Source of the DNA: Promethearchaeota archaeon
GTDB lineage: Archaea; Asgardarchaeota; Lokiarchaeia; Sigyniarchaeales; SOKP01
DNA: 64,000 nt
Reading direction: 5' to 3'
Assembly (NCBI GenBank): GCA_016926735.1
Contig: JAFGOA010000036.1
Coordinates: 1 to 64,000, forward strand
Both the position numbers and the translations under genes were made by a program. This document shows positions 1 through 64,000 of the stretch, in pieces. The notes below the pieces were generated by a model, which worked only from the letters and a program-made list of their open reading frames with translations, was not told where the DNA came from and did no database searches. Each line of letters starts with the position of its first letter. Position 1 is the first letter of the stretch.

Positions 1-186
1 ATAAGATTGTATAGTTTCTCAATTAAATATAGGGAAAAACTGAACAATTTTTAATTATTCTACTATTTCTTATTATCTTATTTATAAATATTTGATATAT
101 ATATACTTTCGATTAGAATTTTAAAAAATTTAATTAGTAATCGTTCAATATTTTAATAAAAAAAAAAGTTTTCACATAAAATAATC

Positions 187-1566
187 ATGAATTTCGATAT
201 ATTAAAAAAAACACCCCTTTATGATGTTTTTTCTGATTTAGGAAAAAGAATTTTTTTACCAGATGGTATTTTCTATTGGTCTGGAAGGGCAAAAAAAGAA
301 GCAGACATAAATGGTACTATTGGAACTGCTTATGGGTATGAAAAAGACTTTATAGAAGGAGGTTTTGATGATTGGGTTCCATGTTATTTACCAGAAATAA
401 AAAAATATACTAAATTAAGCGTAAATGATATCGTACCTTATGCATCTATAGGTGGATTAACAGATTTAAGACAAAAATGGAAAGAATTTATTATTGAAAA
501 ATCCTTGTATGATTTAAATACAGAAGAGGCAAAGATAATACATCTTAAAAAATATATTTCAAATCCTATAATTACTGCAGGTGTTACTAATGGAATATAT
601 CTTAGTGGCAAATTATTTCTCAATTCTGGAGAATCTATAATATGCGCTAATAAAAGATGGGGAAATTATGATAATATCTTTAAGAAAAATTTGGGAATCA
701 AGATAAAATCATTTCAATTTTTTAAAGGAAAACGATTAAATTTAGAATCATTAAAAGATGCAATTTTTGAGGTTGGAAAAATACAAAATAAAATAGTTAT
801 AATCTTAAATTTTCCAAATAATCCAACAGGATACATTCCATCAGTACAAGAAGCAATGGATCTCGTAAAATTAATTAAAGAAAGCCAAGTTGAACTTAAA
901 AAACCATTTGTCGTGATAATTGATGATGCATATGAACCCTATGTGTTTTCTGATAATGCTTTAAAAAATTCTATATTCTATGAATTACAGCAACTAAGAG
1001 AGGATATTATTCCTGTAAAATTAGATGGAATAACTAAGGAACTTCTAATGTATGGTGCTCGGATTGGATTTGTGACTATTGGATTGAAACCTAATTGGAT
1101 ATCAAACGATACTGAATTAGAAATATTAATAAATGAAATTAATAATAAACTTGAAGGAATTAATAGAAGCTCAATATCTAATTGTAATCATATATATCAA
1201 GCAATAACAGAAAAAATATTCGATGATGTTGGATTTGAAAATATTTTCAAAAGCAGGAATAAAATAATTGAATTACTTAAGGAGAGATATGAAAAAATAA
1301 ATTTAGAACTTAATAAAATTGATAATCCAGATATAACTATTGACCCGAATTCAGGTGGATTTTTCCTCTTTATAAATTTAAATAAGGAAAAATATAAGGC
1401 AAAAGAATTCGGAGATTATTTACTAAGAACTTATAAAGTTGGAATCATACCAATAGAAGATGAAACAGAAGGTATTAATGGTTTTCGTATAGCATATTGT
1501 TCTATTGATATATCACAGATCTCAGAATTTATAAATAGAATCAAAGCAGCTTTAATTAATTATTAA
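187..1566 (+). CDS. PLP-dependent aminotransferase, class I/II
   Basis: Fold-type I aminotransferase of 459 residues, about the usual length. The motif NFPNNPTGY (about residues 210-218) is the substrate/PLP loop of class I/II enzymes, IDDAYEPYVF (about 246-255) holds the Asp and Tyr that contact the PLP ring, and the Lys in GITKELLMYGARIGF (about 282-296) is the likely Schiff-base lysine, followed by the Arg that binds the PLP phosphate. The C-terminal GGFFLFINL is the small-domain core. It is cytosolic and should move an amino group between an amino acid and a 2-oxo acid; the substrate cannot be told from sequence. It stands alone, with AT-rich DNA on both sides. The ATG at 187 is the first start in frame. 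Confidence 0.85.
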   Translation: MNFDILKKTPLYDVFSDLGKRIFLPDGIFYWSGRAKKEADINGTIGTAYGYEKDFIEGGFDDWVPCYLPEIKKYTKLSVNDIVPYASIGGLTDLRQKWKEFIIEKSLYDLNTEEAKIIHLKKYISNPIITAGVTNGIYLSGKLFLNSGESIICANKRWGNYDNIFKKNLGIKIKSFQFFKGKRLNLESLKDAIFEVGKIQNKIVIILNFPNNPTGYIPSVQEAMDLVKLIKESQVELKKPFVVIIDDAYEPYVFSDNALKNSIFYELQQLREDIIPVKLDGITKELLMYGARIGFVTIGLKPNWISNDTELEILINEINNKLEGINRSSISNCNHIYQAITEKIFDDVGFENIFKSRNKIIELLKERYEKINLELNKIDNPDITIDPNSGGFFLFINLNKEKYKAKEFGDYLLRTYKVGIIPIEDETEGINGFRIAYCSIDISQISEFINRIKAALINY

Positions 1567-1773
1567 ATTTCTCTTTATCTTAGATTTTTTTTATTATTTA
1601 ATATTTATTCTATAACGTCTCAAATATTTATAATATAATAATATCTCTAAATTATTAATTAACTCTTTGTTATAAAATTCAATTTAATTCTTTATTTTAC
1701 ATAAAATCGACAATTAGAATAAAAATAAATAATTTTAGTTTAGAATATTTTATTTTTTCAAATAATACCAAGG

Positions 1774-1788
1774 TTAAAGTTTTTATAA
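1774..1788 (+). promoter_or_regulatory. BRE/TATA-like promoter of the gelsolin gene
   Basis: A purine-rich BRE-like stretch (ggttaaag) runs into the TATA-like ttttataa, about 65 bases before the ATG at 1852. This spacing would put the transcript start near 1812 and leave a leader of about 40 bases with a GAGG motif before the start codon. It is read by eye and is plausible, but the surrounding DNA is very AT-rich. Confidence 0.45.
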
Positions 1789-1851
1789 GGATTGTAGTAT
1801 ATTATATGTAATAATTTGTTATATATAATTACTAACTTTTGAGGATTATAA

Positions 1852-2826
1852 ATGAAGTTATTTATAGTAGACAAGGGAGAATTAAAAGAGATTAAAAAAC
1901 CCGTTTTTTCTACTGGTGATGTTTATCTTCTTGATGATGAATATACAATTTACGTTTGGATTGGAAATAAATGTAGTGTGGATGAAAAAACCAGTGGAGC
2001 TGCTCAAGCTCGAAATTTAGATCAAGAGCGAGGTGGTGCAGCAAAGATAATTACTATCGATCAAGGTCAAGAATCAAATGATTTTCTCAAACTGATAGCA
2101 TCAATGGGAACTATGAAAATCGTAGAAAAGAATATAGCAAGGACAATGTTGAAAGATGTAATGACGGGAGACTATGCAGGATTTACAGAACACATAAATG
2201 TTTTGTATAGAGTAAGCTCTGAAGAATTTGAAAACATTAATGCAATGAAGATGATACAAGTTCCATATTCTGTTGATTCTTTAGATTCTGAAGATTGTTT
2301 TGTATTAGATTTTGGAACTAGAGTATTGGTATGGCAGGGAAATGCTTGCAATGTTAAAGAAAAGGTAAAATCCGGTCAATGGGCAAGACAAATTGACGCT
2401 GAAAGAGCAGGAGATCAAAATGAAGAAATTTATGAAGAAGGTAATGACGTAGCATTTTTAGATGCCCTTAAAAAGGGTACAGATTATAAAGAATCAGATG
2501 CTTTTCAATTACGAGCAGAATCAGAAATAGAACCAGACACAGAAATAGATAAAATATCTGATGATGTTCAACCAGAAACAAAATCTACAATTGGGGATAG
2601 CACTTCAGAACCAAAGAGCGCTCCTTTACCTCCAGAAAAAATTGAAGATTCTTTAATAACCATAGAAAAATCAGAAGGTCGCCGAATCTGTCCAAAATGT
2701 AGTGAAGAAAAGAAGAGTATGATTCACGAGAGTATAGATAAATCTAATATCATTATGGATTATCCCCGCGTTTATGGAAAAAAATATAAATGCGGTTCTT
2801 GTGGAGCAGAATGGCGCGAAAAATAA
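1852..2826 (+). CDS. Two-repeat gelsolin-domain protein with C-terminal zinc ribbon
   Basis: Asgard-type gelsolin, a predicted regulator of archaeal actin. Two gelsolin repeats are visible: repeat 1 (about 1-95) with YLLDDEYTIYVWIG and a following AAQARNLDQERGG, and repeat 2 (about 115-208) with CFVLDFGTRVLVWQG and WARQIDAERAG. Both show the VWxG strand and the long helix typical of the family. A low-complexity acidic/proline linker (about 212-275) leads to a zinc ribbon with C280, C283, C314 and C317. Known Asgard gelsolins bind, sever or bundle actin in vitro; the zinc ribbon is an extra module. A very similar ribbon ends the small protein at 14036-14416. GAGG precedes the ATG. Base composition is less AT-rich than the neighbours, which hints at good expression. 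Confidence 0.85.
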   Translation: MKLFIVDKGELKEIKKPVFSTGDVYLLDDEYTIYVWIGNKCSVDEKTSGAAQARNLDQERGGAAKIITIDQGQESNDFLKLIASMGTMKIVEKNIARTMLKDVMTGDYAGFTEHINVLYRVSSEEFENINAMKMIQVPYSVDSLDSEDCFVLDFGTRVLVWQGNACNVKEKVKSGQWARQIDAERAGDQNEEIYEEGNDVAFLDALKKGTDYKESDAFQLRAESEIEPDTEIDKISDDVQPETKSTIGDSTSEPKSAPLPPEKIEDSLITIEKSEGRRICPKCSEEKKSMIHESIDKSNIIMDYPRVYGKKYKCGSCGAEWREK

Positions 2827-2861
2827 TTTTGAATATAATTTAATTTTTTATTTTTCACTTT

Positions 2862-4199
2862 TTATTTTAATGAAGTTCTTCTCAATAATTTAATTTTTTT
2901 CTTTAATTCAATGATATCTTTATCCTTTTCATCGATATGTTCTTTTAATTTAATTTTCTCATCCTTAAGGTTTTGAAGATCGTTTAAGATCTTATCTTCT
3001 ATTTTTTCTGTTTCGGATAGTTTACTTTGTAATTTAGATTCTTTTTCTTTTAATATTTTTATAGTCTTTTCTTTTTCTTCCAATCTATATTGCATATTTG
3101 AATATTCTAATTCAAATTTACCTGTTAATTCCCCTGATTTTTGTTGCGTTTGCTCAAGTCTATTTTCCAATCGCTCTATAATTTCTTGATTAGTAAGGAT
3201 CTTTTGATTTAAAGATTCCATTTCTAATACTAAAGTATTTATACGTTCTTCTTTCTTTTTTATATCTTTTTTAAGTAAACTAAATGTTTCCATTTGTTGC
3301 TTTATTTCATTCATTTTTTTATTTGTTTCATTGACCTTATTTTCAAGATTAAATATCTCTTTATCTTTTTCTGTTAGAATTTCATCTTTCTTCTCTACTA
3401 AAAGCTCTAATTTTTCAAATTTAGATTTTTGTATTGATTCTTTTTCTAAATAAGTAATCTGCTCCTCATAACCTTTAATCTTTGTCTTTAATTCTTCATT
3501 AAGACGACTAATTTCTTCATCTTTTAAACCTAGCTTTTTAGTGATATTTTGAATTTCTTGATCATTATTAGAAACATTAGATTTAAAATTTGAAATTTCT
3601 TCTTGAAGAGAACTAATTTTTGAATTCAAACTTCCAATATTATCTGTTTTTTTTTTTAATTCTGCATTTAGTTTTTCTATTTCTTGATTTTTATCAATAA
3701 TTTCATTTTTAAATTCGATTATTTTATTTACTTGAACTTCACTATTACCTAAATTTTGCTCTAAATCTTTAATTTTTATGTTTAATTTCTTTATTATAAT
3801 ATCCTTTTCTTGGATTAAATCATTATCAGTAATCTTGTTTTCATCAAGATTTTTTTTAAGATTATTGATATCTTGTTCTTTTGCCTTTATAACATTTGTA
3901 AATTCTTCCTTTTCTTTTTGTAATTTCTCTATCCTTGAATTAAATTCTTGATTTTCTTGTTTAAAATTATTTAACTCTTTATTTAGTGTTTCTTTCTCAT
4001 TATTTAATCCTTGGATCATCATGTTCAGTTTTTCGTTCTCTTCTTTAAATAATTTTAATTGTTCAAGTGGATTATCAGTATTTATTTTATCATCTGGGAT
4101 TTCATCTCTTTCTTCAACCCATCCTAACGTAGACAAGGCCTCACTAATAGGATGTTCATCATCTTGTCCTTTTTCGTTTTGATTATTATGTTCTTCCAT
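2862..4199 (-). CDS. Long coiled-coil protein
   Basis: About 445 residues, of which nearly all after residue 50 are heptad-rich coiled coil (Leu/Ile/Lys/Glu repeats), like SMC hinge arms or myosin tails but with no ATPase head, signal peptide or membrane segment. I recognise no enzyme. It is probably a structural or scaffold protein in the cytoplasm; its end lies 36 bases from the convergent gelsolin gene, which is suggestive but not evidence of joint function. An in-frame GTG at 4211 would add four residues; I prefer the ATG at 4199, which has AGTGAT upstream. The coiled coil makes homology searches unreliable. Confidence 0.8.
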   Translation of the reverse strand: MEEHNNQNEKGQDDEHPISEALSTLGWVEERDEIPDDKINTDNPLEQLKLFKEENEKLNMMIQGLNNEKETLNKELNNFKQENQEFNSRIEKLQKEKEEFTNVIKAKEQDINNLKKNLDENKITDNDLIQEKDIIIKKLNIKIKDLEQNLGNSEVQVNKIIEFKNEIIDKNQEIEKLNAELKKKTDNIGSLNSKISSLQEEISNFKSNVSNNDQEIQNITKKLGLKDEEISRLNEELKTKIKGYEEQITYLEKESIQKSKFEKLELLVEKKDEILTEKDKEIFNLENKVNETNKKMNEIKQQMETFSLLKKDIKKKEERINTLVLEMESLNQKILTNQEIIERLENRLEQTQQKSGELTGKFELEYSNMQYRLEEKEKTIKILKEKESKLQSKLSETEKIEDKILNDLQNLKDEKIKLKEHIDEKDKDIIELKKKIKLLRRTSLK

Positions 4200-4674
4200 A
4201 ATATATATCACTTTTCAATAAAATATGTTTTTTCCAGATATTTTGTATAGTAATTTAAAATTTATATTAATTAGGAATTATTTTTTGAATATTTAAGTAA
4301 TTAAAAAAAAGAAGGTTTAATATTTTTTATTATAGTATTTGAATATCTAATTTTAATTAAAGCTATACTTTGTGCGAAATAAGAGTTTATAAGATTGAGA
4401 AAGATTTGGATAAAGAAGAGATTTACTCAGGTTTGAGTAGTTATGATAATGAATTTTAACCTTATTTTAAAGAATAAACATAAATTTATCAGAATTTAGA
4501 CTAGAGAATAATGATAAAAATAATAATTTATAATTATAGGGTTTTAATAATTTTTCTATTTCTTATTTTCAGAGAGGAGAAACTATATTTGAATATATGC
4601 ATTTATTTTTAAAAGACGAAAATCTAACATAATTATATAAAATTTTATCTAATCTTAAAAATTGGATTGAAAAC
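4200..4674. other. Non-coding gap before the riboflavin cluster
   Basis: About 475 bases of AT-rich DNA between the divergent coiled-coil and ribB genes. It must hold both promoters, but no TATA box stands out. A 29-codon frame from a TTG at 4370 to 4459 and an open stretch at about 4520-4620 look slightly protein-like but are too short to call. I see no hairpin or riboswitch-like structure. Confidence 0.5.
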
Positions 4675-5400
4675 ATGTTTGAAGATATAATTAATAAAGC
4701 TTTTAAAGATTTAAACGATGGAAAATTTATATTAATTTATGATAAAGATGGAAGAGAAGAGGAAGTGGATTTAATATGTCTTGCTGAGAAAGTAACAGCT
4801 AAACATATATATAAACTTCGTAATGATGCAGGAGGACTGATATGTATTGCTATGCATGCAAATATAGCAAAAGTCTTGGGATTGCCGTTTATGACAGAAA
4901 TCTATTCTAAAGTTAAGGGAGATTTTAAGGTTTTTAATTCTATTTCAAGAGGAGAAGTGTGCCCTTATGGAGATAGACCTTCATTTTCCATCACGATAAA
5001 TCATACTAATACATATACAGGGATTACAGACATAGATAGAGCGTTAACAATCAGAGAATTTGGAATTTTAAGTGCTAATATTTATAAAAATGGAGTTGAA
5101 TCGGATTTATTAATTAAATCATTTAATTCAAATTTTAGGGCACCTGGACATGTTCATTTACTTATAGCTCATGATAATTTATTAAGTGAAAGAATGGGCC
5201 ATACAGAATTATCTGTATCTTTAGCTTATATGGGAAATTTAACGCCTGCAACTGTATTATGTGAGATGTTAGATAAAGATAATGGTAAAGCATTATCAAT
5301 TGAGAAAGCAAAAGAATATGCTGAAAAAAATAATTTAATTATGATCAAAGGAAACGATATTTTAAAAGTTTTCGAGAAATTTAAGAGAGAGAATTGTTAA
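4675..5400 (+). CDS. ribB: 3,4-dihydroxy-2-butanone-4-phosphate synthase
   Basis: Converts ribulose 5-phosphate to 3,4-dihydroxy-2-butanone 4-phosphate and formate, the four-carbon donor for riboflavin. The family motifs are present: DKDGREEEVDLICLAE (about 24-39; acidic metal/substrate loop), RNDAGGLICIAM (about 48-59), SITINHTNTYTGITDIDRA (about 104-122) and GHTELSVSLAYMG (the catalytic His region, about 176-188). The length of 241 residues fits the stand-alone archaeal enzyme; there is no fused GTP cyclohydrolase II domain. It is the first gene of a five-gene cluster on the plus strand, and its stop codon overlaps the next start. Confidence 0.95.
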   Translation: MFEDIINKAFKDLNDGKFILIYDKDGREEEVDLICLAEKVTAKHIYKLRNDAGGLICIAMHANIAKVLGLPFMTEIYSKVKGDFKVFNSISRGEVCPYGDRPSFSITINHTNTYTGITDIDRALTIREFGILSANIYKNGVESDLLIKSFNSNFRAPGHVHLLIAHDNLLSERMGHTELSVSLAYMGNLTPATVLCEMLDKDNGKALSIEKAKEYAEKNNLIMIKGNDILKVFEKFKRENC

Positions 5401-5870
5401 TGACAGTAAATATTGGTATTGCAGATACTACATTTGCTCGTGTAGATATGGGAAAGATTGCAATTAATGAAATAGAAAACACAACAACTAAAGCATCTAT
5501 AATAAGATATACAGTACCGGGTATGAAAGATTTACCAGTTGCATGCAAAATATTATTTGAAAAATATGATTGTCAAATCTGTATTGCTTTAGGGATGCCA
5601 GGTCCTGAAGAAAAAGATAAAATATGTGCTCATGAAGCAAGTCAAGGGATTATCAACTGTCAATTAATAACAGGAAAACATATAATTGAATGTTTTGTTC
5701 ATGAAGATGAAGGAAATACCCCTAAAGAATTAATTGAAATATGTGATAATAGAGCAAGAGAACATGCTCAAAATGTATTAAAATTATTATTTGATAAAGA
5801 ATGGTTAATAAAAAGAGCTGGAATGGGCCTTAGACAAGGTCATCCAGATGTAGGACCTATTAAAAAATAA
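5400..5870 (+). CDS. ribC: Archaeal-type riboflavin synthase
   Basis: Catalyses the dismutation of two 6,7-dimethyl-8-ribityllumazines to riboflavin plus the pyrimidine precursor. It is the archaeal pentameric enzyme, related to lumazine synthase and not to bacterial RibE. Diagnostic stretches are IGIADTTFARVDMGKIAI, TVPGMKDLPVACK, ALGMPGPEEKDKICAHEAS, FVHEDEG and GMGLRQGHPDVGP. The ATG at 5400 overlaps the ribB stop as TAATG, which suggests translational coupling; a TTG at 5394 would add two residues and is less likely. Confidence 0.95.
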   Translation: MTVNIGIADTTFARVDMGKIAINEIENTTTKASIIRYTVPGMKDLPVACKILFEKYDCQICIALGMPGPEEKDKICAHEASQGIINCQLITGKHIIECFVHEDEGNTPKELIEICDNRAREHAQNVLKLLFDKEWLIKRAGMGLRQGHPDVGPIKK

Positions 5871-5884
5871 AATAGTGAAAAAAT

Positions 5885-6313
5885 ATGAGTGAAAAAAAAA
5901 TAAATATAGGTATTGTTGTTGGAGAATTTCATTATGATATAACTGAAAATATGATGAAAAAGGCAATAGAACATGCAGAATTTCTAGGTTGTAATGTCTT
6001 AGATATAGTTAAAGTACCAGGAAGTTTTGATATGCCTTTAGCAATAAAAAGGTTATTATCTAAAAGTGAAATCGAAGGTGTAGTTTGCATAGGAGCGGTT
6101 ATCACAGGAGATACTGATCATGATCAAATTGTTGCTCAGCATGCAGCAAGAAAAATGGTTGATTTATCTTTAGAATTTGATAAACCCGTATCATTAGGAG
6201 TCTCAGGTCCTGGAATGACTCGTATGGAAGCTATTGAACGGATTGAAGATTTTGCACGACGTTCTGTAGAAAGTGTTGTTAAAATGATTAGAAGATTAGC
6301 AAAGATAATCTAA
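5885..6313 (+). CDS. ribH: 6,7-dimethyl-8-ribityllumazine synthase
   Basis: Condenses the butanone phosphate made by RibB with 5-amino-6-ribitylamino-uracil to give the lumazine used by riboflavin synthase. At 142 residues it has normal length. Visible family features are the N-terminal IGIVVGEFHYDITENM, the substrate loop VPGSFDMPLAI, the phosphate loop GAVITGDTDHDQIV (usually G-x-V-x-x-G-x-T-x-H-x-D) and GVSGPGMTRMEAIERI. It lies 14 bases after ribC in the same cluster. Confidence 0.95.
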   Translation: MSEKKINIGIVVGEFHYDITENMMKKAIEHAEFLGCNVLDIVKVPGSFDMPLAIKRLLSKSEIEGVVCIGAVITGDTDHDQIVAQHAARKMVDLSLEFDKPVSLGVSGPGMTRMEAIERIEDFARRSVESVVKMIRRLAKII

Positions 6314-6320
6314 ATTTAGA

Positions 6321-7082
6321 GTGATCTTATTGATTCAAATAACAACTATACAAATCGATAACTTTGGCCCATTCACAGAAGATCTAGGTAATAATCGAGA
6401 ACATAAAATTCAATTATTATTGTCAGAATTGTATATATTCCTACAAAAATGCTTTAACAAATACAATAGTCTTGTTTTTTCTGCATCTAAAGATATTTTA
6501 ATAGCAGTAACAAATGGTATTAGTATTGAAGTACATCAAGAAATTATTGATAAAGTTAAAGAAAATTTCCCGATAACAATAAGTATTGGTATAGGTGTTG
6601 GAAGTACTCCTCTAGATGCTCAAATAGAATCATCAAATGTTTTAAAACCTTATGGGAGTGCGCAATCTTCGAGAAAGAGTATACTAGCCCATAATGGAAA
6701 AAAGATTCCAATCAATAATAATATCAAAGTTGCTCATATTGATATTAATTTTTATACAAAATTAGCGACTGATGTAAATCCGTTCTATATAAATTATATT
6801 TCTTTAAATAAAAGTTATGCGACTTTAATGGAATATTTTAAAGAAATTAATACTCTTTGTTTTTTTAATGGAGGAGATAATTTTATCTGTATCTGTTCAA
6901 ATGATGTAAAACGCTCAGATATAGAAAATATATTGAATAAATATGAAGAAAAATATAAACCTTGGAAATTAAAAGCAGGAATAGGTCAAGGAGAAAATAT
7001 TTTAGAAGCTATATCAGAAGCAAATATCTTTTTGCATAAAATAAGAAAAGGGCACAACCAAGAAAAAATATTAGGCATTTAA
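6321..7082 (+). CDS. arfA: GTP cyclohydrolase III (ArfA)
   Basis: First step of the archaeal flavin/F420 route: it opens GTP to the formylated FAPy nucleotide, which still needs a separate deformylase. The N-terminus ITTIQIDNFGPFTEDLGNNR and AVTNGI match the family, as do the paired ferredoxin-like domains seen as the repeats ITISIGIGVGSTP and WKLKAGIGQGEN, each following helix-rich stretches. Its 253 residues are normal. The start is a GTG at 6321, seven bases after the ribH stop; no ATG fits the N-terminus. Location within the riboflavin cluster supports the role. Confidence 0.92.
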   Translation: MILLIQITTIQIDNFGPFTEDLGNNREHKIQLLLSELYIFLQKCFNKYNSLVFSASKDILIAVTNGISIEVHQEIIDKVKENFPITISIGIGVGSTPLDAQIESSNVLKPYGSAQSSRKSILAHNGKKIPINNNIKVAHIDINFYTKLATDVNPFYINYISLNKSYATLMEYFKEINTLCFFNGGDNFICICSNDVKRSDIENILNKYEEKYKPWKLKAGIGQGENILEAISEANIFLHKIRKGHNQEKILGI

Positions 7083-7127
7083 TTATCTCTTTCTTTTTTT
7101 CCAATTATTTTAAAGTGTTTTATTGCT

Positions 7128-7799
7128 ATGAAGAAAATATTTTTTATTCCTATCGGAAGTTTTGAACAACATGGACCTCATTTACCACCAGAAACAGATT
7201 ATTTAATAGCAAAAAAAATAACAAAAGCAATTGCAAAGGATTTTTCAAAAAAGATACTTAAGGGAATAAAAATAGGTATATCAACGGAACATATAGAATT
7301 TAATATGACTAGGTCAATAACACCAGAAATTTTTATTAGTAAAATTAAAAAAGTCATCAGTAAAATTGGAAAAAAATCAATATTGATTATTATTAACGCT
7401 CATGGCGGAAATATTGAAACATTAAAAGAGATCCAACATTTATTTCAAAACCAAATAATTATTTTAAATACTTTTTCATTAATTAAAGAATCCTTGAAAC
7501 AATATAGAACATCTGAAATTGGAGGTATTTGTCATGCTGGAGAATTTGAAACTTCTTTAATGATGTATTTATATCCTAAAAAAGTAAAGATTCAAAATTT
7601 AAAAAAAAAAGATATTGTTTATGTTCCTTCTCTTGACCCTAATTTTGAAAATGAAAAACCTAAGGATTGGAAAACAATTCAATTTTCTAAAAGTGGTGTT
7701 TTAGGAGATCCTCTTCATGCTAATAAAAGAAAAGGAAATATATGGTTTGAGAATATTGTTAAAAATGCATTAAAAAAGATTAAATTAAGTTTCAGATAG
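7128..7799 (+). CDS. arfB: FAPy deformylase, creatininase family (ArfB)
   Basis: Creatininase-fold metalloenzyme. In archaea the member next to arfA removes the formyl group from the product of ArfA, giving 2,5-diamino-6-ribosylamino-pyrimidinone phosphate. Metal-binding signature GSFEQHGPHLPPETDYLIA (about 9-27) supplies Glu, His and Asp ligands; NAHGGNIETL (about 89-98) and CHAGEFETSLMMY (about 138-150) supply the remaining ligands and the catalytic Glu. At 223 residues it is of typical ArfB length. The preceding 45-base gap is T-rich. Its last 15 bases overlap the end of the convergent GtrA-like gene. The later enzymes (ArfC reductase, deaminase) are not in the window. Confidence 0.88.
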   Translation: MKKIFFIPIGSFEQHGPHLPPETDYLIAKKITKAIAKDFSKKILKGIKIGISTEHIEFNMTRSITPEIFISKIKKVISKIGKKSILIIINAHGGNIETLKEIQHLFQNQIIILNTFSLIKESLKQYRTSEIGGICHAGEFETSLMMYLYPKKVKIQNLKKKDIVYVPSLDPNFENEKPKDWKTIQFSKSGVLGDPLHANKRKGNIWFENIVKNALKKIKLSFR

Positions 7800-8279
7800 A
7801 GAATTTTTTGTAAAAACATATCTTCTATCTAAGAAAAATTTTGTAATGTATCCAATAGATAAAGCCACTACTAAACTTATCTCTAATGGAGTATGAAATG
7901 CATTTGTAAATAAAAACTGAATTCCAATATTTTCAATTGTAGTTAATATTGCAAAAGCAAAGTATTTTAAAAATTCAATTGAAGTCTCCTTCAATTGTAT
8001 TTCTTTCTTTTTAAAAACTAGGAATTTATCTAAAAAGTATTTGATAATATATGTAATTCCAACAGCTATAATAGATCCAATTAATTCGGGCATATTATAT
8101 GGATCCGTAGAACAATAGAAGGCATAAATAAAATCATTATCACCCCAATTATCAAGAACCCATGGATATATAAATAATATATTCATTTTTTGAATAATAT
8201 AGTTTAAGATTATCATTAAAAACGCAAAAAATAGATATAATATCATTTGTCTTTTAATATTATCAACATCCTTTTTCAT
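7785..8279 (-). CDS. GtrA-like four-helix membrane protein
   Basis: Membrane protein of 164 residues with about four hydrophobic segments (near 10-30, 62-82, 100-122 and 132-150). The two repeats KYFLDKFLVFKK and KFFLDRRYVFTK are the hallmark of the GtrA family, which is thought to flip or help transfer undecaprenyl/dolichyl-linked sugars across the membrane. It is longer than typical GtrA proteins (about 120-140), with an extra loop after helix 1. A GGTGG-type ribosome site precedes the ATG. The partner glycosyltransferase is not next to it. The family call is good; the substrate is unknown. Confidence 0.75.
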   Translation of the reverse strand: MKKDVDNIKRQMILYLFFAFLMIILNYIIQKMNILFIYPWVLDNWGDNDFIYAFYCSTDPYNMPELIGSIIAVGITYIIKYFLDKFLVFKKKEIQLKETSIEFLKYFAFAILTTIENIGIQFLFTNAFHTPLEISLVVALSIGYITKFFLDRRYVFTKNSLSET

Positions 8280-8347
8280 TTTTTTCCACCTTTTTGATAT
8301 TAATGTTTTAAAGAATTATTTTAGATTATTTGTAATTTAAATTAATT

Positions 8348-8968
8348 TTATGAATCCAACTTATTTTTCCAACTGGATTCTTCAGAATCGTCAATATCAT
8401 TGTTTGATTCAAAAGAATTAGAAAGATGATCAGCTATTTTTTGATTATTAGGAGATAGAGTATTATTACCTCCCATCATTCCCATAATTTCTCTTAGAAA
8501 TGATGCAGATTTATCATCTTCACCCACTTTTTTTTTATAAATTCTAAATATAATATAAATTATTAAATTAAAACCTAAAGAACATAAAAAATATATTGCA
8601 AACCATCCACTCCCTAAAATCCATAAAGGAAAGGGAAGAAGATCACTACTATATGGCGCATAAATTATCCATAGAACAGCGATTATACCGATGAAAAGAA
8701 AACATCGAAGACACATAGGTAAAAGCGATTTTTTCATCATTTGGCTTGTTAATGATTTTATATCTATTTGTATTTGTATAAGCATTTGTGGATCTCCAAT
8801 TATACGAGCATTAGAAAACCTTTCTTGAAGATTTCGTGCTTTTTCTCGATATTTTTTCATATCTTTACCAGTTAATCCAAAAACTTTATTGAAAAATCTG
8901 CTAAAAATAACAATACCGAGAGTTATAAATAATATTTGAAGAATAACAGAAATAGTTTCAGCTGACAT
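8348..8968 (-). CDS. DUF106 / EMC3-TMCO1-type membrane insertase
   Basis: Three-helix membrane protein of 206 residues: helix 1 at about 6-26, a basic amphipathic coiled coil at about 36-72 (KKYREKARNLQERFSNAR), helix 2 at about 83-104 and helix 3 at about 115-141, then a hydrophilic tail. This is the plan of archaeal DUF106 proteins, which belong to the YidC/Oxa1 superfamily and are the relatives of eukaryotic EMC3, TMCO1 and Get1. It probably helps insert membrane proteins from the cytosolic side. MMKKSLLPMCLRCF and the coiled coil fit the family. It lies between unrelated minus-strand genes. Confidence 0.75.
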   Translation of the reverse strand: MSAETISVILQILFITLGIVIFSRFFNKVFGLTGKDMKKYREKARNLQERFSNARIIGDPQMLIQIQIDIKSLTSQMMKKSLLPMCLRCFLFIGIIAVLWIIYAPYSSDLLPFPLWILGSGWFAIYFLCSLGFNLIIYIIFRIYKKKVGEDDKSASFLREIMGMMGGNNTLSPNNQKIADHLSNSFESNNDIDDSEESSWKNKLDS

Positions 8969-9100
8969 ATGTATGCACTATTCTTTGAAATTGCAAATCA
9001 AAATTAAATTTTTGTATAATATTATTTTGATGAGATTTATTTAAACATTCCATAATTTCATCGAATAAATAAAATATTGATAATTTAAGACATTAAAAGA

Positions 9101-10159
9101 TTATTTTAAATTACCTTTAAAGAAATTTTTTACATATTTTTCATATATTGTTCTTCTATCTTTCAATAAAGATGCAGTAATACTGCATCCTAATCTGCAC
9201 CCATCACAGAAATTATAATCATCATGTTTTTTCATAATATCTGTTGCCTCTTTTGAGTTATAAATTGAATAAATTGGATTTGTTAATGCATTATATCTTT
9301 TTATAGGATGAATTTTACAAGGAAAATCAATAAAACCATCATGTCGTACAAATAAATAAGCTTCAGCTACACGACAGCGGACAATTTTTTGATGTTTTGG
9401 ATTTCCTCCAAATCCACCACTTTCTATAATCTTAATACTGTATTTGTCTGTAAGGAGATTTTTATACTTATTTTTTAGAAATCTTACTATTTTTGCCCAT
9501 AAATTTAGATTAGGAATTATTGAATAAATATCATCAATCTTATACTTTTCTCCATTATATTTTCTGATTATATCTTCACAAGGATATAATTCAATTAGAC
9601 AGTTAAGTCTTTTAGCTAGTTCACATAAATCTGGCATATATTTTAAATTCGTTTTCATAACATTTGTACTTATAATTACTTTAATGCCTTTTTTATTTGC
9701 TAATTTAATAGTATCTATTACTTTGTCAAAAACCTCTATTCCTCGAGTTTTATCATGTAAACTGGCAAAGGGATAATCCAATGACAAAAGAATATAATTT
9801 AATCCTTTTAATTTATCTTCTTTTAATAATAATGGGAGAAGATATCCATTTGATGCAAGCCCTGTAATAAGTTTATGAACAACACCTGAATGATAAATAA
9901 GGTCTGGAAGATCTTTTCTTAGAGTTGGTTCTCCCCCAGTGAAAGTAAGAGATAATACTCCTAAATCTGAAATCTGATCTATAATTGATTTGATTTGATT
10001 TGTTGTCATCTCTTTTTCTTTTAATGAATTAGGAATTCCAGGTATAGCACAAAATTTACAATTAGCGTTACATCGGAGTGTAAGTTCTATTTGGGACGAA
10101 TATGGTATTTTTCTAAACGTTAATGTGTTTAAAAGATAGTTCCTTACATATTTCCACAT
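9101..10159 (-). CDS. Radical SAM protein with SPASM-like C-terminus
   Basis: Radical SAM enzyme of 352 residues. The CNANCKFC motif (about 30-37; CX3CX2C) binds the catalytic 4Fe-4S cluster, FTGGEPTLRKDL is the SAM-binding GGE loop, and ILLSLDYP and VIISTNVMKTNL are later barrel strands. The C-terminal part has further cysteines (CRVAEAYLF, FPCKIHP, FCDGCRLGC), arranged like a SPASM/twitch extension that holds an auxiliary cluster. This class includes peptide and lipid-modifying enzymes; the substrate is not clear from the context. It diverges from the ABC exporter genes. Confidence 0.8.
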   Translation of the reverse strand: MWKYVRNYLLNTLTFRKIPYSSQIELTLRCNANCKFCAIPGIPNSLKEKEMTTNQIKSIIDQISDLGVLSLTFTGGEPTLRKDLPDLIYHSGVVHKLITGLASNGYLLPLLLKEDKLKGLNYILLSLDYPFASLHDKTRGIEVFDKVIDTIKLANKKGIKVIISTNVMKTNLKYMPDLCELAKRLNCLIELYPCEDIIRKYNGEKYKIDDIYSIIPNLNLWAKIVRFLKNKYKNLLTDKYSIKIIESGGFGGNPKHQKIVRCRVAEAYLFVRHDGFIDFPCKIHPIKRYNALTNPIYSIYNSKEATDIMKKHDDYNFCDGCRLGCSITASLLKDRRTIYEKYVKNFFKGNLK

Positions 10160-10271
10160 AAAAAATCTTACACCTAAAATAAAATTAATAATGTATAAAA
10201 CAGATTCATTTTATAATAATGATATTTCATATTATAAAACTATTTTTCTTATTCTATATTTTTTTTATAAA

Positions 10272-12083
10272 ATGCCAAAATTATTTCAAGATAACTTTTC
10301 TGAGAGAAGAAAGAGATTTTTATCAATAAAGTATAGTACAAGCCTTAAAACTATACTATCATATTTATGGGACTATAAAGGTTTGTTTTACTTAGTTGTA
10401 ATAATTGGATTGATAAATTCCATTTTATTTTTGGTTTCGCCTATATTATTAGGACCTATCCTGGATATATTAGTAGAATCTTCAAATCCTATTGAAAATG
10501 TATATCCTATTTTTATTTTAGTTATGATTATTCAATTGATTGTAGCATTATTAATGGGCATAAGAGTATATATAAATAGATGGATTGGTACAAATGTAAT
10601 TTATAAATTACGTAATGATTTATTTTCAACAATTCAGATAATGAGTTTTAGTTGGCTAGATCTTACTAAAACAGGAGAATTATTATCTAGAACAACAAGT
10701 GATGTAAATTTATTAAAAGAATTCTTAGGTAATAATCTACAAATGTTTGTAAGACAGTTATTTACATTTATTTTTAGTTTTGTTGTACTTTTTTTTATAA
10801 ATTTTGAATTGGCAATTTATGTTATTTCCGTTAGTCCTGCTTTATTTTATGTTTTAATTAAATTTCGGAAAAAAATAAGGCCAATTTTTAGAAAATCTCG
10901 TGAGAGTTATGCAGAATTAACACATAATATACAAGAGAATATACAAGGAATAAATGTTGTTAAGGCATTTTCAAAAGAAGAGCATGAACTTGAAAAATTT
11001 TCTTTATCTAATCAAAAATATTATAATGATTCAATGAAAATAATAAAAGTACAGGTTATTTTTGACCCACTTATTTATTTAATAGATAGTATAGCATTTT
11101 TAATTGTATTATTACTTGGTACTTATTTTGTCTATGAAGGAAAAATTTCATTTGGAGAAATTTTCTCATTCATATTGATAATGAATTTCTCAGTTGAACC
11201 TCTTTATTTTATTTCAAGATTTCTTGGAAATATGCCTCAAATAAGTGAAACATGTGAAAGAATTGTTCATATTTTAAAATCTGAAGTAAATCTTCAAGAA
11301 AGCGAAAATGCTAAAGATTTACCAACTATTAAAGGTGAAATTATATTTGAAAATGTTTCCTTTAAATATAATATTGAAAGTGAACATAATGTATTAGATA
11401 ATATTACTTTTAGAGTTACCCCTGGTGAAACTATAGCAATTTTAGGCTCTACAGGTTCAGGAAAATCAAGTTTAGTGAAACTTATCCCTCGTTTTTATGA
11501 CGTATCCAAAGGAAGGATTTTGATTGATGGCATAAATATAAAGGATGTAAAATTTAAATCATTACGTAAACAGATAGGTTATGTTTCTCAAGAAAAAATT
11601 TTATTTAGTAGAAGTATTAAAGATAATATATGCTTGGGTAATAAGAATTTAACTGATGAGGAAATTGAAAAAATAGCTAAAATCGCTGATATTCATGATT
11701 TTATAACTAAAGATCTTAATAAGAAATATAATACAAAAGTTGGCGAGAGAGGTCTAACACTTTCAGGGGGTCAAAAACAAAGAATTGCTATAGCGCGAGC
11801 TATTGCTGTTAAACCTAAGATTCTTATTTTAGATGATTGTTTTTCATCTGTAGACGTAGATACAGAATATAAAATACAAAAATCCTTAAAAAAAGTTATA
11901 AAAAATACAACAACCTTTCTAATCACACAAAGATTAAGTACAGTCAGACATGCAGATAGAATATTAGTTCTAGAGAGAGGAAAAATTGTTCAATTAGGAA
12001 GTCATGAACAATTAATAAATGAGAAAAAGGGTATTTATAAAAAATTATATTTAACACTTCAAATAGAGGAAAGATCCAAATGA
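10272..12083 (+). CDS. ABC exporter half-transporter, degenerate-site subunit
   Basis: Six transmembrane helices (about 30-300 of the protein starting at 10272) followed by an ATPase domain: Walker A GSTGSGKSS (about 392-400), signature LSGGQ (about 496), Walker B ILILDDCFSSVD (about 517). The catalytic Glu after Walker B is Asp here, and the switch His is Gln (ITQRLST, usually IAHRLST). These are the marks of the non-hydrolysing subunit of heterodimeric exporters such as TM287/288. It overlaps the partner gene by four bases. An ATG at 10191 would add 27 residues; I prefer 10272 because the extra stretch looks non-coding and crowds the divergent radical SAM promoter. Substrate unknown. Confidence 0.88.
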   Translation: MPKLFQDNFSERRKRFLSIKYSTSLKTILSYLWDYKGLFYLVVIIGLINSILFLVSPILLGPILDILVESSNPIENVYPIFILVMIIQLIVALLMGIRVYINRWIGTNVIYKLRNDLFSTIQIMSFSWLDLTKTGELLSRTTSDVNLLKEFLGNNLQMFVRQLFTFIFSFVVLFFINFELAIYVISVSPALFYVLIKFRKKIRPIFRKSRESYAELTHNIQENIQGINVVKAFSKEEHELEKFSLSNQKYYNDSMKIIKVQVIFDPLIYLIDSIAFLIVLLLGTYFVYEGKISFGEIFSFILIMNFSVEPLYFISRFLGNMPQISETCERIVHILKSEVNLQESENAKDLPTIKGEIIFENVSFKYNIESEHNVLDNITFRVTPGETIAILGSTGSGKSSLVKLIPRFYDVSKGRILIDGINIKDVKFKSLRKQIGYVSQEKILFSRSIKDNICLGNKNLTDEEIEKIAKIADIHDFITKDLNKKYNTKVGERGLTLSGGQKQRIAIARAIAVKPKILILDDCFSSVDVDTEYKIQKSLKKVIKNTTTFLITQRLSTVRHADRILVLERGKIVQLGSHEQLINEKKGIYKKLYLTLQIEERSK

Positions 12084-13897
12084 TCCTAAAGAAAAAGAAA
12101 AGAAAAGAAAAGAAGAGTGATTTAAAAGCATTATATGTAATTAAACGTCTGATAAAATATATTGGATCTAATAATAAGAAATATATAGCTCCATTGATCA
12201 TTTTAATTATTCTTAATCTTTTTTTTAACTTATTTTCTCCATTGGTTTTTCGTCATTTAATTGATGTGGGAATAGGAAATGCGATAGGGGAAGGAACTGG
12301 AGGAAATATTGATATTATCATATTTGATGGGATTCTTTATTTTATATTGACACTCCTAATTGTTTTAACTCGAATTTTACAAGGATATATTATTCAGAAA
12401 CTTGCAACAATAACAATGTATAACCTCAGATATGAAATTTTCACAAAATTTCAATATTTAGGATTAGATTATCATGAAAATTCCAATAATAGTGCGGGAA
12501 AAAAAATTTCTTATCTAACGAATGATGTTAATACCATTCAAGAATTAATAGAAAGTGGGCTTTTAGTCATAATTGGAAATTTCTTTTCTTTAATAGGGGC
12601 TTTAGGATTTATGATTATATTAAGTCTACAATTAACATTAGTATTATTCATAATTATTCCTGTATTTGGAGTTATAGGAGGATCTGTTTTTAAAAAAGCT
12701 AGAAAATATTATAAAGATTTAAGAGAGAAAGTATCAAAGGTAACTAGTGCATTTGATGAATCTATTTTAGGAATGAGAGAAATCCAATCTTTTGCAATTG
12801 AAGAAGAAATGTTTTATGAATTTAATGAGGCTACCAAAAATGAAAAAGACATATCATTAAAATCAGCAAAATTATTTGCTATTATCCCAGGATTGATAAT
12901 TTTAGTATTTACCACTGGAATTGGTATCCTATTTTTTACAGCAGGGATTTTAATAAGAGATAAAGTAATTACATTAGGGACATTTATCTCTTTTATTTTT
13001 TATTTATTTCAATTCTTTGAACCCTTAAATGCTTTAATTGGGTTTTTTACAATATTACAAAATGCTTTAGCAGCAGGGACACGAATGATCGGTTTGATCG
13101 ATACTTATCCTTCAATAAAGGAAAGTTTTAATCCTATTAATCTGAAAAACATTCAAGGTGAAATTGAATATAATAATATTAGTTTTTACTATGATAAAGA
13201 AAATCCTGTCATTAATAATATAAATATCAGAATAAAAGCAAAGGAAAGATTAGCACTAGTTGGTTATACAGGTGCAGGAAAAAGCACTTTTATTAAACTA
13301 TTAAATAGATTTTATGATCCTATTGATGGGGACATTACATTGGATGGTGTAGAACTTAAAAATATCAATCTTAAAAGCTTAAGATCCAATATTGGAGTTG
13401 TTTTACAAGAAAATTTCCTTTTTTCAGGTACTATTATGGATAATATAAAATATGGAAAATTAGATGCAACAGATGAAGAAGTAATTAATATTGCCAAACA
13501 GGTTAATGCACACAATTTTGTTATTGATCTTGAAAATGGATATCAAACATTAGTAGGAGAAAGGGGAAGTCACCTTTCAGAGGGGGAAAGACAATTAATA
13601 GCTTTTGCAAGAGCACTAATAGGGGATCCTCCTATTTTAATATTAGATGAAGCGACTTCTGCAGTTGATCCTTATAGTGAGCTTTTAATCCAAGAAGCTT
13701 TAGAAAAGATTTTAAAAGGACGGACAAGTATTTCAATTGCTCATAGACTATCAACTATTATAAATTCTGATAGAATTTTGGTATTAGATAAAGGAAAAAT
13801 AATTGAAAAAGGTTCTCATGAAGAATTGATGAAAAAAAATGGATTTTATCAACACTTGTTTGAGCTACAATTTAAAGATCCTTATAAGAAATACTAA
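12080..13897 (+). CDS. ABC exporter half-transporter, catalytic subunit
   Basis: Partner of the preceding gene, joined by an ATGA start/stop overlap. It has 605 residues: a basic N-terminus (KKKKRKEKKS), six transmembrane helices (about 35-320), then an ATPase domain with Walker A GYTGAGKST (about 395), Walker B ILILDEATSAVD with the catalytic Glu (about 520) and a normal switch His (IAHRLST, about 553). Its signature is altered to LSEGE. With the normal LSGGQ of the partner this gives one competent and one degenerate ATP site. It lies in the cytoplasmic membrane and is a probable exporter of lipid, peptide or drug; no substrate gene lies nearby. Confidence 0.88.
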   Translation: MILKKKKRKEKKSDLKALYVIKRLIKYIGSNNKKYIAPLIILIILNLFFNLFSPLVFRHLIDVGIGNAIGEGTGGNIDIIIFDGILYFILTLLIVLTRILQGYIIQKLATITMYNLRYEIFTKFQYLGLDYHENSNNSAGKKISYLTNDVNTIQELIESGLLVIIGNFFSLIGALGFMIILSLQLTLVLFIIIPVFGVIGGSVFKKARKYYKDLREKVSKVTSAFDESILGMREIQSFAIEEEMFYEFNEATKNEKDISLKSAKLFAIIPGLIILVFTTGIGILFFTAGILIRDKVITLGTFISFIFYLFQFFEPLNALIGFFTILQNALAAGTRMIGLIDTYPSIKESFNPINLKNIQGEIEYNNISFYYDKENPVINNINIRIKAKERLALVGYTGAGKSTFIKLLNRFYDPIDGDITLDGVELKNINLKSLRSNIGVVLQENFLFSGTIMDNIKYGKLDATDEEVINIAKQVNAHNFVIDLENGYQTLVGERGSHLSEGERQLIAFARALIGDPPILILDEATSAVDPYSELLIQEALEKILKGRTSISIAHRLSTIINSDRILVLDKGKIIEKGSHEELMKKNGFYQHLFELQFKDPYKKY

Positions 13898-13928
13898 TTT
13901 AATCAAATTTTTTTACGATTATCATTTC

Positions 13929-13949
13929 GAACGATAAAAAATATCGTTT
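13929..13949. terminator. Hairpin between convergent genes
   Basis: A perfect seven-pair inverted repeat, AACGATA and TATCGTT separated by five A residues, extendable by a G-T pair. It lies 31 bases after the ABC gene stop and before the end of the convergent zinc-ribbon gene, and a T-rich run (aaattttttt) lies just before it. It may stabilise or end transcripts; archaeal termination mainly uses T-tracts, so the role is uncertain. Confidence 0.35.
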
Positions 13950-14035
13950 CTTATTAGAACTATTTTAATGATTTGAAATCTGAGATATAAATAGAACAAA
14001 CTGTATAAAAAAATATTAAAAAAATAATATTAAAT

Positions 14036-14416
14036 TTAAGCTGGAAAGTTATAGGAACATTTTTTACAAGTAATCTTTTTCTTATATATCTTTATTCCTC
14101 CCATTTGATGAATTGGGGGTTGAGACCTATCTTCCCTCTCATCAAAATCAGTACCTCCGCATTCAGGACATACTCTTCTTCCTTCTACAGGAGGGGCTAC
14201 TTTAAGCCTTTCTTCTTCTTTCTGTTTATCTATGACTTCAGAAGGTTTTAATCCTCCTGGAGCTGTTTCTGCAGCAGGAGCTGGTGTTGACGCAACTGGA
14301 GTTGGTTCTGGCTCTTTTGGAGCAATAGAACCACTTGAACTGGAACCTAGTACTTTATCTAATTTATCATTTATGATTTCAAGTAATTTTATTACTTTTT
14401 CTTCAAATTCACTCAA
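14036..14416 (-). CDS. Small zinc-ribbon protein with Pro/Ala-rich linker
   Basis: Unrecognised protein of 126 residues. An N-terminal amphipathic helix (about 1-22) is followed by a Ser/Pro/Ala/Glu-rich flexible stretch (about 24-55) and a C-terminal zinc ribbon with C83, C86, C117 and C120. The ribbon closely matches the one that ends the gelsolin protein at 1852-2826: both start EGRR(V/I)CP, have a central IH and a KK before the second cysteine pair. The start is a TTG at 14416 with GAGGAG upstream. It is less AT-rich than its surroundings, which suggests that it is well expressed. Function unknown. Confidence 0.75.
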   Translation of the reverse strand: MSEFEEKVIKLLEIINDKLDKVLGSSSSGSIAPKEPEPTPVASTPAPAAETAPGGLKPSEVIDKQKEEERLKVAPPVEGRRVCPECGGTDFDEREDRSQPPIHQMGGIKIYKKKITCKKCSYNFPA

Positions 14417-14523
14417 TAATTTTCTCCTCTTTCAATTGGAGTAGATTGATTTTAATTAATAATCTTAGAATCATCTTAAATATTTTAGTAAAAAGAAAAT
14501 AGTAAAAAAAACAAAATTATAAT

Positions 14524-14856
14524 CTTTTTTTTTGGAAGCTTTACACTATATACTCCTATAGCATGATCTTTTCTCATTTCTTACAAGGATATATCAATCC
14601 CATAAACCAATATTTTTTCATTTGGTATTAGTTTGACAAAAATAAGTTAATTTATTTCATCTTCAGTACTATTCTCAAAAATTATATTATAAGAACTCCT
14701 TAGTAATCTCTTTTTTACATGACAATTTTTAGCTTCTTCATCTCTAATGGATATTATTTCTGCATTATCTCTAAATTCTACTCTTGATGATGATATAATT
14801 CTTAAATTATAATGATGGAAGGGAATAATAAATGATAATTTTGGATTATTTTCAAT
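14524..14856 (-). pseudogene. Probable decayed coding remnant after the GTPase-RuvX gene
   Basis: Directly after the tandem stops TGA-TAA of the gene at 14860-17187, the same frame stays open for 69 codons (14650-14856), then continues past a TAA at 14647-14649 and another at 14581-14583 with protein-like content (e.g. RVEFRDNAEIISIRDEEAKN, then FVKLIPNEKILVYGIDISL, then KDHAIGVYSVKLPKKK). The 69-codon stretch contains no ATG, GTG or TTG, so it is not an independent gene. It may be a former C-terminal extension, or a separate gene broken by stop codons. No family is recognised. The remaining DNA up to 14417 is AT-rich with no other feature. Confidence 0.35.
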
Positions 14857-14859
14857 TTA

Positions 14860-17187
14860 TCAATTTTTTTGTCTCATTGGAGTGAAAATATCAAAAAATT
14901 CCCTTTTTAACTTAGTATTCAATTGAAATTTTATTATTATTTTATTTCCTGAAAGAGTATTAGCATGAATATTATTAAAAGATTCTCCAAATCCTGTAAA
15001 AACAACAATATCTCCATTCTTTAAATTAGAATCTAATTTATCATTGTCTTTCACCCGGAGATACATTCCAGGTTTAATATCATATAAATTATTAATATTG
15101 TGAATACTTGAAAAGGAATAAGTTCCTGCATATTGCTCAATAACATAGTCATATAATTGTTTTAAAGGCTCATTTTCTATTTCTACAACTTCTCCTTTAA
15201 TTCCTCTTTTAGCAATTAAAAGAGCCGCAATAGCATGATCAACAAAGCCTTTACTTTTTACTTCACTAACTAATTTACCTTGCTGTAAATGAAAAATCGC
15301 TTCTTTAGTTGTCTTATACTCATCAACGAGAAATATTTCTGGTGGTTTAAAATGTTTTTTGCTTGAATTATTATATTTAGATATCTTTCTATCCATTTTA
15401 TCTTTAGAAAATAGATGTCCTTCTTTTGTTTGATTTGGAATATTAAAATAATCTATCAATAAATCGATAATGAAATTAGAACCAGGACCATTCCCGATAA
15501 AAATTCTATTTATTAATTCCTTTTCATTTCCAAGGAATAGATCTAATTCTTTTTTAATGATAGAAATAGCACCTAAACGAGCTTTTGCATTTTCTATTTT
15601 ACTTTTAAGATTTACATACCATAAAGAAGGGAGTTCTGATTTCTCTATTAAGCAAAATCCAAAATGTCTCGTCCCAGGATCAACTGAAAGAACTCTACCA
15701 GTTTGTTGAAAATTGAAAATACTTATTTCGGCTTTACCATTAGAAGTCTTCATAAGAGAGTTAAAAAAAAATTCAAACTGTTCATTTTTGATCTGTAGAA
15801 AGAAAATATTTGTATTTGATTGATACAATACCTCAACATCATATTTTTGAATAATAGGATAGATTTCATGAATATTTTCAATTTTTACAATCACATCTTG
15901 ATGTGGAATAATTTTAATTAACTTAACTTTCTCTATAGCCTTAGCTATAGCTTGAGCAATATTATCTTCATTATTTCCAGAGAGAACATCAACATGCAAA
16001 CCATCTAAATGAAATGCTTCATATGCGGCAGATGAACCTAAAATATCATAAATCTTCTTTTCATTAGTACCATTTCTGGTAATCGTTAAAATTCTTTTAA
16101 ATCTTGGAGCAATTTTCACTTGAGCACCATTGGATTTACCAGTACTCTTTTTATTTATTGTTATTATTCCTTTTATTTTAGTTCCAATAATCTTAAAATC
16201 AATTAATTTCTCTAAATTCTCTTTGATAAAGTCAAATTGAACATCACCTAAAACCTGTATGTTGATATCTTTTTTATCAATGTAAAAATTAAATGATGGA
16301 ATTATTGTTTTTAGATCTTCTAAAATTTCAATACCCATTTTGAATTTAAAAGGATCATTAATATGGATAAAATATTCCTTTCTTGGTTGGATTTCAGACA
16401 TTAAACCATTAATTTTACTAGAAATAAAGTTTCCTCTAATATATTTTGTCCCTAAATCAAATTTCTTGTTAAGATTTAAAGAAATTTGAATAATGTCCCC
16501 TTCAGTAGCATCTTCTAAAGATTGAGTATCTAAAGAATACATATGTTTAACTCTTAATTTTTCAGTGATGAAACTATTAGTTTTAATTGTTCCAGAAAGA
16601 ATTCCTATACTAATCAAATCTCCCAATCCCTTTTTATAATCATATCCTAATATAATAAATTTAAGATCTGATTTGTAATTTTCTCGCCTTTTAGAATATA
16701 ATTGTATTCTTTTAATTAGGTTTTCTATACCTATTTTTTTTTTTGATGAGGTTTCAACAATAAAATACTGGTCTGTTGTTAATTGTTCTAAGTTTTGTTT
16801 AATTTTTTCTATAGATACATTTGGTAAATCCATCTTTGTCCCCACAATTATCATAGGTAGTTGCATTTTAGTAGCTATATCGAATAACCAGTATGTGCGT
16901 GCTTTAAATCCTTCATTGGCTGCAGCTATCAATACTAAGACATCAGTAAATTCTAAACCTAGAGCAATACTACCTTGAAAGTCAATATGACCCGGAGAAT
17001 CTAAAAAATTTAACAATAAATTTTCCTTTTTAAGATAAAATTGAATGACTTTAAGGGATACAGTTGTACCATGATTTAATTCAAAATCTAATTTATCTGG
17101 AAATTTACCAACGATAGCATTTATCAAAGAACTCTTACCATGCTGACTGTGACCTGCAATTAGAACATTTAAAACTCTTCTATTCAT
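14860..17187 (-). CDS. Translation-factor-like GTPase fused to a RuvX/YqgF-like domain
   Basis: A 775-residue protein of unusual build. Residues 1-165 are a translation-factor-type GTPase: P-loop GHSQHGKS (12-19), DSPGH (63-67), TKMD (117-120) and ETSSKKKIG (145-153). Residues about 170-265 look like the EF-Tu domain II barrel and about 270-480 like EF-G domain III and later ferredoxin-like folds. Residues about 498-665 are an RNase H fold of the RuvX/YqgF kind: VDPGTRHFG (502-510), IGNGPGS (564-570), VDEYKTTKEA (621-630) and VDHAIAAL (649-656), which supply the acidic residues D503, E623 and D650. The last 100 residues are a beta-rich tail. It may act on ribosomes or rRNA. I know no such fusion; the substrate is inference. 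Confidence 0.75.
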   Translation of the reverse strand: MNRRVLNVLIAGHSQHGKSSLINAIVGKFPDKLDFELNHGTTVSLKVIQFYLKKENLLLNFLDSPGHIDFQGSIALGLEFTDVLVLIAAANEGFKARTYWLFDIATKMQLPMIIVGTKMDLPNVSIEKIKQNLEQLTTDQYFIVETSSKKKIGIENLIKRIQLYSKRRENYKSDLKFIILGYDYKKGLGDLISIGILSGTIKTNSFITEKLRVKHMYSLDTQSLEDATEGDIIQISLNLNKKFDLGTKYIRGNFISSKINGLMSEIQPRKEYFIHINDPFKFKMGIEILEDLKTIIPSFNFYIDKKDINIQVLGDVQFDFIKENLEKLIDFKIIGTKIKGIITINKKSTGKSNGAQVKIAPRFKRILTITRNGTNEKKIYDILGSSAAYEAFHLDGLHVDVLSGNNEDNIAQAIAKAIEKVKLIKIIPHQDVIVKIENIHEIYPIIQKYDVEVLYQSNTNIFFLQIKNEQFEFFFNSLMKTSNGKAEISIFNFQQTGRVLSVDPGTRHFGFCLIEKSELPSLWYVNLKSKIENAKARLGAISIIKKELDLFLGNEKELINRIFIGNGPGSNFIIDLLIDYFNIPNQTKEGHLFSKDKMDRKISKYNNSSKKHFKPPEIFLVDEYKTTKEAIFHLQQGKLVSEVKSKGFVDHAIAALLIAKRGIKGEVVEIENEPLKQLYDYVIEQYAGTYSFSSIHNINNLYDIKPGMYLRVKDNDKLDSNLKNGDIVVFTGFGESFNNIHANTLSGNKIIIKFQLNTKLKREFFDIFTPMRQKN

Positions 17188-17400
17188 TACAAGTAATTAA
17201 AATATTCCATTGAGGAAATATTTTTGGTTTAAAAAAAGATTTTAATCTTTAAAAAAAACAAGTTTTTTTTATTAATCATCTTAAAAATTATAAAAAAAAT
17301 ATATTCTAATTTGATTTATTATTAAACTTGAAAATAATAATTATTTTATTTATAATTTATTATCAATATAAATATATTTTAAGGCATAAAAATCATATTT

Positions 17401-18240
17401 ATGGAAAATAGAAAAATTAATGATTCAGAATGGTTAATACCAAAATCAGATATCTCATTTGATTATCTTTTAAAATTTAATAGGAATATGGGAATATTAC
17501 ATCTTATTCAAGGACTAATTATGGTGATATTTGGTTTTCTCCCTCAATTAGCATTCAGAATAGATGTATATACAACATATATCAAATTTGTTTTAGGACC
17601 TCCAAATACTATAGAACCAAATCCAGAGATTCTTTTTTCAATTTCTGCTGTAGGTGCATTGGTTGGTTCTTTCTTATTAATATCCGCTTTAGCACATTTC
17701 TTAATAGCTTATCCATTAAATAAATCTTACATTAAAAATTTGAAGAGAGGGATAAACAAGGTTCGCTGGTTTGAATATGCATTTTCAAGTTCAATTATGA
17801 TTCTACTTATTGCTCTATTTTTTGGTGTTCTTGATTTCTGGGCACTGGTTATGATTTTTACTCTGAATGCTTTGATGAATATGTTTGGCTTAGTAATGGA
17901 ATCATATAATGTTTATACAAGAAAATTAGGTGAAAAGATTAAATGGGGGCCTTATTATTTGGGAGTTATTGCTGGAGCTGTTCCTTGGATTGTAATTACG
18001 GCCTTTTTCTTTAATACAAGTGTGACTGGGGGTCAAATTCCAGGATTTGTTTATGGAATCTATATAATCGAATTATTCTTTTACAATACTTTTGCAATCA
18101 ATATGATACTTCAATATAAAGGAGTGTGGAAATGGAAAGATTATCTTTTTGGAGAGAAAGTGTATCAACTTCTTAGCCTCATTTCAAAAAGTTTCTTAGC
18201 ATGGCTAGTTTTTGGAGGTGTTTTTTCTCCAACAGGGTAA
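17401..18240 (+). CDS. Heliorhodopsin
   Basis: Seven-helix retinal protein of 279 residues. The third-helix motif RWFEYAFSSSIM (122-133) holds the Schiff-base counterion E125, and the last helix has LLSLISKSFLAWLVF, with K263 as the retinal lysine; both motifs are diagnostic of heliorhodopsins and not of type-1 pumps. H34 and H99 match the two conserved buried histidines of the family. The spacing from Glu to Lys (138) is close to that in the reference 48C12 protein (134). Heliorhodopsins have long photocycles and no clear ion pumping, lie inverted in the membrane (N-terminus inside) and probably signal or regulate. No retinal synthesis gene is in the window. A small membrane protein follows at 90 bases. 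Confidence 0.93.
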   Translation: MENRKINDSEWLIPKSDISFDYLLKFNRNMGILHLIQGLIMVIFGFLPQLAFRIDVYTTYIKFVLGPPNTIEPNPEILFSISAVGALVGSFLLISALAHFLIAYPLNKSYIKNLKRGINKVRWFEYAFSSSIMILLIALFFGVLDFWALVMIFTLNALMNMFGLVMESYNVYTRKLGEKIKWGPYYLGVIAGAVPWIVITAFFFNTSVTGGQIPGFVYGIYIIELFFYNTFAINMILQYKGVWKWKDYLFGEKVYQLLSLISKSFLAWLVFGGVFSPTG

Positions 18241-18330
18241 TATTGCACTTTTCTTTTTATATATGAAATATTTAAATATAATTATAATCAAATATGAATA
18301 TAATATCTAATATAATAGAGATGAAATAAT

Positions 18331-18756
18331 ATGGAACAATCGCAAAAAGTCGTGTATTATGGATTAGCCTTAATTACTAGTCTAATTGGTGCTGTGTTAA
18401 TTTTAGTTACTGAATTTTCAGGGTATTGGACATCAATAATAACTGCTTGGATTGGAGTTGATAGTGCTGCAGCTGTTATATTAGTTCCGTTAGCATTATT
18501 TCTATTTTATTCTGTAGTAATAAATCTTCTTTTAATAGCAAATCCAGATAAAATTCAAAATAAAAACTTAATTGTTTTAGCGAAATTTCTTTGTTTGATA
18601 ACTTTCATACTATGCATAATAGGAGGAATTGTGTTTATTGCAATTGTTGAGATAGATGGTGTCTCAGGCTGGTGGTTTGGAGCGGGATTTTATGGTGGAG
18701 TCATAGGAGGGATTTTATCTTTTATTTTTATGTATCTCGCAGAAAAAGTAGAATAA
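18331..18756 (+). CDS. Small four-helix membrane protein next to heliorhodopsin
   Basis: 141 residues, with four hydrophobic segments at about 9-27, 46-69, 82-106 and 115-135 and short charged loops; the last loop is Gly-rich (GAGFYGGVIGG). I recognise no family. It lies 90 bases after the heliorhodopsin on the same strand, so it may share a transcript, although an AT-rich TATA-like stretch in the gap could also serve as its own promoter. A functional link to the rhodopsin is only suggested by position. Confidence 0.75.
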   Translation: MEQSQKVVYYGLALITSLIGAVLILVTEFSGYWTSIITAWIGVDSAAAVILVPLALFLFYSVVINLLLIANPDKIQNKNLIVLAKFLCLITFILCIIGGIVFIAIVEIDGVSGWWFGAGFYGGVIGGILSFIFMYLAEKVE

Positions 18757-18828
18757 AAAATCTAAAAGATATTTAATATTTCTTTTTATTTTATTAAGCT
18801 AAAGTTAGAATTTTATACCTAAAGGACT

Positions 18829-20442
18829 TTAGATCTTATAGAGCAAATTCCTATATTTCCCCGCACATTCTTCCCATGAATATGTATTAAAAATATCAAA
18901 TCCATTTAAAATCATATCACAATATTCTTCTTTATTATTAATATAATATGAGATTGCTTCTTCTAATACGTTTTCAAGTTCATATACCATTGACCAAAAA
19001 ACAGGATTACGCCAATCAATAGGTTCTGTAATAGATCTTCTTTTTTTAAAATCTGTTGAAAGTAATAATCTCCAATTATCAGGTTTCTCAGTATCAAATG
19101 ATTCTCGATATAAAAAACCTGTAGGTTTAGAAATATCCTTATGGTATTCCTTTACATAATTTTGAATATTTTTTGGGAGAAATTTAAAATTCTTGGGACA
19201 GACTTGTTGTATCAAACCTCCAGTAGCTCTAGCAATAATAGGGACTCCGGCAGAATATCCTTCATTTGCTGCCCCAAAAGGTTCATAATATGAGGGCATA
19301 ATAATATAATTTGCAGATTCTTGTAACTCTTGATAACCAACAGAGAGACGATAGGGAAAAACCATAACATTATTACCATATTCATAACATAGATCTCCTA
19401 AATACGATAGACTTATTAGATCTTCTCCACTAGGTATTGGTGCAAAAATGAAAAATGCTGAAGATGTTCCATATTTTTTTAAATATTTATAAATAGAAGC
19501 AGCAGCAACATCAAATCCTTTTTGTTTAGGCGCATCTCTACCAAAAATTAGAAATAGAGGAATTTTATCATTCGAAATATCAAATTTATTGCCCCATAAA
19601 GGATTAAGTTCTTCACTTTCCATTAATAGATTATTAAATATCTCACGGTTTTTTAATTTCTCATTTAAAATACCATCCTTAGTCGTTATATTATCAGGAA
19701 AGATTTTTTCAATAAAATTACCATTTTCTATTCCGATAGGATTTAGAAGTTGAAATTCCCCCCTAAGTTTTCTGCAAAGTACATCACGGAGCAATACATC
19801 ATTCATTAATTCATGAGCAAATTGTGTAGAGACGGTAGATAATCCTTGCATTTTTGGAATAGTAAATTGTAAGATAGTGCGCCCTTGAGGATCATTTGGC
19901 AGATATTCATCATAAGGATTATGGAGAGTTAAAAAACATTTATGCTGGGTTGATAAAGAAAAAGAATCTACAACAAGAGCTGTTTCCCAATCCTGTAAAT
20001 GTATAATATAAGGAGGGGGATAATTTTCCTGAATTAGATCCAATACTTTAGGTATTGATTTAGAGAAGAAATAAGAATCATGAATGAGTGAATCAAACCT
20101 CCATGTATCATTATATGGGTTTTTTCCAGATAAAAAGAACTTATCACATTTTACAAAAAATATATCAAAGTCTTTAAGATGAGAAAATTCTTTACTCTTA
20201 TAAATATTAATTTTATGTCTAAATCCCTTATATAATACCATATCTTCAAATTCCGTTTTTATTATTATTTCTTTTTCTTGAGAATTCTTTGTTTTTTCGA
20301 TATTTTGAAACAATGGTGTTAATAGAATTGTTTTTATTGATTTTGACATAATAGGTGGCAGTCTTTTCATAACTGCAGAAAGCCCACCCCAAGGTGCATA
20401 GTGATTCTCAAATGATACAAAAACAACAGTGTGATCTAACAT
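18829..20442 (-). CDS. Glycogen/starch synthase-like glycosyltransferase (GT5-like)
   Basis: GT-B glycosyltransferase of 537 residues. The N-terminal half matches the starch synthase catalytic domain: FVSFENHYAPWGGLSAV (KxGGL loop variant, about 8-24), a central VLDLIQENYPPPYIIHLQDWE containing the HxHDW-like substrate motif as HLQDWE, and TLHNPY. The C-terminal half has GRDAPKQKGFD and the nucleotide-sugar clamp MPSYYEPFGAANEGYSAG, with the Glu pair that holds ADP/UDP-glucose, then ATGGLIQQV. It probably extends an alpha-glucan or a related polymer from NDP-glucose in the cytosol. Its gene stands alone with no branching or debranching enzyme nearby. Confidence 0.82.
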   Translation of the reverse strand: MLDHTVVFVSFENHYAPWGGLSAVMKRLPPIMSKSIKTILLTPLFQNIEKTKNSQEKEIIIKTEFEDMVLYKGFRHKINIYKSKEFSHLKDFDIFFVKCDKFFLSGKNPYNDTWRFDSLIHDSYFFSKSIPKVLDLIQENYPPPYIIHLQDWETALVVDSFSLSTQHKCFLTLHNPYDEYLPNDPQGRTILQFTIPKMQGLSTVSTQFAHELMNDVLLRDVLCRKLRGEFQLLNPIGIENGNFIEKIFPDNITTKDGILNEKLKNREIFNNLLMESEELNPLWGNKFDISNDKIPLFLIFGRDAPKQKGFDVAAASIYKYLKKYGTSSAFFIFAPIPSGEDLISLSYLGDLCYEYGNNVMVFPYRLSVGYQELQESANYIIMPSYYEPFGAANEGYSAGVPIIARATGGLIQQVCPKNFKFLPKNIQNYVKEYHKDISKPTGFLYRESFDTEKPDNWRLLLSTDFKKRRSITEPIDWRNPVFWSMVYELENVLEEAISYYINNKEEYCDMILNGFDIFNTYSWEECAGKYRNLLYKI

Positions 20443-20758
20443 CTTATTATAATTGATTAAAGATAACCCATATATAAATTAATCACAAATAAAAGGATTC
20501 TACATACTCTATTTTAAAAATAATATATTCTTATTAAAAAGAGAATTAATTAGAATTAAATTAAAATAGTTTTATACTATAAATATCTTATGTTAAATGT
20601 TTGATTTCCATAGATGGGATTCAATTCTCAATATTTTTGATATTTATCCTTATCTTTTCTCTAATAGGTAATGTGAAATTAAGGAAACCTAAAAGCTTTT
20701 ATAATCGTATTATTTTGTGTATAATTAATAGGTAAAAAGGGTAGGTTGAGTATAAAAA
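20443..20758. other. Intergenic gap upstream of a small gene
   Basis: 316 AT-rich bases between two divergent genes. The only clear element is a BRE/TATA-like promoter near its right end. I see no hairpin, repeat or RNA gene. Confidence 0.5.
20687..20705 (+). promoter_or_regulatory. BRE/TATA-like promoter for the 71-residue gene
   Basis: The sequence cctaaaagcttttataat has a purine-rich BRE-like part and a TATA-like part, about 55 bases before the ATG at 20759. The implied transcript start near 20728 leaves a short leader. It supports the small downstream gene as real. Confidence 0.45.
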
Positions 20759-20974
20759 ATGGATAGTCAATTAAAGCGACATTTAAAATATTATCAATAT
20801 TTAGAATTTGTTAGAGAAAAATCTTTACTATTAGATGATATACAAAAAGATATCTTTAAATTAGTTATCCAAAATTATGATTTAGATCTTACTAAAAATC
20901 AAATCTCTGAAGAAATAGAATATATTAGGAGTGCAATGAATAGAAAATTAAAAAAAGAAGATTATGTTTGTTAG
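20759..20974 (+). CDS. Small hypothetical protein, 71 residues
   Basis: Charged, mostly helical protein (rich in Lys, Asp, Glu, Leu) with no membrane segment or cysteine pair. Its length, a promoter-like element at 20687-20705 and ordinary codon use support a real gene. No family is recognised; the arrangement of helices with QISEEIEYIRSAMNRKLKKE at the end could be a small helical or HTH-like fold, but this is speculation. Confidence 0.55.
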   Translation: MDSQLKRHLKYYQYLEFVREKSLLLDDIQKDIFKLVIQNYDLDLTKNQISEEIEYIRSAMNRKLKKEDYVC

Positions 20975-21190
20975 ATATATATTCATAAAAGAAACCAATG
21001 AATAAAAATAAAGATTTTCCTTTTAAGCTTATGTATCTAATCAATTTTGAAAAAAATAGTTGTAGAATCTTCACTCAAAAAATAGCTTTTTTTTTTTAAT
21101 ATAATGCAAACCTTTTTTTTATTTTAATTGCTAAATTCAATATGATATAATTATTTAAGGAAAACAATAATAATTAAAAGATGTATCTTA

Positions 21191-21412
21191 ATGATTAAAG
21201 AAAAGACAGTTTGGATCGTTATGGTTGGAATAGCTTTGGCTTTCATTTTATATTTATCTATTGATATGTTTATACCTGACTATTTAAAATTAGTTACGTT
21301 TTTATTACTACTTATAGGTTTTGAATTATTAGTATTTTTGATTTTTAATAAAAGAAAAAAAAAGAAAGAAAAATCAGACGATCAATTTGATTATCTTTTC
21401 AATGAAAAATAA
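21191..21412 (+). CDS. Small two-helix membrane protein
   Basis: 73 residues with two adjacent transmembrane segments (about 7-26 and 33-52), a short loop and a strongly basic then acidic C-terminal tail (KRKKKKEK, then DDQFDYLF). This is a typical hairpin membrane peptide. The function is unknown. It ends nine bases from the convergent DUF1667 gene. Confidence 0.6.
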   Translation: MIKEKTVWIVMVGIALAFILYLSIDMFIPDYLKLVTFLLLLIGFELLVFLIFNKRKKKKEKSDDQFDYLFNEK

Positions 21413-21421
21413 TCTTATACT

Positions 21422-21808
21422 TTATTTTTTTTCCATATCTCTACTTGCTATGATGTTAACATCTTCATTTGTAATATTTTTTATCAAAATATCTCCCATT
21501 TTGACTGGAGCTTTAATTGTAGTGTTTGCTATGATTTGAAATGCTTCATTCAGTTTCTCTTTTAGTAATGGTTTATTGGACCTAACAGGTAAAAGTGGAT
21601 GAATAGCATTATCTATTTTAATAGTTGTTGTCATAATTCTTTTAGGTTCAAAAAATTCTTGCTGTGCATATTCTAATCCACGTTTGCATGTATATCCTTG
21701 GAAAGTATTCTTTCCCTCAATATCTTCCCTCACTTCTATTAAACACCCAGTTGGACAAACTATACAACGAATTGTTTTAATTATCCCTGTGTCTTCACAT
21801 TCTTTCAT
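21422..21808 (-). CDS. DUF1667 family protein of a glycerol-3-phosphate oxidoreductase set
   Basis: About 128 residues. Matches DUF1667: an N-terminal CIVCPTGCLIEV with three cysteines, a later CKRGLEYAQQE, then the conserved MTTTIKIDNAIHPLLPVRSNKP. The cysteines probably bind an iron-sulfur cluster or zinc. In bacteria this gene regularly follows the two FAD oxidoreductases found just upstream here, as the third member of an anaerobic glycerol-3-phosphate dehydrogenase-like system. An ATG at 21817 would add three residues; I prefer MKECEDTG at 21808. Confidence 0.8.
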   Translation of the reverse strand: MKECEDTGIIKTIRCIVCPTGCLIEVREDIEGKNTFQGYTCKRGLEYAQQEFFEPKRIMTTTIKIDNAIHPLLPVRSNKPLLKEKLNEAFQIIANTTIKAPVKMGDILIKNITNEDVNIIASRDMEKK

Positions 21809-21822
21809 AAAAATCACTTCTA

Positions 21823-23115
21823 TTATTCTATTAAAGGTTCTAATAGCGGTATAACTTCAATAATTAAGCCATTACAATTAGGATTTAAGTCTATTTCGTT
21901 TATTTTTATATTTAATTCAATCATTTCACTCGGAATAACATAAGATTTCTTTTTTTTATATATTATCCTATTTGTATCATCCTTAATATTAATTTGGACT
22001 CTTCTATCAGGATTTTTTACTCTTAAATTAATAATAATATCATGGATATTTTCACTAAGAGATATATTGTCAGGTTTTACATAATTTACATTATTGCCCG
22101 GAAAAAGACAGATACTCTGTATAGTCTTTAATTTTTTTTTATATCTTGTATTGATATAATCAACAGCATTCTTTCCAGCTCTTTTTGCTTCTGCAGTTAC
22201 AAGATCAACTAGATCATGAACTTGGAGAACATTTCCGCATGCGAAGACCCCTTCTAAGGTAGTTTCTAAATTATTATTAATTACTGGCCCCCCCATTGAA
22301 GAAATCTCAGCACCAGCATCCCTTGTTAGTTCATTTTCAGGTATTAAACCAACTGATAATAAAAGAGCATCACACTCAATAAATCTTTCAGTACCTATAA
22401 TACGATCGTAATCTTTTGTAACCGCTTCTATGGTAACTCCCTTTAATCTATCTTTTCCATGGATTTTAGTGACAGTATAACTTGTAATTAGAGGAATATT
22501 GTAATCTTCCAGACATTGTACTTCATTTCTTAGTAAACCACTTACATAAGGTTGAATTTCTACTACTGCTTTAACTTTACATCCTTCCCATGTTAGTCTC
22601 CTTGCCATTATCATTCCAATATCTCCACTACCTAAAATAACAATTGTTTTTCCAGGTAAGTATCCTTCAATATTCACAAATCTTTGAACTTGACCCGCTG
22701 TGAATATGCCTGCAGGTCTAAAACCAGGGACGTTTATTGCTCCTCTTGTTCTTTCTCTACAACCCATAGCCAAAATTATTGCTTTAGGAATAATTTCAAT
22801 TAATCCTTCATTTTTGTTTACTGCATATAATTTGTTATCAAAAGCTATCTCTATTACCATAGTATCTAATTTATAAGGGATTTGAAGTTGATTTACCTGA
22901 TCAATAAATAATTGAGCATATTCTGGTCCAGTTAGCTCTTTATCAAACTCTTTTATACCAAATCCATTATGAATGCATTGCATTAAAATACCACCCAATT
23001 CGATCCCTCTCTCTAATAAAAGAACTTCGAGACCTGCTTTTTTAACTTCAATTGCAGCAGCTAATCCTGCTGCTCCACTTCCAATCACTGCAACATCTGT
23101 TTTATATGTATTCAT
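21823..23115 (-). CDS. FAD/NAD(P)-dependent oxidoreductase of the GlpB-like set
   Basis: Pyridine-nucleotide-disulfide-type oxidoreductase of 430 residues. FAD-binding GSGAAGLAAAIEVKKAG (about 12-28) lies at the N-terminus, ILAMGCRERTRGA follows, the NAD(P)-binding Rossmann motif is VILGSGDIGMIMARRL (about 155-170), and GVFACGNVLQVHDLVD is the second FAD contact. No redox-active CxxC is seen, so it is more like the NAD-linked electron-transfer partner than a disulfide reductase. It starts within the last bases of the upstream gene (4-base overlap) and ends five bases before DUF1667, so the three genes form one operon. Confidence 0.85.
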   Translation of the reverse strand: MNTYKTDVAVIGSGAAGLAAAIEVKKAGLEVLLLERGIELGGILMQCIHNGFGIKEFDKELTGPEYAQLFIDQVNQLQIPYKLDTMVIEIAFDNKLYAVNKNEGLIEIIPKAIILAMGCRERTRGAINVPGFRPAGIFTAGQVQRFVNIEGYLPGKTIVILGSGDIGMIMARRLTWEGCKVKAVVEIQPYVSGLLRNEVQCLEDYNIPLITSYTVTKIHGKDRLKGVTIEAVTKDYDRIIGTERFIECDALLLSVGLIPENELTRDAGAEISSMGGPVINNNLETTLEGVFACGNVLQVHDLVDLVTAEAKRAGKNAVDYINTRYKKKLKTIQSICLFPGNNVNYVKPDNISLSENIHDIIINLRVKNPDRRVQINIKDDTNRIIYKKKKSYVIPSEMIELNIKINEIDLNPNCNGLIIEVIPLLEPLIE

Positions 23116-24596
23116 TTTAAATTTCCCTTTTCTAATAATTGTGTTAATAACAGATCTTTAGTTTTTGCTATCAATATATTTGTATCCTCTCCTTTCTTTG
23201 TTATCGCTTGATAAGGGATATTTAATTCATTAGAAAGGATTTCCATAACCCGAGGTCTACAAAAACCAGCTTGACATCTTCCCATACCTGCTCTACAACG
23301 GAATTTTACACCATCTAAAGTAGTTGCCCCTACAGGAGCTTGTATTGCATTTAAAATCTCTCTCTCTGATATTTTCTCACATCTACAAATTATCCTTCCC
23401 CAAGAAGAATCCTCTTTAATTTTTTTCTCTAATTGTTTTTTTGAAAAATCAGTAAATCTCTCAGGTTTAGGTCTATAAGGATTATAATTATCCTTAAGTT
23501 TAAGTTCAACACCAAGAAGTTCAAGAATATCAATCACCTTCTCTGCTATCGCAAAACTTGAAGTTAAACCTGGAGATAATATTCCTGCTACATTGATAAA
23601 TCCATATATCTCAGTATTGTCAATTATAAAATCATAAGTATTAGAAACAGCTCTTAATCCTGCAAAATTTTGAATAGATGCTCTAAGAGGCAAATTGGGT
23701 ACTAATTTCCTAGCTCCTTCAAGTATTTCTTTTAATCCTGCTGTTGTTGTAGATGTATCTTCTAAATCATTAATATTTTGTGCATTGGGACCGACAAAAG
23801 CATTACCATGAAAAGTAGGACATACAAGAATTCCCTTTGATAATTTTGTTTGAGTTGGAAATAATATTTTATTTAATTGAATACTATTACGATCAAAAAG
23901 AATATATTCACCTTTTCTTGGTGTTATGTCAAAATAATCTAAACCAAGCATTTTGGATATTTTTGCTGAATACAATCCTGCACAATTAATCAAATTTGAA
24001 CACTTAAATTCATTTCTTGGAGTTGTTATCTTAAATGTATATTCACTATGATCGATTTTAATTACTTCTTGATTTCTAAAGAATTTTACACCATTAATAG
24101 CTGCATTCTCAGCTAGGGCAAATGTCATTTCATATGGACTTACGATCCCAGCAGATGGCGCATGTAAAACACCTATAACATCCTCAGAAAGATGAGGTTC
24201 CATTTTCAGAATTTTTTGTTTATCTAAAATAAGTTCGAGATCTAAGACACCATCTTCAATCCCCTTTTTTCTTAATTCTTCTAAAAGTTTAATTTCCTCA
24301 ACCTCAAATGCAACTACAAAAGATCCTATTCTTTTAAAAGGAAAATTCAATTCTTTTGCTGCTTGAGTATATAATTTATTTCCCCTGATACAGAGATTTC
24401 TCTTGATATATTGTCGTTCTGCAGAGTATCCCGCATGTATTACCCCAGAATTTGCTTTGGTTGTTCCCATTGCAATATCAGCATTTTTTTCTAATAAACA
24501 TATTTTTAGATTATATTTACTCAATGCTCTAGCAATATTACATCCGATAACTCCGCCTCCAATTATGATTATATCATAAATTTCTGATGATAACAA
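23112..24596 (-). CDS. GlpA-like FAD dehydrogenase with BFD-type 2Fe-2S domain
   Basis: 494 residues. An N-terminal D-amino-acid-oxidase-type FAD domain (IIIGGGVIGCNIARALSKY, about 10-28; TKANSGVIHAGY) probably oxidises glycerol 3-phosphate or a similar 2-hydroxy substrate. A C-terminal BFD-like domain (about 400-460) has four cysteines in the pattern CRC then CRAGMGRCQAGFC and should bind a 2Fe-2S cluster. It is the first gene of a three-gene operon with the NAD-linked oxidoreductase and DUF1667; no glycerol kinase is adjacent. The start is a TTG at 24596 with AGGTCC upstream. Electron acceptor unknown. Confidence 0.85.
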   Translation of the reverse strand: MLSSEIYDIIIIGGGVIGCNIARALSKYNLKICLLEKNADIAMGTTKANSGVIHAGYSAERQYIKRNLCIRGNKLYTQAAKELNFPFKRIGSFVVAFEVEEIKLLEELRKKGIEDGVLDLELILDKQKILKMEPHLSEDVIGVLHAPSAGIVSPYEMTFALAENAAINGVKFFRNQEVIKIDHSEYTFKITTPRNEFKCSNLINCAGLYSAKISKMLGLDYFDITPRKGEYILFDRNSIQLNKILFPTQTKLSKGILVCPTFHGNAFVGPNAQNINDLEDTSTTTAGLKEILEGARKLVPNLPLRASIQNFAGLRAVSNTYDFIIDNTEIYGFINVAGILSPGLTSSFAIAEKVIDILELLGVELKLKDNYNPYRPKPERFTDFSKKQLEKKIKEDSSWGRIICRCEKISEREILNAIQAPVGATTLDGVKFRCRAGMGRCQAGFCRPRVMEILSNELNIPYQAITKKGEDTNILIAKTKDLLLTQLLEKGNLK

Positions 24597-24741
24597 TTCT
24601 ATTAGGACCTTTTTACAAAATTTAAATTATATTTACTAAAATCAAATTATTAAATACTCAATTTTTTTTTAAATTTATTTAATAAATAATAGATAAATGA
24701 TAACATAGATTAATCGGATTTAAACAAAAAAACTATGAGAA

Positions 24742-25050
24742 TTAAGAATAAAATTTAAAAGAAAACCATAAAAGATTAAAAATGACGATTATTAAAATCA
24801 ATATTTTTGTAAAAGGATTAAATAATGAGTTTTTTATTGATTTATTCAGTTTAATTTGGTGATTAGTTTTTATTAAATTTTCTATTTGAGAAATATTATT
24901 ATCTATTGGTTTATCAAGATGTATCGAGCCTAAAAATCGTGGTTTATACAAATTCTTAATTATATTATCTATATAATTTGAAGGAATGGAATTAAAATGA
25001 GAATCTTTTTTTTCTTGTACTATATCTTTTTTTTTTTTATAGTTCTCCAT
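24742..25050 (-). CDS. Small tail-anchored protein
   Basis: 102 residues: a charged N-terminal part with no recognised domain (KPRFLGSIHLDKPI in the middle) and a single hydrophobic segment at the very C-terminus (ILILIIVIFNLLWFSF), followed by a few residues. This is the topology of tail-anchored membrane proteins. A GTG at 25062 would add four residues; the ATG at 25050 is preferred. It lies between the glp-like operon and a longin-like gene, all on the minus strand, with its own gaps. Function unknown. Confidence 0.6.
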   Translation of the reverse strand: MENYKKKKDIVQEKKDSHFNSIPSNYIDNIIKNLYKPRFLGSIHLDKPIDNNISQIENLIKTNHQIKLNKSIKNSLFNPFTKILILIIVIFNLLWFSFKFYS

Positions 25051-25229
25051 AATTATATTCACTCAGATAGTTAAAGTTCTAAATTCTATAAAGTAAACTA
25101 GTCTTATAATTTTTATTGATTATAATTTTATTTTCATATATAATTTCTTTAGTCTAATTTTTGATAAATAATATCTTACTATAAATATAAAAAAGTGGAC
25201 TTAGAAACCAAATATCTATTAAAAAAAAA

Positions 25230-25640
25230 CTACCAAATTGCATCTTGAAATTTCTTTACGGCATCTTTTAATGATGTTTCAATATGTTTTTCAAAATCAG
25301 TAAATATAGAAACGTCATAGTCCCAATTTGATAATTTTTCTCCATATATTTCATAGAATTTACGCGATATTCTTTCCAATTCTTGCTTTATTTTTTTTTC
25401 TTTTTCTTTATTAGCAGTATTTGCAATAAATAATAGATCTTTATGTTTGATAATTGTAAATTTTTTATTTCTTAATTCAAAGTTTGAAATACCTCCTTCT
25501 ACTATCGTCTCAGCAAATTGGTTTATTGCACTCATTAGGGCTCCAAATAATTGATCATTGATTTTTGAATTATAAACATGACTATATACTGTTATCCCAC
25601 TACTAGTTAAAATCCATAAATCTTGTATTATTTTTCCCAT
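25230..25640 (-). CDS. Longin-like domain protein
   Basis: 136 residues, a single alpha/beta domain. The first strand DLWILTSSGITVYSHVY is followed by an amphipathic helix (LFGALMSAINQFAET), the strands NFELRNKKFTIIKHKDLLFIAN and a long helix (KKIKQELERISRKFYEIYG). This beta-beta-alpha-beta-beta-beta-alpha order is that of longin/roadblock-type folds, which in eukaryotes serve trafficking complexes and GTPase regulation and are abundant in Asgard genomes. The same pattern ends the 7TM protein at 32782-33906. It has no membrane segment and is probably a cytosolic adaptor for small GTPases; the partner is unknown. Confidence 0.65.
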   Translation of the reverse strand: MGKIIQDLWILTSSGITVYSHVYNSKINDQLFGALMSAINQFAETIVEGGISNFELRNKKFTIIKHKDLLFIANTANKEKEKKIKQELERISRKFYEIYGEKLSNWDYDVSIFTDFEKHIETSLKDAVKKFQDAIW

Positions 25641-25842
25641 ATTATATCCAAAAATAAATCCTATTTATTCAATAAAAGAATTAAAATTATCATATTAATA
25701 ATTTTTTAATTGTTATTCCTCATGTGAATTATAAGACTTTTATTCTATTTTTATTTTAACTTAGTTCCTTATGGCTAATATTTTTAATTTTATTTCTTTT
25801 ATATTTTATAGTTATTTATATTTTTTAGATCCAGATCATAAA

Positions 25843-27576
25843 ATGAGTCAATATTATAAAAAACCAAATTTAACTGTTTTATCACATTTTAAATCAATAG
25901 TGGGAGAAGAAAATTATTTTGATAATATCGAGACCAGATGGAGTTATGCTTTTGGAGGAATTAATTTTCAAAAAAAATGGATACCTGATTTAGTTTTAAT
26001 ACCAAAAACAACAGAGCAAATTAGGAAAATATTAAAAATAGCTAATAAAGAAAAAATTCCAGTTACCCCTAGAGGAATGGGTACGAGTTTATCTGGAGGT
26101 CAATTAACACCTTATGCAGGAATTGTACTCGATTTATCAAGAATGAATAGAATAATTAAAATTGATATAATTAACAATTATGTTGAACTTGAACCGGGAG
26201 TTATTTGTGATGATTTAAATAATATATTAAAAACACAGGGTTATTTTTTTCCTCCAGATCCGGGTTCAAGTTCGGTTGCAACTATAGGAGGTATGGTTGC
26301 TTCTAATGCCGGAGGAATTCAAGCTTTTAAATATGGTGTTACTAAGCAATATGTATTATTTTTAGAAGTAGTCTTATCAAATGGTGAAATTTTAAAATTA
26401 GGTTCTGAAGTATTAAAATCAGTTGAAACATACAATATTAAAGACTTATTCATAGGTTCAGAGGGCTCATTAGGAATTATTACTAAGATAGGGCTTAAGA
26501 TAAGACCTTTACCATCCTTTAGGAAATTAGGATTGTTTATTTTTAACAAAATTGAAAGTATTCAAAACATAGCTATTAAAATTAGAGAAAAAGGAATAAT
26601 TCCAAATATCTTAGAATTTATGGATAAATCCATCTTAAAAGCTATTATTAGCTATTTAAAAGGTGATTTTCTCAATTTTCCAGAAGGATATGTATTAATC
26701 ATAGAACTTGATGCAGAGAATAATAAGGTAATAAAGGAAGAATTTGAAGAAATAAAAAAAATTATTGACATAAATACACCAATTTTCACAAAAATTGCTA
26801 AAGATGATACAGAAAGAGAAAGTCTTATTTTAGCGAGAAAATCCAGTCTTCCAGCACTTTCTAAAATAAGTCCTACTTGTTGTGTAGAGGATTGCTCTAT
26901 TAAAATTTCTGATTTTGCAGAAATTATAAAAAAAATTGAGGATATACCAGAAAAAATTAACGCAAAAAATTTGAAAGTTGCTATTTCTTCCCATATGGAA
27001 GGAAATCTTCATCCTAAATTTATATTTAATGAGAATAATCCTAATGACTTAGAAGAATTCAAAAAAGCTATGGAATATTTATATTTAAAAATTATTATCC
27101 CTTCTGGCGGATCCATAACAGGAGAACATGGAATTGGAAAAGTTAAAGGAGAATTTTTAAATATTAAACTTAAAAATAATATAATTGAATTAATGGAAAA
27201 AATAAAGAGAATATTTGATCCAAATCAAATTCTAAATCCAGGAATTGGAAAGGGAGATAAAAGAAAACTAATATTGAGAAGAGATGCAAGGATTTTAAAA
27301 AATTATAAAGGTGCAATTTTAAAGTTAAATTGTATGAGGTGTGGATTTTGTGTAAAACATTGTCCTTCATGGATTCTCCATAATACTGAAACTTATAGTC
27401 CAAGAGGTAGGTTGAGTATTTTAAATGGATTAGTATATGGTGATCTGGAATTTAATAATAACATCTATGATATCTTTCATTCCTGCACTTTATGTGGATT
27501 ATGTGTTGAAAAATGCCCATCAAAAGTGAATACATTATCAATTTTCGAAAAATTCAGAGGAATTTTACACAGTTAA
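25843..27576 (+). CDS. FAD-linked oxidase (GlcD/Dld type) with C-terminal 2x[4Fe-4S]
   Basis: About 577 residues. The FAD-binding type-4 domain shows VTPRGMGTSLSGGQLTPYAG and PPDPGSSSVATIGGMVASNA; the oxidase C-domain follows (SHMEGNLHPKF, GGSITGEHGIGKVK). It should oxidise a 2-hydroxy acid such as D-lactate or glycolate. At the C-terminus two 4Fe-4S motifs, CMRCGFCVKHCP and CTLCGLCVEKCP, pass electrons on, but the CCG domains of full-length GlcD-GlcF fusions are missing, so a separate partner is expected. An ATG at 25771 would add 24 hydrophobic residues; I prefer 25843 because family members start near MSQYYKK. Confidence 0.85.
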   Translation: MSQYYKKPNLTVLSHFKSIVGEENYFDNIETRWSYAFGGINFQKKWIPDLVLIPKTTEQIRKILKIANKEKIPVTPRGMGTSLSGGQLTPYAGIVLDLSRMNRIIKIDIINNYVELEPGVICDDLNNILKTQGYFFPPDPGSSSVATIGGMVASNAGGIQAFKYGVTKQYVLFLEVVLSNGEILKLGSEVLKSVETYNIKDLFIGSEGSLGIITKIGLKIRPLPSFRKLGLFIFNKIESIQNIAIKIREKGIIPNILEFMDKSILKAIISYLKGDFLNFPEGYVLIIELDAENNKVIKEEFEEIKKIIDINTPIFTKIAKDDTERESLILARKSSLPALSKISPTCCVEDCSIKISDFAEIIKKIEDIPEKINAKNLKVAISSHMEGNLHPKFIFNENNPNDLEEFKKAMEYLYLKIIIPSGGSITGEHGIGKVKGEFLNIKLKNNIIELMEKIKRIFDPNQILNPGIGKGDKRKLILRRDARILKNYKGAILKLNCMRCGFCVKHCPSWILHNTETYSPRGRLSILNGLVYGDLEFNNNIYDIFHSCTLCGLCVEKCPSKVNTLSIFEKFRGILHS

Positions 27577-27837
27577 TTTTTTAGAAATATATTATTGCAG
27601 TTTTTTATTAAACAGTATATTTTTTGATATATATGTACTATAATAATGAGACATATATCTTTATATAATAGTTTATCTTAAAAGGTTAATATAGAAAAAA
27701 ATAATATAATCTTATTTTTAAAATTAAGATTAATTCACTACTAAAACCTTTTTAACAAAAAAAAGTACTATACTATGAAAAAATCGAATTTTTTATTCTT
27801 ATCCAATTTTTAAAAATTTAAAAATCTAAGATTAAAT

Positions 27838-28782
27838 ATGATGATCAATAGCTATAAAGATCGATTACGATCTGATGATGATATTGTAAAGGGTAAAGAA
27901 GACACAATTAATTGTTGTGATAGACCAAATCTGGAATGTCGAAAGGGTGATAATGTATGTCTTAATTGTGGTATGATTCTTGGTAGAAATTTAGTGGGTA
28001 ATGAAAGAAGAGCTTACACTATTGAAGAGATTAACAAAAGACGGAGAACAGAACCGAGATGGAGAGAATTTGGTCCAAGAACTATGTTACCAAATACAAA
28101 AACAGATTCAAAAGGTAGATTAATCGGAGCTAAAGGTAAAACTCTTTTTTCACGATTATCAAAAATACAAAATTCATTAGTTTCTAGCATAGAAAGAAAT
28201 TTTTGGGAAGCAAAACCAAAATTAAAGATGCTTGCCTCAAAATTAAATATTCCAGAATATATTAAAGAAACAGCATGGAAGGTATATTGTGTTGTTGCTA
28301 AACGGAAACTTACAATGGGACGTTCCATAGATGGTTTCATTGCAGCAGCATTATATGCAGCAATCAGAGTACATGAATTTCCAAGATTACTTGAAGAAGT
28401 ATGTGAATGTTCATTAACTCCAAGAAGAACAGTGCATAGATCTTTGGGTATGATTGTGAAAGAAGTATTACCAAAATTAGGATTGAAATATAAACCAATA
28501 ACTGCTGAACAACTTGTTTTTAGGTTTGGAAATGACCTTGGTTTACCAATGGGAACTCAAAAGAAAGCAATTAATATGTTAATAAAAGCTTCTAAGAATG
28601 GATTATTAAGAACGGGAAAAGATCCAAAGGGACTTGCTGCAAGTGTTATATATATGGCGGCTAAGTTGACAAATCAAAGAAAGACTCAAGCTGAAGTTAG
28701 TGAAATTGCTAAAGTAACTGAAGTTACACTAAGAAGTCGTTCTAAACAAATTAAAGATAAATTATTAAAATCTAAATTATAA
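27838..28782 (+). CDS. tfb: Transcription initiation factor IIB (TFB), copy 1
   Basis: Recruits RNA polymerase to TBP-bound promoters. 314 residues with an N-terminal zinc ribbon (about 24-48), the B-reader/linker (RRAYTIEEINKRR) and two cyclin folds (about 120-205 and 215-310), the second ending in TQAEVSEIAKVTEVTLRSR, the BRE-reading helix-turn-helix. In the ribbon the first metal pair is unusual: C26 and C27 are adjacent and the second canonical ligand position is Arg, with normal C41-x2-C44. The same feature occurs in the second TFB of this window (42477-43394). A structured stretch follows the gene. Confidence 0.93.
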   Translation: MMINSYKDRLRSDDDIVKGKEDTINCCDRPNLECRKGDNVCLNCGMILGRNLVGNERRAYTIEEINKRRRTEPRWREFGPRTMLPNTKTDSKGRLIGAKGKTLFSRLSKIQNSLVSSIERNFWEAKPKLKMLASKLNIPEYIKETAWKVYCVVAKRKLTMGRSIDGFIAAALYAAIRVHEFPRLLEEVCECSLTPRRTVHRSLGMIVKEVLPKLGLKYKPITAEQLVFRFGNDLGLPMGTQKKAINMLIKASKNGLLRTGKDPKGLAASVIYMAAKLTNQRKTQAEVSEIAKVTEVTLRSRSKQIKDKLLKSKL

Positions 28783-29229
28783 CCCTTTCTATAATTACTT
28801 ATACACTTTTTATTATTTTTTTTTGATGAGAGTACTATATTTGAGTATTTATTGATTTCAGATTATCCATTTTTATCCATATTACTCAAAAAGACTACTC
28901 TCTTTATGAAAGAGATGAATTTAATAGAGATATATTAATTATTAAATCATTAATTTCTTCCTCTTTTATTATATTCAAATAATTTATATAATTGAATATT
29001 TTCTTAACATAAAGTATAGGTATGATTTTATATCGCATAAATCCTCTTTGAACGAAAAATTATTCCAAGAATGATGAAATGATTTTTCAGGCATATAAGC
29101 CTTCTCATCGTAGAAGTTGTTATACACTTGTAGGACGTTACAACTATTAAGTTATGTTTTATTCACCAATAATCCTATGATTCTAAAGAATAACTGTTAA
29201 AAAGAATAAAAATTTCAAAATATTAGCCT
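28783..29229. other. Intergenic region with several possible RNA hairpins
   Basis: 447 bases between tfb and the phosphoglycerate mutase gene. Near the left end are nested and mutually exclusive hairpins (listed separately). Near the right end are three successive short stems: GGC/GCC at about 29090-29101, CTTCT/AGAAG at about 29101-29116 and GTTGT/ACAAC at about 29116-29143. No box D follows the ATGATGA at 29071, so a C/D RNA is not supported. No open reading frame of note. Confidence 0.4.
28828..28915 (+). promoter_or_regulatory. Nested hairpin with an alternative downstream hairpin
   Basis: GAGAGTA (28828-28834) pairs with TACTCTC (28896-28902); inside, TGAGTA (28842-28847) pairs with TACTCA (28883-28888), leaving a symmetric 7x7 internal loop. 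The 3' arm overlaps a second stem, TCTCTTT/AAAGAGA (28899-28915), so the two cannot form together. It lies 46 bases after the tfb stop and might regulate the 3' end of that transcript or be a small RNA. Seen directly; the role is inference. Confidence 0.3.
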
Positions 29230-30453
29230 ATGAAATATATTATTTTAATTTGTGATGGTGCTGCTGATTGGCCAATTAAACAACTAGAAAATAAAACAAT
29301 CTTTGAAGCAACAGAGACACCTTATTTAGATCAAATTGCTAGTATTAGTAGAATGGGATTATTAAAAACTGTCCCCGATGGTATGAAACCTGGAAGTGAA
29401 TGCGCTAATATGTCTATAATGGGTTATCGACCAGAAAAAGATCTCAGTGGTCGGGGCCCATTAGAAGCTCTAAGTGCTGGAGTCCCTTTAAATGATTCTG
29501 ATATTGCTTTTAGATGTAATCTTATCACAATTGAAAATAACTTTATTAAAGATTATTCTGCTGGACATATTACTACAGAAGAAGGAAGAATTTTAATTAA
29601 TTATTTACAATCTAAAATTAAAATTGAAGGCGTCGATTTTTATCCTGGAATTCAATATCGTCATATTTTAAGACTAAATGGAAATATTTTTTCTGAAGAA
29701 ATTGAGACTACTCCACCACATGACGTTCTTGATAAAAATTATAAAGATTTTCTCCCTAAACCTAAAGATCCAAAAAATTATAAAGCAATTAAGACTTCTG
29801 AATTAATTATTGACTTAATAAAGCAAAGTAATGAGCTACTACGTAGTCATGAAATAAATCAAATAAGACAATCTAAAGGAAAACGGATAGCATCACATAT
29901 TTTTCCATGGAGTGGAGGTAAAAAGCCTAATATTGAACCATTTAGTAAGAAATTTGGTTTGAATGGATCTGTGATTTCTGCTGTTGATTTGATCTTTGGA
30001 ATAGGAATTGCAGCGGGATTAGATCCAATCTATGTTAAGGGAGCAACAGGATTACCAGATACAAATTATAAAGGTAAAGTGGAGGCAGCTTTGGAAGAAT
30101 TAAAAACAAAAGATTTTGTTTATCTTCACATCGAAGCAATAGATGAAATGGCTCATACAGGTGACTATCAAAAGAAAATGAATGCTTTGAAAGATTTTGA
30201 TCAATATATTGTAAAACCTATATTTGAAGCAGAAGAACTATTCAATCAAGAATTATGTATCGCAATTTTACCTGATCATCCTACTCCATGTGAAATAAGA
30301 ACACATTCAAGAGAACCAGTTCCTTTTGTTATTTATAATCCACAACAAAAAATAAACAATCCGCGAAAATTTTCGGAAAAAAATGCTAAGAATGGAGAAT
30401 ATGGACTTATAGAGAACGGAGAGGATTTTATATATCTTTTAACAAATAATTAG
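29230..30453 (+). CDS. apgM: 2,3-bisphosphoglycerate-independent phosphoglycerate mutase, archaeal type
   Basis: Interconverts 3- and 2-phosphoglycerate in glycolysis/gluconeogenesis. It has 407 residues, the archaeal length (bacterial GpmI is about 510). The N-terminal ILICDGAADWPIKQL holds the first metal Asp, PGSECANMSIMGY holds the catalytic Ser, GRGPLEALSAGV and RCNLITI follow, and the C-terminal metal-ligand sites are LHIEAIDEMAHTGD and LPDHPTP(C). All the alkaline-phosphatase-superfamily metal ligands are recognisable. It is convergent with the Taw1 gene, 10 bases away. Confidence 0.93.
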   Translation: MKYIILICDGAADWPIKQLENKTIFEATETPYLDQIASISRMGLLKTVPDGMKPGSECANMSIMGYRPEKDLSGRGPLEALSAGVPLNDSDIAFRCNLITIENNFIKDYSAGHITTEEGRILINYLQSKIKIEGVDFYPGIQYRHILRLNGNIFSEEIETTPPHDVLDKNYKDFLPKPKDPKNYKAIKTSELIIDLIKQSNELLRSHEINQIRQSKGKRIASHIFPWSGGKKPNIEPFSKKFGLNGSVISAVDLIFGIGIAAGLDPIYVKGATGLPDTNYKGKVEAALEELKTKDFVYLHIEAIDEMAHTGDYQKKMNALKDFDQYIVKPIFEAEELFNQELCIAILPDHPTPCEIRTHSREPVPFVIYNPQQKINNPRKFSEKNAKNGEYGLIENGEDFIYLLTNN

Positions 30454-30463
30454 ATATTATTAA

Positions 30464-31753
30464 TTATGGTGTTTTAATAATAGGAGATTTTTCTTTTTCC
30501 CAGTTAACAGCAAATAATATATCTCTACTTGGTGTATTTCGATATATTATTGGATAACCACTTTTTTTTTCAAATTCCTTAGCAATAGTATTTAGAAAAT
30601 TAAAATCAGGAAAGTAATCTTGAATAGATCTATTATCTTTTACTCGATTTTCAATTTCCAATGCTTTTGCTTGTAATGTAAATCCTTTTATCTCAAAGAA
30701 GTTAGGATTTGCTTTTTCAATTATTTTTATATAATCATCTATATACTCTTTTTTTAGATTTAAATCCTTTATTGCTGTAAGCCTTATCAACGTTCTTGTA
30801 GAGAGAGAGTGTAAAAGTTCAAAAGATTCTTGAATTTTATTCCATCCATTTTTAATCATAGGTCTACATATTTTCTTATATAATTCTTCATTTGGCGCTG
30901 GAAGAGTAATGTACAATTGAGAGGGGAGTACATCCATGTTGGATATAGTCGTTGGTAATGTACCATTAGTTACTATAAAAGTAGTCATTTTTCTCTTTTT
31001 AAATTCCTCTACAAGTTCAGATATTCGTGGAAAAAGTAGAGGTTCTCCATCAAGAGATATTGCTGCATGATTTGGATATAAAGCTTCATTATGGACACTT
31101 ATAATCTCATCTGGAGTAGTAATTAAACGATTTACTAAAAGTTCAATCTCCTCTTTTGAATTTAGGGAACTTTTAACTTCATCATCAAGCTTGAAAAGGT
31201 TTAAAGAATTATCAGAAGAGGTTATAAATCCTTGATTTTTCAAAAGATTAAGAGCTCGTTCAATCTTATTTTTACTAACATGAATATTTTCGCTTAGGGA
31301 CTCAATATTATGATATCCTTTATCAATAAACATGAAATAAAGAATATCATTCATAATCTCATAATTATCAATATATCTTCTTAAAGGTAAATGATTTTGA
31401 ATTATATCCTGCTGATGTTTTACCATAGTATCAATAAGATCTTTTGGATCGTCAGGTTCAACAATAAATTTATCGCCTAATGATCCTTGTTCTATATCTC
31501 GCCAACAAAAAACGCATTGGTGATTACAGAATGGTAAAGAAGGTGTGTTTTGTAGACATCTATGACTTTCTATACCAAATATTCCTTTATAACAATTTCT
31601 ATTACTTCTACCCGTCATTAATTTTTGTTCCAACCAATGACATGGTTTTATTGCCGTATGTTTATGATCTCCTATGATTCTATATGTAGTTTTAGTGTAT
31701 GTTTCAATAAACTCATTTGTAATTCTGTTATCTTTAATAAATCTATTGGTCAT
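30464..31753 (-). CDS. taw1: tRNA 4-demethylwyosine synthase Taw1/TYW1 with an inserted domain
   Basis: Radical SAM enzyme that converts m1G37 of tRNA-Phe to 4-demethylwyosine with pyruvate. C76, C80 and C83 (CNHQCVFCW) bind the SAM cluster; C38, C54 and C66 (KPCHW, CYKGIFGIESHRC) bind the second cluster. LDGEPLLFP is the GEP loop. It has 429 residues, well over the usual 310-340, because about 85 residues (130-215) are inserted between the cluster loop and the GEP strand; the insert reads like a winged helix (SENIHVSKNKIERALNLLK, then GFITSSDNSLNLF). This could be an extra tRNA-binding module. Confidence 0.9.
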   Translation of the reverse strand: MTNRFIKDNRITNEFIETYTKTTYRIIGDHKHTAIKPCHWLEQKLMTGRSNRNCYKGIFGIESHRCLQNTPSLPFCNHQCVFCWRDIEQGSLGDKFIVEPDDPKDLIDTMVKHQQDIIQNHLPLRRYIDNYEIMNDILYFMFIDKGYHNIESLSENIHVSKNKIERALNLLKNQGFITSSDNSLNLFKLDDEVKSSLNSKEEIELLVNRLITTPDEIISVHNEALYPNHAAISLDGEPLLFPRISELVEEFKKRKMTTFIVTNGTLPTTISNMDVLPSQLYITLPAPNEELYKKICRPMIKNGWNKIQESFELLHSLSTRTLIRLTAIKDLNLKKEYIDDYIKIIEKANPNFFEIKGFTLQAKALEIENRVKDNRSIQDYFPDFNFLNTIAKEFEKKSGYPIIYRNTPSRDILFAVNWEKEKSPIIKTP

Positions 31754-31899
31754 TTGGGTAAAACACGATTTAATTTATTTTTATGCTTGAATATAATAAA
31801 TATAAAAAAGCTTAAGACATAAATTAAATTATTTCTTAAGAAATATAAGTCTCTCAATAATTAGATTAGGACTTATAAAATATAATTGGAATTATCATT

Positions 31900-32772
31900 A
31901 TGAAAAATCTTATAAAAAGTGAATTGTTAAACTTAGGACTAAAATTTATTACTGTAGATGAAAAAATAATCAAAATCTTTTTAGGAACTATCCCTTCAAA
32001 TATTAACGAAATTGTAATCCTTCCAACAATAAAATATATGATGAAAAGAATTGTAAACAGTTTAGTTAATATGAGTAAAAAAGGACGCGTTTACAATGGA
32101 ATACTTAATAACGTACGAGTTAGTGTTATTAGATGTGAAGTTGGTTGCCCAAATATGGCAATTTTATTAGAGTGTTTAAAAAGAACAAAAGCAAAAAAAA
32201 TAATTAGAATTGATATTTGTGGAGGAATAAATGATTTAGAAAATAATATTGATATAGGAGATATAATTATTCCTAATCTGGCATATTGTGGTGATGGTAC
32301 AACAAATCAATATATTTTAACTCATCCAGATTTAATAAATCAGCTAGAATCAATTGAAAATCCTATCGGACAATTCCAAAATATAGTAGCAGGGGCTCAA
32401 AAAATATATATATCGAAACCAAATGATAAATTGAATAATATAATCTTTAATCATGGTTTAACTAATATTAAAAAGCAAACAAAAAAAGTTGATTTATGGA
32501 CTACTGATGCACTATTTTGTGAAACATATGAATTTCTGAATGCTATAAGATCTAAAAAAATAGAAGCAATAGATATGGAATCTTCAATATTATTTTTATT
32601 GGGAAATAAATTTAACCTACATACAACATCTATATTGTCAATTTCTGATTTACCTGGAACAAAATATGATCTGCTTAACTCAAATGAAATTCATTCAAAT
32701 TTGGAAAATGGTATGAATAATGCAATAAACATTTTAATTAATTGTCTACCAATGATAGAAGAAATGAATTAA
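31900..32772 (+). CDS. Nucleoside phosphorylase (PNP/uridine phosphorylase family)
   Basis: 290 residues. It should split a nucleoside with phosphate into base and (deoxy)ribose 1-phosphate. Family features: VSVIRCEVGCPNMAILLE (phosphate and ribose contacts), IIRIDICGGINDLENNIDIGDIIIP (the usual G-x-x-GG-L and GD-x-x-I-P motifs, here in two adjacent parts) and AIDMESSILFLLG, whose Met-Glu binds the ribose. The Asp/Ser in SISDLPG near the end contact the base. Uridine phosphorylase is the nearest fit, but base choice is uncertain. Cytosolic, single gene. Confidence 0.8.
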   Translation: MKNLIKSELLNLGLKFITVDEKIIKIFLGTIPSNINEIVILPTIKYMMKRIVNSLVNMSKKGRVYNGILNNVRVSVIRCEVGCPNMAILLECLKRTKAKKIIRIDICGGINDLENNIDIGDIIIPNLAYCGDGTTNQYILTHPDLINQLESIENPIGQFQNIVAGAQKIYISKPNDKLNNIIFNHGLTNIKKQTKKVDLWTTDALFCETYEFLNAIRSKKIEAIDMESSILFLLGNKFNLHTTSILSISDLPGTKYDLLNSNEIHSNLENGMNNAINILINCLPMIEEMN

Positions 32773-32781
32773 TTTAAGGAA

Positions 32782-33906
32782 TCACTCAAAGAAATAAATT
32801 TTCGCTATAGAATCTGCTCGTCCAAACATGGAAATGTCTCCCATAAAATTTTTTAATTCATCAGAAAATTCTTTTTCAAAATCATTAGCAAAATAATTAT
32901 GAGCCATTTCAGATGCTTGAGTAGTATAATCTACTATTAATGCACATAGAAAATAATCTTTTTTAATTATTTTTAATTCACGTCCTTCTAAGATAATTGA
33001 TTCTATATTACCTGAAGTTTTAGTTGCTTCTTTTAATAAGGAAGAAATAGCAGAAAATGCACCTGTTAAAAGCTCAGAATCACGATCTTTAAGCTCTTTT
33101 CCAAATATTTTGGAATAAAGCTGTATCCCCGTCTCAGAATAAACAAGAAGTATATGAATTCTCTGACGTTGTAATAGCCATGGTTTCTTACTTGCTTGAA
33201 AAAATGTAAATCCTATTAGTATCATTCCTATATTCTGAAAAAAGAAACGAGGTATATGCAAGTATCCTATAGTTGTGTTATCGAGATCAGAAAATAATGT
33301 CACTAAATAAGGTATAATCGGTAAAAAGATTGTTAGAAATATTCCTAAAGATAATAATGCTATCAGATGCTTTTGAGTTCTTGACCAAGCTGTTTTTCTA
33401 CTTTTATAAAGCATTAAAAATAGAATAATAAAACTAGATAAAGAAAATAATGATTCTAAAAGACCTAATATACTATGCTCAGAAAGGTCAACTGAATAAA
33501 TACCTTCTTTATAGGAGACAATTAATTGTGGGGTAGATATTAATCCACCAATAATTAAAAAGGCAAATATTGTAAGGAAAACTTGTGTTTTTGAAAATTG
33601 AACATCTTTTTCAAATATTTCAAGAAGAATAATTATTGAATATAGTACTAATATTTCCGAAATTGATGTTATGATAAAAAGGATTTTTGTTATTTCCAAA
33701 TTATCTAAGAAAAAGTAAGAGATCAGAGATGTGCTTGTATTTAGTAAATAATTAAAAAAAAAAATACTCAAATATCCAAACATTTTATATTTTGAGCTTA
33801 AATATTTCCTTAAAAAAAAAAAACTGAAATACACTGCAATAAACAGGATTATTATTGAACCAATTCCATATATCAGATTATTAACTAATTGTGCTTGATA
33901 TAACAT
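32782..33906 (-). CDS. Seven-helix membrane protein fused to a longin-like domain
   Basis: 374 residues. The first 240 hold about seven hydrophobic helices (near 10-32, 42-64, 70-95, 107-126, 145-166, 178-204, 220-241), like the membrane sensors found on some histidine kinases. The cytosolic C-terminus (about 249-374) has the longin-like pattern also seen at 25230-25640: HILLVYSETGIQLYSKIF, a helix with LLTGAFSAISSLLKEA, then ESIILEGRELKIIKKDYFLCALI and a helix with FANDFEKEF. No kinase or other output domain exists, so the longin part may bind small GTPases or their regulators. Followed upstream by a regulator gene on the same strand. Confidence 0.75.
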   Translation of the reverse strand: MLYQAQLVNNLIYGIGSIIILFIAVYFSFFFLRKYLSSKYKMFGYLSIFFFNYLLNTSTSLISYFFLDNLEITKILFIITSISEILVLYSIIILLEIFEKDVQFSKTQVFLTIFAFLIIGGLISTPQLIVSYKEGIYSVDLSEHSILGLLESLFSLSSFIILFLMLYKSRKTAWSRTQKHLIALLSLGIFLTIFLPIIPYLVTLFSDLDNTTIGYLHIPRFFFQNIGMILIGFTFFQASKKPWLLQRQRIHILLVYSETGIQLYSKIFGKELKDRDSELLTGAFSAISSLLKEATKTSGNIESIILEGRELKIIKKDYFLCALIVDYTTQASEMAHNYFANDFEKEFSDELKNFMGDISMFGRADSIAKIYFFE

Positions 33907-33979
33907 TTTTATATTGAATATTTTTTTATGTATTTAAATAGACTCTTAATTTTTTAAATATAACTATTTATGGAAATTG

Positions 33980-34870
33980 TTACAATCCTTTTAATAATTC
34001 TGAGAAGTTGGGTTCTTTGAAGTAATTGTTATATTTTTTTAATAATTCTATATTAACCAAGTGGATTTTCTTTCCAGTATTATTTTTTGCTGATTTTATA
34101 AGGTCTAATTCTTTCATTTTTTTTATATGATATTGAATAGTTCCAGGATATACATCCAATTTAGTAGCAATATCCGAAATTGCTATTGTATCATCTTTAA
34201 AGAACTCTTCAATAATTTTTGGAATTAAATCATTTATAAAAACTACTTTATATTTATCAAAATCATTTGGAATATCTTTTAAAAAATAATGTAGCGTTTT
34301 TCCAATTTTTTCTGATCTTATTAATCCAAAATTTTCCAAGGTCATTACATGTTTAAGAAAAGGAGTTCTAGTTATCTTTAAAAGCTCCTCGATTTTTTCA
34401 TCTCTAGCATGAATTCCTGGATTATCACGAATAAAATCCAAAATTGTGACTAATTTATCATTTTGGAGAATTTCTAATTTAGTTCTTCTTTCATTGGTAA
34501 CAATCCAATTTTTTTCTTCTAAACTTCTAATTGATAGAAAAATATCTTCTTTACTATATCCTTTTTTATATGATAATTTTGCTATGCAAGTGGCATAGAG
34601 TTTTTCTATAATTGGGAATTTTTGTATTTGAGTTTCCGATTCAACTTCAAATTCCGTATCGTATCGTTTTAATTTGAGAATTTCTTCGGCTATTATTAAA
34701 ATATCTTTCTCAGCTTCAGATAATTCATCAATTAATTGTTCTGTCTTTTTTAAGGAAATTGATTCTTTTTTGATTTCTAAAGGTGTGAAATCATCTTGTC
34801 TAAATGAGCTATCTTCAAGAGTTGTTACTTTTTTTTTTTCTTTCGAGTCTCTTTTTTTCTCTAATGACAT
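33980..34870 (-). CDS. Winged-helix transcription regulator
   Basis: 296 residues, cytosolic. A charged N-terminus (about 1-40) is followed by a helical region and two or three winged-helix units: one near 145-195 (NPGIHARDEKIEELLKITRT, then LENFGLIRSEKIGKTLHYF) and an ArsR-like one near 220-275 (ISDIATKLDVYPGTIQYHIK, then LDLIKSAKNNTGKK). It has no ligand-binding motif that I recognise. It lies between the 7TM-longin gene and a zinc-ribbon membrane protein on the same strand, with a 15-base gap to the latter, so it may be co-transcribed with it. Confidence 0.75.
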   Translation of the reverse strand: MSLEKKRDSKEKKKVTTLEDSSFRQDDFTPLEIKKESISLKKTEQLIDELSEAEKDILIIAEEILKLKRYDTEFEVESETQIQKFPIIEKLYATCIAKLSYKKGYSKEDIFLSIRSLEEKNWIVTNERRTKLEILQNDKLVTILDFIRDNPGIHARDEKIEELLKITRTPFLKHVMTLENFGLIRSEKIGKTLHYFLKDIPNDFDKYKVVFINDLIPKIIEEFFKDDTIAISDIATKLDVYPGTIQYHIKKMKELDLIKSAKNNTGKKIHLVNIELLKKYNNYFKEPNFSELLKGL

Positions 34871-34885
34871 GATAATTTCTTTTTT

Positions 34886-36586
34886 CTAAGCATGTTTTTC
34901 TAAAAACTCAACAAATTGATATTGTTCTTCAGAGTCCATATATTTTAATTGTTCTATAATTTTTTTATACTGTTCAGGTTTCACATTTGGAAGTTTTCTA
35001 ATTTTTTCTACTAAGATACGAGGAATTTTTTCTTGATAAAGGTTTATTATAGCATCAATATATTTAACTTGTTGCTCTTTTGTTAAGAAAGCTAATTCTT
35101 TTAATAATTCTTCTTTTTCATTTTTTGGGATATTTAATTTCTTTATTTTTTCCCTTATATCATTTGAAAGAAGATTAAAAATTTTGGAGAAATATTCTTT
35201 GACTAATTTTTGATCTTTTTCATTTTTCACTGGTAGAATTGATTCATGTAATTTAAGTTCAATATCCTCTTCCTTCTGTTTTAAAAATTCTTTTTCTTCC
35301 TTTTCAGATACTATTTCTTCAGATTTTTTCAATTCTTTTATCTGTTTTTCTTTTATATCAGGTACCCTTAACGTAGATTCTTCCTTTATTTTTACAATTT
35401 CCCTTTGAATATCTTCTTTTTTTGATTCAATTGGTTTTTCTTTAATTTGTGTTATTTTATAAGGATTAATTATTGGAATAGAAGTTTGATCCTTTTTTAT
35501 AATTTCTTGCTCTTTCTTTTCTCCTTGAGCTAATATCGAAGGTTCCAAATTAGTTGGTAATTTTTCTTCCTTATAATCTGTAGGTTTAATTATAATAAGG
35601 ATATACATTGTTATTGCTTTTAATAAAATAAATATACCAACAGAAAAGAAACACGTGGCAATTATACCGAAAATAAATGTTCTTAATGCAACTACTCCGT
35701 CACAAGTTTGAATCTTTTGTATACTATCTCGATAAGCATAGTCTATAATTAAAAATATAGTAGCAAGAACAAAAAGTCCAATACCTATAACAATAAATAT
35801 ATTGTTAATAATTACATTCTTTAATTGTTCGATATCTATATCTTTAATATTATTTATAAAATCCTCTATAAAGGCTTGAATTTGTAAATATGTTCCCTCA
35901 TTGAAAAAAGTATAACCAATGTATAAAAATAGTATAAATCCTATCAAGGAAGAAAATTGATTGAATGAATTTTTTATGTATAAAAAAATTCTATATGTCC
36001 CTTTTTTATTTCTTTCACGAGTAAGGATAATATAAAAGAATATTAATATTCCTTTTAGTGTTATGAAAAATCCAGCACCATAAACAAAAGATCCTAATAT
36101 ACCTATCCAGAAACTATGAACAATGACACTCCCTAAATCTCCTTCTTTTATTTTCTTTTTTATTATGATTTTATCATATAATGCGATTAATATTCCAAAA
36201 ATCCCTAATAATGATTGTCTAATAAGATAAATATACCAAGGAATTATTGGATTAAAAAAATATTCTAAACTTAAAGCTATTGAAAAAATCGATACAACTA
36301 GAAGGGGAATATATGAAAAATCATTTAATCTTTGAATAGCATTATATAAGGATGGATATGATTTTGTCTTTTTATGTGAATATGTATACTTTTTTTGATT
36401 TTCCCATTTTTGCCATCTTTCTGTCTTTTTTTCAGGTTTGAACTTTCTCTCAGTAAAGTTAATTCCTGATATATTGAAAGGAGTCCCACATTTTTCACAA
36501 AATACTCTTACATTATTTTCAATTAATCCTGATAATTGACTGGGAAAATGATATCCACATTCATTACATATATATATTTTTTTAGA
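34886..36586 (-). CDS. Zinc-ribbon multi-pass membrane protein
   Basis: About 566 residues. An N-terminal zinc ribbon (CNECGYHF, then FCEKCGTPF, about 8-42) precedes about eight transmembrane helices in two halves (about 85-310), each half repeating the pattern GI/ATCFF-helix-FxLLKAI, so an internal duplication is possible. The cytosolic tail of about 220 residues is Lys/Glu-rich and ends in helical pairs (KELAFLTKEQQVKYIDAIIN; EQLKYMDSEEQYQFVEFLE) that resemble each other. No family is recognised. A TTG at 36652 would add 22 residues; the ATG at 36586 starts directly before the ribbon and is preferred. Confidence 0.7.
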   Translation of the reverse strand, partial: SKKIYICNECGYHFPSQLSGLIENNVRVFCEKCGTPFNISGINFTERKFKPEKKTERWQKWENQKKYTYSHKKTKSYPSLYNAIQRLNDFSYIPLLVVSIFSIALSLEYFFNPIIPWYIYLIRQSLLGIFGILIALYDKIIIKKKIKEGDLGSVIVHSFWIGILGSFVYGAGFFITLKGILIFFYIILTRERNKKGTYRIFLYIKNSFNQFSSLIGFILFLYIGYTFFNEGTYLQIQAFIEDFINNIKDIDIEQLKNVIINNIFIVIGIGLFVLATIFLIIDYAYRDSIQKIQTCDGVVALRTFIFGIIATCFFSVGIFILLKAITMYILIIIKPTDYKEEKLPTNLEPSILAQGEKKEQEIIKKDQTSIPIINPYKITQIKEKPIESKKEDIQREIVKIKEESTLRVPDIKEKQIKELKKSEEIVSEKEEKEFLKQKEEDIELKLHESILPVKNEKDQKLVKEYFSKIFNLLSNDIREKIKKLNIPKNEKEELLKELAFLTKEQQVKYIDAIINLYQEKIPRILVEKIRKLPNVKPEQYKKIIEQLKYMDSEEQYQFVEFLEKHA

Positions 36587-36819
36587 CATATCCTTTACAC
36601 TAATAATATGTATTTTATTTTTTAAAATATTTTTTTTTTCACACAAACTCAATTCTATTTAAATTTCTTTGAAATAATTTCTATACCATTATATATACTT
36701 AAGTATATAACTAATGTATTTATACCTTTTTTCTGTATAAACTATTTTTATCCTATAAAATAAAAAAAACTTTTAAAATTTAAAAAAATTGGAGTCCAAT
36801 TATTACTAATACAGAATTA

Positions 36820-37356
36820 TTAAATTAATTCTAACCATTTTAGTGATTTGACAGTGTTGTGTAATTGATGATCATCCTCAACCATATAAAACATTAGGTT
36901 ATTAAAAATCAAGTAAGCTTTATTTTTATTATCTTCAATAGGGATTACTTTATCATTTCTCCCATGATATATTTTTACTGGAATCTCGATAGGGTTAATA
37001 TTTTTTGGGAGTAATTCCTCTCTCAGTAAAAAAGGCGCTAATAAAATTAATTTTTCAATTTTTTCAGGATTTTGAATAGCATATAGCGTTGCCATTAGTC
37101 CACCAAAAGAAGAAGCAATTATTATCCATTTTTCTTTTTTATTTAAAATTTGATTTAATTGTTCCATTCTTTTATTCAATAGTGTTTTCATAGGTATTCT
37201 TTCATGATATTTTTCAAAATCTGGAGTTAAACAATTCGGAAAAACGCTTTTAAAGTATTCACCTTTAAAACCTTGTCCAGAGCTTATCAAACCATGGATA
37301 AAAATAAGATTATCAGTCAAGAAAAATCTCCTCTCCATCATACAGATTATCATCAT
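36820..37356 (-). CDS. Small alpha/beta hydrolase
   Basis: 178 residues with the complete triad: Ser in ASSFGG (about 83-88), Asp in HGRNDKVIP and His in VEDDHQLHN. FIHGLISSG (about 18-26) is the oxyanion loop. It is shorter than usual (about 200-300), close to RBBP9/YdeN- or UPF0227-type esterases. The ATG at 37356 overlaps the upstream gene by 44 bases; a TTG at 37320 overlaps it by only eight and has GGAGAGGAG upstream, so it may be the true start. Substrate unknown; serine ester hydrolase in the cytosol. Confidence 0.75.
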   Translation of the reverse strand: MMIICMMERRFFLTDNLIFIHGLISSGQGFKGEYFKSVFPNCLTPDFEKYHERIPMKTLLNKRMEQLNQILNKKEKWIIIASSFGGLMATLYAIQNPEKIEKLILLAPFLLREELLPKNINPIEIPVKIYHGRNDKVIPIEDNKNKAYLIFNNLMFYMVEDDHQLHNTVKSLKWLELI

Positions 37357-38401
37357 CAGTTTCCATACGTTTCAATTCTAATTTATATCCAATATACATC
37401 AGTAAACCTACTATTGATAAATAAAAAATCACTAAAAAAATAATAATTGGAGAATAACTTCCACCAAAAGAGATAGCATAGAGAGATATACCAATAATAA
37501 AACCTGTTATTAGCCTTGATTTTGTATTACTTTCTCTAATAAAAAGCCTTTGTATGCCCCAATCGATAATACAAGGAATAGGAAAGATAATACAAATTAT
37601 GAGAGCACTTTCAGGAGTTAAAATAAAACCAGTAGTTCTAAATAGAATGTACATTGTGAAAAATGTAAATAACGCTCCTAATAATGTACCCGAGCATCGT
37701 GAACAAAAATAAATATATGTTTTCCCAAATTTAAGATAAAAAGTATGGTCACATGCATATTCTGGATGATGTGTTAAAGTCATATTATAAAAATGATATT
37801 CCTTCTCTGCTAAAATATAATCATACATAAAAATTAAAAAAGGAATTATTAATGGTATTGATATAATAAATTGAATCAGAAATTTTAATCCATAATTATA
37901 TATAATATCCTCTAATATATTAGTTGGTTCTACAATAATTTGAAAAATTATAATAGATAAGAAAATAATAATTGAAAATGTTATTGATAATATAGAATTA
38001 TACAGTAAATTTAGCTTTTTTTTATATTTCAAAGGGTTATATTTATATAATCCTATAAAAAATCCAATTAAAGCAACAATTAAACACCATTGTATTTGTA
38101 AATCATTATAATAAATAATTTGATATAATAATTCTCCGAAAAATCCAGCTATAGCACTTCGAAAGGACCCTGCTAAATTTGATAAAAAAATAAAAGATAA
38201 TAATGTAAAACCAAATTGAAATGTTGAAAATTTATTTATTATATAATAAGAGGAGATTGATCCAACTGATTCAGAAAAATAGAAATAGATAATGATTATA
38301 AAAAATATTATAAAAAGATTCAAGAAAATTTTTTTTATTGTAGTATTCTCTTCTCTTTTATTTTGTTCTGATTGAGAATAACAAATATCTTCATTGTTCA
38401 T
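37313..38401 (-). CDS. DUF2085 domain membrane protein
   Basis: 362 residues, about ten transmembrane helices. The N-terminal half is an unrecognised multi-pass region (about 22-195). The C-terminal half matches DUF2085: HHPEYACDHTF, then YIYFCSRCSGTLLGALF and PIPCIIDWGIQRLF, with conserved Cys, Arg and Asp residues that may form a metal or substrate site at the membrane surface. Function unknown in all organisms. It overlaps the hydrolase downstream, so the two genes are probably co-transcribed. Confidence 0.75.
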   Translation of the reverse strand: MNNEDICYSQSEQNKREENTTIKKIFLNLFIIFFIIIIYFYFSESVGSISSYYIINKFSTFQFGFTLLSFIFLSNLAGSFRSAIAGFFGELLYQIIYYNDLQIQWCLIVALIGFFIGLYKYNPLKYKKKLNLLYNSILSITFSIIIFLSIIIFQIIVEPTNILEDIIYNYGLKFLIQFIISIPLIIPFLIFMYDYILAEKEYHFYNMTLTHHPEYACDHTFYLKFGKTYIYFCSRCSGTLLGALFTFFTMYILFRTTGFILTPESALIICIIFPIPCIIDWGIQRLFIRESNTKSRLITGFIIGISLYAISFGGSYSPIIIFLVIFYLSIVGLLMYIGYKLELKRMETDDDNLYDGEEIFLD

Positions 38402-38444
38402 TATAATGCCTTTTTAATGATATTTAATATATCAAGGATGTTCC

Positions 38445-39110
38445 TTAAGTATAGATTATATCTAAATATTCTAATAATTCCTTTTTAGTATATTCAAATC
38501 CCTTTCTTAATAATCTAAGAATAATTTTTTTTCCTATTGGTACTTTAAGAAGGTTTGGATTGTTTTCAACAAGTGTTATTGCTTCATCATTATAATCTAT
38601 ATTTTTAATTAATGCGTCATACGCTTCTTTCTTAGTTTTAAAGACTACTCTTGTTAATTCATCATAGTTGTTAACATCTTCTTTGGTCTGTATCATTTTT
38701 ATAACATCATTTACCTGGATGATAAATAATTTCTTATTTATTTCCAGAAGCGTCTTAAATTTCTTATTTTTTTTATCACAATGAATATATGTCTGATCTC
38801 CTTCTAAATATTCTTGAAAATTATCTTCAATCACAATATTGAATTTATCTTCATTTGCTCCATTTTGAACGAGTAGTTTACCACAATTTAATGTTATATT
38901 TATTTGTTTTAATGTTCCTACTTTAGCATTTTTATTACTCCATGACTCATAAAATGTTTTAATTAGTGGTTTGATAACAGGATTTAATAATCCTGCTTTT
39001 AATTCTGTATCTATTAATTTTTTGCCATAATCAAGGGCGTTATTCATTCTCTGAATCATTTCATCTTTTAATATATTGTAATTCCGTTCTAAATGGTTCA
39101 ATTTAAGCAT
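38445..39110 (-). CDS. Hypothetical protein, 221 residues
   Basis: Not recognised. The N-terminus is a helix (about 1-45, LERNYNILKDEMIQRMNNAL), followed by a beta-rich part (KQINITLNCGKLLVQNG; KFNIVIEDNFQEYLEG; KFKTLLEINKKLFIIQVND) and a helical C-terminal third. No membrane segment or metal-binding cluster. It lies 43 bases upstream of the DUF2085 gene on the same strand and may be part of that transcript. Full-length open frame and ATG start support a real gene. Confidence 0.65.
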   Translation of the reverse strand: MLKLNHLERNYNILKDEMIQRMNNALDYGKKLIDTELKAGLLNPVIKPLIKTFYESWSNKNAKVGTLKQINITLNCGKLLVQNGANEDKFNIVIEDNFQEYLEGDQTYIHCDKKNKKFKTLLEINKKLFIIQVNDVIKMIQTKEDVNNYDELTRVVFKTKKEAYDALIKNIDYNDEAITLVENNPNLLKVPIGKKIILRLLRKGFEYTKKELLEYLDIIYT

Positions 39111-39258
39111 TCCCCAATTTTTTTGATCTAGTAATATTAAAATTAAGAATAATTTTATATTAAATTATTTAATAGTAATGTTGTTCTATTATATTATTGA
39201 ATTTATGATAAGAAAATAACTTTTGTAATTTTATATTTTTTAATTGAGTTGTCTAACT

Positions 39259-42200
39259 ATGCGTTATATTTTTAAAATAATCGTTTTGGGAAATTCCGAT
39301 GTTTCCATACCATATTTATCAATAGCCATTAATGAAATAGGTGAGGAGAAAGAAAAATATATAGAATGGAATCATGAATTAGCGGTTTTAGATAATGTTT
39401 GTGAAATTGAAACGATTGCAATAACAGATTTAACCATAGATATTGATCAAATTATTCCAAGTGTTGATGGCATTGTATATTTTCTGAATCCATTAGTTCC
39501 TGAAGAAACCGAATTTTTTCAAATGATTCTTGATATTTTAGAAAAAGTAAAACGAAATATTCCTACTATTATGATTTATTATAATGAGGATGGTATACTT
39601 CCTATATCTGTAATTGACCTTTTAGAGGATAATTGGATTAAATATCCTGATTTTGAAGTATTTATAAATCTTAAACCTATACAATTCAGACAAGGTTTAC
39701 ACTGTTTATGCTTAGCTATGATCTCTGGAGATTATCCCTTGGATATAGAGAATGCATGGTTAAGATATCCTATTTTAGTTATGCAAGCAAATTTTTATTA
39801 TAATCGAAAAGATTTTTATAATGCTGCTAAAACAATGAAAAAAATAGCTTTTATAAGAAATTTATATAATAAAGAAAACGTTTATATAGCCAGTGAACAA
39901 GCAGCTTATCTTTTTTCAAGAATAGACCTTTATCAAGAAACAGCAAATATTTTATCTTCGATTGATAAAAAAAGGGCTCATAAATATAAAAAAGTATATG
40001 CTAGAGCTATGATTAGAGAGGGTAATAAATTATTTGCAAAAGGAGATTATAGATTTGCTGCTAAACAATATGAAAATGCAGCTCAATGGGTTTTAATTGA
40101 ATTAAAGGAAAAAGAGCTTATTGTTGAATGTTTTAAATTAGCGATTAATTCTTGGATTTCTGCATGTGAAATTGAGAATGCATTCACAATTCTTGAAAGA
40201 TTACCTCATGAAGATATAAAACCAACTTTGGAAGAAGTTGCTGATAAAGTAATTGCTGCTGCAGATTTTCTCGTATCATTAGGAAATATAGAAGAAGCAA
40301 GAGAAGAATTATATGTTGCTATAAACACATATCAAAGAGAAAACCTACCCAAAGTATTAAAAAAATTTGCAAATAAGCTATTTGAAGTCTTGATTCAATT
40401 GATTAAAGTTTACATAACAGAAAAAAAAAATAATTCTGCTAAAAGATGTTATGATGAAATAGTTAATTTATGGACTTCTTTTGAAGTAAAAAAAAGCAAT
40501 TTAGATGATATTTTAGAACCACTTATAATACAATTTTTAGATAAATTTAGATTTGGTAAAGCAACACATTTATTAAACGAATTAAATTCCTTGGATATAA
40601 AGAAAAAATTAACAGAATATTCATCTAAGGCAGAAGAAAAAAGTAAAGAAATTAAAAAATTGGAGAAAGATATCAATATTAATTATGGAATTCAATGTCT
40701 TATTAGCTATATTGAGCTTGAAAATGAAATAATAAATGATTACAACGCAATAAACTTAGAAAAAGCGATAGAATTAGTTGGTAAAAATCAGTACATTCGA
40801 GCAGCAGATATATTACAAAAATATACTGAATATTTAAAATCTATCGGTGAAATTAACGAGGCAGATAGAATTTTATGTGAATTATTAGATATTTTAATAG
40901 AAGGTAATAGATTAGAAGAATTCCTAAATTATTTTGATAAAATAACTGGAAAGCGAATTATAAAAAATTATTTAAAATATATCTTTCCGTTCTTTATTGA
41001 ACGATATAAAACAGTTTCTAAAAATTATAGATTTGAAAAGAATTTAAAAATATTCGAAAAAATGAATTCATTTCTAAGAAAGGAAATGTTATATACACAA
41101 TCAAGAGAAATAAGTAAAATTTTTATTGAAATTTTGGGAAAAGAAGCATTATTTTTAATTGGGATTGAAAAAAATACAATCGGAATTGAAGGTGCAATAA
41201 ATTTAATCAAAAAAGCTTCAAATATTGCAAAATCATATTTAGAAAATTATATAATTCAATTTGATGAGGTTTATAAAGCTATAGCTGATATTTATATGAA
41301 TTTAGGAGATTTATCCGCTGCTTTAAGTAATATTGATCAAATTATCGATAAAGATATAAAGAAAGAGGTTTATAGGAGAATGACAAAAAAGGAAGAAACA
41401 AAGATTTCTCAAGAATCTAAAAAGATTAAAGCGTCACTAGAAGCACAATCAATAAAAGAAGGATTATCAGATATAATAAAGCTTGCTAATGAATCCAAGG
41501 CAGAAAAAGAATATTATCTTAAACAAAGAAAAGGATTCAAACGAGCCTTTTTTGGAGAAGCATTAAAAAATATAAATGAAGAAAACTTTCAAGCAGCCCT
41601 TGAAAAATATAAAGAGAGTGTAAATCGATTAGAAAACATAAAACAATATTATTTGGTAGGAGTTAATATTGTAATGATTCTTCTATTGTACCTTAAAATT
41701 CAGAAAAAAAAGGAGCTTATTGATTATATTGAAAAGAAATCTTATTCTGATAACATTTATTACAATACTTTTCCTATAATTTTAACTGAATATATTGTTA
41801 ACTTAATAAAATTACATGAAGAAAAAAAAGTTAATGAATCTTTAATATTTGTAGAAAATCTTCCACTATTTGGGAAAGAAAAGAAATTATTATATGAACT
41901 TATGGAAGGTACCATTGAGATGGGGGAAATAAGAGCACATACCAAAGAAGATAGGTTAAAAATAGAGGTAGTAAAAGAAAAAACTTCTCAAAAATTTTTA
42001 GAATTAGAACAAAAGGTCGATATATTAGAGCAAAAACTTAAAGATCATAAAACAATCTTTCAAGAATTATTTAAAAAGCGAAAAGCTTTAAAGAAAAGAT
42101 ATTATAACGAAATATTAGAATTATTAGCCAGAAATAGCTATTTAGAAGCATCTAAAAAATATTATGAGCTTACAAATGCTTTTTTAAAAAGAAAAGATTA

Positions 42201-42474
42201 TGAGAATTCCGCTCTTTTATTACTATTTTACGGATTATCTTGTATTAAAGCAAAAATACCAATAAAAGATATAAAATTAAAAATTAATGAATTATTATCA
42301 AATTTAGGTACTTCAAAAGGCCTTGTTAGCGAAATTTTTCAAATAGATCTCTTGTTATTTATTATTGATATATTTGAACTTTCAATAAATCAATATATTC
42401 CTCAGATTAATAGTATGTTATCTAAAATACCGTATTTTGAAGAGGAGCAAAACCTTTTATCTATTAAGTTATGA
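39259..42474 (+). CDS. Pseudo-GTPase fused to a long alpha-solenoid
   Basis: 1,071 residues, cytosolic. The first 165 follow the strand order of a Ras-like GTPase: YIFKIIVLGNSDVS at the P-loop site (no GKS/T), DGIVYFLNPLVPEE at strand 4, and PTIMIYYNEDG where NKxD should be; so the fold is probably kept and nucleotide binding lost. From about 170 to the end are repeated helical hairpins like TPR or SNAP/COPI-type solenoids (e.g. GNKLFAKGDYRFAAKQYENA; ALKNINEENFQAALEKYKES). A coiled coil lies near 895-935. It may be a scaffold for trafficking or signalling GTPases. The ATG at 39259 is preferred to a TTG at 39244. Confidence 0.75.
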   Translation: MRYIFKIIVLGNSDVSIPYLSIAINEIGEEKEKYIEWNHELAVLDNVCEIETIAITDLTIDIDQIIPSVDGIVYFLNPLVPEETEFFQMILDILEKVKRNIPTIMIYYNEDGILPISVIDLLEDNWIKYPDFEVFINLKPIQFRQGLHCLCLAMISGDYPLDIENAWLRYPILVMQANFYYNRKDFYNAAKTMKKIAFIRNLYNKENVYIASEQAAYLFSRIDLYQETANILSSIDKKRAHKYKKVYARAMIREGNKLFAKGDYRFAAKQYENAAQWVLIELKEKELIVECFKLAINSWISACEIENAFTILERLPHEDIKPTLEEVADKVIAAADFLVSLGNIEEAREELYVAINTYQRENLPKVLKKFANKLFEVLIQLIKVYITEKKNNSAKRCYDEIVNLWTSFEVKKSNLDDILEPLIIQFLDKFRFGKATHLLNELNSLDIKKKLTEYSSKAEEKSKEIKKLEKDININYGIQCLISYIELENEIINDYNAINLEKAIELVGKNQYIRAADILQKYTEYLKSIGEINEADRILCELLDILIEGNRLEEFLNYFDKITGKRIIKNYLKYIFPFFIERYKTVSKNYRFEKNLKIFEKMNSFLRKEMLYTQSREISKIFIEILGKEALFLIGIEKNTIGIEGAINLIKKASNIAKSYLENYIIQFDEVYKAIADIYMNLGDLSAALSNIDQIIDKDIKKEVYRRMTKKEETKISQESKKIKASLEAQSIKEGLSDIIKLANESKAEKEYYLKQRKGFKRAFFGEALKNINEENFQAALEKYKESVNRLENIKQYYLVGVNIVMILLLYLKIQKKKELIDYIEKKSYSDNIYYNTFPIILTEYIVNLIKLHEEKKVNESLIFVENLPLFGKEKKLLYELMEGTIEMGEIRAHTKEDRLKIEVVKEKTSQKFLELEQKVDILEQKLKDHKTIFQELFKKRKALKKRYYNEILELLARNSYLEASKKYYELTNAFLKRKDYENSALLLLFYGLSCIKAKIPIKDIKLKINELLSNLGTSKGLVSEIFQIDLLLFIIDIFELSINQYIPQINSMLSKIPYFEEEQNLLSIKL

Positions 42475-42476
42475 TT

Positions 42477-43394
42477 TCATACAACATCTGCAAATTTCTG
42501 AAGGTCTTTAACACGCATTCTCAGTGTTACCTCAGTTACTTTTGCTAGTTGAGAGATTTCTTTTTGAGTTCTATTCTCATTACATATTTTAGATCCTATA
42601 TAAAGAGCTGCTGCTGCTATACCTTTTGGGTCTTTTCCAGCAGAATTAAATCCATTTTCTTTTGCTTTTTGAATTAATTTTACTGCTATATTTCGACAAT
42701 TCATTGAAAGTTTTAATTCATCATTAAATTTATCCACATATCTATCTGATGAAAAATATTGTACTTTTAAATTAAGTTTGGGTAAAACTTCCATTAATAT
42801 TAGTCGATAACTTTTAACCACTTTTTTTTTTGGAATTTGGGCAACTTTTGTAATTTCTTCGATCGTTCTAGGAATACCATGTACTCTTAGAGCACAAAAA
42901 ATTGAAGCTGATAATAATGTATCAATACTTCTTCCCATTGTTAATTTTTTTTTTACAGTCTGAGTATATATTCTTAATGCATCCTCGGCAACAGTATCTG
43001 GAACACTTAACCGCTTCTGAAGTCTTTGTAAATTGGGTAAAGCTATCCATAAGTTCCTTTCAAAACTTGTTGTAAGAGATCTATGAATTTTAGCTAATCT
43101 ATTAAATTGAGATTTATATTTTGGACTTAAAAGGCTTCCTCTAGCATCTCGACTTCCTTTTATAATAGTTCTCGGACCAATAGGGCTATATACTCTCTCA
43201 TTACTCTTCCTTTTTTGAATTTCTTCTTGTGTAAAAGCCCTTCTTGGAGAATCATCAAATATTCTTGAAATAACTAAACCACAATTAAGACATACATAAA
43301 AACCATCTTCCTCTGATACTTTTGGAGAATCACAACATGTTTCTGGTGTATCTTCTTCAAAAAATTGATCATTTTCGATTTTAGATGGCATCAT
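42477..43394 (-). CDS. tfb: Transcription initiation factor IIB (TFB), copy 2
   Basis: 305 residues, paralogue of the TFB at 27838. It has an N-terminal zinc ribbon, the B-linker (RRAFTQEEIQKRKSNERVY) and two cyclin folds; the last has TQKEISQLAKVTEVTLRMR, the BRE-reading helix-turn-helix. In the ribbon C20 and C21 are adjacent and the second canonical ligand position is Ser, with normal C35-x2-C38. Several TFB copies often give promoter choice in archaea. It ends only two bases from the convergent solenoid gene. An ATG one codon later is equally possible. Confidence 0.93.
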   Translation of the reverse strand: MMPSKIENDQFFEEDTPETCCDSPKVSEEDGFYVCLNCGLVISRIFDDSPRRAFTQEEIQKRKSNERVYSPIGPRTIIKGSRDARGSLLSPKYKSQFNRLAKIHRSLTTSFERNLWIALPNLQRLQKRLSVPDTVAEDALRIYTQTVKKKLTMGRSIDTLLSASIFCALRVHGIPRTIEEITKVAQIPKKKVVKSYRLILMEVLPKLNLKVQYFSSDRYVDKFNDELKLSMNCRNIAVKLIQKAKENGFNSAGKDPKGIAAAALYIGSKICNENRTQKEISQLAKVTEVTLRMRVKDLQKFADVV

Positions 43395-43805
43395 AATCAG
43401 ATAAAAAATGAACTTTATGGAGTTTTTGCTTTATATAGAAAATTATGATAATATTTAAATGCTATTATTTTCAAAATAATTATCCCATATATCCCTATGA
43501 TAATAATCAAAATAAGAATTTAAAAATCTTTACTTAAAAAAGGTTGAATGTAATATCCTTTTTTTTTAAATTTAATAATTTTTAAAATATTTCCTCTCTT
43601 TGTATTAGATTTTATATTTATTTATCAAAACATTTTTTTAATTTTAAACTTTCATATATATGAGGGTAATTTTGAATTTACTCAAAATTTCTTAAATTCA
43701 TATATATATTTAAAAAAAAAAAATCATTACAATTAAAATAGAGAAATCAGATCAAAATATTATGAAAATTTTATAAATTAAAATAAAATTATTTGTTGAT
43801 TAATT
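43395..43805. other. Divergent intergenic region between TFB copy 2 and the Arf-like GTPase
   Basis: 411 bases, extremely AT-rich, with long T- and A-runs on both strands. It must hold two divergent promoters; many TATA-like sites exist, so none can be picked. No hairpin or open frame of note. Confidence 0.5.
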
Positions 43806-45050
43806 ATGGCAAAAAAACCCAATTTGAAAAGCGAAGATGTGATTACAGAATCTGATAGTAACACAATTGAATTTATTCTTAAATTCTTTAGAGCTAAATC
43901 TCTTAATATTGATAAAGAGAAAAACGTAGTTATTATAAAAGGAATTTTAAATAATCCTATTGAATCCTTTAGTTTCTTAAATAAAAAAGAAGTAGATTTT
44001 ATTAAAAAAAGTTTAACTGTAACAAATCTCAAAGATCTATTGGAATATAAGAATAAAAATCTCTATGATTATATCTCATTTGATAATCTCAAATCAACAG
44101 AAAAAGCAGGTATTGAGATTAAAGAATTAGAAGAAAAAATACAGAAAGCAATAAATATCACAGTAATTGCTGATAAATTAAAAGAAAATTCAGTCTCTTT
44201 GGATAAAGAACAACAAAAAATAATAATCGCAGGATTAGATCAAGCAGGTAAAACAGCCATCCTAACTAAGTTTGGAGGTAGATTTGGTCTTAATGAATTA
44301 GCAAAAATTAAACCAACTAAAAAAGTAGAAAGAAGAGAAATTAATACAGATAGTTTTACAATATTTCTTTGGGATTTTGGAGGGCAGAGTATTTATCGAG
44401 AAGAATATCTTGAAAATCCAGATACTTATTTTATAGGTGTAGATTTATTAATTTATGTAATTGATATTCAAGATCCAGACAGATTTGACGAATCATTTAC
44501 ATATTTAAAAGGAATTGTTAATGCTTTAAAAAATTTAGAAGAAAATCCTTACATATTGATTTTCTTACATAAATATGATCCTGATATAAGACAAGATCCA
44601 AAAATAGAACTTAATGTCGAATTTGTAAAAGATAAACTTAAAGATTTCTTTGCAGAATCGACTTTTTCTCATGAAACATACTTATCCTCCATATATTATT
44701 CTGTTGCAAGAGAACCCCAATTTGCTAAATATATGAAAGAAATGATAGCTAATGTTGGTAATTCTGTTGATAATCCTACAATTCAAAAAGTTGAAGGTTT
44801 AGCTAAGACATTAGAACAAACCCTTAATGCTGTAATACGTCTTTCAGAAAGTATGTCTCTTGAATTAAACCAATTAGATACACGATTAAGGGCTCTCGAG
44901 TCTGGAGCTGTTCATATGGCTCAGCAAGGGGTCCCCATAGAAATTAGTCCAACAGTGCAAACAAAAGAAATAGGAGGAGGAAATGTTCGAGTTAGAGTTC
45001 TTGATGAATTAAAGGACTTATTTGCAAAAAGAAAAAAACTCGATTTTTAA
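43806..45050 (+). CDS. Arf/Rag-like small GTPase with N- and C-terminal extensions
   Basis: 414 residues. The GTPase core is at about 138-305: P-loop GLDQAGKT (143-150), WDFGGQ (189-194; the Arf/Gtr form with Gln after GG), HKYD (255-258) in place of NKxD, with the Arf-like IIIAGLDQAGK lead-in. The first 137 residues form a helical extension without family match, and the C-terminus (about 320-380) is a coiled coil with a low-complexity stretch and basic end. There is no lipidation cysteine. Arf- and Rag/Gtr-like GTPases with extra domains are common in Asgard genomes and are thought to serve membrane or signalling complexes with LC7/longin partners; the partner here is unknown. Confidence 0.85.
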   Translation: MAKKPNLKSEDVITESDSNTIEFILKFFRAKSLNIDKEKNVVIIKGILNNPIESFSFLNKKEVDFIKKSLTVTNLKDLLEYKNKNLYDYISFDNLKSTEKAGIEIKELEEKIQKAINITVIADKLKENSVSLDKEQQKIIIAGLDQAGKTAILTKFGGRFGLNELAKIKPTKKVERREINTDSFTIFLWDFGGQSIYREEYLENPDTYFIGVDLLIYVIDIQDPDRFDESFTYLKGIVNALKNLEENPYILIFLHKYDPDIRQDPKIELNVEFVKDKLKDFFAESTFSHETYLSSIYYSVAREPQFAKYMKEMIANVGNSVDNPTIQKVEGLAKTLEQTLNAVIRLSESMSLELNQLDTRLRALESGAVHMAQQGVPIEISPTVQTKEIGGGNVRVRVLDELKDLFAKRKKLDF

Positions 45051-45055
45051 AGATC

Positions 45056-45772
45056 TTATTTCATTTCTTTTTTTCTCTGATTTTTTATATGTTTATATAA
45101 TGCTAATAGAAGAATAGAACCAAATGCTCCTATACAAAGAATAACATACCATATATTTTCAAATAATAAAGGATTGATTTCATAAGGTATCATATCTATT
45201 TTTAAACTATTCTCAATTTGAACTAACAAATCAATTAACAATGGAGAAATAAAAAATACCGTTATGGTAAATCCTACAATACCTAAACTAAAACCAACAA
45301 TCACATCTGAAGGATAATGAACTCCTAATTGAACCCTAGAAAAAGCTATTAATCCAATTAATATACAAAATACCAAAAGAATATAAGGTGAATTTGTTAA
45401 AAAACTAATAGTTAATCCTTGAGAAACAATATTATATGTATGCCATGAAGGAAAACTTCTTGAAAAAGGTTTTCGCGCGAAAACTTTAATATTATCTATT
45501 TTTCTAAAAGGTCTTTGCCTTTTAATTAATATTTTTATGAAAACTATTGATACTAATCCAAATAAATAAGCAAATCCAATATTTGATAAATAAAGAGGAT
45601 CATACCAAATCAATAAAAAAAAACCTATTAATATACACCAGATAGTCTCTTCTCCTAAAAATGAGAGGTTTCTTAGTAAAGCTGTAAATATATTGCCTCC
45701 AATACCATTATATTTTACGACAATTTTACTATCCCATTCATTTATCTTCTCAAACCAATTTTTGATTTCCAT
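45056..45772 (-). CDS. PAP2-family membrane phosphatase
   Basis: 238 residues, about six membrane helices. The three phosphatase signatures are present: KILIKRQRPFRK (KX6RP), FPSWHTYN (PSGH variant with Trp for Gly) and FSRVQLGVHYPSDVIVG (SRX5HX3D). It should remove phosphate from a lipid or polyprenyl phosphate on the outer face of the membrane. It has nine bases between its start and the end of the upstream PHP gene, both on the minus strand, so the pair probably shares a transcript. Confidence 0.88.
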   Translation of the reverse strand: MEIKNWFEKINEWDSKIVVKYNGIGGNIFTALLRNLSFLGEETIWCILIGFFLLIWYDPLYLSNIGFAYLFGLVSIVFIKILIKRQRPFRKIDNIKVFARKPFSRSFPSWHTYNIVSQGLTISFLTNSPYILLVFCILIGLIAFSRVQLGVHYPSDVIVGFSLGIVGFTITVFFISPLLIDLLVQIENSLKIDMIPYEINPLLFENIWYVILCIGAFGSILLLALYKHIKNQRKKEMK

Positions 45773-45781
45773 AGTTTTTAC

Positions 45782-46615
45782 TCAGCTATTCAATTGTTCA
45801 ATAAATTTATACTCTTTTTTTACTGTTAATGATTTTTCCTTAAAATATTTTAGATTATGGGAATCTGATCCAATAAAAATCTTTGCCCCTAATTTTTTTA
45901 ATTGAATAATTATCTCTCTTGAAGGAAATGATCTCCCATAAGAATATTTTAGACCTGAAAGATTATATTCGATATTAATTCCATTTTTTATACATAATTT
46001 TCCTAAATTGAGTATTCTTTCATCTGAAATGTCACAATCTTTACTCGGTTTTAATTCATTATTATTAATATATCGAAAAATTGTGTCAATATGACAAATA
46101 TTTTGAAATATTTGAGATCTAATCATTTTTTCAACAGAAATAAAATATTCATCAATTAATTGTCCTGTTGTTTTTTTTTTTAAAAGCTCAATAATATAAG
46201 ATTTTTCCGTAATTGGAAATCCTATATCGCATTCATGAACACTTCCAGCAATGAAATCCATTTTTTTATCATAATCGTCCATGAATTCTATTAAATCGAC
46301 TTCTCTTTCCTTATAATAATCGACTTCTAACCCGCTAAGAATAAAATCATAGGTTTCTTTTAATTCATCGATTTCTTCCAAATAATTTTCAATATTACCA
46401 TTATAAAATGGATGAGAAATATCATTCTCAACTTTATAAAGCTCATAGTGCTCTAAAAAACAAATATTAATTTTTTTTTTCTCAGCAATTGTGATATAAT
46501 CTTCAAAATTAGGACCATTTTGAACAATATCGGAACTCCATTTTGTATGCACATGATAATCTGTATATTTGAACCGCATATGTCTATAAAAATTATTAAT
46601 TAATGAATTATTCAT
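45782..46615 (-). CDS. PHP-domain phosphoesterase (histidinol phosphatase-like)
   Basis: 277 residues. The PHP barrel is marked by DYHVHTKWSSD (motif 1), FLEHYELYKV (motif 2, Glu-His), SGLEVDYY (Glu), DFIAGSVHECD (His) and, near the end, FIGSDSHNLKYF (Asp-x-His). These residues bind a three-metal centre. The nearest relatives are HisK/HisJ-type histidinol phosphatases, but other phosphate esters are possible as no his gene lies nearby. An alternative ATG at 46579 removes 12 residues and begins nearer to the barrel. Probably co-transcribed with the PAP2 gene. Confidence 0.82.
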   Translation of the reverse strand: MNNSLINNFYRHMRFKYTDYHVHTKWSSDIVQNGPNFEDYITIAEKKKINICFLEHYELYKVENDISHPFYNGNIENYLEEIDELKETYDFILSGLEVDYYKEREVDLIEFMDDYDKKMDFIAGSVHECDIGFPITEKSYIIELLKKKTTGQLIDEYFISVEKMIRSQIFQNICHIDTIFRYINNNELKPSKDCDISDERILNLGKLCIKNGINIEYNLSGLKYSYGRSFPSREIIIQLKKLGAKIFIGSDSHNLKYFKEKSLTVKKEYKFIEQLNS

Positions 46616-46702
46616 GAAATATAATTTATCAAATTAGAAAAAATTATTTAAAAAATGCATTAGAAACTCAAATAGGGAGAGAAAAAAACTAAAATTGGGA
46701 AA

Positions 46703-47503
46703 TTAAATATTATTGCGTAGATATTCAAGTGCTTCTCCTCTAATTTCCCCATAAGTTCCTATTCCAATTTTTTTGATCTCATCTACAATTTGGGGTGTTT
46801 TAATATTTCTTAAAGTATTACGCCAAAAAAGAGTTTCAAGATTTTGAAATTTTGCAAGACTTTTTGGAAATTTTTCCATATGAACGTTAAATAAAGCAAT
46901 TGTCTTTAATGAAGGATGACTTGCTAGAAATACAGGGATGTCATCAATAGTAGTTCGACAAAAGTCAATTTTATTCAGGTTGGATGCATTTAAGAGAGTC
47001 TCTGGAAGGTAGAAATCTTTAGGTGTTTCATATAGTCTTATATTTTTTAAATTTTGAAGATTTCCAATAGATTTAGGTAAAGTTTTCATTAATTCACAAG
47101 TGAACTGTAATGATTCTAAACTCTCCATTTCTCCTATTGATTGGGGCAATTCAGTTATTACCTTACTCTCGATTGTCATTATTTTAAGTTTTTTTAGTTT
47201 ACCAATTTCTTCTGGAAGATTTCCCATAAGTGCATGTCTCCACCCAATTGTTTCCAGATATTCTAATTTTCCTATTTCTGTAGGCATATATCTAATCTCA
47301 TTCTTTTTAATCTCCTCTGCTGGTATTTTATTATAGATAGGTCTCTCCTCTTTATCCATTTCAAATGAAATTTTAGTTATGTGTTTTTTTGTTGTTTCAT
47401 ATTTGGGACCTAAAAGAGATGCTTTTTTCTTGGGAAGGATATTGATTTTTAATGCATTATTTATTAATTGAATTATTTCCTTTTCTTCTTTAAAATTAAT
47501 CAT
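46703..47503 (-). CDS. Leucine-rich repeat protein
   Basis: 266 residues. The first 80 are charged and helical; after that come about seven LRR units of 22-24 residues, with LPEEIGKLKKLKIMTI, LPQSIGEMESLESLQF and LPKSIGNLQNLKNIRL as the clearest, of the ribonuclease-inhibitor/plant-LRR type also found in Ras-group Roco proteins. No signal peptide or enzyme domain. LRR surfaces bind proteins, so it may be an adaptor or GTPase regulator; an LC7 gene lies upstream on the same strand, though 438 bases away. Confidence 0.85.
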   Translation of the reverse strand: MINFKEEKEIIQLINNALKINILPKKKASLLGPKYETTKKHITKISFEMDKEERPIYNKIPAEEIKKNEIRYMPTEIGKLEYLETIGWRHALMGNLPEEIGKLKKLKIMTIESKVITELPQSIGEMESLESLQFTCELMKTLPKSIGNLQNLKNIRLYETPKDFYLPETLLNASNLNKIDFCRTTIDDIPVFLASHPSLKTIALFNVHMEKFPKSLAKFQNLETLFWRNTLRNIKTPQIVDEIKKIGIGTYGEIRGEALEYLRNNI

Positions 47504-47941
47504 TTTATATCATTTTAAATTTAAAATATTCCTAAGGTTCTTAATAATTTTTAGAATTAAAATAATGCTAAAATTTCTAAGTAGAAATCTCGCTAAAATT
47601 ATATATATAATCTTAAAATATCTATTTCGCAATATTTCTAATACATTTTCAATTATTCGGATATTTTTTCCAACAATGGTTTTTTAAAGAACATATTCCA
47701 TAGAAAATGTATAGATTTTAATAGAAATCTGAATTGAAGATGTTTTTCACGATCTCCTTATACTAACTTCACATAAATACTATATCAGAATCATGATAAA
47801 TAATTGGTTTTCTTATTTATCAATATTTACAATGGATTTTCTGTTCATTTAAAAATGTAGAGTATTATGATATAGTAAATTCTATGTATATTCATCCATA
47901 CTTTAAAGAACATGGGTTTTTGCTATAAGATTGTAAAAAAA
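47504..47941. other. Gap between LRR and LC7 genes
   Basis: 438 AT-rich bases between two minus-strand genes. A promoter for the LRR gene is expected; no clear BRE/TATA pair, hairpin, repeat or reading frame can be singled out. Confidence 0.5.
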
Positions 47942-48331
47942 TTAGCAATTATCATTTATTCTATCAAAATATACATTCATTTTTTCCAAAAAAGAATCTA
48001 CTCTTGAAAATTCATCAATAATCAATGTTAGGAACACTTTATATTCATTATTTTTAAAAATCATAATAGAAATATCTTCTATTTGAGCGATAATTTTTTG
48101 CAATGATCTATCTCCAATTGTTTTCCCCAAACCATCAGCACTTTTTAAAACAGAGGCAATCATCGGGATTAATTCTTTATAATTATAATCTTCTTTCGTT
48201 TCTTTAATTAATAATCTACCATCTAAATAGGAAAGAATCACTCCCAGAAAATTACCTTCTTTTTTGATTTCTTCAAGTATCTTTGATAATTTTTGATAGT
48301 TAGGACTATTTTGGATTTTATTTTCACTCAT
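47942..48331 (-). CDS. Roadblock/LC7-domain protein
   Basis: 129 residues. Single Roadblock/LC7 domain: helix 1 (NYQKLSKILEEIKKEG), strand pair NFLGVILSYLDGRLLIKE, central long helix (IPMIASVLKSADGLGKTIG) and the strands KIIAQIEDISIMIFKNNEYKVFLTLI, then a C-terminal helix. Such proteins dimerise and, like MglB and the Ragulator subunits, bind or regulate small GTPases. The only GTPases nearby are the Rab-like gene at 49938 and the Arf-like gene at 43806. Cytosolic. Confidence 0.85.
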   Translation of the reverse strand: MSENKIQNSPNYQKLSKILEEIKKEGNFLGVILSYLDGRLLIKETKEDYNYKELIPMIASVLKSADGLGKTIGDRSLQKIIAQIEDISIMIFKNNEYKVFLTLIIDEFSRVDSFLEKMNVYFDRINDNC

Positions 48332-48406
48332 GATTTTAAGAAAGCATGTTCAATATCTAAAATAATTAATATGCATTTAATTAATTAATGTTATAGTGAA
48401 AAAAAG

Positions 48407-49795
48407 TTGGAAAATAAAGATTTAGTAGAATTAATAAAAGAGAGTAATAAATTCTTTATTATAAATGAATTAATCCCATTTTTAAAAATTCCTAGTTTTA
48501 CATTAAATAAGGAAGGAATTAATCAAGCTATTAATTTTATAATTAAATATATCTCTGAATTTAGTGATGATATCCAGAAAATTGAAGGAGAGGTAAACCC
48601 TTTAATAATAGCAAAAGTTTCAGGGAAAATTAAAACGCCTATCCTAATTTATATGATGTATGATACTCAACCTGTTAATGAATTAAAAAAATGGGAATCT
48701 CAACCTTTTCAAGCAGATATAAAAAAAATTCCAGAATTTAATAATTTAGGAAATTGTATTATTGCTAGAGGAGCATATAATTCAAAAACTCCTTTATTAT
48801 CATTTCTCAATATTATAAAAATTCTTAAACAAAAAGAAAACTTACCTATTTCATTGTTTCTTGTATTTGATGGAGAAGAAGAAATAGGATCCCCAACATT
48901 TTTAAAATTAATATCTACTAAAAAATCATTATTTGAAAATTGTACACATGCTTATTATCCTTCAACTAAACAAGATATAGATGGTAAAGCTATTATTAAA
49001 TTAGGATATAAAGGATTAATTTCATTTTCTTTAAGAACTACCTCTAAAAATAAACAAGTTCATTCTGCTTATAATAATATCATACCAAATCCTTGTTTGG
49101 ATCTTTTGAGATTAATAGATATTATTTTTAAAGATAATAAAATACAAATAAAATCTTTATCTGAAGAATATAAACCTTTACAAAAAGAACAGGAACTTTT
49201 AGAAAAATTATCTTTAAATAAAGATCTTGGAAATATCTTGTTAAAAGCAGGAATTAATCAATATTCAGCTCAAGACTCTTATCAATTATTTTTTAATTAT
49301 TTATTCAAACCCACATTCAATATTTCTACATTAAAATCTGGATATTTAAAAGAGGGTATAAAAAATTCAATTCCGAATAGTGCTCTTTGTAATATTGATA
49401 TTAGATTTGCACATCAACAATCTGTAGATATTATCTTTGATGAAATTTCAAGACTTATTCTTTCATATTCTCGTAATCTAAATTCTGATGTTGAAATTAT
49501 AAAAAACAGTGCTATTGAGAGTTCACGTATAGATATTGATTCTGTCCTAGTAAAGAGTATTCTAAAGAGTTATGATAAATTAGAAATTCAATCTGAGATC
49601 TGGCCAATTAGCGCAGCAGCAGCCCCGTTAAGTAAAATAAATACTGATTTAGGAATGGAATACATTGCAGCAGGTTTAGGAATAGGAGGTAATGCTCATA
49701 CTTATAATGAATTTATACAATTTGATTCAATAATCGACGCTAGACTATCTTATTTTTATTTTCTTTTTTTCTGTTCAGAAGACCTTAATTTTTAA
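48407..49795 (+). CDS. M20 family metallopeptidase
   Basis: 462 residues, typical length for M20 dipeptidase-like enzymes. The first metal motif MYDTQP (normally GHxDVxP, here with Tyr for His) is followed by ARGAYNSKTPLLSFL (normally RGxxDxKG) and FDGEEEIGSPTF, with the catalytic Glu pair. Substitutions in the first two motifs (Y for His, N for Asp) suggest altered metal binding. The dimerisation lid is at about 190-330; the C-terminus has GIGGNAHTYNEF, with the last metal His. The start is a TTG at 48407. It probably acts on small peptides or acylated amino acids; activity is uncertain given the changes. Confidence 0.8.
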   Translation: MENKDLVELIKESNKFFIINELIPFLKIPSFTLNKEGINQAINFIIKYISEFSDDIQKIEGEVNPLIIAKVSGKIKTPILIYMMYDTQPVNELKKWESQPFQADIKKIPEFNNLGNCIIARGAYNSKTPLLSFLNIIKILKQKENLPISLFLVFDGEEEIGSPTFLKLISTKKSLFENCTHAYYPSTKQDIDGKAIIKLGYKGLISFSLRTTSKNKQVHSAYNNIIPNPCLDLLRLIDIIFKDNKIQIKSLSEEYKPLQKEQELLEKLSLNKDLGNILLKAGINQYSAQDSYQLFFNYLFKPTFNISTLKSGYLKEGIKNSIPNSALCNIDIRFAHQQSVDIIFDEISRLILSYSRNLNSDVEIIKNSAIESSRIDIDSVLVKSILKSYDKLEIQSEIWPISAAAAPLSKINTDLGMEYIAAGLGIGGNAHTYNEFIQFDSIIDARLSYFYFLFFCSEDLNF

Positions 49796-49937
49796 AGATG
49801 TCCTATAGTATTACATATATTATATCACAAAAATTTTTAAAAAATTATTTTATCTAAATTATATCTGAAATAGAAAATAAGAATATTATACAATAGTTTT
49901 TTTTATAAATTTACAGTTATCAGGTTCCAAAATAACA

Positions 49938-50501
49938 ATGAGTAATTCAAATATTGATATTGTTTTTAAAATATGTATTTTTGGGGATGGTGGTGTTGGT
50001 AAAACAACATTAATTAAGAGATATTTAACTGGTTTATTTGATGATTCTACAGCTATGACTATTGGATTAGATTTTCATACAAAAAGAATCAAAATTAAAG
50101 ATTTAAATATCGCACTTCAAGTATGGGATTTTGCTGGAGAAGAAAGATTTCGTTTTTTATTACCTTCTTATGTAGGAGGTGCAAATGGAGGATTATTTAT
50201 GTTTGATATTACTCGATTTACAAGTCTAAAAAACTTCCCTGATTGGTTAGAAATATTCAGAAATGGATATAATAAAAACAACAGTACAAATAATGTAGAT
50301 TTAAAACTACCCGTGATTATGGTAGGTGGAAAATCAGATCTAAATGATAGTCGAGCAGTTTCAATAGAGGATGCTGAGGAAATAGTGCAAAATGAAAATC
50401 TATATAGTTATATTGAATGTTCTTCAAAAACGGGTGAGAATATAGAGGAAATTTTTAATCAAATTGTATTATATCTGCTGAAAGTCTCAAATATATTTTA
50501 A
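49938..50501 (+). CDS. Rab-like small GTPase
   Basis: 187 residues with all GTPase motifs: P-loop GDGGVGKT (16-23), switch I TIGLDFHTK (41-49), WDFAGEERFR (63-72; Rab-like WDTAGQERFR with Glu in place of the catalytic Gln), GGKSD (130-134; NKxD variant) and CSSKTG (161-166). The close match of switch II to Rab/Ras families is typical for Asgard. There is no C-terminal Cys, so it is not prenylated in the eukaryotic way. The Gln-to-Glu change may slow hydrolysis. It stands alone, with an LC7 gene 1.6 kb to the left. Confidence 0.9.
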   Translation: MSNSNIDIVFKICIFGDGGVGKTTLIKRYLTGLFDDSTAMTIGLDFHTKRIKIKDLNIALQVWDFAGEERFRFLLPSYVGGANGGLFMFDITRFTSLKNFPDWLEIFRNGYNKNNSTNNVDLKLPVIMVGGKSDLNDSRAVSIEDAEEIVQNENLYSYIECSSKTGENIEEIFNQIVLYLLKVSNIF

Positions 50502-50697
50502 TGTGTATATTAGTTGAAAAAACAATACTCATTTGAATTATTATTATATTAATAATATATATTAAATTATTAATACAAAAATAATATATTGAAGTTTACT
50601 TTCTAATGTTCCATAATTTAATTCTAATTTATTTGTTTTTTAAATCAGAAAAGATTATAATAAACGTTCTATAAATTCATACAAGATTTTAAAACCA

Positions 50698-50788
50698 CTA
50701 TTTCGTCTTAAGCGTTAAGGAGCGATATGTATCATCTTTCATAGACTATTTCCAATTATATTAGAGGAGATTGTCATTCTCCTTTTTT
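50698..50788 (+). ncRNA. Candidate small RNA with its own promoter and hairpin end
   Basis: About 90 bases. A TATA-like box (tctataaat, 50668-50676) lies about 25 bases before the proposed start; near the 5' end CTTAA-GCG-TTAAG (50707-50719) can form a short hairpin; at the 3' end AGGAGA and TCTCCT (50765-50770, 50778-50783) form a six-pair stem followed by a T-run. Base composition is less AT-rich than the flanks. No known family is recognised. It could instead be the late 3' end of the Rab-like transcript. Confidence 0.25.
50765..50788 (+). terminator. GC-containing hairpin followed by a T-run
   Basis: AGGAGA pairs with TCTCCT over a seven-base loop and is followed by five further T residues. 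It is one of the few hairpin-plus-T-run structures in the window and reads as an intrinsic terminator on the plus strand. Confidence 0.45.
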
Positions 50789-51139
50789 GTCGAAATCACT
50801 ATAATTATATTCATTGTTTTAGAGGGAATTTGATTAATTTTCTCCTTTGAATATGATGCTATTTAAATAATTTTCGATATAACTGATTTATATACAATTA
50901 AAAATGATAAATGTCTATTTTAATCAATAATTAGACTTATTCCCTTTTACAAAACATAGAATTTCTTCTATTCTTTTTTTGAACTTTATTGAGATTTTCT
51001 TTTTTTATATCAATGCGTTAATATTTTATTATTGTTATTAATTATGAAAATTACAAAGAAGATTAATAAACACCTTATTTATATATTATTATTAAGTTAG
51101 CATTAACTTTAGATTGAGATTAAAAGGTATTGGAATAAA

Positions 51140-51487
51140 GTGCCAATTGGTTCATTAGTTATTAAATGGGACACAAGAAGCGGAATTGATATTTTAGCAA
51201 AAAACCCAGAAAATATAGCTGATAAAATTTCAAAAAAAACTTTATTACAGCTTTATAATATGCATCAATATTTAGTAGATGAAGGAGTTGTATGGTTACA
51301 ACTAGATCATCTAAATCTTGTATCTTACTTTTCTGGAATTGATTTTTATTTTATAGTTGTTCTTAATATGCTTGAAAATCCTGAAGAATTTGAAGAAAAA
51401 ACCTTTTATTGTGGAAAAAAATTATCAGAATATACAGAAAATGATAATTTAAATGAAATAATGATAATGATGTGCAAGGATTTATAG
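51140..51487 (+). CDS. Hypothetical protein, possibly longin/roadblock-like
   Basis: 115 residues, cytosolic. The first strand GSLVIKWDTRSGIDILAKNP resembles the opening hairpin of longin/LC7-like folds, followed by a helix (KTLLQLYNMHQYL), the strands VVWLQLDHLNLVSYFSG and FYFIVVLNM, and a final helix. No family is certain. The start is a GTG at 51140 with AAAAGG upstream; the frame has a stop 30 bases before and no ATG nearby. Convergent with a HAD gene. Confidence 0.6.
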   Translation: MPIGSLVIKWDTRSGIDILAKNPENIADKISKKTLLQLYNMHQYLVDEGVVWLQLDHLNLVSYFSGIDFYFIVVLNMLENPEEFEEKTFYCGKKLSEYTENDNLNEIMIMMCKDL

Positions 51488-51511
51488 CTATAGCACTAAT
51501 TTTTTGATATC

Positions 51512-52354
51512 CTAAGATATAAATATATCATCTAATTTTTCTATAATAAGATTTGGTAATAGATCTTTATCATTTTCTGCATTATTTAATGTAATTCTTA
51601 TATTTTCTATTTCGCTTCTAGTCGTAACACCTGTTAGAACAGCTATAGTAGTAATACCTGCTCTATTACCCGCTAAGATATCAGTATTGAGTCGATCTCC
51701 AATCATAACCGCATATTCTTTCATTAACGAATTATCTTCTAATATCTTATTAATACCAAATGGATTTGGTTTTCCATAAATCACTTTTGGATATTTACCA
51801 GTACAAGTAGTAACAGCATTTACCATTACACCTGCTCCGGGTTTAATTCCTTTTTCTACAGGCAAAGTTGAGTCTGAATTAGTCGCGATAAATTCGGCCC
51901 CTTTTTCAAGTATACATTTCTGAGCAGAATATAATTTATTATATGTTAGATCTCGATCAAGACCAACTACCACATAATCTACATTATCAACTTCCTCATC
52001 TTCCTTTAAAATAATGTGTCCACTATTCTCTAATTCTTTTTTTAATCCTATCTCTCCAATTACAAATACTTTAGAATTTTTCTTCATTTTTGTTATCTCA
52101 GAAGTGGTAATTGAAGCGCTTGTATAAAAATCTGAAATTTTACTTTCTATTCCTAATTTATTTAATTTATCTACATACATTTCACGAGTTATCGTTGAAT
52201 TATTTGTATTATATATAACTTTAATGGACATTTCTCTTAATTCCTTGATGATTTTATTAACATTTTCTATTAATTTTTTACCTCTATAAATTACCCCATC
52301 TAAATCAAATATAAAAAGTTTTTTCTTCTTTAAATCATCAATTAATTCTCGCAT
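51512..52354 (-). CDS. HAD-IIA phosphatase (NagD-like)
   Basis: 280 residues. All four HAD motifs are present: FDLDGVIYRG (I), NTNNST (II), GKPNPFG (III Lys) and MIGDRLNTDILAGNRAG (IV). A C2-type cap lies between motifs II and III. This is the NagD/AraL/phosphoglycolate phosphatase-like class, which removes phosphate from sugar or small phosphates, with Mg2+ and an aspartyl-phosphate intermediate. It lies 95 bases downstream of the dolichol-kinase-like gene. Substrate not determined. Confidence 0.88.
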   Translation of the reverse strand: MRELIDDLKKKKLFIFDLDGVIYRGKKLIENVNKIIKELREMSIKVIYNTNNSTITREMYVDKLNKLGIESKISDFYTSASITTSEITKMKKNSKVFVIGEIGLKKELENSGHIILKEDEEVDNVDYVVVGLDRDLTYNKLYSAQKCILEKGAEFIATNSDSTLPVEKGIKPGAGVMVNAVTTCTGKYPKVIYGKPNPFGINKILEDNSLMKEYAVMIGDRLNTDILAGNRAGITTIAVLTGVTTRSEIENIRITLNNAENDKDLLPNLIIEKLDDIFIS

Positions 52355-52449
52355 AGTTATTTAAAATAATAATAACTGATATTAAAAGATAATTAGAACA
52401 CAAAATATCTTTAACTCTGCTAAATAAAAAGAATAATAATAAAAATTAT

Positions 52450-53589
52450 TTATAAAAATCCAATGGGTAAGTTAAAGACATAATAAAAAATAGTAATACC
52501 AAGGGTTATAAGAATTGGATTTAATATATTATCTGCTATATATGTTGGAAAAAAATCAAGCAAAAAGAATATGATTGCAGCAATTATCGCATATATAGGT
52601 CCTACAGTAAATACCCCTATTAAATATGCACTACCTACTCCTGCAATAAAACCTTCAACAGTTTTTTTCTGACCTCTTGGACAATTGATCCTATATTTAC
52701 CTAATCCCCTTCCAACTAAAGCAGCAGCAGCATCAGAAAAACATGCTATTAAAATTCCTGCAGTAAGAGCATTTAAAGGAACTATACCCTCTAAATACAA
52801 GATATAAGAAAATATAGCTCCAGCCAATAAATATATTTGAGGCCCAACTGCATTATATTCCTCATTTCGTAGCACTGAGCGTGTTAAAAAATTTAACATA
52901 GAATATTCTGGTCCCCATAATATTCTTATCAATTCAGATACAATTGTAAATACTAATATAGCAATAAAAGCAAATAACGTAATATATTGTATCGCAATAA
53001 AATCACCTATTGCATATGGATATGTTGATATATCCCCCCAAAGAAAATTATATGTAGGTTCAGTGGTTTTTATAAAATAGATTATACCTTCATTTACCAT
53101 TCCTGCTAGAGGAGGGAATATCATATAAATTCCATAAATTGCAAAAATGAACAAAAGTCCACCTAAATGAAAGGTTTTTCTAATTAATTCCATTTTTATG
53201 GAGATTTGTTCTCTATATGGGCTTTCTTTTTTCATTGCAATAATATATCTTTTAATAAGAGAGAGATCTTTTATGTTATTTGATACTTTATCAAAATCTA
53301 TTTTTTTACTGATTTTAGAGATTAATAGACTAAAACTTAGAAAAACTATCAACATAATTCCAATCCACCATACCATAAATCCATTGTAAGGATAATGGGC
53401 TAATCCTTTGATTGAATTATAATAAGCAAAAAAAATAAATAAGAAAGCACATACCAAAGTAGAACTACTTCCATATCTATTTTCTTTATATCCCTTATAA
53501 GCAATATAAAACATAAGAAATGATAATATAAAGAAGAAATAAGTTAATGTTGTATTATAGAGTTCTGGTATAATATTCAAATTAATCAT
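52450..53589 (-). CDS. Dolichol/phytol kinase-like CTP-dependent membrane enzyme
   Basis: 379 residues, about nine membrane helices. The C-terminal third has the signature of the SEC59/DGK1/VTE5 family, related to CDP-diglyceride synthase: CFSDAAAALVGRGLGKYR, then KKTVEGFIAGVGSAYLIG. KMELIRKTFHLGGLLF (about 130-145) is the conserved ERK(L)xH motif. It should phosphorylate a polyprenol or diacylglycerol-like lipid with CTP. In archaea such an enzyme could recycle the dolichol carrier or work on archaeal lipids. The first 80 residues carry an additional pair of membrane helices. Confidence 0.82.
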   Translation of the reverse strand: MINLNIIPELYNTTLTYFFFILSFLMFYIAYKGYKENRYGSSSTLVCAFLFIFFAYYNSIKGLAHYPYNGFMVWWIGIMLIVFLSFSLLISKISKKIDFDKVSNNIKDLSLIKRYIIAMKKESPYREQISIKMELIRKTFHLGGLLFIFAIYGIYMIFPPLAGMVNEGIIYFIKTTEPTYNFLWGDISTYPYAIGDFIAIQYITLFAFIAILVFTIVSELIRILWGPEYSMLNFLTRSVLRNEEYNAVGPQIYLLAGAIFSYILYLEGIVPLNALTAGILIACFSDAAAALVGRGLGKYRINCPRGQKKTVEGFIAGVGSAYLIGVFTVGPIYAIIAAIIFFLLDFFPTYIADNILNPILITLGITIFYYVFNLPIGFL

Positions 53590-53678
53590 ATATTCTCTTG
53601 ATTCTATTAATATTATATTGAATATTATATCCTATAATTATTCTTCGGAATATTCTATTAAAATAAGTAGATCTCTAG

Positions 53679-54746
53679 ATGATAAAAATTGAAAATAAAA
53701 AAATGAATTTACTTAATACTCTTATGAGAATAGAAAGCAATGAAATACCTGTTTATTGTACGGGATATCCAAAAGAGAGTTTTATGAAATTATATCAAAA
53801 TAAATATAACATAATCTCTGAAAATAACAATATGTTTATTCTAAAAGGAAAAGATTATTCTCTTATTGATAAAATGGGATTTGATGCTATTTCAATCTGG
53901 GACTTTAGAAGAGGCATAGGAGGGTATAGACTTGATTTTCGAACAGAAATAGATGGATGGGGGAGAATTATGACAAATAATTGGTATACTTGGGATGGCG
54001 TCTTCAAAGATGAAAAAATAATTAATAATTGGAATCATTTAACCTTACCTTCAGAAAGGGATTTAATATTATTAGCTCGATTTCTTAGGTATAACAATAA
54101 GATGGGTTATGTCTTATCTTTACCCGGATTATTTGAAAAAACCTGGCAATCTATGGGATTTATCTTTTTTTCCAAATGTTTAAAAAAAAACATTGAATTC
54201 ATTAGAAGAATTATTGATTTTTTTTATGATTATATAATAAAATTAATAAAACTCCTACAGAAATATGGCGTCAATATTTTTTTAATTGCAGATGATCTTG
54301 GTTATAATAATCGTTCATTTATTCAGAAGAATATATTTTTTCAATTATTTTTAGATAAATACAAAAATCTTGTGAATTTTATTCATGATAACAAGAATTA
54401 TGTAATTATTCATTCTGATGGATATATATCAAATTTTGTTGATCTTTTAATTGATATTGGATTTGATGGGATACAAAGTATTGAACCTAATGCCGGTAAT
54501 AATATATTTGAACTTTTTAGGAAATTCGGTGATAAAATCTGTTTTATTGGTAATCTTGATAATGGAAAATATTTAACTTTTGGGACCACCTTAGAAGTTA
54601 GACAATATGCAGAAAAATTGATAAAAAAAGCGAAAAAATATAATTCTTTTCTAATAATATCTCCTACCCAACAAATTAATGAAATTACTCGTCCAGAAAA
54701 TATATATCATATGATAAAAATTACAAAATTACAATCTCGTAATTGA
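53679..54746 (+). CDS. Uroporphyrinogen decarboxylase-family protein
   Basis: 355 residues. The TIM barrel of the UroD/MtaA/CmuA family is seen in NIFLIADDLGYNNRSF (the DDxG-type substrate loop), IIHSDGYISNFVDLLIDIGFDGIQSIEPNAG and ICFIGNLDN, all characteristic of corrinoid methyltransferase-type members. The HSDG motif matches the HxCG-type metal-binding region only in part, so zinc binding may be lost. There is no other haem gene here, so a methyltransferase-like role is more likely than uroporphyrinogen decarboxylation. Not certain. A later ATG at codon 9 is possible. Confidence 0.75.
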   Translation: MIKIENKKMNLLNTLMRIESNEIPVYCTGYPKESFMKLYQNKYNIISENNNMFILKGKDYSLIDKMGFDAISIWDFRRGIGGYRLDFRTEIDGWGRIMTNNWYTWDGVFKDEKIINNWNHLTLPSERDLILLARFLRYNNKMGYVLSLPGLFEKTWQSMGFIFFSKCLKKNIEFIRRIIDFFYDYIIKLIKLLQKYGVNIFLIADDLGYNNRSFIQKNIFFQLFLDKYKNLVNFIHDNKNYVIIHSDGYISNFVDLLIDIGFDGIQSIEPNAGNNIFELFRKFGDKICFIGNLDNGKYLTFGTTLEVRQYAEKLIKKAKKYNSFLIISPTQQINEITRPENIYHMIKITKLQSRN

Positions 54747-54983
54747 AATTAAATATTTCACACATAAAGGTTTTTTTTAAATCAGATTGATATGAAAAAT
54801 TATTTATTTTTTTTTTGTCATTAAAATTTATAAAATTAATAATCTAATAATATATTCAAATCAAAAAAAATAAAAGATATAATAAAAATTAAATAATATC
54901 AATCTAAGTTTAAATATAACTTTTAATGTTATAATATTATAACTTTATTATTCAAATTAAATAATTATTGGAGTTATTTTCTC

Positions 54984-55355
54984 ATGGCACAATCAACAGG
55001 AGGAACACTTGATAGTATACTGAAGCAATTACTAGCTTCTATTCCAGAAGTCAAATCTGCAGCTATTGTATCCGTTGAAGGGCTTCCTATTGCCTCAGCT
55101 CTTCCACAAGGAGTAGATGAAACTCGTATTGCTGCTATGACGGCTGCAATCCTTTCCCTCGGAGAAAGGGCAGCCCATGAAATGCAAAAGGGAGATTTAG
55201 AACAAATAATGGTTAAAGGAAGCGATGGGGTACTTTTAGTATTAGCTGCGGGCCCAAATGCGGTTTTAACTGTCTCTACAACAAAAGATGTGAGATTAGG
55301 ATTAATATTTCTCGACTGTAAGAGAACTTGTGAGAAAATAGCAAAATTAATATAA
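54984..55355 (+). CDS. Roadblock/LC7-domain protein
   Basis: 123 residues, a canonical LC7/MglB-like domain: an N-terminal helix (LDSILKQLLASIPEVKS), the strand pair SAAIVSVEGLPIASALP, a long central helix (ETRIAAMTAAILSLGERAA) and the strands GVLLVLAAGPNAVLTVST, then a helix (CKRTCEKIAKLI). It probably forms homodimers and regulates small GTPases. It differs from the copy at 47942 by its greater resemblance to bacterial MglB. GGAG precedes the ATG and the gene is much less AT-rich than its neighbours, so it is likely highly expressed. Confidence 0.92.
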   Translation: MAQSTGGTLDSILKQLLASIPEVKSAAIVSVEGLPIASALPQGVDETRIAAMTAAILSLGERAAHEMQKGDLEQIMVKGSDGVLLVLAAGPNAVLTVSTTKDVRLGLIFLDCKRTCEKIAKLI

Positions 55356-55604
55356 CTCTTTGATTAAATCACTATTTTAAGAAATCCCCTTCTGTTCTGT
55401 AATTCTTTTTTTTTTGATTAAAATACGGAAATTATAGGAGATAATTCTCGATTAATTGTTATAAATTAATAATCATTAAGGGAGGAATAATTTTTATTAA
55501 TAAATTACTATTTTAGAAACATTACTAATATATTAATTAAATTTTCTGTTTAAAAACATAAATAATTTTATTATAATTCACCTTAAATCGTTTATCTTGT
55601 AAAA

Positions 55605-58600
55605 ATGTGTGCTGAAAATTTTAGTAAACAACTGATCTCAAGATTTGCTGAACTGGAGTGTGAAAGACAATTATTTTTAGACATAGCTCGTAAATTTCCT
55701 GAGAAATGGTATATTGATCAAAGAAAAATTGAACCGGCCAAACATATTCGTAAAAAGGTTGAATTATTAAAAAGATTAGGAAAAGAATATGAGGATATTG
55801 TTTATTCTTATTTGTTAAAACTAGAAGGTGTACAATATAATGACAGTGGCCCAAGAATAGTTGAGGATACCTATCTTAATCCTTTTTTATTTAAACAATT
55901 ATATGAAGAGAAGAAAAAAGCTCATAATATAGATTTTATATTACTTGAATTTCAATATGAAATACCTGAATCATTTTTTCTCGATCTCTTTCCTTTAAAA
56001 AACAAAAATGATACAATACCTGTAAGTTATGCGGAACAAAGACCTGATATTATAGTTATAGGAAATTCTCTATGTAAAAATCAAGATTCTATTTTTGAAT
56101 TAAAACCTAAAGGAATAATTAGAGAAGTTCCTAAAGAAGAATTAAACTATCGATATGGAATAAATATTATTGATATTAAAAATGTAAGAGAAGACCACAT
56201 TGGAAAAAAACAATTTGTAGAGATTTTCTATTATCTTTATACCTTAAGTTATTATTTAGAGAATTATAATTTAGAGAAAAAATTCTTTATTAATATCGAA
56301 TTCAATGGAATTTTTCCCAAATATGATAATAAAATTTTAAAAGATATTCATTATCTAAATGATATTATAGATTTAACAATTTTAATTCATTGGAAAGAAT
56401 CACATCAACTTTTTGTGGATATTATCGAAAAGATTAAGAATTTATGGTTAAAATCTCCAGTTTTAATTGATTCTATACCTGTGAATATTCAAACAAATTG
56501 TGGTTATTGTTTTTTCTTAGAGGATTGTAAAAAAACACTCGGATTTGATGGTATAAAAGAACCTAAAGATTGGTCATTAAAATTGTTACCGCACACATCT
56601 AATTCTATTTCCCAAAAATTAATTGAAATGAACTTTAATACTATTGCTGATGTTGCGAATAATATATATAAAATACCCATCAGTAGTACTCCTGAACCTA
56701 TATATTCAGAAATACCTCTTCTAGAATTAAGAGCTAAATCTCTTTTATTGAATGAAGAAATTAATCCAAAATCAGGACTTATTTATACTTATTCACTCCC
56801 TAAATTTTCATCTTTCTCAGTTATTTTTGCAGTAGAAACTGATCCGGCTAATGAAAGAGTGTATGCAGCAGGTTTTCTTGTTGAAATGACAACTTCACCA
56901 AATGCCCCCTTTAGCACAGTATTTGATAATTGGTGGTCTATTTGGAAAAGATCAATGATTAACAATACATCCCTTTCAGAAATTCAAAATGATCTAAATA
57001 GATATCTTATAAGAGAAATATCAATAGAAGAGGTTAGTTGGTTTTTCAATCTTCTCAAAAAACTAAAAAATATGATTATACTTCTAAATGGTGAAGAAAC
57101 AAAAAAAGGAAAAAAAAGAAAATCTACGTATGTTTTATATCAAATTTCTGCTGTTAATGAAGATCATACAAATAAGTCTGAAGCAAAATTTACGAAAGAA
57201 GTAATAAAAAAACTTCATTATATCCTTGAGTTATGTAATACCGTGGAAAATTACGTAGTTGTTGAAGGTTTAAATTCAGGGGATTATTATGGACCATCAA
57301 CTAGCTTTTTTTATTGGTCTAAGAGACAATTAGATAATTTTCAAGATATGTTGGAAAGAAATTTAGAGGAGATAGTCAAAGATATTCCTATATTCCGAAA
57401 ATATCTCAAGATTTTATTTTTGTTTAATCCTTCTGACTCAGAGGTTACCAATCCATACCAACCAAAAAAATTATTTAATGTTCAAAAGTTTTGTGAAACA
57501 ATTTTAGGAGTCCCTCTTATTATTGGTTATACTTGGCATGAAATTGCATATAAACAATTGGGATTACGTTCTAATAAAGATTATTGGATTCCTCATTTTA
57601 ATTATATGGATTTCAATAATTGGTATGAAATGATATTAGAAGAAGATCCAAATAAGGTTGAAGAAATTAAAAATGAAATACGTAAACAAATTATGCATAA
57701 AATCAGAACAATTAATCGGCTTAGATTTAAATTTCAAACTGAAAGTAAACATGTAATTTCTAAACATGCCAATATTATTAGTAGAAATGTGATAAAAAGA
57801 ACAATTTTAACCTCTGATTTTCATCCTATCGCAAAAGTTTGGTATTTATTCTCAAGATTAACAGGTGCTATAGATCAAATTGAAAAAACAGAAATTCGTA
57901 CTACTTATCCTGAATTCAGTATAGGTAAAATGGATGCTGCTAAAGTTAGTAATCTAAAATTGCATAAAATAAGTAATAAAACATACAATACATTTGAATT
58001 AAAGGACTTATCCAGTAATATGAAAATTGATATTGGTGATAGATTACTATTGATTCCAGAGTTTAAAAGAGATATTAGCTCTAATAGACGATTATTTCCT
58101 TGGATAATTACTATAGATGAAATATTATGGTCCTCAAAAATTAATGGATATAGAGTAAAAACTAAACTTATTTTTAGTGAGAATAAAGGAGAAGATAAAA
58201 TAAATGAACTTAAATTTGCAAATATAGAGACTCTAGATTGGTATCTATATCCTTTATCATTAGATGCTTGGTCAAGTAAATTATATAGCAATAATGGTTT
58301 ATTAGAAAGAAATAATATTGGAAAATCATGGCTTGGCCATCTACTATCATATATATGGAATATTCAATCAAAAGACAAATTAAAATGGCCTGAGAACTGG
58401 GTTTTTTCTGGACCTTCTGTCTATCTATACACGCCACTCCAATTGAATAGAATTAAAGATAAAAATACAAAATTAGATAGTGTAGATTTATTATCTAAAA
58501 TTTATCCGAATCCAGATCCATCACAAAAAAAAGCTATTAATTTAGTATTAGAAAATATAATATCTGCCATTCAGGGACCACCTGGAACAGGAAAATCTCA

Positions 58601-60092
58601 GACAATTACAACTTTAATTGATGAATACTATGAAAGATGTTTATTAAATAAAAAACATTCAATACGGATATTGATAACTGCATTCTCTTATGCGGCTCTA
58701 AGAGTTATAATAGACAAAATTCGAAATGCTAAAGATACTTTTGGTAATCCCACAAGTATATCCAAGCTTCAAATGGTCTTTTTAAGATCAAAATACCAAA
58801 AACCTATTAAAAATAAAAATGATGAGAGAAAAGTTGATGATCTTGTACGTGTTGGAAATTCATGGAAATTTAATGAGGAATCACGTATAGTCACAAATAC
58901 AAATCCTCTTGAAAACTCCTTGGAAGATAATTTTATTATGTTTGCAAATGCTCATCAATTATATTATTTACCTGAACGAGTTAAAGATAATTTTTATTTT
59001 GATTTAATATGTGTTGATGAAGCAAGTCAACTCCCTGTTGATTATTTTATATCAAGTTTACAATTTTTAAAAAATAAGAAATTTTTTATGAAAGAACCAG
59101 AAAAGACATTAAAAACTAAAATTGAGTCAAAAAATAATGAAATTCTTGGAGAACTAGAATTAAATTATGATGAAGATATAATTCCTACAAAAGTAATTAT
59201 TGTAGGGGATTATAATCAATTACCTCCTGTTCAACCTGTGCCTCCTCCTAAAAACCTCAAAATAATATTAGAAAGTCTTTTTGCTTATTATGTTAAAAAT
59301 CACAAAATTCCTAATGTACAACTCCAAATAAATTACAGATCGAATAGAGATATTGTGGAATATACATCCCAACTTGGTGTCTATAAGAATTTGAATGTAG
59401 ATAAAAAAAATATTAACAAATTACTTTTAGGTGATTTAGAAAGAGTTAAAAAAGATTGGGTTAAAAAAATGTTAGATCCAAAAAAAGCAGTTATCACTAT
59501 AATACATAATAGAAATTATGAGATTGGAATAAGTACTTTAGAATCTAAAATTGTAGTAAATCTCCTTAAAGGTTATTTTTCGATGATTAATCCTAAAAAT
59601 GAAGAAGAGGAAAGAATATTTTGGAAAGAGTATGTAGGAGTTGTAGCACCTCATAATGCTCAAGGAAGATTAATTATTCGGCAGATACACGATGAATTAA
59701 CAAATAATATTGAGCCTATTTCAAATCTTGAACATTCAGAGTTAATGTTCCTATTAAAAAACTCTATTTATTCCGTAGAAAAATTTCAAGGTTCTGATAG
59801 AGAACTAATCATTTCATCAATTGGCCTTTCAGATCGAGATCAAATCTCTGCTGAAAGTGAATTTATTTATGATCTTAATAGATTCAATGTTCTTACTTCA
59901 AGAGCAAAGTCTAAAATTATTTTAATAGCTAGTAAAAGATTTCTTAAATTTATTCCCAATAATAGAGAAATTATGAAAGAAGCTGCTCAAATAAGAAGAT
60001 TTGCGTACGAATATTGTAATAATTTTATAAATATTCAATTAAAAAATGAAAAAAATAAGAATGAAAAAGTACAATTAAGATATAAACATTAA
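55605..60092 (+). CDS. Dna2-like Fe-S nuclease plus SF1 helicase
   Basis: 1,495 residues. The N-terminus is a RecB/Cas4-type nuclease: RPDIIVIG (about 146), IIDIKNV (about 188) and QFVEIFYYLY (about 204), with C19, C299, C302 and C308 placed like the 4Fe-4S cysteines of Cas4/AdnB/Dna2. At about 385-520 an RNase_H_2-like domain (FAVETDPANERVYAAG) has an Ala in place of the first acidic residue. The C-terminal half is an SF1B helicase: GPPGTGKS (about 991), VDEASQLP, GDYNQLPPV, NYRSNRDIVE, VEKFQGSDRELI and NVLTSRAKSK (about 1430). Such proteins resect or trim DNA. It is 18 bases before mre11. Confidence 0.85.
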   Translation: MCAENFSKQLISRFAELECERQLFLDIARKFPEKWYIDQRKIEPAKHIRKKVELLKRLGKEYEDIVYSYLLKLEGVQYNDSGPRIVEDTYLNPFLFKQLYEEKKKAHNIDFILLEFQYEIPESFFLDLFPLKNKNDTIPVSYAEQRPDIIVIGNSLCKNQDSIFELKPKGIIREVPKEELNYRYGINIIDIKNVREDHIGKKQFVEIFYYLYTLSYYLENYNLEKKFFINIEFNGIFPKYDNKILKDIHYLNDIIDLTILIHWKESHQLFVDIIEKIKNLWLKSPVLIDSIPVNIQTNCGYCFFLEDCKKTLGFDGIKEPKDWSLKLLPHTSNSISQKLIEMNFNTIADVANNIYKIPISSTPEPIYSEIPLLELRAKSLLLNEEINPKSGLIYTYSLPKFSSFSVIFAVETDPANERVYAAGFLVEMTTSPNAPFSTVFDNWWSIWKRSMINNTSLSEIQNDLNRYLIREISIEEVSWFFNLLKKLKNMIILLNGEETKKGKKRKSTYVLYQISAVNEDHTNKSEAKFTKEVIKKLHYILELCNTVENYVVVEGLNSGDYYGPSTSFFYWSKRQLDNFQDMLERNLEEIVKDIPIFRKYLKILFLFNPSDSEVTNPYQPKKLFNVQKFCETILGVPLIIGYTWHEIAYKQLGLRSNKDYWIPHFNYMDFNNWYEMILEEDPNKVEEIKNEIRKQIMHKIRTINRLRFKFQTESKHVISKHANIISRNVIKRTILTSDFHPIAKVWYLFSRLTGAIDQIEKTEIRTTYPEFSIGKMDAAKVSNLKLHKISNKTYNTFELKDLSSNMKIDIGDRLLLIPEFKRDISSNRRLFPWIITIDEILWSSKINGYRVKTKLIFSENKGEDKINELKFANIETLDWYLYPLSLDAWSSKLYSNNGLLERNNIGKSWLGHLLSYIWNIQSKDKLKWPENWVFSGPSVYLYTPLQLNRIKDKNTKLDSVDLLSKIYPNPDPSQKKAINLVLENIISAIQGPPGTGKSQTITTLIDEYYERCLLNKKHSIRILITAFSYAALRVIIDKIRNAKDTFGNPTSISKLQMVFLRSKYQKPIKNKNDERKVDDLVRVGNSWKFNEESRIVTNTNPLENSLEDNFIMFANAHQLYYLPERVKDNFYFDLICVDEASQLPVDYFISSLQFLKNKKFFMKEPEKTLKTKIESKNNEILGELELNYDEDIIPTKVIIVGDYNQLPPVQPVPPPKNLKIILESLFAYYVKNHKIPNVQLQINYRSNRDIVEYTSQLGVYKNLNVDKKNINKLLLGDLERVKKDWVKKMLDPKKAVITIIHNRNYEIGISTLESKIVVNLLKGYFSMINPKNEEEERIFWKEYVGVVAPHNAQGRLIIRQIHDELTNNIEPISNLEHSELMFLLKNSIYSVEKFQGSDRELIISSIGLSDRDQISAESEFIYDLNRFNVLTSRAKSKIILIASKRFLKFIPNNREIMKEAAQIRRFAYEYCNNFINIQLKNEKNKNEKVQLRYKH

Positions 60093-60110
60093 ATTTACTT
60101 TGAGAATTAT

Positions 60111-61604
60111 ATGACGAATATAAAATTCCTACATATTGCTGATATTCATCTTGGTAAAAGGCAGTATAATCTTAAAGAAAGATATTATGATTATTTCCGT
60201 GTTTTTAAATCAATTTTAGAAAAATCCATTGAAAAAGAAGTGGATTTTATTTTAATTTCAGGAGATCTGTTTGATAACAGAAAAATAGGTCCTATTGTTT
60301 TAACTGATGTTTTTAATATCATATCTAAATTTAAAGAGAGAGCTAAAAATAAATTAAATCGAGATATTCCTCTAATCTGTATTGAGGGGAATCATGATAA
60401 TCCTATTTATTCAACTCAATCTTGGATGACATTCCTCGCAGATCTAGAACTAATTATCCTTCTATCTGGAAAATATGATAAAAATACAAAAAAAATAATT
60501 TTTGACCCATATGACTCTAAAACTCGACGAGGAGGAAAAATAAAAATAAAAAACATAACAATATATGGTCTCCCATTTTTTGGCAGTTCTACCGCTCATA
60601 TTTTTCCTCAAATCTATGATGCAATAGAACAAAATAATGAGCAATCTAATATTTTAATGATGCATTTTGGAATTCAAGGAAATGATCCTATAAAATCAGG
60701 AATAGAAATATCTGAAAGCTTAAATAAATTAAGAGAAAAAATAGATTATCTTGCTTTAGGTCACTTTCATAAACAATATATACTTCCTAAGAAAGATCCT
60801 TGGATCTTTAATCCGGGAAGTCTAGAAATTAATGATATTAAAGAATTATTTGAAAATTATGAAAGGGGAGCCTTTATAGTAAAAATTTTAGGAAAAGAGA
60901 TTTATCATGAAGAACTAATTTGTGAAATAGGAGATAATAATAGTAATATGATTTCTAATAGAAATTTTAAACTTCTTTCTCCAATAGATATTGGTGAAAC
61001 AAAATCATTTAAAGAAACAATTGTTTTAATATTAGATTCCTTGATAAAAGATCTCCCTGAAAAAAAATCCAATTTATCAAAATCAAAAGATGATCTCAAC
61101 TGTCCAATCGTTATTTTTTCTATAAAGGGACAAATTCCATATTCAAGATTGGAAGTAAATATAAATCAATTAAAAGGGGAAATTATGAATAAATTTTCAA
61201 TTCTTGATGTAAGAATTTTTTCAACATATCTCATATCAACATTAGATGATATTATTATATCTGAAGAAAAAAAAACTATAGAAGAGATTGAAACGGATGT
61301 ATTTAATGCAATTTTAAGTGAAAATCCTCTCTTTAAAGGTATTGAAAGTGACACAATAGCATTAATGAAAAATATAAAATTTGGTCTAATTGAAAAATCT
61401 CCAAATTATTTTGAAATAAAAGAGTCTATAAAAGATTGGTTTATGTCGTATGTTGATAAATTCGACTTACCAAAAATTAATATTTTTACAAAGAGTAAAA
61501 AAATCAAGGAAGAATCATCAGAAGAGAATAATGAGGAGGAGATAGAAGAGAATATTCAAGATGAATTCGATTTGGATGAATATATAGATGATATTGACAA
61601 TTAA
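60111..61604 (+). CDS. mre11: DNA double-strand break repair nuclease Mre11
   Basis: 497 residues, with the SbcD/Mre11 phosphoesterase motifs: HIADIHLG (8-15), SGDLFDN (50-56), EGNHDN (92-97), MMHFG and GHFHKQ (with the last metal-binding histidines), and FNPGSLE. A C-terminal region (about 300-450) would hold the Rad50-binding helices, and the last 30 residues are strongly acidic. It acts with Rad50 to open and resect broken ends. It is flanked by the Dna2-like gene (18 bases) and rad50 (16 bases), so the three genes are one operon. Confidence 0.95.
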   Translation: MTNIKFLHIADIHLGKRQYNLKERYYDYFRVFKSILEKSIEKEVDFILISGDLFDNRKIGPIVLTDVFNIISKFKERAKNKLNRDIPLICIEGNHDNPIYSTQSWMTFLADLELIILLSGKYDKNTKKIIFDPYDSKTRRGGKIKIKNITIYGLPFFGSSTAHIFPQIYDAIEQNNEQSNILMMHFGIQGNDPIKSGIEISESLNKLREKIDYLALGHFHKQYILPKKDPWIFNPGSLEINDIKELFENYERGAFIVKILGKEIYHEELICEIGDNNSNMISNRNFKLLSPIDIGETKSFKETIVLILDSLIKDLPEKKSNLSKSKDDLNCPIVIFSIKGQIPYSRLEVNINQLKGEIMNKFSILDVRIFSTYLISTLDDIIISEEKKTIEEIETDVFNAILSENPLFKGIESDTIALMKNIKFGLIEKSPNYFEIKESIKDWFMSYVDKFDLPKINIFTKSKKIKEESSEENNEEEIEENIQDEFDLDEYIDDIDN

Positions 61605-61620
61605 AGAGGAAAAACATAAA

Positions 61621-64000
61621 ATGCTTATAACTAAAATTGAATTAAAGAATATTACAACTCATAAAAAAACGTTAATTGAATTTCAGAATGGATTGAATTT
61701 ATTATTTGGAAATAATGGTACTGGTAAATCAACTGTTCTTAATATGATTGGATATGTACTATTTAATTATCTTCCAGGGAAGCAAGAGAGCTACGTTCGT
61801 CAAGCTAAACGTGGAGAAATAAAACATGGGATGATAAAAGTCTGGGTTGTTGGTTTAGATGATGAATTATATATAATAGAAAGAACATTAGGAAAATCTA
61901 ATCCTAAAATTCAGATTAAATATGGATATACAGATTTAATTGTTCCCGGAGTAAATAATAAAATGGATTTAGAAGAATGGGTAAAAATTCAATTAAAATT
62001 AAATCCAGAAACTAATTTATCCGATCTTTTTAAAACATCTATTGGTGTACCTCAAGGAACATTTACACAACCTTTTTTAGAAACCCCTCAAAACAGAAAG
62101 AATTTTTTTGATCCTATTCTAAAGGTTGATGTATATAGGAAAATTTGGAAGAATTTTTTAAATATTATTAAAGAATTAGATAATGATATAGTTGAAATAA
62201 AACTTAAAAAAGAAAAATTAGAAGGACGATTAGAACCTATAGATGAGATAAAGAATGATAATGACCAATATATCTTAAAATTAAAAAAATCAGAAAGACA
62301 ATTAACCAATATTAAAAAGGAATTAGAATTATTAGAAAGAAAAAACAAGGAATACAAAAAAATAGATGATGAATTAAAAGAAAAAAATATTCTGAAAGAT
62401 CAGATATTAAATCAAAAAAATGAATTATATGAAAATCTAAAATCAATAAAAAATAAATTAGAAACAGCTCGAAAAGCTGGTGCTATTTGTGATAAAACCT
62501 TAAATGATTATGAAAAATATGAAGATTATCTAAAAGAGGAACAAAAATTAAAAAAATTAAATGAAGAACTAATTGATTTGAATAAAAATTATAATAAATT
62601 AAACCAAAAATTAATTCAATTGAAGAGTAATAGAGAAGAAAATCTTAATGAAATATCTGAAATAAACAAACAAAAAAAATCCTTTTTAGAGTTAGAAAAA
62701 AATTATGAATTATCACAACACCTAAAAGGAGAATATGAGACTTTAATGGGAAAAAAAAAAGAAATTATTATCTATGAAAAAGACCTTGAAGATTTTAAAA
62801 TAAAAAATGTTGAAATTACTAAAAAAATAGATGAAATTGAAAAGAAATATGATAATTACTCTGAATTAAAAAAAAAAAAAGAGATATTAGACAATAAGAA
62901 AGAATTAAAACATACATTAGAAATCAATATAAGTAAACTCGAAACTAGAATAAAACAGCTTGAAGAGAATAAGATTCAATCCAAGGGAGGTATTTGTCCA
63001 ATATTAAACGAACAATGCCGTAATATAGGAAGTAAATCTTTTAATGAAATATTTCAAAAAGAATTAGATGTATTAAATAAAGAATTAAAACCCGAATTAA
63101 AAAAAAGAAATGAAATTGATAAGGAATTAAAAGAATATGATATAATAAATAAAGAAATTAATAAATTGGATGAGCTAAAAGTACAATTAGATCTTCATAA
63201 GGAAACAAAACTTGAGATTGGAAAAAACATAAGACATCTTATTGATAAAACAAAAGAAAAGCAAGAAATAATAAGTAAATTAGATGATTATAAAAAAAAA
63301 AAAGATGAATTGGAATCAGATATCGAAAAATTTAATGTATATAAAGAAAAACTCTATGTTGATTTACCAAAAAGGAAAAAAAAAATAGAGGATTTGAACA
63401 ATAAAATCATCCCATTACAAGAAGAACTAAAACCTCTCAGAGAAAGAATTGAACATCTTGAAGAAAATCCTGAGAAATTAAAACTTATTAATATAAAATT
63501 AAATTCATTGAAAGAAAATCATGATCTATATTTATCTAATAAGGATATTGCCAGAACTGTACAAGAACTAGAAAAAGAACAAAATATTATAGAGGAGAAA
63601 TACAATAAATTGGAAAAAAAAAATCAAGGAATAATGAGTGAAATAGAAAAAATAAGTAAGACATATGATAGAAACGATAAAGAAAATGTAGAAAAAAGAT
63701 TTTTGAGTCTTAAAGAAGAGCAAGGAAAGATCTTAGAATCAATTAATGATTCAAAAGATAGATTAAAGGAGATTAACAAAAAATTAGAACAACTTAAGAA
63801 GATTGAAGATAATTTAAAAATTACTATGGATAAATTAAAGACATTAGATTTTATTAAAGATATTTCTGAAAAAATTCGCTCATATTATAAAATAGCAGGT
63901 CCAAAAATTGCAGAAACGTTATTAAAACATATTAATGCCGAAGCTACTAACCATTATAGGTCTATTATGGAAGATCATAATGTAATTTTAACATGGGAAG
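61621..64000 (+). CDS. rad50: DNA repair ATPase Rad50 (partial, runs off the window)
   Basis: ATG at 61621, 16 bases after mre11; the frame stays open for 793 codons to the window edge. The N-terminal ATPase lobe has Walker A FGNNGTGKST (about 35-44), a Q-loop-like GVPQGTF (about 142-148) and long coiled coils on both sides of a hook. The hook is unusual: C459-P-I-L-N-E-Q-C466, with six residues between the cysteines and not the standard CxxC. The end of the visible frame (KIAGPKIAETLLKHINAEAT) begins the C-terminal lobe. The signature motif and Walker B are beyond the window. Confidence 0.93.
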   Translation, partial: MLITKIELKNITTHKKTLIEFQNGLNLLFGNNGTGKSTVLNMIGYVLFNYLPGKQESYVRQAKRGEIKHGMIKVWVVGLDDELYIIERTLGKSNPKIQIKYGYTDLIVPGVNNKMDLEEWVKIQLKLNPETNLSDLFKTSIGVPQGTFTQPFLETPQNRKNFFDPILKVDVYRKIWKNFLNIIKELDNDIVEIKLKKEKLEGRLEPIDEIKNDNDQYILKLKKSERQLTNIKKELELLERKNKEYKKIDDELKEKNILKDQILNQKNELYENLKSIKNKLETARKAGAICDKTLNDYEKYEDYLKEEQKLKKLNEELIDLNKNYNKLNQKLIQLKSNREENLNEISEINKQKKSFLELEKNYELSQHLKGEYETLMGKKKEIIIYEKDLEDFKIKNVEITKKIDEIEKKYDNYSELKKKKEILDNKKELKHTLEINISKLETRIKQLEENKIQSKGGICPILNEQCRNIGSKSFNEIFQKELDVLNKELKPELKKRNEIDKELKEYDIINKEINKLDELKVQLDLHKETKLEIGKNIRHLIDKTKEKQEIISKLDDYKKKKDELESDIEKFNVYKEKLYVDLPKRKKKIEDLNNKIIPLQEELKPLRERIEHLEENPEKLKLINIKLNSLKENHDLYLSNKDIARTVQELEKEQNIIEEKYNKLEKKNQGIMSEIEKISKTYDRNDKENVEKRFLSLKEEQGKILESINDSKDRLKEINKKLEQLKKIEDNLKITMDKLKTLDFIKDISEKIRSYYKIAGPKIAETLLKHINAEATNHYRSIMEDHNVILTWE

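Follow-up and report, generated by a model that had tools for sequence, protein, structure and literature searches.

The locus analyzed here raises the question of whether a GTPase of the translation-factor type and a RuvX/YqgF-type RNase H domain are truly joined in a single archaeal protein and, if so, what such a protein might do. The gene in question (14860-17187, minus strand) lies in a 64,000-nucleotide stretch of contig JAFGOA010000036.1 of a Promethearchaeota archaeon, hereafter the window, and is an uninterrupted open reading frame of 775 amino acids that starts with ATG and has no internal stop. A preliminary description, made from the letters alone, had read it as an EF-type GTPase followed by a RuvX/YqgF-type RNase H domain with three named acids (D503, E623 and D650) and a beta-rich tail. 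Profiles, alignment and Foldseek show that this reading was right, and the motifs quoted in its support (GHSQHGKS, DSPGH, TKMD, VDPGTRHFG, IGNGPGS, VDEYKTT and VDHAIAAL) are all found, with the residue numbers given there (Table 1).

Table 1. Layout of the fusion gene in the window (residue numbers refer to the 775-aa protein).
Feature	Window positions	Strand	Basis
Fusion gene: EF-G-like GTPase, RuvX/YqgF-type domain and tail	14860..17187	-	775 aa; single ORF, 13-15 homologues aligned, purifying selection
G domain, residues 1-165, G1-G5 and catalytic His67 intact	16693..17187	-	PF00009 6e-25; motif residues invariant
P-loop GHSQHGKS, residues 12-19	17131..17154	-	Q15 invariant in family; compared with E. 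coli EF-G, LepA and BipA P-loops
G3 motif DSPGH, residues 63-67, catalytic His	16987..17001	-	D63, G66 and H67 invariant
G4 motif TKMD, residues 117-120	16828..16839	-	Invariant
EF-G-like domain II, residues ~166-262	16402..16692	-	Profile alignment colinear with EF-G; Foldseek of full model to EF-G/TetM
EF-G-like domain III, residues ~263-345	16153..16401	-	Profile alignment, Foldseek, model secondary structure
Shortened EF-G-like domain IV, residues ~346-428	15904..16152	-	Model strand/helix order; profile alignment
EF-G-like domain V, residues ~429-493	15709..15903	-	Model strand/helix order; profile alignment
RuvX/YqgF-type RNase H-fold domain, residues 497-668	15184..15699	-	Pfam RuvX; Foldseek of C-terminal model to RuvC and other RNase H-like folds
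Asp503, strand 1 acid	15679..15681	-	Invariant, distant L074 included
Glu623, acid after strand 5	15319..15321	-	Invariant; strand 5 placed from model
Asp650, acid at start of C-terminal helix	15238..15240	-	Invariant
Conserved beta-rich tail, residues 669-775, no known family	14863..15183	-	Without Pfam match; kept also in L074

Relatives, co-occurrence and selection

Chance or an assembly artefact can be ruled out as the origin of the fusion, since the frame is kept intact in 15 genomes plus a distant homologue, and because one frame is found in metagenome-assembled genomes from several different sequencing projects. A search for orthologues across Asgard genomes recovered the fusion from the Lokiarchaeal family to which the window belongs, in 15 genomes (among these, the homologues of G029 and G032 are cut by contig ends), and from one genome, G059, of another family of the phylum. 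The own-family homologues are 54-79% identical to the window protein over the C-terminal part, and the distant homologue (L074) is 28% identical over the part that is present; the G059 contig starts just before the last G-domain motif, and L074 shows only the end of the G domain. Contamination of G059 is not suggested by base composition (G+C of 0.447 for this contig vs. 0.43-0.46 in other G059 contigs). The start of the same contig (G059:C49; L074:1-20) reads MCIRDS and LSLIHI on the two strands, as is typical where Nextera adapter sequence has been left at the end of a contig.

The two halves travel together. A profile of the RuvX part plus tail and a profile of domains II-V, run separately on the same 228 Asgard genomes, gave clear matches in 16 genomes each, and the two sets are identical; in neither search did one half turn up alone, and the fusion is obligate in the genomes searched. 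Other archaeal and bacterial phyla were scanned by short peptide patterns, which find close relatives, and the occurrence in Asgard archaea is to be read in that light. Purifying selection acts on every domain, with dN/dS well under 1: for those pairs whose dS is usable, it lies at ~0.08-0.14 overall and at 0.07-0.19 in the RuvX part (one very close pair that was too similar and one saturated pair were left aside).

Several other matches were set aside. Weak tail matches occurred in other Asgard genomes (E 0.01-0.3), and the one that was checked (L084) lies inside a phosphorylase gene and is a chance match. RuvX matches in G042, G227 and G093 belong to Tex, a short RRXRR/RuvX-like protein and an ABC transporter, respectively. 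The genome G042, a member of another family of the same order, encodes a bacterial-type Tex of 780 aa with a YqgF-like domain (L127; G042:C1, about 3254858), which was probably acquired laterally. A 220-aa Asgard protein (L128:1195-1857) has an RNase H-like part that matches RRXRR, RuvX and Tex_YqgF and carries E-TT and KDQAAA motifs, and is possibly a stand-alone archaeal YqgF-like family.

The GTPase half

The G domain matches PF00009 at 6e-25 (88 bits, cut-off 26.5), and the G1-G5 motifs of the family (GHxQxGKSS, GTT, D(S/T)xGH, TKMD and TS) are invariant or nearly so, with the catalytic His after the G3 motif present; position 15 of the P-loop is an invariant Gln in the family vs. Asp in E. 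coli EF-G, LepA and BipA. The closest annotated families for the G domain are SelB, IF-2 and LepA, all of them far under the equivalog cut-offs. For instance, TIGR01393 (LepA) gives 73.5 bits vs. a cut-off of 533.9, with the match confined to residues 7-208, and the window protein has neither the LepA-specific C-terminal domain nor a score reaching the curated LepA value. In a tree built from G domains, the family stands on a separate long branch, with a tentative position between EF-G/LepA/BipA on one side and EF-Tu/SelB on the other.

Concerning the domains that follow, the preliminary description had called them EF-Tu/EF-G-like; the EF-G-type order II-III-IV-V is upheld, and the EF-Tu type is not. 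The family profile aligns colinearly (hhalign) with a reference alignment of E. coli EF-G, LepA and BipA plus one Lokiarchaeal EF-2, residues 3-489 corresponding to EF-G 8-681 (P 4e-19), with a gap at the G' insert and with the G domain supplying most of the score; domains II-V by themselves align weakly (P 0.0016), and a PDB profile search with them gave no match. The full-length AlphaFold model is of moderate quality (pLDDT 63.6, pTM 0.37), its succession of strands and helices is as expected for domains II, III, a short IV and V, and Foldseek of this model places EF-G, TetM, EF-2 and LepA on top (about 1e-22 to 1e-20, roughly 600-750 alignment columns). As a separate observation, one genome (G000) seemingly carries more than one EF-2-like gene (contigs C138 and C188; L002 and L003).

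The RuvX/YqgF-type half and the tail

Pfam RuvX (PF03652) matches the window protein at residues 595-658 with 20.2 bits (E 7.8e-4), under the 29.2-bit cut-off, and hence the RuvX assignment needed outside evidence. Part of it comes from the distant homologue, which matches profile positions 2-128 of 134 (E 2.9e-6, 28.1 bits vs. the cut-off of 29.2) and, taken with its neighbouring pieces, passes the cut-off with 33.6 bits; 9/15 family members match when E up to 1 is allowed. Further evidence is provided by the acids themselves. D503, E623 and D650 do not vary among the 15 aligned C-termini, L074 included, and other invariant blocks stand beside them (DPGT-H-G, G-GPG, E-TTKEA and VDHA-AA-LIA). 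The end of strand 4 reads IFIGNGPG and has no acid, E623 comes after strand 5, and D650 opens the last helix. In previous work, RuvX and Tex were described to have the second acid shifted from strand 4 to strand 5, with Tex lacking the third acid and YqgF having all three (PMC3985635), and YqgF to end strand 5 with a Glu and to carry just one acid on its last helix (PMC9601230). The window domain shows this RuvX/YqgF pattern (one acid each in strand 1, the C-end of strand 5 and the last helix, and none where strand 4 ends); it lacks the Glu that RuvC has at the C-end of strand 4, as well as the S1 and HhH domains of Tex/Spt6, and it has D650. Therefore, it is RuvX-type rather than RuvC- or Tex-type.

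The C-terminal model shows the succession of elements known from RNase H folds (three strands, helix, strand, helix, strand, helix). Block pLDDT is ~67-89 in the first half and mostly <50 at residues ~630-695. The stretch holding Glu623-Asp650 is poorly modelled, and the triad is accordingly a predicted active site. Foldseek of the C-terminal model matched several RNase H/ASKHA folds, with YeaZ the best (3e-4), RuvC at a TM-score of 0.53-0.60 by target length, and the fowlpox resolvase also matched. E. coli YqgF, RuvC and Tex gave partial alignments only with the family (hhalign), and a PDB profile search with the RNase H part gave no match. Taken together, the RuvX profile (through L074), Foldseek and the acid pattern support the reading of residues 497-668 as an RNase H-fold domain. 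The tail has no Pfam match and no PDB profile match below E 0.8, and is conserved down to L074.

The locus and its history

The fusion gene occupies one conserved locus, the neighbours of which are metabolic and signalling genes. The family loci share the same order, with genes for an FAD oxidase, an FAD reductase and DUF1667, often a dual-specificity phosphatase (PF00782), and then the fusion; beyond it, most loci carry a small zinc-ribbon protein, an ABC transporter pair and a radical SAM gene. The phosphatase gene (L048:10736-11227, minus strand, and equivalents) lies upstream of the fusion in most relatives and is absent from this position in the window genome and its closest relative. The zinc-ribbon gene (14036-14416 in the window, minus strand) encodes a small protein that is helical at its N-terminus and ends in a zinc ribbon, without a Pfam family above cut-off. 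It is conserved next to the fusion and at loci that have lost the fusion as well.

Many near-complete relatives have the same locus cleanly without the fusion gene. For instance, in G002 and G016, the phosphatase and zinc-ribbon genes stand side by side, 102 and about 130 bp apart, with the fusion absent. Hence, the fusion gene is dispensable and, since the neighbours stay where it is gone, they are uninformative on its function. Identity matrices of the neighbour genes agree with the fusion for the closest genome pairs and are star-like, and thus uninformative, at deeper levels; vertical descent with repeated loss is the simplest history. A mobile or viral gene was also considered and rejected, given the fixed chromosomal locus and that no relative was found in viral contigs (two peptide patterns), phages or plasmids.

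Elsewhere in the window, inspection by eye picked out gelsolin-like, roadblock-like and small Ras/Arf-like GTPase genes (1852-2826, 25230-25640, 43806-45050 and 49938-50501), that is, eukaryote-like genes typical of Asgard archaea, and a 1495-aa nuclease/helicase-like protein followed by an Mre11-like phosphoesterase gene (55605-61604).

Proposed function and alternatives

What could such a protein do? In LepA, domain IV is reduced, and the C-terminal domain reaches the peptidyl transferase centre and the tRNAs (PMC12787274). Because the fusion matches the LepA plan, with a nuclease in place of the LepA C-terminal domain, we favor the hypothesis of a ribosome-directed, GTP-timed RNase for particular conditions; ribosome binding, cleavage and substrate are what we infer here. 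In its broader form, the proteins would be an apparently undescribed deep lineage of translational GTPases of EF-G/LepA domain order, with a nuclease after domain V cutting RNA at or near the A site, for which we see about an even chance. A self-contained, GTP-timed ribosome RNase that represents a new deep translational-GTPase lineage in Asgard archaea and cuts RNA in the A-site cleft is a tentative proposal, although a serious possibility. Under this model, the GTP form would dock where EF-G, LepA and TetM do, in the ribosomal factor-binding site; with domain IV reduced, there would be room, and the appended nuclease domain would be brought to the tRNA-binding cleft, which the LepA C-terminal domain likewise reaches. 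There it might cut the tRNA, mRNA or rRNA of ribosomes that are stalled, damaged or under stress. Hydrolysis of GTP would then free the factor from the ribosome.

Alternatively, the protein might be a ribosome-biogenesis factor, that is, a GTPase-gated nuclease trimming precursor 16S or other pre-rRNA, comparable to bacterial YqgF coupled to a LepA-like assembly GTPase. Bacterial YqgF has indeed been implicated in 16S processing (PMC9601230), and LepA in the assembly of 30S, with final 16S 3' processing possible on 70S ribosomes (PMC12787274). However, the fusion is cleanly missing, with the locus intact, from many near-complete sister genomes, and Nob1 was found in 8/9 genomes tested, fusion carriers and non-carriers alike (the exception being G028, a draft genome with the fusion). 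Nob1 is the standard archaeal 16S nuclease, and the archaeal pathway of 16S maturation differs, which also counts against this alternative; hence, we consider it rather unlikely. For the same reasons (clean absences and Nob1 with and without the fusion), we conclude that the fusion is an accessory protein, not a general rRNA-maturation enzyme, and the clean absence fits an accessory or stress role. The earlier suggestion of a GTP-gated rRNA-processing or quality-control factor is thus plausible in outline, with general rRNA maturation disfavored.

It is also conceivable that the RNase H domain has no catalytic activity and, as in Tex, is there to bind RNA or for structural reasons, so that the protein would be a GTPase that acts on ribosomes without cutting. 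The three-acid site of bacterial YqgF is incomplete for two metals, and its strand 5 acid can point away (PMC3985635, PMC9601230); further, the tail and the RNase H domain could bind RNA. Yet the three acids are invariant down to 28% identity, as opposed to Tex, which lacks the third (PMC3985635), and homologous YqgF proteins cut RNA, the Deinococcus YqgF being an Mn2+-dependent RNase without junction resolvase activity (PMC9601230), so that an inactive domain seems unlikely to us. Finally, a DNA-acting junction resolvase or repair nuclease under control of the GTPase module might be proposed, given that some RuvX proteins resolve junctions in vitro (PMC9601230) and that the C-terminal model also resembles RuvC and the fowlpox resolvase. 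We regard this as very improbable, since the strand 4 acid of RuvC is missing, the GTPase belongs to the translational kind and carries EF-G-like domains, and no recombination gene adjoins the fusion at the family loci.

Significance and comparison with known systems

The earlier view that no described protein has this plan has held up, as neither such a fusion nor a translational GTPase with a nuclease domain was found in the open-access literature, Pfam, NCBIfam or the PDB, and the GTPase-RuvX pairing appears to be undescribed. To our knowledge, ribosome-directed RNases (toxins and no-go decay nucleases) reach the ribosome via other factors or by free diffusion. If our model is true, an EF-G-plan GTPase with a built-in RuvX-type nuclease would represent a new way to couple the state of the ribosome to RNA cleavage. 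Our results also place a RuvX/YqgF-type domain in Asgard archaea, of which the 228 genomes searched contain no stand-alone RuvX above the Pfam cut-off. The function of YqgF in bacteria is itself debated, and hence a fusion pointing to the ribosome as the likely partner machine offers a useful hint.

Among known systems, the YqgF-like domain of Tex resembles the one described here in that strand 4 has no acid and reads IGNG, the acid having moved to strand 5, but Tex lacks the third acid and has S1/HhH domains that the fusion lacks. RuvX/YqgF (PF03652) shares the RNase H fold, the acids on strand 1, after strand 5 and on the last helix, and the VDPGT, VDE-x-x-TT and VDHAIAA motifs; however, bacterial RuvX is a stand-alone protein of ~140 aa, whereas the Asgard domain is fused and mostly under the Pfam cut-off. 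EF-G, EF-2 and TetM have the same G-II-III-IV-V order and overall fold (Foldseek), in contrast to which the fusion is without the G' insert, has a shorter domain IV and a Gln for Asp in the P-loop, and carries the attached nuclease. LepA/EF4 differs in that its C-terminal domain is no nuclease and in that the fusion family appears to branch outside EF-G/LepA/BipA in the G-domain tree, but it is the best PDB sequence match and shares with the fusion the EF-G-type domains, the reduced domain IV and an extra C-terminal domain after domain V.
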